Positions 1-64,000 of a stretch of 64,000 bases of DNA are shown piece after piece. Position 1 is the first letter of the stretch, and each line of letters starts with the position of its first letter. The position numbers and the translations under genes are program-made. Under the pieces are notes generated by a model. That model was not told where the DNA came from. It did no database searches and worked only from the letters and a program-made list of their open reading frames with translations. Origin of the DNA: Termitomyces sp. T153 (lineage: Eukaryota > Basidiomycota > Agaricomycetes > Agaricales > Lyophyllaceae); assembly GCA_018296165.2 (NCBI GenBank), contig JACKQL020000017.1, positions 496,001 to 560,000 of the forward strand. The letters are read 5' to 3'.

Positions 1-2296
1 ACAAACATTTCTCGTTCCGCCTGGAAATTGACACGCTCTTTGAACTCCTCGTTGATCTTTTCCCGCATTTTGTCCTCCAGCTACAAAAGGTCATATCTCG
101 CATATGAGCACCTGCCGGCAAGGTATTGTTTGAGAAGGGTAACTACGTACCTCAGAGGCAGTGGAAAGACAATAATCGGCAGTATTGATCAGCTTGCAGG
201 CGTGTTTCAACTCTCGCACGTCATATCGTGTATCGACGGAACGACGAGATTGAGGTTGTGACGAGGACCTGTCATATATACATTCGGTATTGGCAAAGAG
301 ATTGCAAATGATAGTCAACACACCTCTTAAGACTTGAAATAAGAACGTCCTCTGTCGATTAACACATAAGTATCGGCCAATACTTCGGTCCACCAAGGCG
401 TACCTGCATATATTCGTAACCATTTCTTGTGTAATGTACATAGGTCAAGCAAAGCCTGGCCCGTCGAGAGTTTCGCGCACTGTTCTAAGCTCTGCGCATA
501 GAAGTAGAATAAGTCTGTCGACGAGGGTAGCACAAGGCTCTCCGTTTCTTCCTCAGCGCCATTCGAAACGTCAAGGGAAGGTCGTGGTGGTGGGGGCCTG
601 CCCTTAGATTTTCGATGTGGTGCAAGCATATCTGCAAGGACTCTTGGAAGTAGAATAAGTACCTTGACTGATTATGCAAAACAGGCATTTACTTGTCCTG
701 AGCATCAACAAAAATACTCATATGAGGTTCGAAAGCAGCCGATATCTGTTTAGGTGGAATAGCATGTGCACCTGTCGTTGCGGCAAGCATTACTTGAAAC
801 TAACAGTCTGTGTGAGCAAGAGGCTAATACAGGGTCCAAATAGCCTCACACTAGTAGCCCATTTCTTGACCATCGAATTCTCAAACTCTATTGTGATCTG
901 CAGATTCTCGAGCAAACCCTTGACGGTGAGTGACGAGCCTGCCTTTGCCAGGAGCATGGTAAGATCGTCTCTTGCATGCACATACGTCCGTCAGGATTGC
1001 ACATATTCAGGATTGACGTAAGGACATACCGAGTGATATCCACAAATTTTGCAAGAAGACACCATCCCACTTTCCATTCGACAGGGAATACCCGACCCTG
1101 TTCAATCTCATGTGTCTGCAACATCCGTCGAAACCATGCAAAGCGACGGGATAAGTTGTCCAGCTGTCCCGCCTCATCCGTTGATCGGAATATACGACGA
1201 TACTCCTTGAGTTCGAGAGCGACATAGCGGTCGATGAGGTGAGCCCGAAAGTCGGGACCTAGAACATCCGCCGCGAGGCATGCATCCGCGATCTGTGGTG
1301 GCTTCACGGCCTTAGAGGTGTCTTGCAGGATGCTTCACGTATGATGAACAGTCATTAAGGAAGATTCGATGGAAACAAAGTATAAAAACTCGTACAACGC
1401 GTCAAAATCGGCATCAATCAAGGAGCGAAGATCGCCTTGGATTTCTTGTATACGCTTCCAAACTTGCGAAATCCGTGGTATACCGGTATATGATTTGAAA
1501 GTCGCAGAAATCTGCTTCACTGCCTATGCGAAGCGTCAATCGTAGCCTTCAGAGGGCATTTCGGCGAGGGAAACTGACAGCAAGCGTTTCAGCAACCTCA
1601 CCGTATTTCTTCTCCTTCACCAGATCTTCCAGCTGTGTTAACGCATTGACTTGGGTACGAATGCTTGTGATTAGATATTATCACTGATATATACGCGCAA
1701 ATGAGCGTACCGAGCATCTGTAATCGTTTGAGTGTTGTCATGCTCAGAATGAGGTTCTTCTTCGCCGTATCCAACACTTGGATATCCCTTGTAATATTTC
1801 GTACCACCGCCTCTGATTCAGTCGCCTTTTCGCGTATACGCGACATCTGTCCAAGAAGGTCCTGTGAGTAGAATTACAAGTCAGTCAGAATTATAACCTA
1901 TGCAACAGAGGTTTACAGAGATCATCTCCTGGATGAGCTGCATCTTCTCTGGATCCTGACTCCGCCGTAATTCATCCTGTAATGCATCAACCTCCTTCTG
2001 AAGTTGCTGTTGTGTTTCTGTCAACCGAGTGTTGACGAAGTCCAAGTGCGCGAGGGATTCCTCTATTTAATGTTTAAATCAGCAAAGGAAATTGAATCTG
2101 GATCTTAGTAGGTATATCCTCAGCAAGTCCAGCAATGCGCACCGTTGGGGAAAAGGTCATTAAGAACAGGGACGGGGCTAAATGGTGCATCAAATGAAGG
2201 CGCGTCGAACGGGTCACCGTCGAAGTTGCCGACGTGGGCGTCGAGGGCTTGCTGTATAGCGCGGATCACTTCGTGCGGGAGGTCGTCATTGTGCAT
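1..2296 (-). CDS. VPS53: VPS53, GARP complex subunit (N-terminal part; runs off the left edge)
   Basis: Vps53 is a tethering subunit of the GARP complex, which captures endosome-derived vesicles at the trans-Golgi. The chosen start (ATG at 2294-2296) gives MHNDDLPHEVIRAIQQALD followed by an LNDLFPN motif, as in Vps53 N-termini. Exons read down the minus strand: 2296-2143, 2062-1917, 1861-about 1711, then further short exons. They carry a long coiled coil (EESLAHLDFVNTRLTETQQQ..., MSRIREKATESEAVVRN...) and the family block ACLAADVLGPDFRAHLIDRY..LKEYRRIFR (1273-1190) plus RRFAWFRRMLQTHE. The first three exon joins keep phase. The reading is still open at base 1, so the C-terminal part lies outside the window. 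Family call is confident; inner splice sites below 1711 are only approximate. Confidence 0.9.
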
Positions 2297-2476
2297 TGCG
2301 ACGAGGAATTCGCGTCCAGACCTCCACGTTGAACTTGCGATCAATTAGCAACTCCTAACCCTAATTTTGGTGCATCTGTCCCCTCGGAACTCCCATGTCC
2401 GGAACTCTAAGGTTTGGCGGTCTGAGCTAGGGGAGCCTAAGTGTAACTCATTCTCTTCTCACTTTCTTCGTAAGCT
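2297..2476. promoter_or_regulatory. divergent promoter region, VPS53 / Yippee
   Basis: Only 180 bp separate the start codons of VPS53 (-) and the Yippee gene (+), so both promoters must lie in or overlap this segment. It is pyrimidine-rich just before the Yippee ATG (ctcattctcttctcacttt), as often seen near fungal transcription starts. No TATA box is evident on either strand. Confidence 0.6.
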
Positions 2477-3060
2477 ATGAGTGCCAATAAAGCAACAGTT
2501 GCTCAAATATTTGCCGATCAGCCTTCCTTTTCTTGTGCCAATTGTGCTGCAGCTATCGTTGGTCGACTGGAGTCAGAGCTGTTCGCAGACAGGACTGATC
2601 AAACATCTGTACAGGCATTACAGGATGAACTTATCAGCAAATCGTTCTCAGGGAGAGATGGACGTGGATAGTAAGTCTTCGTGTTCACCTAAGTCATCCT
2701 CGCTTTCCACGATCCTACCTATCGCCTCTCTCTCAGCCTTATGAACTCGGCGGATAATGTCAAGCTGGGCCGACGAGAAGATCGGGTACTCTCGTATGTC
2801 CTGGCAAAAATATTCAAGTGTTCTGGAAGTAACTCCTGTCGAATGCTAGAACTGGCAAGTACGTCGTAGCAGACGTCTTCTGCTTGGGCTGTGACGAACG
2901 TATTGGCTGGTTTTACCACACAGCGAGTGATAATACGCAGAAGTATAAAGAAGGTCAGTCCCGTCTGTTTCCAAATCTTTCCCATTTGACTTTTGTAGGC
3001 AAATTCCTTCTGGAACGAGAGAAGCTTATTAAGGAAAACGCATGGAGGTTGGATGAATGA
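2477..3060 (+). CDS. Yippee-family zinc-binding protein
   Basis: Four exons (2477-2670, 2737-2793, 2850-2953, 2999-3060) join in phase to 138 residues. Introns are gtaagt..ctcag, gtatgt..ctag and gtcagt..gtag. The first exon has a CANC (CxxC) pair and SKSFSGRDGRG; the rest reads YLMNSADNVKLG, REDRVLSTGKYVVADVFC, LGCDERIGWFYHTASD and NTQKYKEGKFLLEREKL. This is the Yippee domain with two CxxC zinc ligand pairs, the conserved NV+LG motif and the QKYKEGKF..E end. Yippee proteins are small conserved zinc-binding proteins of uncertain molecular role. The N-terminus is slightly longer than the minimal domain. An overlapping minus-strand open frame (2719-3270) is only a shadow of these exons. Confidence 0.85.
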
Positions 3061-3399
3061 GGTATTCCTGATTGAAAACTCTGCCAACCTTAGCTTGAAT
3101 TGTACATTATCAATACCAGTAAGCCAACAATGCATCATGAACCACGGTCCGACATCCAGAAATTTGGTTGAAAATACGTTCGACCGTTGTGATGCGCCGG
3201 TCCTATAAGAGGGCCTGATATTGGAATGTGCCTTGAGTTTCATGAGGCTGATCGTCTTGCGACCATGCAATGAGCAACGGCAGCTCGTGTCGAACAGGCG
3301 TTTTGTAGCCTTTCAGCTCACGTATAAGCTTCACAGGAGGATGATACAAGATCTATCGGCCTGATCTTCTCACCTCGACTGCTCGTCAATTCCTGTAGA
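3061..3399. other. convergent 3' intergenic region
   Basis: This stretch lies between the stop codons of the Yippee gene (+) and RPR2 (-). It presumably holds both 3' UTRs. I see no further coding potential or repeat. Confidence 0.5.
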
Positions 3400-4275
3400 T
3401 TAAGTGATATACACCCCTTCTCCACCCAAAAGCCTCTCATTCCCACAAAATACGACGTGTCCCGCATCGCGAGCAAAAAGCGGCGGAATACGTGCTGGTA
3501 TCGTTTTCCTCTTCTGCCCTCTTCCTCTCATTACCTTCTTATCCATATTACTCTTGGATGAGTCTACATCCATGTGAGTCTCGTCCGCAGGGATGTTTGT
3601 CACTTCAGTCCCAGGTGTACCAGAAAGTGCTAGGGCTGGTGCAGGCTGGAGTATATCATCCTTCGCCGAAATACTATCCTCCCTAAGTGTCGGGGGAGCA
3701 GGTATTCTTCGAGAGGTATTACACCCTGTACAGGTGTATACCATAATGTGACCATGAGAGGGCGATTCTGGAGATATCGTGAATATCGAAAGTACTAGCT
3801 AGGAGGGGCCATGCTTACTCTTGACTCGCACGGTGGCAGTTGCACCTGGAATTAACGTTAAATTGCACCCCTTACATAGAGTTCGCTTTACACCGGGGTC
3901 ACTAGATTGTACGAAGGGGATAAGTTTGAACAAAAAAAAAGAAGAAGCGATCGGTTAAGGGACATGCATTTTGACCGTAGTTTTCTGTCCAACAGATTTC
4001 ATCGTCGCGATATATGATCTAGAAAGCTCGCTTGCGGTTGTGACATTTCTCAAAGATTTATTCCTCCTTTTTCTCGCTGTTTTAACATCTTTTGGCGTAT
4101 TGAATTTCGTATTGGGGCTGGCGTTCGTGCTGGAACTTGAGGCCGTCGATCGTTGAGAGGAAGGAAGGGTATTGAGGTACACACTGGCCTGGTAGAGAAA
4201 GTTCAGGCGCTGTATGATATCGCGATTAGCAACCCCGTTTGCCGTGGGCGCGTCGTCCTTGCCCTTCTTCGCCAT
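3400..4275 (-). CDS. RPR2: RNase P protein subunit, Rpr2/Rpp21 family
   Basis: The product is a protein subunit of RNase P, which trims the 5' leader of pre-tRNAs in the nucleus. Exons 4275-3968, 3901-3819 and 3767-3400 give 252 residues in phase. Family features in order: MAKKGK start, LNFLYQASVYLNTL helix, ELSRSYIATMKSVGQKTTVK, then the zinc ribbon VKRTLCKGCNLTLIPGATATVRVK (first CxxC) and VYTCTGCNTSRRIPAPP (second CxxC). The C-terminal third is low-complexity and basic. To keep the conserved DPGVKRTLC block in frame, intron 1 must use a GC donor (AAAAT|GCATGT..CTAG); a GT donor 3 bases away breaks the frame or drops the block. Product call strong, first splice site inferred. Confidence 0.88.
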
Positions 4276-4415
4276 TTCCTACCCAAAGTGTGTTGGAGCG
4301 AAAAGGGCTGGACCGGTTTGTCGGCCCGGTCATGATTTGGCTTTGTAGACCACGTGCACAACTTTTTCGGCCCATCAACGACCAAACTCGACATTGACGA
4401 GACTCAACCGTCTTC

Positions 4416-5072
4416 ATGCTCCCCACCTTTGTCCGATTGTCAAAAGCCTCAAGAAGACCTCTAACGCCCAAGAGAGGAAACAAGGACTACTACAAGGGTG
4501 TGTCCAGAATCTTGCAATTCAGCACCTTAATCTAACTCGAATCATACATCAGGCACACGGCAGGCATTTCTACCTGGTGGTTTGCGTACGGGTGCACCTG
4601 GTAAACATGTCGTAGGAGGGAAAGCAAAATACCGTCTTCTTGACGATAAAGTCCGTGTATTCGTCGCGCCACCGATCGAAGAGATTCTCTCTTCTCCCGT
4701 ACGTGCCCAACCGTATCCAGCTTTCGAAACTTTACTGAACCTCTATGGGAACAAAAGCTGAAACCCTATGTTTCTGTCACCGCCAACCTGAAGCCTAAAG
4801 AGGCGCAGGTTGTCTGGGGCCGCTTCCCTAACTCTCGTGGTCTCTCCGCCGAACACTTCCTTCAAATGGCACGAGAACGGACAAGCGAAGAATTGCGGTC
4901 GGCCGAGGAAGCGAACAAGCCAACTGTATCATGGTCGCAGCGTCTTTTGTCGGGAACGACTGATACAACTACGGCCCCTACTGTAGCAGATACTCCTACT
5001 CCACCACAGAAGGTTATTTTGGAGGAGATACCGACGAGCACGAGCCAAATGACGGCTGAGAAGACGCCGTAA
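4416..5072 (+). CDS. MRPL27: mitochondrial large-subunit ribosomal protein mL41 (MRPL27 type)
   Basis: A structural protein of the mitochondrial 54S/39S ribosomal subunit. Three exons (4416-4497, 4553-4698, 4758-5072) join in phase to 180 residues. The start is MLPTFVRLSKASRRPLTPKRGNKDYYKG, a basic presequence running into the conserved RGNKDYYKG. It continues with TRQAFLPGGLRTGAPGKHVV, GGKAKYRLLDDKVRVFVAPPIEE and LKPYVSVTANLKPKEAQ. The C-terminal about 60 residues are low-complexity and Thr/Pro-rich. The second intron uses gtacgt..aaaag; without it the frame stops at the tga within 4758-4761. The gene is divergent from RPR2 with about 140 bp between start codons. Confidence 0.9.
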
Positions 5073-5095
5073 GTTATTAGCCCTGTACATTATCC

Positions 5096-5720
5096 TTACA
5101 CCATACTTTTCTTGCTTATCTCGATATATGCATTGATGCACATCGTGGTTTTGAATCCTTCGTCGGTGTCAAAGGTATACTCAAGATTCACGAACACTAG
5201 CGATGTATCAGGTTCCCGATGAATCGCAGCGTTGAGACAACGGAGTACTACTTGTGCCATTATTGCCCTTTTGTGTATCGCTTCTGGACCCACAAAGATA
5301 CTAAACCGTGAAAGCTCAACGAAACGAACTGTGGAAGGGCATGGAAGCGAGACTAGGTTCACTTTTGAATGAAATGTATCCGCATAATATGCCGATTCTA
5401 AGGCTGTAGTACACAGCCATACAATAGCAAGAAAATACTAGTTACCAGTGTGTGAGGAGGATTGGGTCGACCAGCAAGGGCGGATCCCGAGCCCTGTCGG
5501 AGGCTTCCGAGTCTGAGCAACACGCGTCCGTTTCGGTACGCTAGGTACCCTCTGCATAGTTCGGGCAGATGCTATATCTAGGGCCGAAAACCCATTCCGG
5601 TGCTGCTCTCTCCATATTTTTGATCTCTTCCCAATGACTTTCCTTTTGCAGAGTAGTGGAGAGACAGCGTTTTCGAATTCAGGGGGCGATATTTTCACCT
5701 GCTCGAGCAAACATCATACT
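5096..5720 (-). CDS. hypothetical protein or gene remnant, product not recognised
   Basis: A minus-strand open stretch ends at 5096 with LVSLPCPSTVRFVELSRFS, then HKRAIMAQVVLRCLNAAIH, EPDTSLVFVNLEYTFDTDE. It can be joined across an intron (gtaact at about 5447 to ctacag at about 5407) to an upstream exon reaching about 5710. The downstream exon looks coding, with a balanced, protein-like composition. The upstream exon has two competing frames, one of them reading NMERAAPEWVFGPRYS, and no ATG fits cleanly. Either more short introns are present or the gene is decaying. I do not recognise a family. Confidence 0.35.
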
Positions 5721-6138
5721 CCTAGAAGCCTCTGAAACGGTTTAGCATCGGGATAATGGTGAAATCTTTGAACCTATCCATCGATTTCCCAACGACTGTC
5801 AGATTTGAGGAGAATCAAGATCCCAGTCACGATAGGTTGACTTTGTGAACTGTCTATATCCATAGAGGTACCATCGAAAAAAAAAAAAGAAAAAAAGATC
5901 CCAGTCACGACGATGGGATCTGGGTTTGTGATGGGTATATGATAATCATTCTCAGTGTTGGCTGCAGAGCATGTCTAGAGGGCTATCGCGATTTCCTTCA
6001 TTCGACCTATAATTCTAAGCCACGTACTATACTAGAACTTGTTCACCGCGAAGGTATTCTTCTGTAAAACAGGTATGGACAGGTGATTATCTCATCCGAC
6101 TACCTCACTCCTCTATAGGTCTTGCTGAACGAGTTGAT
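5721..6138. other. intergenic, no gene seen
   Basis: AT-rich sequence with an A-rich run (5877-5897) and a short repeated phrase, gatcccagtcacga, at about 5819 and 5899. No coding exon was recognised on either strand. Confidence 0.5.
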
Positions 6139-6500
6139 CAGCCGATGGCACAAACTCTCAATTTCTCTGTCAATGACACCTCCCCAACAATTTCTAATCT
6201 ACCATTCACTCACACCTTCCCACCCAACTTGACCGCTGGATGAAATTCCTTCTTCGATGGTTCTATTTTTCCTACTTCTCTTGGAGAGACTGGTAGTGGG
6301 ACTAGCTCTTATATTACATCTCATGATCGAGCTACTCTATCTATCACATGGCGAGGTTCGTTAGAAACTTCTGACCGTGGCTGGAGATAATGGACCTGAC
6401 TGCAGGCACTGGTCGCTAAGTTCCAGACCATGTACAGGAGAATGCGAGTGACGAGACAACCCTCAATGGTAAAGTTATTCTCGATCCGAGCCTCTAAGGG
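6139..6500 (+). pseudogene. relic of a basidiomycete secreted/membrane protein ectodomain
   Basis: A frame beginning near 6148 reads QTLNFSVNDTSPTIS, PFTHTFPPNLTAG, then a TGA where a Trp is expected, then FFDGSIFPTSLGETGSG and SHDRATLSITWRG. It ends at a possible donor (gttcgttag). A following piece after 6405 reads GTGR with a stop and LNGKVILDPS. The pattern resembles the repeated extracellular N-terminal domain of single-pass membrane proteins common in mushroom genomes. The in-frame stops and missing downstream exons make this a pseudogene. The family assignment is from memory of the pattern and is moderate to weak. Confidence 0.4.
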
Positions 6501-6955
6501 CCATACTGATCCAAGTATACAACCTGCCGATTTGCTGATGCCGCATCTTCAACATAGGGGTGTACGTCATCCGTTTACGGCGCACGGTTTACCGTGAACC
6601 ATACCATTAAAAACTTCCGGCGGCATGGCACGGTGAAATCATCACCGCCGTAGACGATCTCAAGTATAATTGACAGCAGCTCCAATATCAAACTACTAGT
6701 GCTGAAAACACTCGGTCCTTGAGGAAACTTTTTTACGCGATTCTTTGGGTTCTCCGAGTTACCTGAGCACAAGACGATAGTATATTCTGGCATGTTGACA
6801 TGATCCACTGTGGCTAGATCTGATTTGTCCGAATCGGAGAACAGAGGCATCACATGGACACTTATAAATCTACGTTGAACAGTTCCACATTGATTAGACC
6901 TCTGTAGGCACCAGAGCACACAAGACCACAACTTCTATCGACAACTCCTCTAGAC
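6501..6955. other. intergenic, upstream of the BOR1-type gene
   Basis: An open minus-strand frame (6575-6931) here has no recognisable protein pattern. The segment must contain the promoter of the downstream transporter gene. I see no TATA box close to the ATG. Confidence 0.4.
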
Positions 6956-9059
6956 ATGCCTTCTCATGAGAACCCTTTTTATGAATTACCTTCCTGGCAG
7001 CGCAAAATGTTCGTCTTGTTCAGATCCCTACGTGCTCCTTGGTATATCAGTGACTGGAAGGATGCATGGCAATACCGGGTCATTCCAGCCACCGTACTCA
7101 TCTTCTGTACAAAGTAAGAGCCATAATAATAATTCAATGTGAATTTCTCACGAGTCGCGTGTAGTGTGTTTCCAGGAATTGCATTTTCATTGGATTTGAT
7201 AGAGACGACGGCCCAATACGATGTAGCAAAGGTGTTGTTGTCGTCTTTCATGGCCGCATTTATATTCTCCATCTTTGGGGCACAACCCCTTACGATTGCG
7301 GGTATCACTGGCAAGGCTATTTGTGCAATGGTAACACAAAACATGATTAATGTGATCTGATACGTAGGTCCAATCACCGTGTTCAACAAGATAATATTCG
7401 ACATCCTAAAGGGCCAAAATGACCCTCCAGATTACTTACATTTCGTGGGCTGGGTGTACCTCTGGGCTGCTATGATTCATTGGATGACGGCAATCTTTGG
7501 CTGTATGTCCTGTCCGTCAAATGTTGTAAATCACATCTCAGATGCATTGATAGGGTGCAGCTTTCTCAAGTACATGACCCTCTTCTCGTGCGATACGTAC
7601 GGATTCTATGTATCATGGATCTACTTGGATTACGGTATCCAAGTCGCAACGCGGCAATTCATCTAAACAGCCTACCTAATACTTCCGGCGCCTTTCTGGG
7701 AATCATTCTTGCAATCCTTATGCTTGTAACGTCATTTAACTTCCAGTCATTGTCTCAGATGACGTTTTTCCATCGACACGTAAGGCGTTTCCTCGCGGAC
7801 TATAGTGTGCCCATGTCCTTGGTTGCATCATCGGCTATTGTGTACTGGGGGACATTTAATGTCGCTGACTTTAATATTTTAACCATGAGCCCAGCCTCCA
7901 AGCCTGCCACTGATCGCGAGTGGCTCGTTAGATTCTGGAAACTAGAGGCCAAATGGGTCGGTATTGCCCTGCCTTTTGGCATCATGTTGTGGATTCTCTT
8001 TCATTTGAACCACAATATTTCTGTGAGTACCAAGAAGCTTCATTAGCACAATTGCAAATCTTGCTTCTTTCTGAGTAGTCGTTGATGGCCCAATCCGACT
8101 TTCCACTTCGCAAACCATCCGGTTTCCACTGGGATTTTTTTCTCCTTGGATTAACTACATTCCTTTCTGGCCTACTTGGACTGCCTGCCCCCAACAGTCT
8201 TACACCCCAGGCACCTATACACATGAAATCGTTCCTCGTGATGGGCTACCCGCTCAAGAGGGATGATAAGGAAGATGCTACAATAAAATCTAGGACCCAG
8301 ACTCCACTCCTCTTTGCTGATTCAATGAGCACGGGGAAATGGCTGCAGCTCTCATCAGATGAGGCGTCATATGAAGTTCCTGTTTCGGTCATTGAGAAAC
8401 GTGTATCCAATCTTGCGCAGGGTTTCCTTTGTCTCGTTTTACTCACAAGACCATTTCTACATGTTCTGAACCTGGTCCCTCGGGGTGAGCCATCAATTAT
8501 CTAAGCGTCGAATTTCCAAATACTCAAGTATATCCCTCAAGGCGTAATAGCTGGCTTATTGTGAGTCACTTTTGTCAACCTGGGCATCACAAATTTGCCT
8601 TACGCTTCACTCATGAGCTGGTATATGGGCGCGGAAGCTCTGCTTAGTAACAGAATCACTCAGAGAATAATCTACTTTCTTCGAGATGAGGAACTTACTC
8701 CTGGACACGAGCCTCTTAAACGAGTGCGAAGTTCACGGATCCTTTTTTTCCTTGCAATACAATTAGCTAGTATTGGTGCCACGTTTGCTATCACTCGTAC
8801 TTTTGGTTGGTCACTTTCCCAAATTAGAGTTCCACTACTGATGATCAACATTTCCATCTAGCTGCTATTGGGTTCCCTGTTATGATTGCACTACTCGTAA
8901 TACTTCGAGTGTTCCTCATTCCTCGACTTCCATTCACCCCAGAGGAGTTAGTCATTTCAGACCAATCAATAGCATCACCACTCGTGAGTTTCTTTGTTTT
9001 CGTTCTCTTGACCTCGATTCATTCCAATTGCATGTGACACTCAGACCGTGCCTAGATAA
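6956..9059 (+). CDS. BOR1: BOR1-like boron/anion transporter (bicarbonate transporter family), with an apparent frame break
   Basis: BOR1 exports borate across the plasma membrane and belongs to the HCO3-transporter (SLC4-like) family. Exon 1 starts MPSHENPFYELPSWQRK (6956-7113). Exon 2 (7165-7310) has VFPGIAFSLDLIETT and FGAQPLTIAGITG. Exon 3 (from 7368) has PITVFNKIIFDILKGQN and SCDTYGFYVSWIYLDYGIQVATRQF. Later exons carry SLMAQSDFPLRKPSGFHWDFF, EKRVSNLAQGF, FLHVLNLVPRGVIAGLFWYMGAEALLSN, RVRSSRILFFLAIQL and FPVMIALLVILRVFLIPRLPFTPEEL. Membrane helices are evident throughout. Intron 2 needs a GC donor (G|GCAAGG). Between VATRQF and SGAFLGIILAILML (7655-7690) the frame changes with no usable intron. 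This is either a real frameshift, making it a recent pseudogene, or a sequence error. The stop is at 9057-9059. Confidence 0.85.
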
Positions 9060-9604
9060 TGTGAACAGTCAGAATTATCCATATATTCTTGGAACATCGT
9101 GACTCGTTGCTTCAGACGACTCGACGTCACGGCGCAAAGGACAAACGGCTGTGGCGGGCCCGATGAAAGAACTGCGAGTTATGTGTGCACCAGTACAATT
9201 CCATCATTACAATTCCAAATTCTGAATGATAGTCGAAGGAAGTTCAGTTATGAGAGTTCTGGCTTTTCTGGTTTCAGCATTATACAGGAGCCAAGTCGGA
9301 TAAGCAACGGAGCATCAAAACTCACTGGCTCTCAGCTCACGGTGCACCCATCCGAAGTATCATTCACCTCCGAGCCATCATGGAAAATGTGGCCCTCGAC
9401 CTTGATTATTGTCGCTGATGTAGTCGAAGGACATGGTGTATATACTCAATGTATACTTGTACTGTAGTAAGGGAATGCATGAGAATGTACACGCATGTGT
9501 ATCCTCAACAAGCACGTACGGGAGCATCCTCCATGTGGCCTTGCCCAGACGTGCATTTTTTTCAACTGGAGATTATCAAGAATCAAGGGAAATCCTCAAC
9601 GTAA
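9060..9604. other. intergenic, no recognised gene
   Basis: A 122-codon plus-strand open frame (9099-9467) shows no domain or family pattern and I do not call it a gene. Confidence 0.4.
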
Positions 9605-9687
9605 TGTCCCATGGCTTAGTTGGTTACGGCGTCCGACTGTTAAGCTCTCACATCGGAAGATCGAGAGTTCAAGTCTCTCTGGGACAG
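9605..9687 (+). tRNA. tRNA-Asn(GTT) with a 9-nt intron
   Basis: A complete cloverleaf can be drawn. The acceptor stem TGTCCCA pairs with TGGGACA and is followed by discriminator G. The D arm is GCT..AGTTGGTTAC..GGC. The anticodon stem TCCGA pairs with TCGGA around loop CTGTTAA, with anticodon GTT at 9639-9641. The T arm is GAGAG-TTCAAGT-CTCTC. The anticodon arm is interrupted by 9 bases (about 9643-9651) at the canonical 37/38 position, so this is a short tRNA intron removed by the tRNA endonuclease. Discriminator G and the overall sequence match eukaryotic tRNA-Asn. It sits between the BOR1-type gene and the CTR gene. Confidence 0.93.
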
Positions 9688-9765
9688 TAAATATTTTATG
9701 TTTTTGGGATGGCTTACATAATTCAAGTTTCTTTCGACCTGGTACTGCTTTTCTTCACACCTGAC

Positions 9766-10518
9766 ATGGATCACTCAATGCACACCAGCCATTCCATGTC
9801 TGGTGGCCATGATATGCCCATGGGGTCTAGTTGTTCGATGCATATGCTCTGGTACGTTTTGCCTCTTGTAAACTCTCATCTCAAAATTGTGTCCAACGCA
9901 CGACTACAGGAACACCCAGATTGTCGACACATGCATTGTCTTCCCCTCGTGGCATATCCGCAGTACCCATGGATTCATATTCTCTTGCCTAATAATCATC
10001 GCCCTCGGTATCCTCTATGAGTGGCTTCGTGGATTTCAGAAGCAATATGAGATCCATCTTGCGCGTTCTCTGGTGTTCGAGGGGAAGGGGAAAGGGCGTG
10101 CAACTCCAAGAGCTAGTGGGAGAAATACCCCCGAATATGATTCTGAAGAGAGCGGACTGCTGAACGGCAGGAGAGTGAAGAAATCACCGGAAAGGTGCGT
10201 CGTCTCGTTCGTGATTACATGGAGTTTCAATGAATTGTTATACAGCACACCTGTTCCATTCATTCCTCGTGTGGTTAGGGCATCGTTGTATGGCCTCACG
10301 GTATTCCTGTCGTTCTTCCTCATGCTCATCTTCATGACTTACAATGTTTGTTCTTTATCCACCTTGTGACTGATCCATGCTGATTCTTTGAGCAGGCATA
10401 TCTCATCATCGCGGTAGTATTGGGTGCTGCGATTGGGCATTACATCTTTGGGTCAAATGTAAACGTGAACGATCTGTTGTCAGAAATATCCGGTCTCAAG
10501 ACTATGGCGTGTCACTGA
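9766..10518 (+). CDS. CTR-family copper transporter (Ctr2-like)
   Basis: CTR proteins form trimers that carry Cu(I) across the plasma or vacuolar membrane. Four exons (9766-9851, 9910-10194, 10246-10345, 10396-10518) join in phase. The N-terminus is Met/His-rich (MDHSMHTSHSMSGGHDMPMG then CSMHMLW), as expected for copper capture. Three membrane segments follow: GFIFSCLIIIALGILYEW, LYGLTVFLSFFLMLIFMTYN and AYLIIAVVLGAAIGHYIFG. The MxxxM pattern of helix 2 (MLIFM) and the GxxxG pattern of helix 3 (GAAIG) are present. The loop between helices 1 and 2 is long, basic and Ser-rich. It ends CH-stop, a Cys-His tail. A vacuolar Ctr2 role is likelier than Ctr1 given the short N-terminus, but this is inference. 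Confidence 0.92.
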
Positions 10519-10790
10519 AGAAGGGGTGGAACCCGGTGGAACTGACTGACTTGCTGTTACTATATCTACTGCGGAAATCTGGAAGGACTGATTCCGTCCC
10601 ACCTAAGGAACAATGCTATTTCCTTGCGATACTAATTTGTACATCGATACTTCAATTCACCAATCTATTGTGGACTTTCTGGGGCAGTCAACTTCTTGTA
10701 GCTTGAGGAACAGGCGAGTCATACAGTGATCGTCGGATACGCTCGCAGGGGGAAATAGCAATTGAAATTAGAAATACAACACACAAGCAA

Positions 10791-11993
10791 TCAAAGCGTC
10801 TTTGAAGTCTCTTCGATCTTCTTTGTTAGGTTCTCAGCAACCAACAGCGCATCGATCTCCGCAGGTCTATAAATTTTCGCTTTCGGTTGCTTTGTTTCAG
10901 GGTCGAGAGTCAGGACGGCAAATTCAACTACCAACAAGCCGCGAGACATCGATCAGAAAATTGAAACAGACAAGGAGCAGAAAAGAATAACTCACGCTTC
11001 TCACTGCTCAGCGTTGTACTGTCCATTGTCTTGCTCATCGTCCTGAGCACGAGACCGATCGCGTCCTTGACCTCGATGGTGTCCTTGTACTCCTGCTTGA
11101 GAAGGCTCTGTGCGGTACCATTGTTTGCACCGATGCATGTTGCTTTCCACCCCGAATAGTTACCTGACGGGTCCGAGTGGTATAGTTGGAACTGATAATG
11201 CGGGTCGTAACCCGCGTAGAGCAGAGAGACACCGAACGGGCGAAGGCCTGTTTACCACCAAAAGAACGAAGATGACGTGAGTGGAGAGCTGAGTGGCTTT
11301 GTCAGTTACGTACCTCCGTACTGTGTATACCCCTGCTTCATATCGCATAGTCGTTGTGCCAATAACTCGACTGGTATATCCTCGTTGTACATGAGCAGGT
11401 GTCGCTGGGCGGCAGACCGCGCGTAATTGATGAGCGAGTTCGCATCGGCCGTGAGTCCCGCAACACCACCTATCACATTTCTACAGTCGCCAGAAAGGCC
11501 ACGCCAGATCGTCAGTATTTCTCGAGCGCATCTCATGAAGAAGAGACGCACGAATTCAAAAGATAGATCTTTTCGCCACTTCCACCGTACCCTCCGTCCT
11601 TCGCACCTGACAGGTCAAGGAGCTTGCCAGTGACCTTCTTCTCGGCTGCTAAAACGACACCATCTTTTGCCAGGACGCCAAGAACTGTGCCGGCGTGCGA
11701 AATGGCTTCCATGGCATATTCGACTGGAGTGGTTTAATGAGCATTTTGGGGAATATACTGGTGATTACTGACTCTGATAAAGCCGGCCTGGAGAGCATCA
11801 GTGTATGTTCATGATATGCCAGAAGAAAATTGATATACCCTCTGGCGAAAAGATAGTTGTGCGGCCTGATTGGAGTTCCTGCTATTGAGCTCGTGGATTT
11901 CAAGTGAAAGATCAGGCTTACTGTCGTAGCGTCTGGCCTGTATAATTCAACATCAGAAAACCTATTCCAAATACTACTATACCAACATACCAT
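10791..11993 (-). CDS. PRE9: 20S proteasome subunit alpha-3 (PSMA4/Pre9)
   Basis: An alpha-ring subunit of the 20S proteasome core. The start exon is just ATG followed by an intron (ATG|gtatgt). Then come [19 protein letters not shown] and [16 protein letters not shown] in small exons, matching the universal alpha-subunit start. Downstream are [103 protein letters not shown] and [19 protein letters not shown]. The stop is TGA at 10793-10791. The micro-exon coding RLYQ (about 11798-11785) is only some 14 bases. All family landmarks are present, so the gene is probably intact. Confidence 0.92.
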
Positions 11994-12227
11994 GATGAAG
12001 AAGTGGGCGAAGAGATCGAGGACAAATACAGATGACTGACGCGTTCACGATGCACACGCGTCGTTCGCCCAATTCGGTCATTGCCGAACATTTCTCCTCC
12101 GGTTTATCACCTCTCGAAGGTCGACACTCAATTGGCACTATGTTGAATTCTTTAAACATGATACAGACTACGGGAATATCTGCAGACGTTCGGTTTTTCA
12201 GTTTTTGTAACAAGACCATCCAGTAAA

Positions 12228-14281
12228 TCAATCAAGGCGGTCAAGGCCGAAGTTGGTTGGGACTGGTCTCACAAACGAAGGCACCCAACCGTCCATTAAA
12301 CGTTTGAATTCTTCGCGTTCAATCGGAGGAAGGCTGAGGTCCACACTCTCATCCGTTTTCCTGCCTTCGCTATCATCTTCGTCTATGTTTTCCCCATTCA
12401 TGCTCTTCCCATCCTCGTCTGACTCTTCTGAGTCGCTCTCATCGTCTTTCTCCCTGTACGAACCAATGCACATCATACCATGATACGGGCCCCAACGCAC
12501 GTTGCGTGTAAGCCCCAGCATTTGCCTGACCAAATTAAACTCTAGATCATTTTCGCAACGCGGCAGCTTGATCCAAACGTCCTGGTCCTGCCAGACTTGT
12601 TCGAAGAACCCATCTCCCAAAGGCGACTGCTGCAATGCCCCATCTGTCAGTGCATCAAAAGCATACACCACTTGACCACCTTTTTCGAAGAAAAATTTAG
12701 CACTTGTCTCCGACGCGCTTCGCGCAACGATGGTATCTGTGCTCAGCGGTTGGCCCGTGCGGTCAAGGAAATCGGCGATCACAGTGAAGATAGACTGCCA
12801 GCCGATGTAGAATGTTTCGTATATGGACGAGTAGAGATGCGGTGGAAGATAGTCAGACACACAGTCAACCAGCATATCTGGGTCACTGCATGGAACGTGG
12901 TTCTTGAAGAGGCCCATCGCTAATGCGTCGTCCATCATCTCTCTCGCCTCCTCTGCGCCACCTGCTATATCCGTCAGCTTTGAACACTTCAAACTCAAAG
13001 AAGCTTCCACCTACAATAGAGTCGGAACCGCATACGTTTGGACAGCCATCCCCCAGCGCAAATGCCGCATGTACAACCAAATTTACGTTTAGCTATGTAT
13101 TCCTCGAGAGTGTCGGACATGGTGGATTCTCCCATCGCGCGCTTCATCAAGAACTCGCATTCCAATTCTTTATTCTCGTACCCTTTCCATTCACCTAACA
13201 CTGTCTCCGAAAATGTTCGTGAGGATTCCATGGTAGCAGTCAAGCTCTCGAATGGCGTCGTGCCCTCGACGTTATTGGTATTCTTCATATCCTCCTTTAC
13301 GCCCAGCTCCAGGAGCACTCGTACTGCATCAGGATTCGCCACGCAGAGTGCGATGTGGATGGGCGTATACCCATATGCGTCTGTCTCGTGTATTGAGGCC
13401 GGATTAGTTTCGTGATAGGATTTGATGGTGTCAACAACGTCTTGACCTTTGGTATTTGTTATGGCGAAATGCAGAGGATATTGATTGGCGATTTCTTCCT
13501 TCGAGAGGCCTTTGATCTTGAAACCATTCGTTTCGTTGTCCCCGCCTATTTCAGTGACGTCTTCCTCCAGAGGAATCGCGTGAGATGGATGAACAGGGTC
13601 GGTTGAATATCCGAAGAAACCTGTGCGTCCAACACGACGGAAGCCATTCTAAGTACGAAGACACTTAGAACTGTCACGTCAGGTTTTGAAATGACACCTG
13701 CCTTCCTAAAGAAATTGACCTGCTTCCTTTTAAGCTCCTCGTATTCATTTTGTTCCATCTTTGTAGCCGGCTCTGGCCAGCACATGAGCGTGTCTGTCCC
13801 GGTTTCGACATACTTGGATGCAAGGAGACTTTCTATCATCTTCGATCCGAGTCCCTTGCCACGAAGCTTTCGAGGCTCAGTACCGCATATAGACGGTTCA
13901 AAAGCTTTAGACAGATACCTTGTCGTTGACAAACGCATTCAAGACGTAGACGATGGTGCTGTTATCGAGTTCCTTGCCCCAGGCTCCCGTCCCGCGTCGA
14001 TTGCCAGGCTGGTAGAGCCATGGTTTCACGCGACCGAACTTGTCGAAAAGGGCGAGGGAAAACTGTTGGAGCTCGTCGCTGTGGTCGTCCATGACCTCAA
14101 GAAACGCATTCTCACACAAATGGCGCAGGATTTTGACAGCATAGAGAGACCCGACGTGGCCTAGCTCTGGATGAGTTACTTTCAAATTTATGTTTCTGAA
14201 GATGCGGGGGTGATCGTAGTTGCCTTGCATTGAGAACGAGAACGAGCAGTCGTCAAGCTGGAAGGACTCTGCGGAAGCCAT
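12228..14281 (-). CDS. GNAT-like acetyltransferase fused to ankyrin repeat and Cys motif
   Basis: Four exons (14281-13919, 13866-13702, 13648-13015, 12961-12228) join in phase to 631 residues. Residues 1-176 look like a GNAT fold: a helical start, strand-like STIVYVLNAFVNDK, then LRGKGLGSKM, which fits the acetyl-CoA-binding (R/Q)xxGx(G/A) loop, and a closing NGFRRVGRT. Residues about 250-330 include an ankyrin-like helix pair (YTPIHIALCVANPDAVRVLLELG). At about 365 is CTCGICAGGWLS, a tight Cys cluster that may bind metal. The last 240 residues hold a helical domain and an acidic tail. Intron 2 uses a GC donor (AAG|GCAGGT), as does the paralogue at 43-44.6 kb. Substrate unknown. The domain reading is by motif only. 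Confidence 0.75.
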
Positions 14282-14749
14282 GATTGTGGTCGATGGTGAA
14301 GAAGGAAAGAAACACGAACGGTTGAAAGAGGTTCTTGCGCGACAGCGACTAATAGTGACGTCAGATCAGAACCCCGACATAATCGTGCTTTCCGAGGCCT
14401 TTCAATCTGCTGACTGTTTCAAGGGAGTGCTCTGTTGGATCAGTAGGCTGATGGTGTCATAAGTTTGTCAACATTTTTTCAAATGCGCTCCTTCCAGAAT
14501 CTACCGTCTTGCAACGATTTTCCCGTCCCTAACTTAGAAATTGGTTTGAACTAAGCTTGATCGTCGAAGCTGTCGATAGCCTGAGGTATTTCATCATAGT
14601 TAAAGTCTATATTGGCCACTCTCAAGGTATTTTGGTCATCCTGAACACAAGTCCTGTGGCGCAGTTCCATGGCTATCAATGGATGGCGGTGGACATTAGG
14701 TACCCGCAAATCAATGTTCTAGCGTGGCTTGCGCGCTAGCCAACTGATG
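14282..14749. other. intergenic, upstream of the GNAT/ankyrin gene
   Basis: Contains the promoter side of the minus-strand gene starting at 14281. No recognised coding exon. Confidence 0.4.
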
Positions 14750-15110
14750 TAACAGGACCATAAAATGAATTTAGCTTGTGATACCGGTACATTAGATTAT
14801 GATAGTTACCAGACTGCAGTTCATTTGAACAATGGAAGTGCTGGCAGCTGTTCGAAGTCAGGTTGACTGCATGCAACATCCTGTCAGAGACGATGTTGTC
14901 GACAAAACTGCCATTTATAACGAATCTGGATGGCAGCGAGATAGCCACCTAGGGACGAAAGAGTATTCTGCGCAGCTATTGCAAAGTCATTGTGATTGCT
15001 CATGAGAGGTACGCGGTAGTAATGAGCGGACGTGAATGGATCTTCAGAGCCACTTAGTTCGCCATCGATGTACGTAGAGCATGAAGGCATGATCGGTGGA
15101 TATCGGAAAG
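14750..15110 (-). pseudogene. pseudogene piece, first half of the galactose-binding-fold family
   Basis: Minus-strand frames read DPFTSAHYYRVPLM, FAIAAQNTLSSLGGYLAAIQI, then after a frame change FVDNIVSDRMLHAVN. These match the first domain of the intact protein at 18.8-20.0 kb (TFTSAHRFCVPLM, FAIAAQNFAPSPAGLLAAFQI, VDNIVTDGEWRAVN). Frame breaks near 14915 and 15065 disrupt it. The second half of the same family lies nearby on the opposite strand. Confidence 0.65.
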
Positions 15111-15439
15111 GACGGGCGTTACTTTTTTCCTTGTCTCGAATGGTTCTACTAGTAGGATTAGAAGTCTCTCGTCAGGCTTCGATCCGTGAATAAATATACT
15201 GCATGGCCTTTCTGAGCTCTCCTTTGGAATGCTTTAATTTGGCAATCCTTGCTGTAAACCATGACTCAAAGCCTTGTCGGTTAGGGTCGTTCTAGAAGCC
15301 TCTCGTTGGTGTGGGGTTAACTTGATTGTGCACCAACAACTACGCAGGCGTCAATCACATAATCCCCATTTGTTTTTAGTGGCTTGCGAAAAGGTCATTC
15401 GGGCATACTTACAGATACGTAGTGCGAATGTAGCAAACG

Positions 15440-15720
15440 TTAATGTCAATCGCGAAGTGCGCGTTTGACAGCTCTTATCTCGCAGCTTTGTTGAAGGATC
15501 ATACCTACTACTGCATTGCGGAATGCGCCGCAGAACGCTATAAACATCCCTTCCGAAATGAAGGACCCTGGACTGTCTTTACAACCCACCTTGAGCTTAC
15601 TGGACCAGGGTCCAGCGTGCCTATCCGTTCGCATGCTTTCCGCAAGACAGTCACAATTGGCAGTTGTACGATGATACCAGGCTCGACGTTGAAGACATGC
15701 TACTGCCAGAGGCGAACGAT
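15440..15720 (+). pseudogene. pseudogene piece, middle of the galactose-binding-fold family
   Basis: Plus-strand DNA from about 15455 closely follows the middle of the intact gene (parent about 19305-19540). It shows the same order of landmarks, gcagcttt.gttgaagga, gaatgcgccacagaa and ggaccctgg, and encodes LTGPGSSVP and HAFRKTVTI. Insertions and deletions break the frame. Together with the minus-strand piece at 14.75-15.1 kb it looks like one former gene copy whose halves are now in opposite orientation. Confidence 0.65.
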
Positions 15721-18700
15721 CCTATCTTCCGCAATACCTTCTATCGGAACATCTCCAGATAGAAGTGCGCTTGAAATTGGATTGTATGTTCCTGCTGTGG
15801 AAGGAACAGTTATCAGTTTGTTCTTGGTAACGCGATCGAACACACCTTGGCTTATGTATCTAGAAGGTCAAAAAATTCTTGAGTAATGAAGAAATTATGA
15901 TCTTGATCTATCGGTGAATGCGTCGAAAGCGAGATATCATTGAGAAGACCTTTCGAACCAAGACAAGAGGCGGACTTCAACATGCAGCTTTTTTAACACA
16001 GTTATCTTTAGCCAGTCTCCCGTTGGTAGAATCTTCCTGGCAATGACACTAAGACCACCACCATTGAAGACGGTTTGGATGGCCTGAATGTGAATGTACT
16101 TGAGTAACCATGCGGCATGCTCTTCGGAACATTGATCAAGTTAACAGATGCGGCGGGAGCGCACGACAAGTAGTGTTTGCCAAGAACACAGGATATTTTT
16201 GGGATTGACTGTAATTCGGTAGTTGGTACGGCACCGTGGTCGACGGATGAAGGCGTTGGATGCATAAAAATAATTTCACCGCCAATAGGATGGGATTGCA
16301 GCCGTCGTGATAAAAGTTGATCCAGAACTGCCCAGGTGTTTGTTGATATACCATGCACATGCTCAAAATAGAGCGTCAAGCCTTGTCAAGGCGCGTATCT
16401 TCTGATGAGAATCAGCACTAAGTGGACCCACACATCATTTTTGTTCCTCGCGATGGGATTGACGGTCCACAAATCTCGAGGTCATCGGAAAATTGGGAGA
16501 AGGATTGACAACGCGGCCGAATCTAGAGTTGTGGAGCCCATGTCAAGAGTACACGCACCGCCTGCGAGTAAGGCTGTCATGAGACGAAAGCACCCAAAGT
16601 AAGTTCATACAACCGATGTGATAGCATCCTTATGTATGGCTTACAGTCACATCCACATCCTGCCCCCTAATAAAAATATCATTCCGAGTCGAGTCGGTTG
16701 AATTGTCACTTTGTCTTCGAATGCGGAGTACCATTGCGCGTCTCTATCACCTTGTTCAGTATTTCTTGGGCATCAATAAGCATTACTAGTAGTCGGCATT
16801 TAAACATCGAACGGAGGTTTCTTTAGGATCCATAGCAAAAACAAAAATGAAAAAAATGTTTATGACCTCTCAAAGACTCGCTTCTCACGGGTTGGGTTTG
16901 CAATTGCGTATGATAGTCTGGTCATCTTCACGCGTCACGGTCTACGTATACTAGGGCCACTCTCTTCATATCATTATATGTCTCCGAGGACTCGTTCTCT
17001 CAGATCATTATCCTGCCTTTCTCCCTACCACCCATATACAGCTCGTTAGTCCTCTGTCCCACAGCCACTTTTCTTAGCTTTTTCTTCTGCAGGACACGTT
17101 AACGTCCCCTCTTTCTGCTAGTGTTCGCTGCTACTGTTAACCATGTTGAAACATCACACTTACCAGCATTCCACCCGTTCCTGGCAAATTATCTGCTTGA
17201 GTCCACCCTCGTCTTCTTTAGTACTAAGTTGTGTCCTCCGAGTCGCTGACATCTCCGCCGCACCATCCTCGGCATCTTTCCTCTCATCTTCCTCTTGAAG
17301 TTCTACATTTACAGTGTCTGAAGATTATTGGCTCTGACGCTCCCCTGGCGGCTAAGCCGAGATCGGATCCCACTGGCCGATTTACGGCTGCACTAATTCT
17401 CGCGACGCAAGCTCAGCCTTCTCACAAACCTCTCCAGCCATCATTCCTAATGAGTGCTCTTTCTTTCCCATCCTTTCTCGCGCTTTCTGTACTCCCTTTA
17501 CCATCGAGACAAGCGTGATCTCGGAATTTGCCTGCCATGAGTTTCCTCTGCTCGTTCTCTGTAAATTTGGCTCTACTCCCAGATTTCGGTGGGTTGATAC
17601 AGCCCACTTCCCAAATTATGGTGGGTTTAGACGCTCCCCTGTGCTCCAAGCATTCGCCACATCGGTTAGGACGCACGTATTATCTTCCTCATTGCCTCAT
17701 TGATTTTAAACTTGTAATATGGTCCGGTACATGGCCAATCTCTTGACGTTTAATCACATCTACCATCTCGCATCTACTTTTACATGCCATAATTTTCGTC
17801 AGGAGATACTTTCAGTCTCATGTGCAAACTGGGCGTGCTTCGAGGATGTCGCGCGCGTCCATCTAATTGTGCGAGGTGATCGGAACGTGAGTACTGAGAT
17901 CTGCTTTCGCTTGAATCAAGGCAAATCCACTACATCGGAATTCACATCGCCTCGATTGTCGCGATCGTAAGAAGTGCGGCATTGAATGATCAGGAGATTG
18001 TACCGAGAAGAGCAAAGGTATTTTTAACACTTTGACCGACAATTTCGAGTATTACTTGTGCCTTTCTGTCAGTCGCTACGACTCAAAAATAACAGATTTT
18101 CTGGGTTTGTGGCTCAAATCAAGCATTATTACTCATTGCATACAAACTGTTGATAGATCCAACGCTTAGCCTCTAAAGTTAGGTGAAGTCACTTCAATGT
18201 TGCGGTTGATCAGGCTGGCATAGATGATTACTATCCTATTCAGATCTTCCCGTCTAAACTATCTTGCAATTTGAGTGTCCGTAAGCTGATCCATTTGGCA
18301 TAGTGGTCGTGTCAGATTACTGACGGGATGTCGTAGTATGACAGAATTCAACTTGTAATTACTCTCATATCGGAAACATCTAAAAAGCGCGGAAAGATGA
18401 CTAAACAGAATAATTCAGGTTTTAGTTGAATGGAGGAAGAGAGGTTCAACAATTTCGTGTTTATCAGGTATTATCTCAGATTCCGAACAGACCTGAAATT
18501 TACCCAAAACAGTTTCGTACTCAATAGCATCCATCGATGCTCCAGATGTTGTCTGTCAACTTTGCATGCCCACGTAATTTTCGAGCGAAACATACCTGGG
18601 GTCGGGGCAAGGTGTTCTGACTGACTGGTGTAATGGAAGTTCTTCAAAGGCTTCTCATGAATAGCCCCATCCTGGGAGAAAAATCAAAGTGATCTAGTAG

Positions 18701-18786
18701 TGCCTCGGTTTGTTTTTATATAAAAGGCTCACAGTTCGCAAGGAGAGTGGGCAGGTCGTATTTCTTTGATCTCGTCAAACACGAAG
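15721..18786. other. 3 kb gene-poor region
   Basis: No exon set could be assembled. Short open frames (for example 17231-17518 and 18430-18624) have no family pattern. A phrase gacgctcccctg occurs twice (about 17336 and 17629). The sequence upstream of 18787 should contain the promoter of the secreted-protein gene; tttttatataaaagg near 18712 is a plausible TATA box about 70 bp before the ATG. Confidence 0.4.
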
Positions 18787-19978
18787 ATGTACCACCGCTA
18801 TACAAGTAAGTTAAAATACTCGGTTTGATTTCTCTCGATGCTTATCGATTTACGCAGTCGCCCTCTATTTGTTATTTGCAACGTGCATATCTTGCGTCCT
18901 CGGCCAGAACTTCACGGGTGCAAATTGGATCTGGATTCCAGGACGTGCGGCCGATGACACATATCCTGCAGGAAATGTCACTTTCCGGAGAGATTTCACA
19001 GCTGCGAATGGCAAAGTCCCCATCTCCGTCAACATCCTCATAACCACCGATAATGCCTTCACGCTCTACGTCGGTGGCAACCTAGTTGGCTCCGGAAATA
19101 CATTCACGTCTGCTCATCGTTTTTGTGTACCCCTCATGAACGGTTGCAATGTCTTTGCCATAGCTGCACAGAACTTTGCACCGTCCCCAGCTGGTCTTCT
19201 TGCTGCCTTCCAGATTCATTACACTGACGGGACTGTCGACAACATCGTTACTGACGGAGAGTGGCGTGCAGTCAACGGAACTGCAGCTGGCTTCGAACAA
19301 TGCGCATTTGATGACAGCTCTTGGCCCGCAGCTTTTGTTGAAGGACCATTTCCTACCACCGCACCGTGGAATGCGCCACAGAATGCCATCAGCATCCCTC
19401 CCGAAACCCAGGACCCTGGCCCGTCTTTACAGTCCGCCCAATGGATCTGGACCAATGAGGTTACTGGGCCAGGATCCAGCGTGCCCGAGGGTTCGCGTGC
19501 TTTCCGCAAGACGGTCATTGTTCCCAATGGCGGACTTGTCGCACAGGCGAAGATATTCATCGCCACCGATAATGCTTTCACCCTCTATGTCAATGGCCTC
19601 CTCGTCGGCTCTGGTGGATCGTTCACTGTTGCCAACCGGTACGTTGTCAACTTCCCTCCCACCTCGCGCGTCGTCATCGCCGTCTATGCAACAAACGCTG
19701 GCGGCCCGGCCGGTGTATTCGCTGCTTTCGATCTTGCGACCTTTGATTGTTCCAAGAACGTGTTCTTCGTTACCGACGGCTCGTGGAAGTATAATCTGGG
19801 GACTCCGGCGGGATTCATCGACCCTGACTTCGATGACTCGACGTGGTCCCTGGCAGTCACCGAAGGCGGTTTTGGTGCCACCCCTTGGGGGGCGACTACG
19901 GTACCGGCAGCCAATTCTCCCCAGTCCCCCGCTGCCAACGGTGCGCCTATCGCACCTCCTGCCGACGTCGTAGCGTGA
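18787..19978 (+). CDS. secreted protein with two galactose-binding-like (beta-sandwich) repeats
   Basis: Exon 1 (18787-18805) and exon 2 (18858-19978) join in phase to 379 residues. A signal peptide (MYHRYTIALYLLFATCISC, then VLGQ) shows secretion. Two homologous domains follow. Each has ANWIW or AQWIW at the start, TFRRDF or AFRKTV, TDNAFTLYVGGNLVGSG or TDNAFTLYVNGLLVGSG, a segment with a strand-loop pattern, and a closing DDSSWPAA or DDSTWSLA. This is the jelly-roll arrangement of carbohydrate-binding or lectin-like domains in many mushroom proteins. The C-terminal 30 residues are Pro/Ala-rich. No catalytic motif is seen, so glycan binding is an inference. Broken copies lie at 14.75-15.7 kb. 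Confidence 0.82.
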
Positions 19979-20990
19979 AGTTGAGAGTGTGACAAGTAAC
20001 CTTCATCGAATTACATATACAGAATTCTTGTCGACTATCGCGTTTGCTTCTTGTTTGATCACCTTGGCCATCTCGAGTTACTCTGAAACCATTTCTTTAA
20101 GATTCTTGTAGTGATTTGAAACTTGAATTCGAAAGATTTTCTCATTGTTTTAGTTAACCTTCTGCATGATCCCATCCACCGACCTCACGAAAGAAGGAAA
20201 TTGTATCGGCAACCGCTGAAACACTAGCTCTATAAATCAATGTGCAGGAATGTATCGCCGTGACCAATTTTTTTTCATTAAAGTAAGGATCATATCTATA
20301 CCGGGCGGCACTGGACAGAAAGGATTCAATGAGTTTCCACCTTAAAATAATGAAAATGTCAAATTTTCACGTGAATTTTTTCCGTATTAACCTTTCAAAA
20401 CAACCTTAGCTGAATCGACTTTGAATTCAACTTTCCGCACGCGATGTCAAACCCACGACTGGACTGACAACGTGCCATCCTATGATTAGTCCACTCAAGA
20501 AAGGCGCTGTACGTCCCTGCAAATTGTTTGCTGGTTACTGTCCTCACTGGTCCCACATCAGATGGAGCGAATTCTAGACCTTTCCGATACGTATGTCACC
20601 TCACCGGAGGAGAACCCTTCAACGACGGCTCCTATGACTGAAGCGATCAAAAATACATATGACCAGAGACACCTGGAGCCGTGAAGTCTTTCCACTGAGC
20701 CCTCTGGCCATCCTGTGGGTAAATATGGTACGTGAATCAAACGTGGATAATTTCAACATATCTGAAGGCATGCAGCTCACGAGCTCTCCGCCTGCCTTTG
20801 GGCTGGGCCTAGAACGCGCACCTGCTGATCTCATGAGACGACCTCCTCACCCAACAAAAGACGGTGCCTTACTTGGCCAGTCATCATCGACTGTTTACCC
20901 TACGGGATCGTGATGGGCGCAACCTGCTTAGTGACGGTAAGCAATACCGCCTTCCTATTTCTTTTGGCCGCGTGTTGGTGAATTCTTTAG
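19979..20990. other. intergenic and unassigned sequence
   Basis: Holds the 3' end of the secreted-protein gene and AT-rich DNA. From 20560 some open frames appear, but I could not match them to the missing N-terminal half of pyruvate decarboxylase. Confidence 0.4.
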
Positions 20991-21766
20991 GCCAAAAGAT
21001 ATCATTGTGACAGAAACAAGTATGTGGCGTGTAACTCTATCAGTGTACTTGTATAATTTATTTGCATATTAAGGTTCTCCGAACTTTGCGATTCCAGACA
21101 TCCCACTCCCCAAGGGGTCGATTTTAGTTAGCCAACTCCTGTGGGGTAGTATTGGATGGTCAGTGGGTATGCAAATTTCTTTTCCCTCTATGCCTTCAAT
21201 CAATTCCTAACAATCTTGATATAGGGAGTTTGTTGGGCGCATCTTTGGCAGCAAGGACGAAAGGTCTCGGAAGATGTATTCTATTCATCGGAAATGGTAG
21301 CATGTAAGAGAATTGTTGGTCGAGCAATCCACTCTCCTTACAATCATATTGGCCAGCCAACTTTCAGTGCAAGAACTTTCTACGATGCTCTGGGTTGGGG
21401 TGACACCAATTATCTTCTTAGTCAATAACAGAATACCGTTGAATGTTACATTCGAGGAATGACTTGGTAAGTATCAGTAAATTTTAATTGCGGCATTTGC
21501 ATTACATTTGATGGATCATGAAATACAACGACATCTTTAGCTGGAAGTAGACGAGCCTGTTGACAGTTCTTGGCGATTCTCAGGGAAAGGAGCTGTCTAA
21601 GTCGTACACTGTGCAGACCAAAGATGAATTGGCCAGCCTACTCGATGACCCTGCATTCGTGCATGCCGACAAGGTTCAACTCGTTGAGGTCATCATGGAC
21701 AAGTTAGACGCGCCAAAGTCATTGCGGCTTATGATGGGAGCCATTGCTAAATTGAACACTTTCTAG
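20991..21766 (+). pseudogene. pyruvate decarboxylase, C-terminal fragment with lesions
   Basis: Pyruvate decarboxylase converts pyruvate to acetaldehyde using thiamine diphosphate. Exons read PKDIIVTETS, SPNFAIPDIPLPKGSILVSQ, LLWGSIGWSVG, SLLGASLAARTKGLG, CILFIGNGSI, QLSVQELSTMLWVGVTPIIF, LVNN, then in another frame NTVECYIRGMTW, then YNDIFSWK, and finally TVQTKDELASLLDDPAFVHADK and QLVEVIMDKLDAPKSLRL. Introns are retained at plausible positions. Lesions: a frameshift right after the cofactor-binding NN, a TAG where Trp is expected after FSWK (about 21550), and GDG changed to GNG in the cofactor motif. The N-terminal half is absent or unrecognisable. This is not a functional gene. Confidence 0.85.
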
Positions 21767-21940
21767 TGATGTCACCTCGTCAAAACCTCTTCTTCCCTCC
21801 AATATGCGAAATAAAGGATATCCCTACTGTGTTAAGTTATCTGGTAGATGGGATTTATGTGTAGCTTGATCCCGCAGGAATCACAATGAGTTACGGAGAT
21901 TTCCAAAATTTTGAGTAGAAGGCTCACCATAGTTGAGCAA

Positions 21941-21993
21941 GTAGATCCTCGCATTAGTAGCATGACGCTCTAACCAACTGAGCTAGTCGGACA
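21941..21993 (-). pseudogene. truncated tRNA pseudogene (tRNA-Ile-like 5' half)
   Basis: On the minus strand the sequence reads TGTCCGA-CT-AGCTCAGTTGGTTAGAGC-G-TCATG-CTACTAA-TGCGA. This is a good D arm and an anticodon arm resembling fungal tRNA-Ile(AAT), but the loop is altered, the stem has a mismatch, and the T arm and 3' acceptor strand are missing. A 17 bp direct repeat (21935-21951 and 21998-22014) flanks it. It is not a functional tRNA. Confidence 0.45.
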
Positions 21994-22289
21994 GTCAGAG
22001 CAAGTAGATCCTCGTGGTTTAGTTCATGCAGTCAGACGGAACCATGAAACTTGATTTGAATGATCACAGCGGACTGCGGTGGCCGTGCAACAATACAGCT
22101 CAGAAACCAGTCACTGATTGCGACAGGAGTGCATTTTGAATAATAATACATTTTGTAAGCATTACCATCCATGTGGTTAGATGGGTTTCTCAAGGAGATG
22201 GGATGTTCAAATGTCAATTCTTGATATAGGATCAATCAGCTACAAGAAATTTATAATACTGGATATATTGAGAATGAGATGTAATATAT

Positions 22290-25270
22290 TTCAAGCAGAG
22301 ACTTGGTTTGACCAGTATTTCTTTTGTAAATTATAATGGCTGCGCACCTCTTGATATTGTTTGGCCTTTGCAATGTCACATCTTCTTTTTGTCTTGTGGG
22401 CACCTTTGCTGAGAGCCTGTCCATGTCCATCTGGAGGTGTGGGATCATTTCCTCCATCTCTTGTATTCTCACCTTTCTTCATGGAAGATTTGCGGGGCAT
22501 TATTGTGCCATGAAGATGATGGCTATAAAATAACTTTGAATGCAAGAATTCAGTAACAAGAAATAAATTGAATTTCTATATACTCACCACAAACAATTCT
22601 TCTTTGTCTCAATGTAATGACCCCACTGAGTAAAGGCAAAGTTGAATTCATCTTCCTGACAGTTCTTGTCATACTGCATTGTAATTGATATTCCATCATC
22701 ATGATCAATGTGCTGAGGACTCATGTAGTCTGTGCACACAAATAAATTATTGCCAGTAGAGCCAAGTCTGTTCAAAGAGGCACTTCCATCATCTTTCTCA
22801 CTTTCTTGAATAATTTTCTTGGTAACAGGACGGTGCATTGCCTCTGCCAGGTGTGTAAGAATGTCTGCAGCCTATATGAAAATTAGGTATGTGAATTTCA
22901 AACTAGTAAGAGTATTACCTTTGCATGCTGGAACATTGTACATATTTCAGCATCAGTTCCTGCCTCTATGCCCTCATACTCTGCATAACCATCACCAGGA
23001 TGACCACCCTGTGGTTGTCTAGAGCCAATTGCATGCATTTGATCATACTTCCAAGCTTCAAAGCTTGGTCCATGCTTGACTGACCTGAAATGGGATACAG
23101 CATGGTAGTAGCTCATTAAATGTCCAATAGTAGTATTTCCTGCAGCCTCATATTCCACTGCACCAACCTGTTTTTAAATTCAATAGTAGAATAAGCCTAG
23201 GAAAAAAGAAATTCACCATCTCAGAAGTCTTCTGAGCATTTATAAGAATAACCACATCCTTTCCACACTGCTTGTAAACATCTGGCCAGTGGGAGATTTT
23301 GATCAAGTCAAGTTCCTCAGGTGTATAATATTGATGCTGAAAGGCAATTTTCTTCCCACTCTGTAAAGGTGTCAACCTTGTAAGAAACAATAGTATAATC
23401 AATACATACAAAAGCAGGCAAGCGATCATTTTTAGGAGCACAAGTCAAGACATGACCTTGAAGCCTCAACAAATCAAGCCTTTCATGTACAAAGACAGGT
23501 GCTACACACTATTCCTCCATAGGCAGTCCCATGCATTGCTCACAATCATTTGAGATCAAAGATGTGATTGGAGGAGTGTCAATATCCATTTTTTCAAGCA
23601 TTCCAGAGGTATCAACAGAATCCATGGTCAACATAGTGCCAGAGTCAGATACACCAGCATGAGATATAGATGAAGAAGGAACAACACTTCCAGATGGAGA
23701 CAGCAGAGAATCTTTAGCAGTAGATTGGTAATTAGTTTTCAAAGATGCTTGTCCAGAATTCAATTTCTGCTTGGAAAGTTTGGAAGAGGAGATCTTTGGA
23801 AAATTGGAGGATGGAGGATGATGAAGAGTCTTTTGCTTCACAATCTTGCCCTCTTGGGATAGCAATTTAGTTTGCTCTAAAATCAGAGACAATCTGGGAT
23901 GCATTGAATACTGTTTTTGTGGATCAAGACCATGAAGATCCCTGTGAGCACATTTTGTATTCCAGTGGTATGCCTGGTATATGTATTAAACCAAGCAAAC
24001 TAGATCTAAAATGACTTACATATATTTTTTGCTTCACAAGACTTGGAAGGAGCCATGTAGACTAGGCTTCATCAAAGTTATCCAGAGATATACAAAAAAA
24101 GACAGAAGAGGGGCTTGATGTATTAGAAATAATGCAGTTGTCACTGCTTAATCCTTGAATAAGAGTTTCTTTGCTGTAAGGTGTGTGATATTCATGGCTG
24201 CAGTTCTGCAAAATACTTAGAAAGCTGACAATAAATCTCAGAACAGTAACTTACTTCATGTGAGCCTTCAAGTGGAGTATATAGATGAGAGGGGGTCCAC
24301 TTATCCAGTACTAGTCCAAAAGATTCCTTCCATGTATAAACACAAAAACTATGAGCAATAATTGTTGTAGAGTGTTCCAGCTGGGTATCTGGAGCACAAA
24401 TCTGACAAAATGCAGCTGCAAGACCAGTATCTCATACTAAGTTTTGCCACAAGTCAGTCTTAAATATTGCTGGTGACAGTGCTTGTGCTTTTCTCAGACA
24501 GTCAACAACAAAGATGGGGCTATTGGTCCACTGCTTGTGATGTTTGTATTTGACAATGAAAAGAGTTGAAGTTTCTTACCTCCTTTTCTTGATTATGAAG
24601 ATGGAATTTTTTTTTTAACTCCTGTGTCCATTCAATGCACAATTCCCTTTGCTTCTCAGGAGACCTTAGATAATACTGGTTCCACTGACCAAGAGTCCTT
24701 GCTGTGAATAAAGGAGTTGCAGCCACTGTGGCATTAGTGCTTGGCAGGGGGGAATGTTCACTTGACTCCTCATCCTCTTCATTATCTGAGTCAGGATCTG
24801 AGACTAACACATTGTTTTTGGGAGGAAGCTGAAAAACTACATTCAGTTACCAAGGAGTACAGAGTAATTATGACTCACTGAATTGGTGTATGTATCTTGC
24901 TCAACTTTGAGAATATCAAGAGCTGCCTCTTTCTGGTTGGAGCTTTGGTACCATAAAACATGAATCAAAAGAAAAGTTGCTTGTTCAATAGGCAGCCTAA
25001 TACCACAGCTAAGTCTAGCCCATTCTGAGAGGAGGGGTTTCTAGCTTATCTTAACATAATATTTCTTTTATATCAATTCAAAGACATACCCAATACTCAT
25101 TCATAATAAGTTGGTCCTGAAGTTTGCAAACATAGGAAGGGAAATCATGAGAGAATTGGTGGGGAACATCAAGTTCTTTGTGGTGCCAATTTACAAATGT
25201 AGAGCTCAAGAGGGGAATCTCCAGGTAACTAGAATTAATATCAAGCAGCTTGGGAGGCTCCAGATACATT
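22290..25270 (-). pseudogene. decayed transposon-associated gene with dioxygenase-like motif
   Basis: A series of minus-strand exons spans about 3 kb: SDPDSDNEEDEESSEHS and TARTLGQWNQYYLRSPEKQ (24810-24520); TKCAHRDLHGLDPQKQ and MHPRLSLILEQTKLL (23970-23509); AFQHQYYTPEELDLIKISHW (about 23340); YEAAGNTTIGHLMSYYHAV, MHAIGSRQPQGG (23158-22898); NNLFVCTDYMSPQHIDHDDG, FAFTQWGHYIETKKNC (22838-22584); and HLHGTIMPRKSS (22545-22291). The HID (HxD) followed much later by HLHGT fits the metal triad layout of 2-oxoglutarate/Fe(II) dioxygenases. That is a motif reading, not a proven domain. The DNA is CpG-poor with stop codons between blocks. I associate it with a multi-copy element family because of its length, decay and setting. 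Confidence 0.5.
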
Positions 25271-25531
25271 GTGAGTTACTGATAGTTCTGTGCAGATGAG
25301 GTTCAGGTTGGAGGTGAAAGTGTGAGAAGAGAGGAAGATGGCAACCAACAAATTTGATATGATTACATGGTCAACCACAGCATTCCAATTTAAGAAAAAC
25401 CAATGAATTCAATAACTACCTAGGTATGACAAGTTGGTGTTCCCAAAGATGCTGTATATACACAAACCCTAGTCCTTACAACCCCCCCCTCCCCCACCTG
25501 ATTTGTTGCGCAACATAGTTGTCAGTCATGT
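25271..25531. other. spacer with a C-rich run
   Basis: Between the decayed element gene and the condensin fragment. A C-rich tract (about 25481-25497) is present. No coding sequence seen. Confidence 0.4.
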
Positions 25532-26215
25532 GTGATAAACCACAAATCTGAAATTGTAATAAGCCACTTGCAATCAATACCACCAAATTCTTCATTGAGC
25601 ACACTCCAAGAAAGTTTGCTACAGATCACATTTGACATCATGATGGTTCATGAGGCTGAACTTTGCAAATATAGACCAGAGATTGTAAGTTTTTTTTATG
25701 GTGTTTGTTTTGGTACACATCTCAACTCTTTCGTTGCTCAGATTCCATTTCTCATGGAAAATCTGCTTGGTCTTGTTAGCATGGCGGCATCAAATAAGGT
25801 CTGAGTGGTGATGTGTCTGGGCCTCTCAAGACTCATTCTTGCTGGAATGGTCACTGATTATGAAGTATGCGTTTCTTATCCTCCAACTTGCCAGAGCATC
25901 TGCTAAGAATTTCACTTTATCTAGCTTGTGCTAACCAACTTGATCCAAGTGTATCTCTCTCCTAAGACTGAGAATAACTTAGAGCTTCAACAGTATCTTA
26001 CGTTCTTCTTCCAAGTCTTCTGTTATTCTTCGACTGCTAATCAAGAGACTATTCAAAGTGTTTGTTTTCTTTGCGGTTGATTGATTCATGATCCTGATGG
26101 ACTTATATGGTCGCTTGTATTTCAGATGTTCCTTTGGACATATGAGATGCTTAAAGAAGACTGTGAGAAACTTGAAGTACTGTTAACTTTTATTTCTCTG
26201 ATAAACTCATCTAGC
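25532..26215 (+). pseudogene. condensin complex subunit 3 (Cnd3/Ycg1) fragment
   Basis: The HEAT-repeat middle of the condensin Cnd3/Ycg1 subunit is recognisable: LSTLQESLLQITFDIMMVHE, an intron gtaagt..gctcag, then IPFLMENLLGLVSMAASNKV, a TGA, VVMCLGLSRLILAGMVTDYE, an intron, and VLTNLIQVYLSPKTENNLEL, QQYLTFFFQVFCYSSTANQE. The order and the SPKTENNLELQQYLTFFF block match the family. There is no start or end of the gene and there is an in-frame stop. It is a fragment copied at DNA level, since introns remain. Confidence 0.7.
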
Positions 26216-26220
26216 TATGG

Positions 26221-26936
26221 ATAACCCTTTGATCAACAGTGACACAGGCAAAGTTCACCATAGTGGAAACTTCCAGGCCATGGCAGTAACAAATGCAATG
26301 GAGAAAACCTGGCTTGCATTACATCATATTGGTAAACTCTGTATGCTCAGAGCATGGAACTCATCAACCCTGTCATGAATAATGGTCTGCCACCCTCTCT
26401 TGCAGCAACTGACCTGTTGTTGAATTATCACACTAAGGGAGCCAACATTGCAATGGCCGCATATGCTTCAGACAGGATCAATGCCATTGTAGCTTTGACA
26501 ATTACCACTTTCATTGATTTCCTATCTGGAGCAGAATTTGCGGATGCCACATTCACCATGACAGTTATATCATCATTTCCTTGTTCCGCTCTCAAGTGGT
26601 GTCATGTGCACTAAATCTTTTGGATCAGCTTAGGTGGGACTACCTTTTGGGTCATTGTGGTGCTGCTCCTGCTTTGCCATTCCTTAGCAAAACAGGAGAT
26701 GTGTATGAGTTTATCCATGTCAACCTGTGTGTATGCATGCATGGCCATGAAAACTATGCGCATTTCATGAATGGGCTTGGTGTTGATGATGCCTTGATCA
26801 GACAAAATATTTCTCACATCTATGAGGTTTGTGTCTGAGATTTTTGTGGTTGTTGTTGATTTTACCACTTTTGATGCACAGGCTATTCAGGATGGCAAGA
26901 TTCAGTCCACCATCATGTCCTTGTTTGTGTAAAGTT
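26221..26936 (+). pseudogene. phenylalanine ammonia-lyase, C-terminal fragments
   Basis: Reads [45 protein letters not shown], then [37 protein letters not shown], a degenerate middle, then [44 protein letters not shown], an intron ending cacag, and AIQDGKIQSTIMSLFV-stop. These are the substrate-loop and C-terminal parts of fungal phenylalanine ammonia-lyase in the right order. The catalytic MIO triad (Ala-Ser-Gly) region is not included. The fragment begins immediately after the condensin fragment on the same strand, with only a few bases between. Frame breaks show it is non-functional. Confidence 0.8.
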
Positions 26937-28150
26937 TTGCGTTTTCATTAGAGCCATGACTTGAAGAATGTCAGATAGGTTATTGTCAGTTTATTTACCA
27001 AGAAACTTTAATTGGAATCAGAGCAATGTAGATGTTGTCTTTTGTTTATGGGGCTGTACAATTTTAAGAATATTACAAACTTAATGACACAAGACCTACT
27101 CAAGAGGCTGGAACTTCACCTGAACTTCAGAAATCTCTTTACAAGCCTCCTTGAGAGTTTTTGTTATCTTGTCATCAAGGATAGATGTTTCATGAACAGT
27201 AGTTGTCCAAGAAACTGCAGCAGTAAGGTCAACAAACAGTAGCAATCCAGAACGGTGCACTCACAAGTTGCATACACCAAGAAGGGCAGAAGAAGAAGTT
27301 GTTGAGTGTATCAGAGGGTTCAGCTTGTGTTTTATAGAATGTTGTGTCTTGGGCAAAACACCTGCATCCATCAAATCACCCCATGTGCCTGAGAGGAGAT
27401 GATGATGATGATGATGATATGTTTTTATTTATCTTAAAGGCCTATTTTACACATGACCTTTGTGTCCTAAGCCCTGCAGTACGTAATGGAGGTGGTAATT
27501 ACAGACACTCCAACTAGTTCTCCGGCCCGATCCCTTTTCAGCTGATGCCGGTTACGCCTCATAGCCACTTTACTACAATTTGACTTTGTCGGAGTTCATA
27601 CTACTTCCCACACCTAAGTCCCACTGACCATCTGCCGCTAACATGCCCTCCCAATTTCTAGACCCAGCTGTACTCAGCAATGCTTAGTCGGAGTTGTTAG
27701 TGTAGGGCAGGAACCCAATTGGCCAGCTCAAGCCTTCCTCTATTCAACCCACGACCAGGGTGGTCACGACTCCACCCTCCCCATGCCCAGACGCTACTTT
27801 TGGAAGAACAATCCCGAGATTTGGAACCCGCGACGGAATAGCCCAGTGAACCACCATGTGACAGACATGCCGCACCTTTCGGCTGGGCACCCGATTGAAC
27901 TGGCAGCCTCGGCTTTAAACCACACCAGACCATCTGATGGACCACACAGTACTTCGGCAGCCTGATCGAACTATTGACTCCTATCCTTGCGCCTACCTGT
28001 GCCACGACCCGCTTGGTCAGCAAAGGCCTAGACCCTCTCCCAAATCCGTTGCACCGGGGAAACTTCTCTTTTTCTGATCTGTCACGAGCGTGGTGGTCAC
28101 ATTGCCTCTTTGAACCACGTGCTGATTGCTCGGTCCTGGTTGGCCTGAGA
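26937..28150. other. unassigned insert with a GC-richer half and a (GAT)n microsatellite
   Basis: 26937-27480 is AT-rich with a short GAT microsatellite (about 27399-27417). From about 27480 to 28150 the base composition changes to GC-richer DNA that cuts the cation transporter fragment immediately after its LLVSFIILRQG block. On the minus strand it has phrases reminiscent of tRNA B boxes (gttcaatcgg, gggttccaaatc), so a tRNA-derived SINE is possible but unproven. Confidence 0.35.
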
Positions 28151-29478
28151 GGAGATCTAACCCCTGTCGCAGGATAATGAAAGACACCAGTAGACCTAGA
28201 AAAAAAATCAAGAATAAGGAGACTGAGAACATGATAATGGACAAGGCAGCTTAATTCACCTCCAAAAGGATCTAAAGGAAGTGCAGGGAACAACCATGTT
28301 CCTATAATTGCAAAGAAAGCAACAAGACTAGAATATGTATCACTTCTATGGTGTATTGTGTTTGCTAGAAGGACTGGACTTTTTTCCTTGTCAGCCACAA
28401 CTTTTGTTGCCCAGTATAGCCATTCCTTTGTGATAACACTGACAGCATTAGGGTCAACAGCATGAACATGTTCATCACCAATGAGTGGAATAGTCAGAGC
28501 AATCAATGTGAGAGTGTTGAGAGCTTCCTGCAATGGGCCAGTAGGAAGTGTAGCTGCAGACTGACTCAACGCAGCAATAAGAAGATGGTATGAATGAAAC
28601 CCAATTCTGAGGGCACCACCAACAAGCAATATCAACACTATTGTGGTACCCACTGTCTCTAGTTTTGCAAATCCATAGGGGTATCTTTCTGACAGAGGTT
28701 TACATGATAAGCACCAGCAAAAGAGGGTTACAAAGTCACCCAATAGATCTATAGTTCATGTGACTTCAGGCTCATCTTATGAGGAGGAATAGTGAAGGGT
28801 ACCACTCATTGAGTGCCCTGCATCTGCTAGCAGTGATGCAGAATGCAGATACCAGCCAGCCACTCCCTTCACTGTGGTCAACCCGACATTTGTAACTAGA
28901 CTGACAAGAGTAATCCTACTACCTCTGTCACCTACTTATGCATGTCAAGATTCTGTGCAGGGTAGTCAAAAAGTATTTCGCTCACCTTGTCCTTCTAATA
29001 CTGCAATAATTTGCTCTGTTCCATGACTGTGACTGTGCTGCTTGCCATTCACATGTGAATGACCAAATAGTGAGTGGGAATGGGAATGATCATGGTCACC
29101 AACTTTGGTCTCCTTTGTGGAACTCTTCAGCCTATTGGGATCCTTATTGTTGGTTTTCCCCATAGAGAATGCTCGTTGTTGTGCTATCACTCCTAGATTG
29201 TCTGAAGAGCTGTTGTGGGGGGATGTAAAGGCTCTGGAATTCAGAAACCAAAGAGGCAGTTGTGAGTCCCATGATTGAACAGACAAGAGATGTGGATGCT
29301 TGACAAGTGTTGGAAGAGATTTCAGCATAGTGACCAACACCCACATATGAGCCTGACTGACTTGATGCCAGAAATGTGGCTGACTCATTCCAGGGTATTT
29401 CTGTAGGGGGTGATAGAGATTCATGCCTAGTATAAATGACAAAACGTCAGTGAAATTCAAGAGGAAATTGTCATCCAC
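28151..29478 (-). pseudogene. MMT-type cation diffusion facilitator fragment
   Basis: The parent family comprises mitochondrial metal (iron/zinc) efflux carriers. Minus-strand exons read GDHDHSHSHSLFGHSHVNG, HSHSHGTEQIIAVLEGQG (His-rich metal loop), then a short exon DRGSRITLVSLVTNVG, LTTVKGVAGWYLHSASLLAD, AGHSMS, then GDFVTLFCWCLSCKP, SERYPYGFAKLETVGTT, VLLANTIHHRSDTYSSLVA and FPALPLDPFGG, then LLVSFIILRQG. The ADAGHS and HHRSD motifs supply metal-site Asp/His residues. A foreign segment replaces everything after LRQG, and frames are broken in the 5' part. Copy of an intron-containing host gene. Confidence 0.8.
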
Positions 29479-29499
29479 TCATTACTCACTGGTGGATAA

Positions 29500-30430
29500 G
29501 CAATGAGAGTTTGAGTATGTCCCCTTCTACCGAGCTTGTTAAAGGTTGCTGTAAATAGAAGATAGTTTTGGCTAGAAGCTCCTTATGATCCTGTGAAGCA
29601 ATCTTTGTTTGGAGAGCAACAGTTGGTGCAAGTGTGAGACACTAAAATGATAACATTGAACCTACACCCTACCTGTAACCCTCTTGCTTGGTAGGCCAAA
29701 GGCTCATCCAAGATGCCAGTTGCAGCTTCTGATGAATGTTGACAGCTTGTGAATTTTCTTTGGACTTTGGGAGGTATGTGAAGAGGTCTACAAGAGCAGC
29801 ATAACAGAGTACTTTGATGGGAAGCAGTATCAGAGGTCAATATAGACTCTCTACATGGGTTGTAAGACAACTCTTATGCATGTGTTCAACTTTTGATTTT
29901 GAACTTGCCTACCACATGATCCAGAGAATGTATGCCAGTCAACAACCTTGAAAAAGAAAGGAACGATCAATAGATCTTCAGACAGACTACAAGACTTATA
30001 CCAACCAAAGGCGATCTGGTGTAGCCAATGTTAACTCTGCATCCAGAATTATCCCAGCAGGAGCAAGGGACTGTGAGCTGACTGCTACTTTATTGCCTTC
30101 ATTGTCAGTATAGCCAGCACTGATCTGAAGAACAGGGTGAGTCTCAAGTGGATGGACAGCAGCAGAGAGCGGTGAGACTTATACTGTACTCTGTGGCACT
30201 CAATGTAGTTGGAATAGCAATTTGCAGAAGTGTCTGGCCACTGGTTTCTTTCTGCTGAAAGTAAAGTATGGCTTTTGATGCATCAACAGGTGAGCTGCCA
30301 CCAATGGCTACTATACCATCACACTCAAGCTGTGTGAAAAATTCCAGCCCAGCACATATTCCAGCTATGGGCAAGTGCTGTCCAATGTCATAGAAAATAT
30401 GCTGTAGAAAGTACGTACTCATACCACTTG
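29500..30430 (-). pseudogene. iron-containing alcohol dehydrogenase / maleylacetate reductase fragment
   Basis: Minus-strand pieces read LEFFTQLECDGIVAIGGSSP, VDASKAILYFQQKETSG, LLQIAIPTTLSATEYS, then DNEGNKVAVSSQSLAPAG, IILDAELTLATPDRLW, then GIHSLDHVV, then after frame changes QLASWMSLWPTKQEGY and APTVALQTKIASQD. This is the GGGSxxDxxK nucleotide-binding block (one G changed to S), the PTTLSATEYS block and the SLDHV metal-ligand block of the iron-ADH family; the maleylacetate reductase branch fits best. The N-terminus is missing and several frameshifts are present. Introns are retained. Confidence 0.78.
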
Positions 30431-30991
30431 TGTGGAGGTGGTGGGGGTGGGAATACTAGTAGTAATGCATCATGGTGTTGAATCAACTTTGGTTCCATAT
30501 GGCAGAGTTGTGAGCATTAAACCATCACTGATGGTTTAATGCATCCAAAGAATATATAAAGGCGAGTTCTCCCCTTGAGTTTACCCATTTTCCAGTGTGG
30601 CTGAAACAGCCCCTGCAGAGGTATCTCTGGTGTAATATCCAGGGTGTGGTAGCCCTGGGATCCAGATGCTGTGCTGGTCTTTACAAATTATATTGTGTTC
30701 AACATTACTAGAATTTATGCCAAATGGTAATTCTGACATTGTTTTTTAGCATACTATTACTGATGATGAAAATATGTCTGACTATAGAAAACCACCAACC
30801 TTGTTCCCATTCTCTTGGAGACTGTTTGTGCTGCTTATGCTGAACTAGAAAGACAAGTTCATGTGGCTTTGTTGACCCAGCTGGGGGACATTGCTTGCCT
30901 GGGAGAATATCAAAATGAATGCTTACGACTATTGCATCTTGCTCATTAGGTAGGATGATATCTTTGTTTTGTTTCAATTCTCTTATATTTT
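30431..30991. other. upstream part of the integrase element
   Basis: AT-rich, CpG-poor DNA. A palindrome-like phrase, gcattaaaccatcactgatggtttaatgc (30519-30547), can form a hairpin. A TATA-like aatatataaagg is at about 30550. No coding exon recognised before the integrase gene. Confidence 0.4.
30519..30547. repeat. short inverted repeat (hairpin)
   Basis: gcattaaaccatca and tgatggtttaatgc are exact reverse complements separated by a single base, giving a 14 bp perfect stem. It lies just upstream of a TATA-like box and the integrase gene. Its role is unknown. Confidence 0.7.
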
Positions 30992-32571
30992 TTGCAGCAT
31001 GAGCATCTCTTCAATCAAGAAGAATTCTCCACCCTTCAAGATGGTGTACTACTCATGATATCTTGCCTTAAGGAAGCGGGTCATCAATCTTCTAATCCTC
31101 CTGACTTGAATTTTGGGCCCACCACTACCCAAATTTCTATAGGCTTACCAGGATGCCCATGCATTCACATCGATCCTGAGCTCTTGAATATTGCTCTGGA
31201 TTTGTGTGGCCCAACTCACCTAGCCACCATCTTCAATTGTCATCCCAGGACTATCCAATGTCATGCACTTGAGTATGGAATAGTCGACCCCAGCCATCCT
31301 GTATATGTTGATTATGAGGCTGAATATGGCTCTGTGTCTCAAATTTATTATTCCTCTGTCAATTCTGGATCCAATATCTCTGATGAAGAACTTGACAAGA
31401 TTGTTTCTTACATTCTTACATGTTTTGCCACTTTTGGTCGACGTATGATTGATGGACATCTCAAACATCTTGGCCACCACATTCCTTGTGCTCATATTCA
31501 GGCATCTTATAATCATGTTCATGGTGCTCCTACCAATATTTTTGGAACACATTGTATTGAACATTGTGTCTATAATGTACCTGGACCTAATTCTCTCTGG
31601 CATCATAATGGGCAACATGGTGAGTGTTTCATTGTTTATTTTTGTTTCAGGTTTTTCTGATTGATGACAATAGGTTTGATATGCTGGAAAATCATCTTTC
31701 ATGCTTTTATTGATGGGTACTCATGATTTATTACTGCAATTCAAGCTAGCAATAATAATTGTGCAACAACTGTTCTCCATGTTTTTCTGGATGCTATCTC
31801 AGTTCATGGTGTGCCCAGTTGTACTTGTGGAGATCATGGGACTGAAAATCTTTTGGTTGCACAATGTATGGAAGAGACAAAAGGTGTGGAAAGAGGATCT
31901 TATATTTGGGGTCAGTATGTCATTTGAATTATCTTGACAAAAATGTTCTTACTCTTTCTAGGAGTGTTCATAACATTTGCATTGAACATCTATGGCATGA
32001 CCTTACCTTAGGATTTGCTGCAAAATGGAAAACATTTTTCCAAAACCTTGAACAATTTGATGGGCTTGATGTCAACTTGAACGCTCATATCTAGCTACTT
32101 CACTTTCTCTTTCTTGATGCCATCAATCATGATGCTCTTCAGTGGGCAAACACTTGGAATGAACATGTCCTCACTATTCATGGAGAATGCCAATGCAGTC
32201 CCAGAGATATGTTTGTATTTGGAATGATACAACAAGGTGTGCACAGGATGGAGATGGAGGAGGACAATGACAATGTTGATCCAGACAGTTATGGAATAGA
32301 CTGGGAGGACTATGAAAACCCTATATTTTACAATCATCATTTGACTTACAATGCTCCTGATCATGATACAGACAACTCATTTTGGACACATCTACCTCTT
32401 CACATGTCACATATCGAGGTGGAAGAGCCTGGCATTCCTTTTGATACGTCTACATTGGATGCTTTTGCTTCATACATTCATAACCTTTCCCTTTTTCATG
32501 CTGAGGATATGCATTCACATTGTGTACTCTGGATCACAGCTTTAGATCTTTGTAATCTTTTTTTTTCATGA
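30992..32571 (+). pseudogene. integrase-core (rve/DDE) transposase of a DNA element, decayed
   Basis: Exon 1 (about 30992-31620) reads LNIALDLCGPTHLATIFNCH, PRTIQCHALEYG, HLGHHIPCAHIQASYNHVHG, then VPGPNSLWHHNGQHG. An intron (gtgagt..caatag) follows, then WKIIFHAFIDGYS, stop, FITAIQASNNN, VHGVPSCTCGDHGTENLL, GSYIWGRSVHN, ICIEHLWHDLTLGFAAKWKT, NLNAHI, stop, LLHFLFLDAINHDALQWANT and CSPRDMFVFGMI. This matches integrase-core proteins widespread in mushrooms. Of the D-D-E triad, the first Asp (expected in WHIDG) is Asn, while GDHGTEN and the Glu of IEHLW remain. Two in-frame stops and Arg-to-Cys/His changes show decay. Confidence 0.75.
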
Positions 32572-32999
32572 ATAAACACAGTTTTTCTCTTCAATATGAG
32601 TGAATTACAAAGTTATAGATGCATTATTAGTATCAGTGCGAGCAAAGCAGAAGTCATTCAGAGTGATAAGTATTATAAGTAGAGTGAAGCCATTATTATC
32701 AGAGAGTAGTGTATGTTTCTTTCACATGTTCTATACATAAAAGAGTAGAATGGATAGCAAGGTCAAACATGGTTGATGATAAAGTGTCAAATGGAATAGC
32801 TCAACAAAGACATGAGCATAAAAACTCATTGTTTAGGATATGAACATCACGACTATATGTATGAAAAATGCAGACAATTTTTGATGTTACCTAGATCTAT
32901 CATTAGAATTGTAACAACAGATACAATTATCACATACTAATTGAGCAGTTGCATTGGAGAAGCTAATAGGTAGCTCAGAGATGCAACTTATTTAAAGAG
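32572..32999. other. spacer between tail-to-tail element genes
   Basis: CpG-poor AT-rich DNA between the integrase stop and the C-terminal end of the HECT-like gene. Nothing recognised. Confidence 0.4.
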
Positions 33000-34531
33000 G
33001 ATATGTTAAGTCAAACTCATGTTGAGATTGATAATTTGTACAGTAATGTCCCATGTAGCCATAAATGGAGGTATTTCACTACCAGTTGAAAGATAGAGAA
33101 ATTGTTCTGCATGGTATACTGGTGATTGAGCATGAGGATCACCTCACATTTCTTCAGTAATTATATTGACTGAACCTGGTTGAGCTTGAGGGTGGCTGAC
33201 ACCCTTCAAATATTGCCTAAAGTGATTGTAGAATCTTTGGGAAAAGTCATTGTTGGAGGAGATGGATATGTGTGCAAGAACTTTGTCAACATCCTTGATT
33301 CAAAGTATAGCAAGCTCAGTAAGAATAGATTTGGATACAGTAACATTGCCCAGTGCCTATGTTTAAATGAGATATATGATTATAGAAAAGGGCATAAAAT
33401 CTCACTTTGATAAGACTTAGGCTAGGTGTTATCTCAATGTCAAACCCATCTCAAAAAGCTTTGATTTCCTTAGAGGCATCGATATTATAATCAGGATGAG
33501 CAAGCAAGAAGATGTTGTTGTACAATGCTCTTGTATAATATTTGTGTTCAGCACCAAGAATTCCATCAAGTTCAGCAGGCTATTGATTAAGTTAGTAATG
33601 ATAATGACTATAAGAAATAGATCATACTGTGCTTGGAGTAAGATGATTAACAATCATTTGTGATATTTCAGATTGAATATTACTAGCATTGAGTGGGATG
33701 TTGGGATCAATTGGCCAATGCCAGAGTTTACTTGCAAGGTCAGGATTGATAGAGGAAACAAAATCTAGATCTTCAATAGCAGAATGACCATGAATGGCTA
33801 CCAATAGGAGCCATGGAGAAATTGGAAAGGGCATGGTCTTCATCCAATATATATGCAAAGCAGCTAATATGCCATATGCTTTTGCATGAGCAAGGCACAT
33901 CTGAGAAGCCTCTCTTGGACTAAGACACCAAGTGTAATGTCCATAGTTGTCAATTGACTTGAAGTACCTGGGATTATTTTCTGTAATTTGAATGAGCGCA
34001 GTGCAAAGGACTGAATGTTCAACTCCTTCTCCTATTCCTTGACCACTAAAAAGCAGAGTTGAATGTCAATTTCAAATGCTTGTATCAAAAGACTTACATT
34101 TGCCACATTCGTAAACCTGTTAATAGATGTGGAAAATCAAAGGTGTGAACATTGACACTATTGTCGAGATTGAGAGGAATGGTGCTATCACAATGTGAAA
34201 TCAACATGGCATTCAAAGCTTTAGCTGCAGCAAGTTCATTTGGTGCACTAATATGAAGAGCCTCAGTTGATAAACAATGAGGATCAAAGTGTCTTCCATG
34301 ACAGATAGCTTCTAACTGGATATAACTTCACCAGGCAGATGCATTGGCATGTATGGGATGATATCATGCTGGTGAGTTGAATGACACAATTGTAGATATG
34401 GCCATAGACTCTGATGCAGGATTTGTAGAGATGGGTAGGCTTGAGGCAGGTGGAGATATACATGAAACAGGTGATGGTGATCTTGCAGTAAAGGGAAGTG
34501 GTCCTTGAAATCCTGAAGTAATGGGGGAGAT
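33000..34531 (-). pseudogene. HECT-like protein of the same element, C-terminal part
   Basis: Minus-strand pieces, read 34.2 to 33.0 kb: LNAMLISHCDSTIPLNLD, TENNPRYFKSIDNYGHYTW, CLSPREASQMCLAHAKAYGI, LAALHIYWMKTMPFPISPWL, PDLASKLWHWPIDPN, HKYYTRALYNNIFLLAH, ASKEIKAF, stop, DGFDIEI, and then FYNHFRQYLKGVSHPQ and HAEQFLYLSTGSEIPPF. The order follows the HECT-like proteins that accompany integrase-core genes in mushroom genomes; the final STGSEIPPF corresponds to the TG(S)..LP end of HECT domains. The catalytic Cys was not identified. Stops such as CGA to TGA mark decay. The upstream exons continue beyond the LTR insertion at 40.64 kb. Confidence 0.5.
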
Positions 34532-34536
34532 GGATG
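34532..34536. repeat. target-site duplication GGATG (left)
   Basis: GGATG lies directly before the 5' LTR and is repeated exactly after the 3' LTR at 40635-40639. Confidence 0.92.
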
Positions 34537-35680
34537 TGTCACGACCCGTTCCCCAAAACCCCGCACATCGTCCATCAAACCCCCGAACCCCCAAAAGGAC
34601 CCCAACGCTCCGCCGAACTTCCGCCCATGCCCACGCCTACTTCGGCTAACTCCGACACCTCCCTGGCTAACTCCGATGGCCCCCTGGCCAACTTCGGTGC
34701 CTGCCCCGCAGCCACTGACACTTACCCTGGGCTTCCCAAACCCTGAGAACCACCCCCGCTATTCCTGATCTTCGCCCACCCATCATTAACTCGACACCCT
34801 GCTTCCTCCGACCTATTCCGGAATATCACGACAACCTCGGAACAACCCGCGATCCCATCAACGTATCAGCGCGGCACGATCTTCGATCACAACCGACACC
34901 CGCCCACTCCGTCAAGCCCCGCCAAGCCCCGCCGCCACAGCCGACGTACCCTGAAGTCCTCCGGTAGTCAGTATATAAGTCATCGAGTAGCTCTTTGTAC
35001 TCCAGTCTTGATATTGCTTAACGTTACCTATGGTCTGATTGCTTCCTTTTTGTGTTTCGTGTTCGTTTTCGTGTCTCTTTCTCCTTACTCTCAGTTTCCC
35101 GGTCTTATCTCAGTCTCCCGGTCTTATCTCAGTCTCCCGGTCTTGTCTCGTCCCCTTTTCGTTATCGTTCTCGTTATCGTTTCGTACCTCCACTCGAATC
35201 TACTCTTGTTCCATATTGTCTCGTCCGACGCCGTCTCGGTGACGTCGTCTGACCCTTGTGCCCAATTCTTCATCAACCCTAACGACCTCACAAACTCCAC
35301 GATTATAATTACGAACCCCGACACTCCTTACCAGGTCCGGACCTCACTCTTCGCTCGGTCCCGGACTCCATCAACTCCAAATGATCTCCCATCAAACCCC
35401 GGCTCTGCCCCCATTGATCACACAGCCACCTACTCCCTTGCTTCCGCAAATCTCCCGTACGGCCTTCTGCCTGAACTCCGCCAAGACCGTCTCATTTCCC
35501 CACAATCCGACTTCTCCGGACCTTCCCGGACCTGTCTGGATCACATCTCCCAATTACCCGCGCAAACCACCAGGACCCAGAACGTCTTCGAGTGTCCGGT
35601 CACCAATGCAGGGGAATCACGCCTGCCTAGTAAGGACTCGCCCAGTGCAGCTGCGCCCCCGAGGTCAGCGGACCCTGACA
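34537..35680 (+). repeat. 5' LTR (1144 bp)
   Basis: Begins TGTCACGACC and ends CCCTGACA. A TATA box (agtatataagtc, about 34971-34982) is followed by a transcription-start-like region and about three tandem units of tctcagtctcccggtctta (35092-35148). It differs from the 3' LTR by 14 substitutions that I could count and two homopolymer indels. Confidence 0.92.
34970..34982 (+). promoter_or_regulatory. TATA box of the 5' LTR
   Basis: cagtatataagtc gives a canonical TATATAA in plus orientation inside the LTR. The same box occurs in the 3' LTR at about 39923-39933, from which it could drive transcription outward into the flanking DNA. Confidence 0.65.
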
Positions 35681-38147
35681 TAATATCAAGACTCAACCTT
35701 ACCCCGTCCGTGATGCCCGCATTATCTCCGCACACACGATCAAATAGCTCCGATGTCTATGGTATACCCGTGCCGGGGAGCCCTTATGATTCATACGGCC
35801 CTGCCCAATTTGCCGAGGCACATTGAGTCACAGATCCGGCCCCAAACGTCCCCTCCGCTCCGGTTACTTTCATACAACGGCTCCTCCCATCGACACCCTC
35901 CCAACTCCCACCCAACCCCTCACGCAAACTGCCGAATCATCCCCCATCCCACCCCTACCCTCTCCGCCAACCCTGTTCCCTCACACAAGGTTGACCCCGA
36001 CGTCACCCAAAGAACAGCATTCCAAAACCCAGTGACCACCCGACCCAACGAGCGACAATGTCCCCGGCACCCCGACAACCCTCCGACAAACAATACCACC
36101 AACCCGCCGCGAAACAGCCACCCATTGTGCAACGGATCGCCAGCCACAATAAGACCACTGAGAACGCGCTTCCCCGGAAGCCCGCCTGTGGACCCACCGG
36201 CCCGCCCGCAACCAAGAAATCTCAGACCTAGGCTACGTTCCAACCCCAGGACCTGCTTCCGGGCCTCGATCGATTCGGCCGCCACCTCCGCCCAACAAAT
36301 GAAGGGGCCCGACACCCCCGACCCGACCCCGACAACCCCGGAACAAGACCAAAACATCCCCGAGCCTCTAGACGTTAATAAGGAGAACCACGGCGCTCCA
36401 CTCCCAACAAGGGACAACTCCAGACCACGCCGCTAGTCCACCACCCTCCCCCACAAAATCGGGAGCCCCCGACAACGAGGACCCGGGACGCCAAAACCCC
36501 CCCCCCGCATGCCACCCCCGAGCCTAAAACTCCACCCCCAGACTACGCCACCTCCCACGAAGGAATCCCCAGCATAGGGGCCACCCCGAACTAACTATAG
36601 GGAAAAAGGACCCTATACGAAGTAGTTCCCTAAGTGCTCTAAATTCGCTGACATGTTCATATAAGGGAGGGAGAAGCCCCACCATCATCCAGAAAACAAC
36701 GATCGGCCATTTAAGCGACCCGACAACCCCAAGGGCACGCGCTCCCATATCCTCAAAAGACCTCCCCCATCTGGCTCGACGACCCAAAACGACCCCGCGC
36801 CAGCCCGAAACAGTCCCACCCAGACCCCTCCGAACCCATCAACCCAGCTCCGGACCCTGGCGACACGACTCCAGGGCCTCCGCTCCGACCCCGACATCTG
36901 ACCAAGAAAACTCACAGCGCCGGCTCGACAACAATGCCCTGGTAGCCCCAACTCCGCAACAGAAATCACCACCCACTCCGAACCCCGCCCCTACACCGGA
37001 ATATGTCCGCCCGAACAGGGACCACATCACCGGGGCCTCCAGACAAGCTGGCAGTGCCTCCCCCCACTATCACCCCTGCACTTGCACAATCTCCAGACCG
37101 CTCCGGAACACGAATGAAGAGTAAATCTGACCCTGCCGCATCCCCCGGGGAGCCCCACTCCAGTGCCCTCCCGCGGCCGACCTTCCCGCCGCCCCAACAA
37201 CCATGAACAACCAACAAACCCCCACCAAGTGACCCTTGAGTCGACTCCGGGACCACCCACTTCTTCCCGATGAAGGGACCACCGACCCCCGAACCTCCGA
37301 ACTCGAGGAAGTATCGGAAATACGTAAGACCCCCTTTGTCCGCCACGGGCTTACCTTTGGTCAGGAGAGCAATATCACGTAGATGACCCGGAACCCCAAA
37401 TTGGGCCCCGGACCCGAAGGAACTGGTTGGGACTGATCACCCCGCATCCTACCCCCTCGGTCATCGACACTCCAGAGCACACCAAAGCGCCACCCGAAGC
37501 AGGCCCGCCCACAGACGCAGCACTCCGGAACACGACCCCGACCCGGACCAACTATACTGCGAAGACGAACCCCGCCTCACCCAACCCCGCCAATAAAAAA
37601 AGGCCCGCCCGCCTTCACCACCAATACCGACGTAAGGGCTAGACCATGGGAAGACCCCCATTACCCCCCGCCCACCGCACCGCTAAGACAGCCAAAGCCC
37701 CGAACCCGTTGGGCGCCGTACAAAATTCAAAGGCCACCCTCTACTACCAAAACGGCGCACGTCCCCTACACCCCCAGTCAAAAATTTCCGAGAAACGAAC
37801 TCAACAATACCGCCCGAAATGCTGGGGACCCCACCGGAGAACTCCCACCAACCCCGACAGACCCCGGGAGCCCTCCTGCGATGCCCCGCCCCGTCCCGAC
37901 AAACCCCGGGACTAGCCAGCGCAGACGGCACTAGCGGGCATAACCCCCGCCTCTGGACTCACTAGGGATTCAACTCCCTCTCACACCCCTGCGTGTTTCG
38001 CTTACTTTGCCCTCAGACAAAACTAAAAATCTCACTTCACACGCCCAGGGACCAAGAAATGACATGTTCGCGTACAAAAAATCATATATACAATAGGCGG
38101 GAAGGCAGCAAGTCCAAGAGCGACAAGAAACGAGGCCCACACCCATC
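35681..38147. other. LTR element interior, C-rich plus strand without recognisable gene
   Basis: About 2.5 kb with many overlapping open frames on both strands, all Pro/Ser/Thr-rich on plus or Gly/Val/Trp-rich on minus, as expected from C-rich DNA lacking stop codons. No conserved domain can be read. The primer-binding-site position (taatatcaagactcaacc, from 35681) does not show an obvious tRNA-complementary TGG start. Confidence 0.5.
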
Positions 38148-39278
38148 TCACTCCCTCCCCGGACCTCCCGGAAGCCCAACCCCCAGGTCGACCTCCATCT
38201 GGGCCCGCACCACCGCTAGGATCTCCGCCAACCCCGGCAATGCCTCCCCCGCATCGGCCGCCACCTCCCACCACGACCCCGGGGCCACCGCATTGCGTCG
38301 CCGATGCCCCGCCAGCAACCTCTCCAACCGCGCCATTCCCTGCTGCAACTCCGGAGGCTGGACCGCGGACCCCTGCGTCAACCCGTCCTGAATCGACGCG
38401 AACGCCGCGGAGGCACCGTCCAAGAGGACCCGATGCTCCTGCACCCAGCCTAAACTCCGAAAATGAACCGTCAATAACGAACGGAGGAACGGGAGACAAC
38501 TCACGAAGAATCCCCGCGCGACCCGAGGCGGCCTCGTTGGCCAACCAATCCTCCCTCCGCCTCGCTGCCTCCAGCTCCGCCCACAACGCATCCCCCTCCG
38601 GAACTCGTCCCCGCCCCTCCGCTTCCCCTGCGGGTTGCCCCTCCACCTGCGCCAGACGCTCCCGCAGACCCCGCACCTCTAGCGCCCGCTCCGTCGCCAT
38701 GCGCACCGAAGTATTCCTCTCCCGCTCCATCGCTTCCTTCTCCATCCGCGCCGCGTCACGATCCTCCCTCGCCCGGCGGAGCTCCCCCTCCCGTACTGCC
38801 AACGACGACGTCAAGGCCTCCACCTGCTTGCGAAGGAAGACCTCCGTGATTGAAGGAATCGGCGCGGAGGGACTCAACGACTGCTCCGAGGGAACGCCAG
38901 GGACAGGAGAAAAGAGGGAAGACTCGGGAGGCCCCGCCGACAACTCGCGCCCACGCGGCCTCTTGCTGGGTCCCGCCCCCGAGGGTGGGGAAGCTCGACG
39001 CTTCCCCCGAACCACCGCCGAAGACGCCCCCTTCCCCTTTGGCACCGCAGGACGAAACTTGGTCCGCTTTGGAACCCCCGGAAAATCCACCACTACTACT
39101 ACGGACGACTCTACCGGAACCCCGTCAACCATCCCGAAAGGAAAATTCGACAACACTTACGACTCCGGTCCCTAACGCTACCCCGGCGCCGACGCTCGAA
39201 CTCCTCACCCCCACTGTCGTACACCACCACCTCGTCCAAATCGGCGGGAGGAACCACTGGAACGCTGGGGGAAGACAT
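38148..39278 (-). CDS. antisense coiled-coil protein gene inside the LTR element
   Basis: Three exons (39278-39161, 39110-38505, 38449-38148) join in phase to 341 residues. The start is MSSPSVPVVPPADLDEVVVY. Introns are gtaagt..cggtag (50 bp) and gtgagt..gtttag (55 bp). After a basic, low-complexity stretch with a nuclear-signal-like KRPRGR comes a long heptad-like region (RKQVEALTSSLAVREGELRR, ARMEKEAMERERN, LEVRGLRERLAQVEG), then a C-terminal helical segment (MARLERLLAGHRRRN). It is transcribed opposite to the element. Clean splice signals and phase argue that it is a genuine gene. I do not recognise a function; a Gag-like or regulatory role is speculation. Confidence 0.6.
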
Positions 39279-39473
39279 GACGAAATTTGGGGAACCCCGG
39301 GGCACGCCCAAAGCTTTAAATTGAGTGAGGAGGACCCTGACGAAATGGCGGCCGCGCTTCGACTTTGCCTCCCACGCCGCTATCACTCGCTGCGGATTGA
39401 TCAATATTGCTCGGCTTTGACTCCCACGCCCCGCCGATCCCCGTCCTGCCCCGCGTCTCGAAGGGTCTCGACG

Positions 39474-39488
39474 CTGAAAGGGGGGTGA
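39474..39488 (+). other. polypurine tract of the LTR element
   Basis: A purine-rich run (gaaaggggggtga) ends exactly at the first base of the 3' LTR, the expected place for the plus-strand priming tract. Confidence 0.7.
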
Positions 39489-40634
39489 TGTCACGACCCG
39501 TTCCCCAAAACCCCGCACATCGTCCATCAAACCCCCGAACCCCCAAAAGGACCCCCAACGCTCCGCCGAACTTCCGCCCATGCCCACGCCTACTTCGGCT
39601 AACTCCGACACCTCCCCGGCTAACTCCGACGGCCCCCTGGCCAACTTCGGTGCCTGCCCCGCAGCCACTGACACTTACCCTGGGCTTCCCAAACCCTGAG
39701 AACCACCCCCGCTATTCCTGATCTTCGCCCACCCATCATTAACTCAACACCCTGCTTCCTCCGACCTATTCCGGAATATCACGACAACCTCGGAACAACC
39801 CGCGATCCCATCAACGTATCAGCGCGGCACGATCTTCGATCACAACCAACACCCGCCCACTCCGTCAAGCCCCGCCAAGCCCCGCCGCCACAGCCGACAT
39901 ACCCCGAAGTCCTCCGGTAGTCAGTATATAAGTCATCGAGTAGCTCTTCGTACTCCAGTCTTGATATTGCTTAACGTTACCTATGGTCTGATTGCTTCCT
40001 TTTTTGTGTTTCGTGTTCGTTTTCGTGTCTCTTTCTCCTTACTCTCAGTTTCCCGGTCTTATCTCAGTCTCCCGGTCTTATCTCAGTCTCCCGGTCTTGT
40101 CTCGTCCCCTTTTCGTTATCGTTCTCGTTATCGTTTCGTACCTCCACTCGAATCTACTCTTGTTCCATATTGTCTCGTCCGACACCGTCTCGGTGACGTC
40201 GTCTGACCCTTGTGCCCAATTCTTCATCAACCCTAACGACCTCACGAACTCCGCGATTATAATTACAAACCCCGACACTCCTTACCAGGTCCGGACCTCA
40301 CTCTTCGCTCGGTCCCGGACTCCATCAACTCCAAATGATCTCCCATCAAACCCCGGCTCTGCCCCCATTGATCACACAGCCACCTACTCCCTTGCTTCCG
40401 CAAATCTCCTGTACGGCCTTCTGCCTGAACTCCGCCAAGACCGTCTCATTTCCCCACAATCCGACTTCTCCGGACCTTCCCGGACCTGTCTGGATCACAT
40501 CTCCCAATTACCCGCGCAAACCACCAGGACCCAGAACGTCTTTGAGTGTCCGGTCACCAATGCAGGGGAATCACGCCCGCCTAGTAAGGACTCGCCCAGT
40601 GCAGCTGCGCCCCCGAGGTCAGCGGACCCTGACA
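39489..40634 (+). repeat. 3' LTR (1146 bp)
   Basis: Second copy of the LTR with the same TGTCACGACC start, CCCTGACA end, TATA box and short tandem units. The interior minus-strand gene starts about 210 bp from its edge. Confidence 0.92.
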
Positions 40635-40639
40635 GGATG
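40635..40639. repeat. target-site duplication GGATG (right)
   Basis: Exact copy of 34532-34536, directly after the LTR terminus. Confidence 0.92.
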
Positions 40640-42460
40640 GTGGTGGCAGTGTAATGTTGTCAAGAGGGAATGGTGCAGGTGTGGGAGTTTCTGAGCACCA
40701 AGATGTTTGATTGGAATTTTCTTGAAAAAGATGCGGAATATCTGGTAACTATGGGAGGTTATTAGTGAGTCATGCAGAATAATAGAGAAAACACATACTT
40801 CATCATCAGAATGATTGTTATCATTGAGGGATGAGTATGATGGGGCTGGTTCCGTCATGATCATTGCCAACAACATAGACAACTCAGATGGAGAAGGATC
40901 TGAAAGCATGGAAAAACATCCAGGTTGACACAAGATATTGGTATTCAATCGTTTGTTCCTTTCATTGGTATAAAGTCCACTGAACACATGTGCAGAAAAA
41001 CATGCATGAGTGTGTGTTGTGCCAGTAGCAATGGGCCCATGAGTTAGACCATGTGTTTCTAAGCCTTTGATGAGATAAAGAGACATATAAGAACAAAACA
41101 CTTGCCATAAAATAATAAGTTAACATTGTGTGGTTGGATGCTTAATTCTTTTAGCAATCTTGATTAAGTTGCTTGAAGTCATTTCATATGGTGCAAGAGA
41201 TGAAGGTTTGATTATTTGACCACAAACATTTGAATAACCTCCAGATAAAAGAGCAAAAGGTACATGTTGATAAATGGAATTGTCATTGCATTGTTCTAAA
41301 GTGAAGCCAGAGATGGTGAGATTGTGAGATGTAAAGTGATGGATGAGGTGATTATGAATCATAATCCATAACGATTCAGAGAATGATGCTGCATGCATGA
41401 AAGAGGTGACAAGTTGAAACTGTTCTAATCTGTTGAGTAAGTTGGGAAGTTGATTCTGGTGAATCCTGATTTTGGGATATTGTCCATGGGCCAGATTGTC
41501 ACCAGTAAATAGAGTGGAAGGCTTGAGTCATTGAATGTCAATATATTGCTCATACAAAAATATGAACATGTACCCCATATGGTAAAATCGCAATAACATA
41601 TTGATTTTGTGGTGCACCAGGTACAGTTGCCAAAGATTGTAAAGAATGGCTACTGCTAGAACTAGCTCCATGCATTGGGTAGGGATAGTGACTTGGCCCA
41701 GGAGCTCGTGGAATGCTCAATCTCCTGCCATGTGCAGGGCTATAAGCAGCAAGAGTTGCAGTGCTTTGAGCAGCATGATGGATGTGTCAATCATTGGTGG
41801 AAGGCCCAGCAACTGCTGAAACCAGAGGATTCCAAGGAGTTATTGATAGTGCAGTAGCCTCCTGGATGGAAGGAGAAGAAATGATTGCTTGATTGTCAGA
41901 TGTGCTTCTAAGTGTAGCTTAGTTTTCATCACAAGATCAGATGAAGATAACATATGGAAGGCAAGCATGTTGAAGCCAACTCCCCCGACAGTTCAAGCAA
42001 GGTGTCTCAATCGACCAATGACCAGATGGCTATACAAAAGATGATCAGCATGCATTGTCAGATGTTAGCATATCCATACCTCCTGGAATCTTGTGCACAA
42101 GCCAAATGCACCTCTTGGTGGAGGATTGATATGAGTCCCTAATGCTGGAGTAGCATGATCTTCATATGCATGTCGACACCAACAAGTCTGTGGCTAAAAC
42201 ATAACACAAGTTCTCATATGATGTGAAAACAAGTACATTGTAGAAGTACATACTAGTTACTGCTGGAAATGTGTACACTGACATCCTGGATGTTGACATG
42301 CCTCCCTTGGTGGCAGGTCCATCTCTACGAGTGCTGGAGAGAAAGTGCTGGTGAAGAAGGTACAAAAATGACATCTTGCCCAGAGCATTCTCCCCAGAAA
42401 ATCAGCTGATCAAGGAGCCCAATCATGTGCTGGGTTTCATCAAAACCATCAATGTGAGAT
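40640..42460 (-). pseudogene. HECT-like element gene, upstream part (split by the LTR insertion)
   Basis: CpG-poor minus-strand DNA with the same decayed look as 33-34.5 kb. Readable pieces include AASFSESLWIMIHNHLIHHF, LTISGFTLEQCNDNS, SGGYSNVCGQIIKPSSLAP, YEMTSSNLIKIAKRIKHP and an acidic/Ser-rich stretch DPSPSELSMLLAMIMTEPAP, NDNNHSDDE. Removing the LTR element and one GGATG copy makes this DNA continuous with 34531 downwards, so it is the 5' part of the same gene. Upstream exon limits are not determined. Confidence 0.45.
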
Positions 42461-42766
42461 TTTGAAGCAGAATGAAGCAATTGAGAATTTCAAATGAATG
42501 GCAGTTCAACTCTTTGAATCGAAGTTTTGAGCTCAAATCAAGTCACGTGTGGAAAGTGAAAGTCAATGTTGATTTGGATCATTTTGTCCAAGGAGTCCCC
42601 TCATACATATCGCCACCAAAAAGACAATGGACAGGAAATGGCTGTATTCAGCATCATTTGGAGATGATCGCAAATTGCTATTGGCGATCAATCTTGCCTT
42701 TCAAATTTGCTTTCTCGCCGCCAGAAAAGTTGACATGGCCTCTATGACTTGCAAATTCAATGCTCC
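42461..42766. other. boundary between the element island and the gene region
   Basis: No gene recognised. The CpG-poor texture ends about here. I did not find a terminal inverted repeat partner near 30.4 kb. Confidence 0.35.
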
Positions 42767-44642
42767 TCAACCAACGAGATCTCCTTCGTCATTGTCATCA
42801 TCATTGTCATCATTGTCGTCATCATCGTCCATCACATCATCTTCGTCAAAAACATCATAAGGTCCCCACTGTGCTCTATGATCAAGACCAAGCTTCTACC
42901 TCACCAACGAAAACTCTAGATCATTGGAGCAGGTAGGCAGATCCATAAATTGATCATCATTCTCCCACGTCTCCTCAAAGGAACTGTCACCTAAGGGCGA
43001 CTGTTTATCGGATGAGTGTGTTATCGCATCGAAAGCATACTTGATCTGTCCACCCTTGCTGAAAAAGAACGATACACCTCTTTCCCCAAGAGTGCGCATG
43101 AGAATGACATTCTTGCTCAGAGGCTCATCCGTACGTTCAAGGAAATTGTAGATTGCGTCGAAGATAGATTGATACCCAACGTAAAATGTCTTGAAAAGAG
43201 ATTGTTGAAGCGTTAGTGGAAGGTAACACATCACGTTGTCCATCATATCAACTCCATTACAAGGGACTCCTCGTTGGAAGCTCTCCATCTCAAAACTCAT
43301 GCCATCCGTTGCCATCCCAGCAGCACCTATAAAACTATCAGAGCTAAGGTAAGAATGGGGAGTTCAGACATACAACACAGGCGAAAACGCATGTGTTTGC
43401 TTAGCCATCCTCCAGCACATTCTCCACACGTACAACCCCATCTGCGTTTTGCAATGTACTCTTCCAAGTTGTTGGAAATCAACGGCATTCCCATGACTCG
43501 TTTGACGAGAAACTCGCAGGTTAAGTCATCCTGAGTGTAGCCATCCCATTGGCCCATGAATATCCCGAGAAACTCGCGCGAGGACTGCATTGCGCTCGTA
43601 AGGCTCTCAAGCGGCGTCGTTCCCTCTATGTTCTTCGCGTTCTTTAAATCTTCCGTGACGTCCAGCTCCAACAGAACCTGCACAGCATTTAGGTTTGCCC
43701 TCCCTAGCGCTGCGTGGATGGGAGTGAAACCTGAGGCGTCAGGATTGTGGATGCAAGCTGGGTCTGACTGATAGTGACGCCTTATTGTATCTATCACCTC
43801 CTGACCATGTGTATTAACAACGGCAAAATGAATTGGATAGTTTTGTTTGACTTCTTCGGCTGAGAGATTGTCAATAGCTGAAGGATCAAACTCTCTCCCT
43901 TGCTCATCGGCATCGTCGTTGGCTGGTATAAAGCGGGAAAGATGGTTTGGGTTGGGAGAATAAGCCAAGAATTGGGTACGTCCAACACGTCGGAATCCGT
44001 TCTATCAAAGGGAAGATTTATTACTTTCTTTCCCGGCTGCAATGAGGATACAAAGACGTGCCTTTCTCAAGAATGCTATTTGTTTATCCTGAAGAAACTT
44101 CCAATTCGACTTGTCGGTAAATTCAGTGGGAGTAGGCCAGCACATGAGTGTATCACGATCATCCACATGTTCGGATGAAACGAGTTCCTTCAACATGGTT
44201 GATCCTAGTCCCTTTCCGCGGACCTATTCAAATAGTCGATGTTAGCGAGTACTTCTACAATGAGGTGGATTTATACCTCTTTAACGACAGAGATATTTAA
44301 CACGTAGATGATTTCGCCATCATTCAGTTCGGTTCCCCAGCACCCTGTGCCACATCGATTTCCAGGTTCCAGGAGCCACGGACGCACACGGCCAAAGTTG
44401 TCGAAAAGTTTGACAGAAAACTGATGCAGTTCATCACTATTTGCATCCATTATTTCAAGGAACGAGCCCCGACAGAAGCGACGCCAAATCTTGATAGCAG
44501 ACAAGGACGCGATAGAGCCTAATTCTGGGTGGGTGGCCTCTAAAGAGATATTTTGGAAAACACGTCGGTATTCATAGTCGAACTCAGTTGAGAAGGTAAA
44601 TGAGACGTTTTCGGGCTGGAGCGAAGTCATGTTGGTGGTCAT
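42767..44642 (-). pseudogene. GNAT/ankyrin paralogue with an in-frame TAG
   Basis: Same four-exon structure as the gene at 12.2-14.3 kb: exon 1 44642 (or 44630)-44277, 44223-44062, 44001-43374, 43326 onward. Conserved blocks: IIYVLNISVVKE, VRGKGLGSTM (acetyl-CoA loop), NGFRRVGRTQFLAY, FTPIHAALGRANLNAVQVLL, GCTCGECAGGWLSK, and FYVGYQSIFDAIYNFLERTD. A TAG at 42898-42896 follows EFSLVR where the intact gene has a CAG (VRQMLGL). The same frame then stays open through KLGLDHRAQWGPYD and an Asp/Asn-rich tail to TGA at 42769-42767. So a single nonsense change removes 43 residues. The shortened protein could still be made. Intron 2 again needs a GC donor (AAG|GCACGT). Confidence 0.78.
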
Positions 44643-44905
44643 TGAAAAAAGAAACAGCACTCGTCGCAGACCCTTTCTGCTTTTCCTTTTACGTCAGATC
44701 ATCGCTCAACTTCGTCATACTCCTTTGTCTACAATAACATCATAGAAAGTGGCACATGCACGCAAACTAGTGACAATAGGAATCGCCAAAGACAGTTCTT
44801 TGGAAACTGTTAATATCGGTCTACCAGAAGTTGAGGCGAGGCCATACCAGGATCACAATATGGGAAGGATAAATTATCATTCCGTCATCTGACTTCTGAG
44901 TCCAT
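44643..44905. other. short intergenic spacer
   Basis: Promoter side of the GNAT/ankyrin paralogue and 3' side of gluconokinase. Nothing recognised. Confidence 0.4.
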
Positions 44906-45645
44906 TCAAGATCTAATGTCACGGTCAATGAGATCACTAAGTCCTTCCACCGCCTTCCTAACTTGCTCCTCGGTGCTGTCCTGCAACAATACCACGACAA
45001 CGTCCTCTTCACCCACTGGACTCTCCAGTGTTTCCAGTTGACTATCAAGCATTGATGCCTTCATGAAATGTCCCGGGCGTTTCTCCATACGCTCATGCAA
45101 TACATCCCTATCGCCCTCGATGAAGACAAAGTATGTCGTAGGCAGTTCCTTTGAAGCAGCTACTCCTTCTACTCTTCTTCGACCGCGCAGTATGTCTCGG
45201 TAATAACGTTTTAACGCGGAACTGCTAATTACAACGCCTGGCTTTGGTGCTTCTTCTGCATTGTGATTCAACGTTATCGATTCGGCAGTTCCTCGAATGA
45301 GCGCAAGCCAAGGTTCACGGTCGATGTCTGTTAGTGGAATACCAGCAGACATTTTCGCTACGTTTGATGTGGGGTGGAGGTCATCTCCTTCAACATAGGG
45401 ATACCCTAATGACTTGGCCAAGGCATTTCCGAGTGTCGATTTACCTGTGCCGGAAACACCCTTTGGTAATATTGGATGGACAAAAACGAACCATAGAGGA
45501 TATGTGAGTATTGATAAGTTGCGGGAACACAAGAATCATGGAGGATGGTCGTCAATTGGAGAGATTCCATTACGCCGGAAACGTGGGAGCTTACCATCAC
45601 AACGATAAAGATAGGATCACGGTATGGCCCTGTTGTTGAAGACAT
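44906..45645 (-). CDS. gluconokinase
   Basis: Phosphorylates D-gluconate to 6-phosphogluconate with ATP, feeding the pentose phosphate pathway; cytosolic. Exon 1 (45645-45595, MSSTTGPYRDPIFIVVM) and exon 2 (45460-44906) join in phase to 201 residues. The P-loop GVSGTGKST starts exactly at exon 2. Then come GDDLHPTSNVAKMSAGIPLTD (substrate loop), DREPWLALI, SSSALKRYYRDILRG and FVFIEGDRDVLHERMEKRPG, HFMKASMLDSQLETLE. These are the standard landmarks of the GntK/IDNK family at normal length. Intron is gtaagc..caaag. Confidence 0.92.
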
Positions 45646-46658
45646 TGCTGACGATACTGAGCAGTGTATAAACTGATGATAGTGACGGTACTGATGCGTT
45701 GAGAGCGATATGTATCTTCAAAATTTATCAATTGATGAGTTGTTCTGGCGCACCAAGTCTTTCATCTGCGTTCTGGATAGAGTCGGTCCGGAGGTCCGGA
45801 CCAATCATAAAACTTAAACAGTAAAGGGATCAAATATCATGGGAGAATTGAGAGCAAAGGCGCAGAACTTTACAGTAGAGAAAAAATATCGAAAGCTACT
45901 TGACAAGTTGTACGCGTACGGATCAAACATTTAGCGCTCAACTTTCGCGATAATACTTATCGACCAGTTGGAAATCTATGTATTGAATACACGAGTACAT
46001 CGTTGCCAGCTATCTGGAGCCAAGGCCTCGTCGAGAATGGTTTCTGTATGTGTAGGGGTAGTAGATACAAGCTCGTTGCTCCATACAATGTCCGGCTGGT
46101 GGGGCAGAGTTAAATGAAATAGAGGATGTTGGATGTGGTGATAGTTGATTTGGGTTGTCAGATATTGAGATGTACGTATCATAAATGAATGAGAAAGGGC
46201 GAGGAATAACAAAAAGTTGTGGGGTGAGGATTGGAACAGGATGAAATCAAGTAGGAATGCTTCCAGCATAGAACAATTAAAAACATTAACAGAATATGGA
46301 CAAAGGTGAAAGGGACCAAGAAGCAGACAATGGTGAAAAAAGGAACCTGTGTAGAGCTTTACAGACAAAGGAGCGACATTGTAGGAGATAACGAGAGGTA
46401 GCACTGAGAGTCATGTCCATACAAAAAAAGGAACGAGCATGTAATAAGATCTTGAAGACGACAGATTGATACACTTGGCAATCGAGATTCTTCATTCTTG
46501 CTCTTCATGTTTGAGAAAATCGAGGGCGTTACAGGCTCAGAAACGAAAACACATCGTCATGGGGGCCTTGAGACATTGGCAGACCAGTTTTCCAGCACTG
46601 TCAGGTATAGTTATCACTGTTGAGAAGATCAGGCGGAGGGGTTTTCCAAGCATGCAGA
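45646..46658. other. intergenic
   Basis: Between two minus-strand genes. Contains the gluconokinase promoter side and the 3' side of the DUF6593-like gene. No recognised exon; an open frame at 45976-46404 has no pattern. Confidence 0.4.
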
Positions 46659-48566
46659 TTATAACGCCGGCGATACCGGGCCTTGCAAGGGTGGGTCTGA
46701 CATTATGGGCGAGAAATTGATGGAATTGTACGCAGGGGGCGGCATGTCACGTTCTGCCTCTCTAACCCAATGCTCAAGGTCGTCATCCACTTCCTTGTTG
46801 ATAATAAATTGCCCGTCTTCCGATACAAGGGGCTGTAGTCGTGGCAGCGTTTGCCGTACGTCACCCTGTGAACTCGACGTGGGCGGGGTCGGCAATGTGC
46901 GCTGGTGATACGCTGCATGTGGTTGCCATTTCTCGCGCTCGTGCATGGCGTGACTCTGGCTCGCACTGCGGGTGCGAGTGCGGACACGACCGGAGGGTGG
47001 CATTGTATCGTTAGAATGTGACGTTGACGTCTGGGGTGGCTGAGGTAGTTGCCGGGGGGGCCGAGAAACGGAGGGACCGCTCGCTGCCTCGCTAGGGAAA
47101 TGGACGGATGGGGATATTCGTGAGCGCGGTGGTGTTGATCTCGGCCGCGGGATTAGTGGGGGCACGGGATGAAGAGCGGGGATATCGGGAAGACGACGTG
47201 GAATTGAGCCGCCTGTTGGATGAGAGGAAGATGGCCAAAATTGAGGGCTATGATTCGCTTGAGAGTTAGAATTGAGGTGTGCGGGGATCAGCGGCACGGG
47301 TGGGACATCCTCATCATCTGTATAATAAGATGGATCAAGGTACGTGTGTGAGGGCGCGGCACTCCGTGAGACGGGAGAGAAGATTGATTCGGAAGCAGGG
47401 CTAGGTGATCGTGTTGTTAGAGGCGAGAAATACACATGCTCGCTAACGCCCTCAGACTCTGATGTAGATGGCGTTGGACTGGATGATCGTTGCATCTGAT
47501 ATATGTGATCTTCGTACTCGACTTGCGCCATCTGTTCGGTAGATATGGCTGCTGGGGTGAGTGCTTCTAAAGAAGACTGAGAAGAGTGTGGCGAGTCTGA
47601 GGAGGAGCGATTAGGATAGATAGGCTCCCCATACATGATTTTTCTCCATTGTTGATTGGAGGTAGAAAAATTGCCTGGAGCGGCCTTCGGATTTGCAAGG
47701 CCTGGGAGGTTCGTAGCATCTCCAGGTGAAGGAGTAGAAATGTCCGCAACTTGGTACTGTACCCATTGTTGCGAATTAGTGACAAGAAAGAGCGCGGTGA
47801 TCAGCAGATAGTCAAGCAATAGTATGGAAACCCCATGGTGGACTAGCATGGGACGGGCATCATTTTTTTCGTGCAGGGTTTCGAAGATTCGGAACTGTGG
47901 AGTAGAAAAGTTTAGGTCCAATATTGCGATTGGCCCTTTAACCGCAGCCGTTGTACACTGACGCAAGTTGAATGAGCTGAAGGTCATACAAACAAACGAC
48001 ATACCCAGTACAAGTTTTCTTGCTGCTTCCACTTCAAACTCTCAGCATAATTCGGTATTTTGAATTTCCTTCCACTGATATGACAGGTCGGATCAGGACG
48101 GTAAAGTATACGCAGAGTGGCCGACTTACTTGCCGCCGCGTTTGAGAAAGGTTTCGCTACCTTTCCACCTCATGCCTCTCATCTGTATGAGTACTCCATC
48201 CGAGATATTTTTCCCCTTCTGAGGGATAGTTCTGGACCATCTGATTTCAGCAGTTTTAGTGTCCCCATCCCATAGGTCAGCTCGCTTGATAGTCGTTGTT
48301 GGCCCGACGGTCTTGATAGTATAAAGAGGCTGATGAATGACATCGTCGATGACTGTCGTATCCAAAAACGAGGTCGAAGAGAGCTTCAAAGTAAGCAAAG
48401 GTATCTTCTGGATATCATCGGGGTGTCTTCGAAGCATGGGAACGACTGACGCTAGCATCGAAGCACGAGAAGATAGCGTAGAGGACGTTGGAGCCAGCTT
48501 AGAGCTCCCAGAGCGGTTTGAGCGCACAGCTTTCACAGAGGGGTCAGCTACTACACCCTTTGCCAT
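46659..48566 (-). CDS. DUF6593-like protein with a long Ser/Pro-rich C-terminal half
   Basis: Three exons (48566-48130, 48074-48005, 47957-46659) join in phase to 601 residues, starting MAKGVVADPSVKAVRSNRSG. Residues about 70-230 carry the mushroom-typical module: PLYTIKTVGPTTTIKRADLW, TKTAEIRWSRTI, FKIPNYAESLKWKQQENLYW, CTTAAVKGPIAILDLNF, FRIFETLHE, then a hydrophobic stretch VSILLLDYLLITALFLVTN that could span a membrane. The rest is disordered, rich in Ser/Pro with repeated PP motifs, ending with DDDLEHWVREAERDMPPPAY. Molecular function unknown. The domain name is from memory of the pattern. Confidence 0.75.
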
Positions 48567-49022
48567 GAAGGTTCGGGAACAAGCATAAGAGATCCTGCTG
48601 CAGATGGGACCGGACGATGACACTTGGAAATGCTGATATAATACTGTAGTGTGGACGCATCACCGGAAACTTTGGTAAACCCTGATGGCAGGTGTACATA
48701 CATGTGACCGGACTAGCGAGGGGGAAAGTCATGAGCCATCAGATTATCCAGGAGTTCACCGGATATGTCCGGCAGGTCCAAGATCTGTCCAATTTAGACG
48801 CAGTTGCAGTCTTGCTCAGAGCCAAAGACACACGGCGCGGGAGCTTACTACTGCTGAAGCAGTTCATATGCGCCATATAACTACTAGCATGAACATGGAG
48901 CCTTTACAAGCCACGTAATCATGTAAGCTGCACAAACAAACACCAACTGCGCGTTGCATTCTTTTCGCCAACTTGAACCACGACTACCACCTCCATCGCT
49001 GCGTCTCTAGCCTCTTTGCATT
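48567..49022. other. divergent intergenic region, DUF6593-like gene / CHZ1
   Basis: 456 bp between two divergent start codons; it must contain both promoters. No TATA box obvious. Confidence 0.45.
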
Positions 49023-49570
49023 ATGTCCTCCAATGTAACAGACCCCAAGTTTGTCTTCTCGTTACTTACTTGCGTGCTGCTTGACATATTTTCAGAAACA
49101 CCGAGGCCGGTGCCGAAAACGTCGCGTCTTCCGACAACAAAGGGAAAGGAAAAGCCCCCGCTGCTGACGAAAGCATGGAGGTCGAAGAAGAGGAAGAAGA
49201 AGAGGAAGAAGATGACGGCGAAGAAGAGGAGGAAGATGATGATGTAGAGGTTCGTATCCAACCGCGTCGCGTGTTTCCATTTCATAGTCGCCATATGTTT
49301 GACGCGTCTGATTCACTCATGACGCGGAATTCGTCCCTTATTCTTTCTTATTGTTTGTAACGCCTAGGAATTTCACTAACACCTTTTTCTCTGAAACAAC
49401 AGGAAAATTATGACGAGATCGATCCATCTGCCATCCTTTCTACTGGCAGACGTACCCGCGGCGTTAAAGTCGATTACACCTCCAAGGCAGCCCTCGAACG
49501 CGCCGGGCTTACGGAAAATACCAATGAGAAAGAAGATGACGATGACGACGATGTTGTGATGAAGGACTAA
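49023..49570 (+). CDS. CHZ1: histone H2A.Z-specific chaperone Chz1
   Basis: Chz1 binds H2A.Z-H2B and delivers it to the SWR1 remodeller in the nucleus. Exons 49023-49048, 49096-49249 and 49403-49570 join in phase to 115 residues. Order: short start MSSNVTDPK, a Ser/Asp/Lys stretch, a long Glu/Asp tract (MEVEEEEEEEEEDD...), then the CHZ motif NYDEIDPSAILSTGRRTRG, VKVDYTSKAALERAG, and an acidic tail ending VVMKD. The DEIDPS.I...GRRTRG...DY signature is diagnostic. Length and acidic flanks fit the family. Confidence 0.9.
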
Positions 49571-52010
49571 ATGAAAGAAAATTCGTCGCGTAGACAGCGC
49601 GGAACACCTGTGGACCTAAATCTCTTCAGCTCGTGGTCCTGTCAATAGTGTACTTCCACGCTTCGGCTTGCTTCTGCCACTTGCAACAATGTTTTTTGAC
49701 ATCCAAGTTCGACTAGCACTTGACCATGCATGTTCTTTCTCATCAACTGTTTCTCATACTTCTACTTACCTTCCAGAAATGCAACTCCTTATGCGATCCT
49801 TCGAGACCTTTCAATACATTACTTCTTTCTCCCACAACTCGTCTTCAATTCTCCCGCGTGGGCGAGATTGTCCCGTTTCCTGAAAGCTACGCTAAGTATA
49901 TCTCCGTGCATCCATGCGTCAATAGCTTGTTGTCACGTTTCAGCTGATTTGATAGTTCCTCGCTGGCATCGCTCAAGTCTCGATGTGCATGGGGTAGCTG
50001 CGGGCGTGCCGCTAGCCCACTTCTATATTAGGAAAGGGTTTACACACGCCATAAACCTCTCGTCTTCTCTCGTCCATCTGCATCACCTTCAATAACGCTT
50101 AATTTGTATCGTGACCGACTTTTTTGCGCCCAGACTGACAGATGTTGCTCGATTTGGGGGGATTTGGGGGAAGCAGTTTTCTTTTCTGGCAATTGCCTAA
50201 CCAATCAAGCTCGTACCTTCGACCACAACTCAACGTAGCCGCTGTTTATCGGGGAGTCGATACGAGCCTCCCATGAGCACACGGAACAAGCCGCGGTCAG
50301 GGACATTGAAACCGATCACTATGTAATTGGCTGTAGTTATCGGTATGCTCCCGGGTCTAGTCAACGCTCTTCTGTTTCGTATAAACGTCTCTACTGTCCT
50401 GAAAAACGTGGGCCAAGTTTTCAACTTCCCACAAGTTCCATGATCCCAACGGGATATTGGCTCTAATCGACAACTATGCCCCAAGTATCCTTATATGGAG
50501 TCGATACGCCGGACATTTTCCGGCGGTGCGTTGCCATGAGGTTATCACCGTTCATCCACATGCTTTGCTATTGATGTGAAACACTTCAGCCACCTGTCTT
50601 CCTCGGGTCCATAAATGGTCTTCGTTTAATTGGGCCTACAGTGAATAGGCTCTTTGCGTCTAATATGTGATCATTGAATCATCGGGTGGTTTAGAGTTTT
50701 CGGTCCTCCGTCGATTGATGGGTCAATATGTATGGCATCTTTTGATGGGAATTGGACTGGTTCCGAGGTGAATGCCCCTGGCAAGGTGACATCTCATCAT
50801 GTTCCAGAGTATGTAGTAGCGTATGGAAACTGGGTAGTGCCCTATCACTGATTGGTTTGGTTCCATAGGTTTGTTCATCCGATCTATCACAGATCGCACG
50901 CGGAGATATCCTACTTTCTTCATCTTTCAATAGAGTGGTTTCAATCTGGACTGGCACCTCCGCGCCACTAGACGCCACCGCGCGCGGGTATTGTTCGCCT
51001 TTCACTATATAGATCTTCCGTCCCAGATCAACACGACCATGAGACCATAGGTCACTCTCATATCATAATCATGATATCTTGATGGTCCACTTGCGACCCC
51101 ACCATGTAACACAGCGCGGAATATTCCGGGATTGCCCATCTATCCGAATACTCGTATGCATCTCGCAGATATTCCATGTGGTAAGGTCACAGCACAACTA
51201 GGTGGTCATTCTGCCAGAGCAAATTGCGATCTTGTACTACGATAGGAATCAAGGATTGGAAGATAGATGAGCACAGAGTTGCCCACGTTTGATAATCAAA
51301 CACTGATTTTCCCTGATGGTAGTAGTACCTTTCGAGATGGGTCAGTCATCAGTAAATGACATCTGCACATCTCCTTCCATTCTTGGAATGGTCACCCTAA
51401 CAGGCAGATCCGAGTCGGCATTGGGGCCAGTCGTGTTCACCAAAAGGTTGAATGACAGATGTACGGAAATATCATATTTTAGAAACAAAGGTCGGTGGGA
51501 TCGGTCCGTCATATACTGTCGCAGAATCTCTGGGTAGGGTTATCTCCAAGTCGAAAGATCCGTAGGACTCGGTATATATTTAGAAACGTGCGATATGATG
51601 TGAGTTCACCAAGCGATATCAGGATTTAGGTGGGAAATTCACCTCTTTCGACACTCCGAAAGTCACTTGAACTCAGATCTGCTCAATAAACTCTAGGTTC
51701 GACATCTCTTGATCTCTGACCTCCATCATCCAGTCCTGGTTTTAGGCACTTGTAAAATGCGCCTACGTCACGTGCCTACGCATGAATTACGAAGATCTTG
51801 AGAGCACCCTTGCAGAGATGGAAATCAAGAGTTCTGTTTGCACAGTCCTCTAGATATAGTAGATATCCAGGCTCCTGCATAGACCCATCTTTGATCTGCC
51901 CTTTTCTTTAAAACCTATTAGAAGACATCCAGATTCCATCGTTTTCTCATCATATACACATCCTACAATGTATACACGGAAAAAATGGCCAGACATGCCT
52001 TGGCCTTGGG
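49571..52010. other. 2.4 kb without a recognised gene
   Basis: Short open frames only, none with family features. A duplicated phrase gatttgggggg occurs at about 50153-50171. A phrase gagtcgatacg recurs (about 50253 and 50499). The region is not strongly CpG-depleted. Confidence 0.45.
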
Positions 52011-53460
52011 TCATTTAGAGAAGCTAGAAAGGTGGGTTGTGGCCAATATCAAGAAAACAAACTCGTCAAAATTCAAGAAGACTCAAAGAAAGGGGATAAA
52101 GAGAATGTAAGTCTGTGATTTGATGAAACTCATTTTTTGTGTTCCTAAAAGTGTGTATCATCATGATAGATCCTGGTAAATGGCCTAGAAGAGGAAAACT
52201 CTGATGAGACATCAGATAACATGTACAAGAGATCAGAAGTGGATCAGTTTGTGAGGGTGAGGGATGGAGATGTTGAAAAGACAATTGCGAGCACCTACAC
52301 CAATGATACCTCAGGGATATCCTCAGGAAGAAACTGAGCATGAAGGGAACTTGGAGAGAAGTTCAAAGTCGGAGATCTGGGAGACATGAAGCTTGTCCCC
52401 ACCATCCAAGTCATTCACAATAGATCACAGAAGCTCATCATGCTGAATCTAGAAGAGTACCTTGAGAGGACAATAGAGAAGTATGGTATGTCAGACTCCA
52501 AGTACATGCCTCTTCCCCCCAGGATTATTCTCAGCTGACAGTCACCAATGACAGCAGAGGAGTGTGCCCACATGCAAGACATTCCCCTGAGAGTTATTAG
52601 GATCTCTAATGTATGCATAGATAGACCAGGCTGGACATCACATATACAATCATATCTTCAAGCTGTTTCATGTGAAAATCCAGGAAAAGCTCACTGGTTG
52701 CACTGCTTTACATCATGAGGCAACACTCCATTACAAGTTATGGGGACCAGGTTATGATGACCATGTGCTGTGAGGATACTATGATGCTGATTTCACATTA
52801 GACATTGACACAAGAAAATCTATCTCCAGTGGTGTCTACATCCAAGCAGGAGGTCCTACCTGCTGGGGATCAGAGTTCCAAAATACAGTGTCTACATTCA
52901 TGACTGAGGCAGAATATATTGCACTAGGGGCTGATCCAATGGATGTATTTGGCATTAGCAGAGATCAGATTGAGAGTTGCATACCACTGCTGGCATCAGA
53001 ACCTGTTACCATTGGAAAAATGGAAAGAGAGACCTGTCATGCCATTTCTCTGACAGATTTTTGCTTTGTAAACAGGCTCTTCCCATTGTTTAGAGTCTTT
53101 TTCCATTGGAAACACATTGGTTAGAAATGGTATAACAGGTTTATCATACAGTGTTTCCTTGGGAAACATTATTGGCTACCAGCAGTGTAGCTGGCTAGTC
53201 TCAAGGAGGATAACAATGGGTCCATTGTGATAACCAAAAACAAATGCAGCCACAATCAAGAAAAGTGTATTGACATATTCCATAACTTTATACAACAGGT
53301 AGTAGAAGGAAATGTGGAGATTCAGTATGTACAAAGCACAGAGAACCTAGTGGATATCCTTACCAAGCCATTTACCATGAGAATCAGTGATGCCCAAGTA
53401 AAAACTATACAGTACAACGATATTTATGGAAGCAGAATTTGGGATAACCTCAGTTGTGAA
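52011..53460 (+). mobile_element. Ty1/copia retrotransposon pol relic
   Basis: Plus-strand pieces of the reverse transcriptase C-terminus and RNase H: LGDMKLVPTIQVIHNRSQKL, NLEEYLERTIEKYGMSDSKY, NPGKAHWLHCFTS, then YYDADFTLDIDTRKSISSGV, YIQAGGPTCWGSEFQNTVST, FMTEAEYIALGADPMD. After an inserted MITE come GSIVITKNK, KCIDIFHNFIQQVVEG and NVEIQYVQSTENLVDILTKP, F. The DADFTLDIDTRKSISS and TEAEYIALG motifs, and the closing VDILTKPF, are copia RNase H signatures. Upstream domains (gag, protease, integrase) and LTRs are not found. Stops and frame breaks are present. Confidence 0.85.
52985..53187. mobile_element. 203 bp foldback MITE, copy A (inside the copia relic)
   Basis: Begins CACTGCTGGCATCAG and ends ...CTACCAGCAGTG, inverted termini. 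Same 203 bp length and same interior phrases (ctgtcatgccatttct, ccattgtttag) as copies B and C. Flanks are TAC and TAG, an imperfect 3 bp target duplication. It separates the copia RNase H pieces ALGADPMD and GSIVITKN. Confidence 0.8.
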
Positions 53461-55196
53461 TACACTGAGGTATGTCCAAAATTCCAGTATGTCAATATCA
53501 GGTTATTGATTAGATACAGTTTTGTATCCAACATTACATAGATTACTGCACTGACTGAGTTTTGTATCCAATGCATATAATCTGCTGTGCAATTTTGTAA
53601 GCCTTTGGGAAGTTGATTTTGATCTGCTATTGGTGCTACCACAATGCACATTCATGAGTATATATATTAAAGTGGAACATGGTTAGGGACATGAGAGGGT
53701 ACTGTATGGCTGCATGTATGCAAGGTATGTGATTGTGGAGTATATGTATGCGGGTGTAAATAAGAATACCTTGTTGACTAATGAAATGCTGAATTCTTTT
53801 GCACATTGTAATATTGTGCATACTTTTGCAGCCATTGTTTCAGTTTCTGGACCTTTGCATCATTCTTGCTGTCATTGCAAACACTATCAGAGCTCATATT
53901 AGATCATACATGGAGACAAAAAAGGATCACACTTTCTCGATGTCCAGCATCAAGCTGGATCCACACATGATGGCTGTCCAAGCATACAGTCTGAATTCAA
54001 TTTTTCTGGGAAAGGAAGCAAGTGACTCAATTTTCGGGAAGTTATCTTTGTCACATAAGGCTATTGTCCGTTTCGAGAGTGGAATGCCCATGATGGCCGA
54101 GTTCATTTGAGCGAGTTACAGAATATGATCTCTTGCTTATTGTTATTGATGAGAAGTTGTTGTGTAGGATGTGGCCAGGACTTGTTATAAATTTGTTGCC
54201 AAATCATGGTCCATGAGTGTTGAAGCTCAACTGCTACTTGTCAGGTGTGAGCTTTGCTCTTGTCTTGTAAGTTGCATGTCTTCCCCCTGTTACCTCTGCT
54301 ATTTCATTATCAAGGTCACGTTTCACATATGGAGTTAACAATAGAATTCTATGACCTAATCATAACATGATACGGTGCTCATCTAGCGAAGACAACCACG
54401 TTTGGGACTTATGAGTGGAAAGATTAAAGAGGACCGACAACAGATACTTAGGTGATATAAAAACGTGAGCCTTTTCCAGAGTACTCGTGTATGGATCAGT
54501 GCGAGGGTCGAACTCGGAACTGACTCATGGACTCAGGACGAAACGAGTTACGGTGGCCGCGGCTGCGGCTGGGCTGCGCGGCTGTTGAGTATATGTGGTT
54601 GTTGTGTGGGTTATGAGTTTTGGTTGGTGACGGTGCTGGGTTGGTATAGACGAACGAGATAAGTGGACGAGGAGTGCGCTTTGTAGAGTTAACTCGGGAG
54701 CTCTGTTGGCGTTTGGGTGGGCTGTACTGCTGATCGTGATAATGATAAATCATTTCCCCGCCGTGTTGATGAAGAGTTGTCCAACAGGAATCTGTTATGC
54801 CAGCTCGGCATTTACCCGCGGAAGGAAACTGGGCTGCTGCCTGCGCTGATGAATGATTTGAGATTCATAAAGAACCACGGAATTGGAAAGTGGTAGCAGA
54901 AATGCTATAAGCGGAGAGGGTGGAGTTCAGCGCGAAGAAGAAAAAACACCCTGTCGAAGAGCACGGGGATTACTTGAGTGTGCGAGGCCATAAAAGAACG
55001 AGAAGTACATTCCATTCATGGAATTCGGCGTTGAGCCGTGAACCGGTGGTCAGGAGATGAATGTTTGGATGTGTTTATTTGCAAAGGGTATAATAGGTGC
55101 CACGTCTCTGCCACGACTGGCCACGTCAACCGTCCTGCATTCCGCAGTAAATTAATTTCTTTCGAGACTGCGCCACGACATTCTCTCCTCCACACA
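53461..55196. other. intergenic with an unassigned fragment
   Basis: 53461-54110 is CpG-poor. A frame ending at 54110 reads MSSIKLDPHMMAVQAYSLNS, IFLGKEASDSIFGKLSLSHK, protein-like but unrecognised; it may be another captured or element fragment. 54114-55196 has no recognised gene and includes the bZIP promoter side. Confidence 0.4.
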
Positions 55197-56176
55197 ATGT
55201 CTTTCTCAGACTCTCGCTCACCCTCGCCCTCTTCTTCTTCTCCACGCAAACGGCCCCGCACCGACGCCACTTCTGAGGAACGCAAGGAGGCCCGTGCGCA
55301 CAGAAACCGCATCGCTGCCCAGAACTCGCGGGACCGCCGCAAAGCGCAGTTTGCGTACCTCGAGCAGCGTGTTGCCGAGCTCGAAGAGGAGAACCGCATC
55401 CTCCGGGCTCGGCGCGGTGTCCCTCTCCCCCATGAGCGTGAGAACGAGGAGCTCAGGGAGCGCATCAAGACGCTCGAGCGCGGCTGGGACGCCGTCGTCA
55501 AAGCCCTCGCCGCCCAAGGCCTTCCTCTTGTCGCCCCACCAACTCCACCACCACCAGCCCCCGTATTCCCCATCTCCCCCGCACCCTCCCACTCCTCACT
55601 CGACTCCCCCGAGTCCACTCGCCACCTAGCACGGGTGGCGTCCATCGGCTCTCCGATGGCCCTGCAGCGGGTGAACTCGTCCATTTCCCACCAACCGACC
55701 CCGCCGACGACGACGCAGCTATGCAAAACTTCTTCATGGAAATCCTCGCTTCTCCCCTCCCTGCCGACCCAGCGACCCCGAGTACTGCTGCAGCGACCGC
55801 CCCGCGGTCTGCCGCGCAAACGCCCGGGAGCGTCCAGGCGCCGGCTGAGGCGGGTCCTGACGCGACAAAAGTAGCGTTAGCGTCTGGGGTGGAGGCGGAG
55901 GCGGGTGTCGAGATGGGGATGGGGATCGTGGATCTGGCAATCGGGTTGAGTAGGGGCGGAGACGTGGGCGCTGAGAGTACGGGTATCAAGGTGGATCTAG
56001 GACTGATGACGACCGACGAACAACAGCAACAACAACAACAAGGATGGGATAGCGGACTGGAGATGCAGCGTATTCTTGCGTCGCTGGGTGTGATCGAGTC
56101 ACAGCCGTCAGAGTTGGAGATTGAGCTTGGGTGGACGACGTTTGGTGTTGAAGGCACGGGTGTTGGTGTCTTTTGA
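55197..56176 (+). CDS. HAC1: HAC1/XBP1-type bZIP transcription factor, two-frame gene
   Basis: The unfolded-protein-response bZIP. From ATG 55197 the first frame reads MSFSDSRSPSPSSSS, then SEERKEARAHRNRIAAQNSR, DRRKAQFAYLEQRVAELEEE, NRILRARRG: the NRxAAQxSRDRKK-type basic region and leucine zipper of HAC1/XBP1. It runs to a stop at 55874 through a basic tail. A second frame, open from about 55530 to 56176, reads FPPTDPADDDAAMQNFFMEI, LASPLP, GIKVDLGLMTTDE, a Gln run, and LEMQRILASLGVIESQPSEL, an acidic hydrophobic activation-like end. Moving between them needs removal of a length of 3n+2, as in IRE1-spliced mRNAs. A CTG|CAGC site lies at 55662-55668. The exact intron was not resolved. Confidence 0.8.
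55662..55668 (+). promoter_or_regulatory. candidate IRE1 cleavage loop CTG|CAGC
   Basis: This heptamer equals the loop of the XBP1 3' cleavage site (cut after the third base). Three or four flanking pairs (gccc/gggt) could close it with a 6-base loop. A second identical CTGCAGC occurs at 55788-55794. The distance between the two is a multiple of three, so this pair alone would not change frame. Confidence 0.35.
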
Positions 56177-57418
56177 GCGCACAGCGTCGCTCCTTCTCGA
56201 ATCAAAAATCAAGGACACGCATCGCATCGCCCGCTGTATTCATATCACATTCATGCATCCCCTCTTCTCATGGTCATCAGCTCTCATCAGTCTTTCTTTC
56301 TTGCTTTCTCACTTACTCGTCTCCTCGTATCTATTCTCTCTCTCTCTCATCTGGTCTCTCTCGCATCTCATCTCTATCTCATTTTTTACATACACATCAC
56401 ATACATATCATCTCTCGACTCCATACATCTCTCCCGCCCCAGATCAAGATCAAGATCAAGAACCGAAATCCGCCCCACCCCACCCCACCCCACCCCGCTC
56501 GCACTCCACACGCGCAGGCAGCTCAAGCACAACCGCACATCTCAAAAGGTGAATTCTCTGCTCCTCTTCGGGGTCTGAGTAGAGGGCGCCTTGGTAGATG
56601 TTGTGTGTGCATGTGTTTTTGCTGTGTGTGCTGTGTGTGGGTGTCGGTGTTGGTGCCGGTGTTCATTGTATACCTATACTTTTCCCCTCCCCCTCTCTAC
56701 ATACATACATACCTTACGTACGTACGTACGATACCGGATACCGATACCGATGTATGGTGGAAGAATGATATGGTTTATGTGATGTGATGTTTATCTCGTA
56801 TGGGTCCGAATCTTTGTAGCAAGAGTGAAGATAATCAATAATTCTCGCATAGAGCGATGGGATTAGGTTAGGTGATTTCGGTTTTGATGTGTTGAATCGA
56901 AGGAATTTTGAAGGAAAGGAGTCCGGTTTCCGGTTTGAACGTGAAACGTTGAACGTTGAATTGCTTGGTGGTTAGTGTTGCCGTCGATAGGGGTTACGCT
57001 AAGCCGAGCTGAGCCGAAGCCGAAGCCGAAGCCAAAGCCGTGGGCCGTCTTTCCACGTCCACTAAGGTTGATTGAAATTCGAAGGTTAGAGCCTAGCTCG
57101 GTGATCACGAAGGCAGATATGATGAAAACAATGACGGGCAACTTAAATACTAAGTGGTATGGTAGAATCCGGATTGAAACAATTGTCAGGCTAAGTTCCA
57201 CTGCACTGCATGGTCGAGAGGTCTGGATTTATGCACTATTGATATCTCTACTCAGGGATGTTTAAACTAACTCATGAATCTTGCATAGATGAAGATGCTT
57301 TTTGTTTTCTTGGCGCTATGGTTCTGAAGTTCTGATTATCTTCGAAGTTTTGCATCTTTGTTTTTGGCTCTTGCTTCCAGCTCTCTATTTATTCATCCTA
57401 TCAATATCCTGTAGACAG
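56177..57418. other. 3' region of the bZIP gene with microsatellites
   Basis: Pyrimidine-rich 3' UTR-like sequence (ct-rich, 56270-56440), a (cacc/caccc)n tract (about 56473-56497), atac/acgt repeats (56698-56731) and a gccgaa hexamer run (about 57011-57036). No gene recognised. Confidence 0.5.
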
Positions 57419-57621
57419 CACTACTGGTGCTGGAATCTGTTTCTAAAAGAAAAAGGGTCAAAGAAATATGTTACACCAATTCTTTGGCCACTTTTCATCA
57501 TAGAAAAAGTCATCTTTGATTGTCTAAAGCCTTTTCCTATGAGAAATGGACCTATTGAAAATGGCATAACACATTTCTTTCTCAATATTTCTTAAAGAAA
57601 TATGATTGGCTGCCAGCAGTG
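57419..57621. mobile_element. 203 bp foldback MITE, copy B
   Basis: Begins CACTACTGGTGCTGGAATC and ends ...GGCTGCCAGCAGTG. Flanked by a perfect 3 bp duplication CAG (57416-57418 and 57622-57624). The most CpG-decayed copy: GGCGCC of copy C corresponds to GGTGCT here. Confidence 0.85.
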
Positions 57622-57654
57622 CAGTGGCACCACACACACACGTGGCCATGCATG

Positions 57655-57857
57655 CACTGCGGGCGCCGGAAATTGTTTCCCTTGGAAAAAGGGAAAAAGA
57701 AACATGTTATGCCATTTCTTTGTCAGCTTTTTGTTATGGAAAAAGTCATTTTCCATTGTCTAATGCCTTTTCCCCCATGAAACATGTGCATTAGCAATGG
57801 CATAACATATTTGTTTTGTACTTTTCCCAAGGGAAACAGCTTCCGGCGCCTGCAGTG
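57655..57857. mobile_element. 203 bp foldback MITE, copy C (youngest looking)
   Basis: Left end CACTGCGGGCGCCGGAAATT and right end (reverse complement) CACTGCAGGCGCCGGAAGCT continue to a 31 bp terminal inverted repeat with about three mismatches. The match extends loosely inward (aacatgttatgccatt and aatggcataacatatt), so the whole element can fold on itself. Flanked by a 3 bp duplication ATG (57652-57654 and 57858-57860). It lies 33 bp from copy B. No coding capacity; moved by an unidentified transposase. Confidence 0.9.
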
Positions 57858-60060
57858 ATGGTTTCTCTTTGTCTCCTGGCCACTATGGACAATGGCCCAT
57901 CATTATATTCTCTACATATATCAGACTCTTGTAGACAGTACCCTCAGTATTTTATCTGGGACTGAGGGTGAGTACTCTTTACACACATCTTGTTACACAT
58001 TTACTGGTTATACCTTGGTATTGTATTCATGTCTGATCCATAGGTATAGCCTAATATAGACTTTTATCTGGGACTGAGGTATTATATTCATGTCTGATCT
58101 AGATCTGTCTACCATACAATATTCAAGGGAGGAGGGTACTGGTCAAGATGATGATGGTCAGAGAGGACGGAGGTAACAGGAACAAAGAGGTTGGACATAG
58201 TAAGAGGTAGTGTCAAAATTGTAAGAATGCAAGGTAAGATCAATGATTGAGATAATGAGAACTTTTGAAGTGATAAAAGAATAGGGGACAATGAAGAGCT
58301 GAGAGAGGCTTAGAGGTCAAACAGATGCAGGGAAAATACACTGTGTTGACACTATGAGAATACAAGCAGCAGATTTTCAGCTTCAAGTACTCAAGAATGT
58401 CTGTAAATGATCAAATGAGTAAAACAAAGATAATGAAACTGACTGAGATCAAGAGAAAGAACTAGGGTAGTCTATGAGTAACAGCAAAAGGAAACCAAGA
58501 GAAGGTGAGGGAAAGTCAATAGCAAAGATAGAATGAATTGGGGTAGAATGTTGAATTGAGGGATATCAAATGCTCAGAGATTCAAAATTGGTTTGGACTT
58601 GTGTTGTGAGGTTCATGACATGATGGTCACTGATAACTAACCTATTACAGTTGGTTGTAGCTTAAATGATTTCTCTAAGCCCAAGTGTCAGTGAACAGAC
58701 AGTATGGAGTTGTCGCTGTTGGTTTCTGGGAGCAAAAACTTATGTTGCATTAGATCAATGAAGCTATATATAACATCTATCTATATACCAAATTGTGTGC
58801 CCACTGGAAGGCTCAGGCCTCAAAGTCTGACATGTTATACTTATAAGTACTGCTTCATTCAGAACCTCCAGTTGCAACAATGACATAATACAACATGTGA
58901 TTCAATACAGTGCCATGCTGAGCCTACCAATTCTCGCTATTCCTTGGTGCTTTTTGCTTCTACGTTTGTTATATGTTGACACAAGCCCGCCTTTGTCAAT
59001 ATGGTTACATCAGAATATATATTTTACTTGTGCTTAGATTTCACAACACCCTTTAATCCCTTCGCGTTCACATAATCCAAAACACTCATTTAGTCCAATG
59101 TCCACTTCCATCTCTTTTTCTTTGTACTTACTTCATCATAATACTGCCTTTGCTTCCCAGCTGTCTTATTTATGATTGATCTTGTCTCTTAGTCTCACTG
59201 TTTGTAAGAGAAGTTACCACCTGATTGCACCGATGATTCAAGATATCATAGATTAGATGATCGCCTGTACTCTAGATCTCGGATATTGCCGTGCTTGCAA
59301 TGGCCCATACCTGACAGATGCCGCCTGGTCCGGGTTGATCGTGTGTATTATGTACCGATTGGCCATGACATTATGGTGCGTACCCGGGCCATGTCGACGT
59401 CTTGACCGTGTCTGTGTGTTGGTTGGATATGTGTGGACCGCTACAAAGAGGATGGTACATTATGCATCCGAGACTTTTGCATGGGGACACCGAGAACCGA
59501 GGATGTGGCACAGCAGACTCGGAAGAATTTTTTAGTACTTGTGGAAGGAGTTGGATAAGGTTAGAATAAGTCGTTGAATATAAGATAAAATCAAACCGGG
59601 ATTGAAAGGCATGGTGGATTAGCCGGCGCGGGTACGCGAGCGAACAGCTGGGGCCTAGCAATAGGCATATTACATACAAGCCATAATTATCAGTGGCCAC
59701 ACTAACCTCAATCTGCAACTGCTTGTCTAAGTCGCGCCGCGTCCTAGGTGCACTGCGGAGCTCATCTATGAGTGGCTACGGGGCCAGGCCAAGTCAGCTG
59801 GCCCTACTAATTTCAGCCATCGAGTTATCACACCCCGGCCCTCGAATGATAAAAACACGAATGCCGCCGTGTTTCTCCGAGCTCACGGGCGTCCAAGCCA
59901 GTCATTGGCTGCACATACTCAGTCGGAAGTAGCACCTATTTGATCCACCTGCCTTAGAAAATCACCTGCATCTCCTTATGCCCATGATCATGGACCGCCC
60001 TCCAAGTCGATGACGGCCAACTTTTCCCAAAAGGTCTTGCGGCACGTTACAAGTGTAAGC
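57858..60060. other. 2.2 kb AT-rich region without a recognised gene
   Basis: Contains a partial duplication: tttatctgggactgagg occurs at about 57951 and 58063, and tattcatgtctgatc at about 58024 and 58087. Could be remnants of an LTR, but no partner was found. Open frames near 59257-59932 show no family pattern. Confidence 0.45.
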
Positions 60061-60065
60061 CCTGT

Positions 60066-60275
60066 TTTTCTTTTTTTTTGAGAATGCCGGACGGACGCTG
60101 TCGCCGACTCGTACGTACTAGGTAATTATTTTGCTCAGCAAGGGTCAAGCCCTCTTCTTGCGAAACGTCGTCCGCAAGTGTATTTTTTTTGGAATGCCGG
60201 ACAGACGGCCGTGCCGACCTCTTACATACATAGATGCATACTAAGCAATTGTTATGCTGAACAAGATGCCTGTTT
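60066..60275. repeat. diverged tandem duplication, about 112 bp unit
   Basis: The segment from a T run through gaatgccggacggacgctgtcgcc.. (60067-60140) is repeated from another T run through gaatgccggacagacggccgtgcc.. (60181-60270). Both continue with similar tacgtac/tacatac and taattattttgctcagcaag/caattgttatgctgaacaag phrases. No coding role seen. Confidence 0.65.
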
Positions 60276-61985
60276 ACCTTCTGCCCGGTGTGATATATAA
60301 GATAACAAGATACAATTTCTGGGAAAGTTTCAGCATCTAGATATATTGGATGTACAGCCCGATTCAACATCAACCCATCGCGGCATCGATGATCTCCTCC
60401 GAGATGGAATGTCTGAATTGTGCGCGCAGGTATGTCACGGTAATCAATTTGAAATCGTCTCAAGTCCAAGCGGAAATGAAATCTCAATGTCCCATCCGTC
60501 GTTTATTGGAATCAGGAGTCGTCGAACTCGATGATCGAAACTTGACAGTTACTACACACTGGCCATGTCAGGGACAACTTGAAGCATAAGAGTACTGAGC
60601 AGAAAAATCACCCCACAACCAGATGTAGATAACCTGGGGACCGGAAGTTGAACCAGTCCTTCGAAAGGGTTTTATGTATGTATATTCGTGACGTTCGCCA
60701 CTAGATCGTCAGTGGATTGCAGTGTATCACAGTTGACTTGATTGGTCACCTTCGGTCCGGTTTACACGTGCACGTGTCAAAGCCTGAAATACAAATTTTG
60801 CAGGTGGCGCCGATCGATCATATCTGCAATCAACTTACAAGCCGTTTTCATAACGATGAGTACTTCCTTCCCTTTTGACGCTTGTTTACTATTTAGTTGA
60901 TTGGGCTGATATACGCAGGCTTGTCAGTATTATAATCTTCAAGATTGTGTGCAGTGAGAACAGTCTCTAGAAACATATTTTCTCTCATTATGAAATATGC
61001 TTTTGACTACACTGACACTAGAAGGTCAACCAGATCGCAAGTAACACTCATTCAACGGCTATAAAGCACTCAGGAGACTACGTCAAGGATATTGACTTGA
61101 GGAATATGCACCAATATAATAATTCAGTTAATTAGGTCCGCACGGACATGTCCATCTGTCGACAGTCCTCTATTCACCGTCAACGGACCTTGAATGACTT
61201 GCCTGTTCAACTTGATACACGGAAGTATCCCGGCAGCCCGGTTGCACGAATCCTGTCAAACAACTAAATAAGGGCAAGCCAGAAGTCGTAGCACGTAGAT
61301 TCAGCGACAGGGATCAATGTCGTTCCACAATGTCTCTAAGGGCCATATCGGGGCCTTCTGTCACTGTCTAACCTACCTCGTCGCACAGGCTATCCACTGT
61401 GTCGGCTCAACGTTGGCTCTTGCTGTAGGTCCGAAATGGGGCTGAGGCTTCTGCCGGTGTGGCCATCCCCGCTTAGAACAAGCTTAAGGCTCGGGATTAC
61501 ATTCATTGTCCTTCGCACGCTAGACCGGTATACTGGACATGACCCTGACAAAAGTTAGAGAGTCTACTGAGCCAAGGTGGGTCTTCCAGGTGTTTCTCAT
61601 GGGTGTGCCTATCATGCCTATCTGCTTCTTCGTGACTTAACCAGACCCTCTGAGCCCGTCTCGCGATTTATCAGAAAAAGCGCTGAGTATCGACATATTT
61701 TCCGGAAATGGAAAATTGTACCAGGAACAGTGGGTATTTGGAGATATTCGTTCTTCTTAATATGTTGAGAATCACTAGATCATTGTTTCATTTCTCTTAG
61801 AAAGGTATCCGATCTTGACTTTCCCCGCTATCCCCGACGCAACCCTCCTTCCAAGTCACACATTGTCCAAGGATGGACATTTGACTCGCTATATAAGGCA
61901 TCTCATGAATTTCTCCTAGTTCATTACCTCCTTCTGAGCAGGTGTATCCCAACCAAACACTCTAAGTTTCTCTCAAAATCCAACA
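60276..61985. other. intergenic, upstream of the F-box gene
   Basis: No recognised gene. Includes short open frames without pattern and the promoter of the F-box gene. Confidence 0.45.
61890..61896 (+). promoter_or_regulatory. TATA box of the F-box gene
   Basis: tatataa lies 96 bp upstream of the ATG at 61986, followed by a pyrimidine-rich region (cctagttcattacctccttctg) suitable as a transcription start. Confidence 0.6.
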
Positions 61986-63548
61986 ATGTCTGGTTCTACA
62001 TCTTCATTTCCCACAGAACTCGTCCGTAAAATTGTTCTCAGCTGCCTCCTCGACCCAGAATTCTATACAAATCCCTTTGACCTGGCGAGCGTGTGCCACC
62101 AGTGGCGAGGGGTCATCATTGCGGAGAAATCACTTTGGGAGACGCTTCATATTACGTGGATCGCAGGTCCTGGCGTTCATCACTATCTGCTCCAACCTTG
62201 CATGCGCATTGCTCCGTTCGGGGTACGGGCGCAAGATATGGGCACTCCACAGGATTTTTTAAATAGGGCTCAGGATTGGCTGTCACGCTCTCGAAACGCT
62301 GACGCGAAGCTCTCTCTTTCCCTCGAGACAGACGGGACCGAGCCACGAAACCTTCTTCCTACACTTTTCACGCAGTACAGGCATCGTCTGTGTCGACTCT
62401 CGCTGACAGCATCAATGAGCACGGTGGTGCGTTTGCTGCGTTGCATACACAACCTCAACGTTCCGGCGGAATCGTTGCTGCCGCATCTTGAAGTGTTCGA
62501 GATTTACGTCGCTTATCCTTCTCCGCGGGGAACTACTCTTCGTGGACTGGCGCATTTTGATTTCAGGAAATGGAAGGCGCTGAAGTCCTTGAAAGTGCGT
62601 GGTTCAAAGCCTCGTGGTAATCGGTACGGGTTGCTCAACTGCAGAATTGTCAACGGCATACCCTTCACGCAACTTGTATATTTATATCTGGAGGATCGCA
62701 CACTCACTTTATCTGGCGCACGTGGCATTCTTGAAAAATGCGGCAGCTTGGAGGAGTTTTCAGCTTTTGTCGAACAAGAAACAGACGCTGAATTACTCCC
62801 CTTCCATGAAACAACTCTTCCCAACCTTCGAGTCATGGCTTTATCCTTCCTCCCAAAGTCAGATTATGCTTGTGGGTTCGTGGCGCGCTTATTCAGCGGG
62901 CTATCCACTCCAGCTCTCAAGGAACTCAGTGTTGATGCGCAGTATGCCATAGACGAATCGACAAGACTCGTTTCAATACTCTCCCATATGCTCCAGTCAC
63001 GTAACGACCCTCACCAACTCGAGGCGGTGACATTGATCGTTGATCTCAGTGTCGACCCAGTCATCTCCATGTTGAGAGATTTTACCAATCTCAGATATCT
63101 GCGTCTCTGTGCTCCAGTACGTGGAGCCCCTGCAGAAACCTATCTTAAGTGCGGATATTTCCAACTCCTGGAGATAATGACGCAGGCACAGAGTGAACAT
63201 TATTTCCCGTTGCTCGAAGAAATATTCATTGAAGATAATGTCCCATCCGAGATTTACGGCTTGTCATCTCTCTTCCTGGAAGATGGGAAGATGAATCCCG
63301 ATATCGCTTGTCATCTGGGATTGTTTGTGATTCAATCCCTCGTGGAGAGCAGATGCAGACCCGAGAACCATATTCGTTGTGTGTCGGTCATATGGAAAAA
63401 CGCCGGACACGATTGGTCCTCTCTTGATCTCGACACAGGTAAAAATAATTGCCCGTACAATTGCCCAGCTTTGAAAGTTAGGGAGAACTCGGTAGAAATC
63501 ATAGCCAAGTGCCTTCCACATTGCCAGCGTACCCCGGAGAATAGTTGA
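61986..63548 (+). CDS. F-box protein with leucine-rich-repeat-like C-terminus
   Basis: A single uninterrupted exon of 520 residues. The N-terminal F-box (FPTELVRKIVLSCL.., FDLASVCHQWRGVIIAEKSL, W) follows the pattern by which such proteins bind Skp1 in SCF ubiquitin ligases. The rest is a string of leucine-rich stretches about 25-30 residues apart (LPHLEVFEIYVA, WKALKSLKVRG, FTQLVYLYLEDRTLTLSG, LPNLRVMALSF, TPALKELSVDA, FTNLRYLRLCAPV), like the F-box/LRR families expanded in mushrooms. Target unknown. Frame and start are clean, with a TATA box upstream. The lack of introns is unusual for this window but common in this family. Confidence 0.85.
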   Translation: MSGSTSSFPTELVRKIVLSCLLDPEFYTNPFDLASVCHQWRGVIIAEKSLWETLHITWIAGPGVHHYLLQPCMRIAPFGVRAQDMGTPQDFLNRAQDWLSRSRNADAKLSLSLETDGTEPRNLLPTLFTQYRHRLCRLSLTASMSTVVRLLRCIHNLNVPAESLLPHLEVFEIYVAYPSPRGTTLRGLAHFDFRKWKALKSLKVRGSKPRGNRYGLLNCRIVNGIPFTQLVYLYLEDRTLTLSGARGILEKCGSLEEFSAFVEQETDAELLPFHETTLPNLRVMALSFLPKSDYACGFVARLFSGLSTPALKELSVDAQYAIDESTRLVSILSHMLQSRNDPHQLEAVTLIVDLSVDPVISMLRDFTNLRYLRLCAPVRGAPAETYLKCGYFQLLEIMTQAQSEHYFPLLEEIFIEDNVPSEIYGLSSLFLEDGKMNPDIACHLGLFVIQSLVESRCRPENHIRCVSVIWKNAGHDWSSLDLDTGKNNCPYNCPALKVRENSVEIIAKCLPHCQRTPENS

Positions 63549-64000
63549 AGTTCATCATTGGGACAGGACATTTTAGCATAGGGGGAGCGGTCTCAGACAC
63601 TGTAATATACATATCGTGACAGCTACATCATGTTCTCTGAATAAACTAATTACTTTGCGAACAAGAAGCTATTATCTATTGAAAATAAGCATGGAGCAAG
63701 CAATGAAGAGGTCTCTTGAGTCGAGAATGATCGTAGCCACGTGTCGTCCATATGGAGGGTAGGTTGAAGTCGCGGTTTGAGTCATGATATTGTCCATCAG
63801 GTACAACCAAACCAATTAACGAAGTAAAGAGGTGAGATCTGCGTCTTGGAATAACACCACTTTCCCGCAGCTGCGAATCGAATTGACAGTCCATTATGAC
63901 GTATGCACATATTTGATACGATTGTGGCGTAGTGTTTCGATGAATTCGGAGCTTTGCTTCATATTTTTCGATGTATCCATTTATATTTAGTTTTAACTCC
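63549..64000. other. 3' flank at the window edge
   Basis: AT-rich 3' sequence of the F-box gene (ctgaataaactaattac at about 63637 resembles a polyadenylation region). An open minus-strand frame (63676-63894) has no recognised pattern. Confidence 0.4.

What the first reader, a model, noticed from the sequence alone, without database searches (positions are those of the whole stretch)
55197..56176. HAC1-like bZIP with its activation half in a second frame: probable IRE1-spliced switch
The basic region and zipper identify a HAC1/XBP1 homologue. The first frame ends in a basic tail at 55874, while a second, clearly protein-like frame (AMQNFFMEILAS.., ..LEMQRILASLGVIESQ) stays open to 56176. Known IRE1 introns have length 3n+2 (26 nt in XBP1; 56 and 65 nt reported in basidiomycetes), exactly what is needed here. 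A CTG|CAGC loop is present, but I could not find a consensus partner site giving a 3n+2 interval, so this lineage may use a divergent second site.
Basis: partly seen in the sequence, partly recalled or inferred. Interest (0 to 1): 0.75.

Follow-up and report, generated by a model that had tools for sequence, protein, structure and literature searches.

The report
Mushroom HAC1 switch with 35-base intron
A gene in a Termitomyces-like fungus carries the two halves of a stress-response regulator in different reading frames, and removal of a predicted 35-base piece, likely by the ER-stress enzyme IRE1, would join them, using a predicted left-hand cut site whose loop does not fit the textbook IRE1 pattern.

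Summary
In detail: a bZIP frame (55197-55874) overlaps a second frame open to 56176, with no GT-AG intron of fitting length inside 55561-55744. Two database proteins, P0014 and P0015, share 187 identical N-terminal residues; one DNA sequence can encode both divergent tails over all 68 overlapping codons, so they look like one gene with and without a 41-nt segment. The same junction in the window removes 55630-55664 (35 nt, 3n+2), cutting TAG|CACG and CTG|CAGC. The 5' cut lies mid-loop on a perfect 7-bp stem, the only such hairpin with 5 or more pairs in the gene. The peptide over it (TRHLARVA) is nearly invariant in the 102 relatives that keep both motifs, and its rare changes keep the stem pairable. 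The genome encodes Ire1 and a Trl1-type ligase. By residues, the 5' loop breaks the CNGNNGN rule at position 6 in all 102. This Ire1 has interface residues linked to relaxed specificity. No RNA from this fungus was seen, the 3' hairpin is weak, and dependence on IRE1 is inferred. A new variant of a known kind.

The parts
55197..55629 (+). Exon 1 of the predicted spliced mRNA: start codon, bZIP basic region and zipper, to ...STRHL plus the first base of an Ala codon
   Evidence: ORF; Pfam bZIP_2/bZIP_1; junction from P0014/P0015
55272..55412 (+). bZIP domain (residues 26-72 of frame 1)
   Evidence: Pfam PF07716 residues 26-72, E 1.4e-10
55620..55640 (+). Predicted 5' splice-site hairpin CGCCACC-[UAG|CACG]-GGUGGCG, 7 Watson-Crick pairs closing a 7-nt loop (the minimum-energy fold adds a U-G pair inside it, leaving 5 nt)
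   Evidence: pair probabilities 0.69-1.0 when the 980-nt gene is folded, 0.24-0.98 in a 101-nt fold
55630..55664 (+). Predicted IRE1-type intron, 35 nt (3n+2), cuts TAG|CACG and CTG|CAGC
   Evidence: same junction as P0014 vs P0015; not GT-AG in any of its 4 equivalent registers
55642..55659 (+). Hairpin inside the intron, CCAUCGG-CUCU-CCGAUGG (7 bp); conservation unknown
   Evidence: pair probabilities 0.90-1.0
55660..55672 (+). Predicted 3' splice site, CTG|CAGC at 55662-55668, with a weak predicted stem
   Evidence: site; stem probability at most 0.14
55665..56176 (+). Exon 2, read in frame 2 after the predicted splicing: AAGELVHF...AMQNFFMEILAS...GVGVF, net charge -0.12 per residue
55665..55874 (+). 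Unspliced tail, read in frame 1: basic (net +0.25 per residue), ends LTRQK*

Best explanation
This is a HAC1/XBP1-type bZIP gene whose two reading frames are likely joined when the ER-stress nuclease IRE1 excises a predicted 35-nt segment (55630-55664) and a Trl1-type ligase would seal the ends. Unspliced mRNA encodes a 225-aa protein with a basic tail (shown by sequence). Spliced mRNA would encode a 314-aa protein that keeps the bZIP and gains an acidic tail, inferred to be the activation domain. The predicted 5' cut sits in the loop of a strong hairpin, UAG|CACG, that keeps only the central G|C of the classic loop rule. The predicted 3' cut sits in a classic CUG|CAGC. Excision at this junction is read from a pair of protein sequences of an unnamed related fungus. 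Here it is inferred from the conserved sites and hairpin. Dependence on ER stress and on IRE1 is inferred from homology and from the presence of Ire1 and ligase genes.
For: (1) P0015 and P0014 are identical for 187 residues up to TRHLA, then diverge into a basic and an acidic tail. A single DNA sequence can encode both tails with 0 mismatches over 68 codons; the minimum over 200 shuffles is 37. A second pair, P0078/P0154, fits the same junction with 4 mismatches over 74 codons (shuffle minimum 38), though its N-termini do not line up residue by residue. (2) 8 of 183 retrieved proteins read [H/Q]LA|AGG. (3) In the window this junction removes 35 nt and gives an open 314-aa frame. None of its four equivalent registers is GT-AG, and only one has G|C at both cuts. 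(4) The 5' hairpin is the only one on the gene's + strand with a G|C-centred 7-nt loop and 5 or more contiguous pairs. In the 64 kb, both strands, 9 such loops have 7 or more pairs and 2 of these have 7 or more Watson-Crick pairs. Random synonymous coding of the same peptide gives 7 Watson-Crick pairs in 0.7% of trials and 7 pairs with G-U in 1.8%, with the gene's codon usage. (5) 102 of 183 proteins keep frame 1 through both motifs; 92 of the 102 read TRHLARVA exactly. Val changes only to Met (2), the one other residue that keeps the stem opposite His, or to Leu (1) together with His to Gln, which restores it. (6) The residue before the 3' cut is Leu in 86 and Gln in 16 of 102, as CTG and CAG would give (the pattern allowed only these two). 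(7) The Ire1 RNase domain, an Ire1 gene with its other parts and tRNA ligase domains are in the genome.
Against: No RNA from this fungus and no DNA of any relative was seen. P0014 and P0015 are known only as proteins from short contigs (1344 and 1381 nt, a difference of 37, not 41) of unstated type, so that P0014 comes from spliced RNA is inferred. The 5' loop breaks the CNGNNGN rule at positions 1 and 6. The minimum-energy fold closes that loop to 5 nt with a U-G pair, and in a 101-nt fold the outer stem pairs drop to 0.24-0.51. The 3' hairpin is weak (at most 0.14), and the folding energy of the region is not unusual (z -0.69; 0.16, a stretch that cuts off part of the 5' stem). P0140 and P0144 read TRHP|AAGG, and many other frame-2 gene models use other junctions such as DAPP|GGS; I take these for computed guesses but cannot show it. 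A query aimed at the junction found no spliced Termitomyces protein (6 hits). The 102 were picked by resemblance from capped lists, and all implied lengths are 3n+2 by construction.
Confidence: 0.88

Rival explanations
1. CTG|CAGC at 55664 is the 5' site and the 3' site lies downstream: either ATG|CAAA after 55723 (59 nt), fusing MAL to QNFFMEIL, or the full-consensus CCG|CGGT after 55804 (140 nt).
For: ATG|CAA is, by eye, the only G|C on a frame-2 codon boundary between 55667 and 55803; the conserved frame-2 protein begins there. CCG|CGGT fits CNG|CNGN at a 3n+2 distance.
Against: The P0014/P0015 junction uses CTG|CAGC as the 3' site. Neither site is a G|C-centred 7-nt loop with 5 or more pairs. 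Most listed relatives have Met-Glu or Met-Asp at the first, which cannot be G|C. The second would delete the conserved AMQNFFMEIL.
Confidence: 0.04
2. An ordinary spliceosomal intron joins the frames.
For: Many annotated relatives carry annotated introns at various junctions. In the window 4 GC-AG removals of 3n+2 exist on paper, e.g. 55621-55667, and 23 AT-AC.
Against: No GT-AG removal of 3n+2 and 20-149 nt lies inside 55561-55744; GT-AG candidates reaching further downstream have weak donors. The junction read in P0014/P0015 corresponds in the window to ends GC..CT, CA..TG, AC..GC or CG..CA, none GT-AG. The implied 32-56 nt with near-invariant flanking peptides is not expected of such introns (inference).
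Confidence: 0.05
3. No processing: frame 2 is a by-product or a sequencing error, or a -1 ribosomal frameshift is used.
For: 3n+2 is also equal to a -1 shift; many database proteins stop at the end of frame 1.
Against: One or the other frame recurs in proteins of dozens of Agaricomycete genera, so it is no sequencing error; P0014 lacks the residues RVATTERPSSVSL of P0015 rather than shifting frame in place; no slippery heptamer was seen at the overlap by eye (no tool was run).
Confidence: 0.03

Closest known systems
Cryptococcus neoformans HXL1 (PMC3154848, passages read)
   Same: Basidiomycete bZIP; Ire1-dependent removal of a short 3n+2 unconventional intron downstream of the bZIP; new C-terminus; borders predicted there to form stem-loops.
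   Different: 56-nt intron; no HXL1 sequence was compared here, so whether its 5' loop is also divergent is unknown.
Ustilago maydis cib1 (PMC4836707, passages read)
   Same: Basidiomycete Hac1-like UPR regulator.
   Different: Its intron length (65 nt in the finding) was not stated in the passages seen; sequence not compared.
Metazoan XBP1 and yeast HAC1
   Same: bZIP with an IRE1 intron (26 nt in XBP1); 7-nt loops cut after the third base; the 3' loop here, CUG|CAGC, fits both published motifs.
   Different: Here the predicted 5' loop is UAG|CACG: G|C kept, positions 1 and 6 not; 35-nt intron.
S. pombe Ire1 substrates (RIDD; PMC6037481 and PMC8104961, passages read)
   Same: Relaxed loop needs around G|C; this genome's Ire1 has the S. 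pombe-like interface pattern.
   Different: S. pombe sites are UG|C and lead to decay, not splicing; here the 5' site is AG|C.

Membership tests
HAC1/XBP1-type IRE1-spliced bZIP | bZIP domain in the first exon | tested here: met
   Pfam
HAC1/XBP1-type IRE1-spliced bZIP | Short non-GT-AG segment whose removal (3n+2) joins two frames | tested here: met
   As sequence. The excision itself was read in relatives P0014/P0015, not in this species
HAC1/XBP1-type IRE1-spliced bZIP | Stem of about 5 or more pairs and a 7-nt loop at the 5' site, cut after position 3 | tested here: met
   7 Watson-Crick pairs around 7 nt; the minimum-energy fold adds a U-G pair inside the loop
HAC1/XBP1-type IRE1-spliced bZIP | Loop consensus CNGNNGN at the 5' site | tested here: not met
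   UAGCACG: U at 1, C at 6. By residues, 99 of 102 relatives must have U at 1 and 102 of 102 cannot have G at 6
HAC1/XBP1-type IRE1-spliced bZIP | Loop consensus at the 3' site | tested here: met
   CUGCAGC in the window. Relatives are compatible by residue: Leu or Gln before the cut in 102 of 102, the only two the pattern allowed
HAC1/XBP1-type IRE1-spliced bZIP | Stable stem at the 3' site | tested here: inconclusive
   probability at most 0.14
HAC1/XBP1-type IRE1-spliced bZIP | Ire1 and an RNA ligase in the same genome | tested here: met
   Ire1; ligase domains; the two PF09511 stretches sit in read-through frames with one TAG each, exon structure not resolved
HAC1/XBP1-type IRE1-spliced bZIP | Splicing depends on Ire1 and rises with ER stress | not testable with these tools
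   needs RNA
HAC1/XBP1-type IRE1-spliced bZIP | Spliced protein activates UPR genes | not testable with these tools
   needs experiment

The most novel reading that the evidence does not exclude
Across mushroom-forming fungi the UPR intron is cut at two unlike loops: a classic CNG|CNGN loop on the right and, on the left, a strong hairpin whose 7-nt loop (UNG|CNCG) keeps only G|C. This is a clade-wide departure from the IRE1 loop rule, matched by an Ire1 with a relaxed-type dimer interface, so specificity at the 5' site would come from the stem rather than the loop sequence.
Probability: 0.65. Interest if true: 0.68.

Novelty: new variant of a known kind. Interest (0 to 1): 0.6.

Why it matters
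If true, it places both cut sites of the UPR switch in mushroom-forming fungi, a group where one genome paper found Ire1 and ligase but no clear Hac1 (PMC4101180, one passage read). It also predicts that a natural splicing substrate breaks the loop rule known from yeast and human IRE1. That makes the question of what sets IRE1 specificity (loop letters, stem, or dimer interface) directly testable with two short RNAs and a few purified enzymes. It further gives a simple rule (TRHLA|AGG) for correcting gene models and for building stress reporters in enzyme-secreting fungi.

Tried and rejected
Downstream 3' sites: CNG|CNGN-like pairs (up to one mismatch in the pair) with 3n+2 spacing of 14-330 nt in 55400-56000 were listed. 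Six full-consensus pairs exist, all ending at CCG|CGGT after 55804; each would delete most or all of the conserved AMQNFFMEIL or leave it out of frame. CTG|CAGC as 5' site with partners at 55678 or 55723 was considered and dropped when P0014/P0015 showed the junction upstream; so was a Polyporales CAG|CTGG candidate inferred by eye from protein frames. GT-AG introns. Rfam: two sub-threshold matches, E 0.31 and 9.2. Viral contigs: one scan, no relative. The metagenome collection was capped at 0 scans and the GTDB collection holds only prokaryotes, so no relative's DNA was read. Pairing of the intron with the 300 nt upstream of the ATG, as in yeast HAC1, gave nothing (longest run 8, 262 of 300 shuffles as good). 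An XBP1u-like hydrophobic segment in the unspliced tail was not seen (best 19-residue mean -0.15). Whole-region folding energy is not unusual. The pairing-feasibility count is not discriminating by itself (every variant reaches 7); the discriminating comparison is. Of the 8 proteins with the junction, three (P0131, P0134, P0172) had no close unspliced partner among those in hand.

Full report
What is there. At 55197-55874 lies a 225-codon frame with a bZIP domain (Pfam PF07716 E 1.4e-10, PF00170 E 1.4e-8). A second frame is open from 55442 to 56176. The host is Termitomyces-like: the query is 98% identical over the 51% it shares with a frame-1 protein of Termitomyces 'cryptogamus' (P0002), and 98% identical over 71% of the region searched with a frame-2 protein of Termitomyces sp. 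Mn162 (P0001). The assembly is 72 Mb, and the gene's only DNA match in it is itself.

Where the cut is. I first looked downstream of CTG|CAGC. In 55400-56000 its only full-consensus CNG|CNGN partner at a 3n+2 distance is CCG|CGGT after 55804, 140 nt away, which would delete the conserved AMQNFFMEIL. No GT-AG removal of 3n+2 and 20-149 nt lies inside 55561-55744; 4 GC-AG and 23 AT-AC removals do (GT-AG candidates reaching further, with weak donors). A neutral query holding both frames brought 460 proteins at E up to 1e-3, of which 120 were listed. A profile of 14 proteins (the window's predicted spliced form and 13 retrieved ones) brought 500, of which 120 were listed, 63 of them new, making 183 proteins in hand. 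Two of them decide the matter. P0015 (longest contig 1381 nt) reads ...TRHLARVATTERPSSVSL|QRVASNSS.... P0014 (longest contig 1344 nt) is identical for 187 residues up to TRHLA and continues AGGLELFSTS...VDDSAMEDLFREIF...TVGVF. A codon-by-codon search found a DNA sequence that encodes both tails in two frames over all 68 overlapping codons without a mismatch; 200 shuffles of the second tail gave at least 37 mismatches. So the two look like one gene with and without a 41-nt segment (for the length). The contig lengths differ by 37, so their ends must differ too, and the contigs' DNA and nature were not available. P0078/P0154 (TRQLARLA... and TRQLA|AGG) fit the same junction with 4 mismatches over 74 codons, shuffle minimum 38; their N-termini do not line up residue by residue, so they may be sister species. 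In all, 8 of 183 proteins read [H/Q]LA|AGG: P0014, P0083, P0122, P0126, P0131, P0134, P0154, P0172. Two Mycena models (P0140, P0144) read TRHP|AAGG instead, and many other frame-2 models use still other junctions, which I did not count.

In the window the same junction removes 35 nt. Four registers give the same product; only removal of 55630-55664 puts G|C at both cuts, TAG|CACG and CTG|CAGC. None of the four is GT-AG. The product is a 314-aa protein...STRHLAAGELVHFPPTDPADDDAAMQNFFMEILAS...GVGVF.

The 5' hairpin. The predicted 5' cut falls after the third base of a 7-nt loop closed by seven Watson-Crick pairs, CGCCACC-UAG|CACG-GGUGGCG. On the gene's + strand it is the only G|C-centred 7-nt loop with 5 or more contiguous pairs. 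On both strands of the 64 kb, 9 such loops have 7 or more pairs and 2 of these have 7 or more Watson-Crick pairs. Folded within the whole gene its pairs have probabilities of 0.69 to 1.0; in a 101-nt stretch the outer three fall to 0.24-0.51. The minimum-energy fold adds a U-G pair inside the loop, leaving 5 nt. Random synonymous coding of the same peptide gives seven Watson-Crick pairs in 0.7% of trials and seven pairs with G-U allowed in 1.8% (gene's codon usage). The whole-region folding energy is not unusual, and the 3' hairpin is weak (at most 0.14). A second hairpin, 55642-55659, lies inside the intron; whether it is conserved is unknown.

Conservation. Of 183 proteins, 111 hold an LQR-like motif after residue 110, and 102 of these have an octapeptide at least 4/8 like TRHLARVA within 32 residues upstream; a strict pattern also finds 102. 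The nine left out mostly carry unrelated LQ or QQ stretches. 92 of 102 read TRHLARVA exactly. Ala and Arg at the loop are invariant (102 of 102). Val is replaced by Met in two, and by Leu in one, which also has Gln for His. Opposite His, only Val and Met allow seven pairs; Leu allows six unless His also changes, and Gln-Leu restores seven. This is a small but specific sign that RNA pairing, not only protein, is kept. Just before the 3' cut the residue is Leu in 86 and Gln in 16 (as CTG or CAG would give, whose pattern allowed only these two). Implied intron lengths run from 32 to 56 nt with 47 commonest; all are 3n+2 by construction.

The enzyme side. The genome encodes the Ire1 RNase domain (best E 1e-20) in a gene whose frames also read as luminal, membrane and kinase parts by eye, and tRNA ligase domains (PF09511 E 3.9e-36, PF08302 E 1e-15). 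Aligned with yeast Ire1 and numbered by the residue names in PMC8104961 (passages), it has Asn, Asp and Lys at positions 988, 992 and 1059. That paper calls D/E at 992 with K/R at 1059 the S. pombe-like pattern and reports that K992D,Y1059R makes yeast Ire1 more tolerant of loop sequence, down to G|C on a BIP1-derived substrate. On HAC1-derived loops the same mutant still needed CNG|NNGN. The paper also says the vast majority of species have this pattern, so the match is consistent with a loose 5' loop but does not prove it.

Against the known rule. The published rule is a seven-residue loop CNGNNGN on a stem of about five pairs (PMC3149027, passages), CNG|CAGN in mammals (PMC8674358, passages) and CNG|CNGN or CNG|ANGN in S. 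cerevisiae (PMC6037481, passages). The 3' loop CUG|CAGC fits. The 5' loop UAG|CACG keeps G3|C4 but has U at 1 and C at 6. From residues alone, Leu forces U at position 1 in 99 of 102 relatives, and Arg forbids G at position 6 in 102 of 102. Within the proteins in hand the departure is therefore general, not a quirk of this genome.

Function. Unspliced product: bZIP with a basic tail (net +0.25 per residue here; median +0.22 in 80 unspliced relatives). Spliced product: bZIP with an acidic tail (-0.12 per residue here), presumably the activation domain. I found neither pairing of the intron with the leader nor a hydrophobic segment in the unspliced tail, so how the unspliced form is held silent is open.

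Novelty. Searches (listings read) showed no paper that maps this intron in Agaricomycetes; most subscription journals are not held. HXL1 of Cryptococcus is the closest studied case (56 nt), and that paper names Laccaria and Coprinopsis homologues. This is a new variant of a known kind.

Noticed in passing
protein P0125: Trametes (Pycnoporus) cinnabarina BN946_scf184782.g5 looks like an orthologue (STRHLAR..., MDDLFREIL; bZIP by Pfam), although its genome paper PMC4101180 reported no clear Hac1/XBP1 orthologue.
   Followed up: partly
G000:C3:1156600-1160600 (-), L011: Ire1 of this genome has Asn/Asp/Lys at the positions of yeast E988/K992/Y1059, the S. pombe-like interface pattern linked to relaxed RNase specificity.
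   Followed up: yes
window 55665-55874: Unspliced tails of relatives are strongly basic: median +0.22 net charge per residue in 80 proteins, 48 of 80 ending in three Lys/Arg. Function, if any, unknown.
   Followed up: partly
window 55642-55659: A perfect 7-bp hairpin sits inside the 35-nt intron beside the 5' hairpin.
   Followed up: no
proteins P0023, P0025, P0029, P0034 and others: Several Polyporaceae gene models share a junction DAPP|GGS that would need a very short intron ending near CTGCAG, perhaps a forced GT-AG guess around the IRE1 site.
   Followed up: no
window 56470-56500: A CCCCA-type short tandem repeat lies about 300 bases downstream of the stop codon.
   Followed up: no
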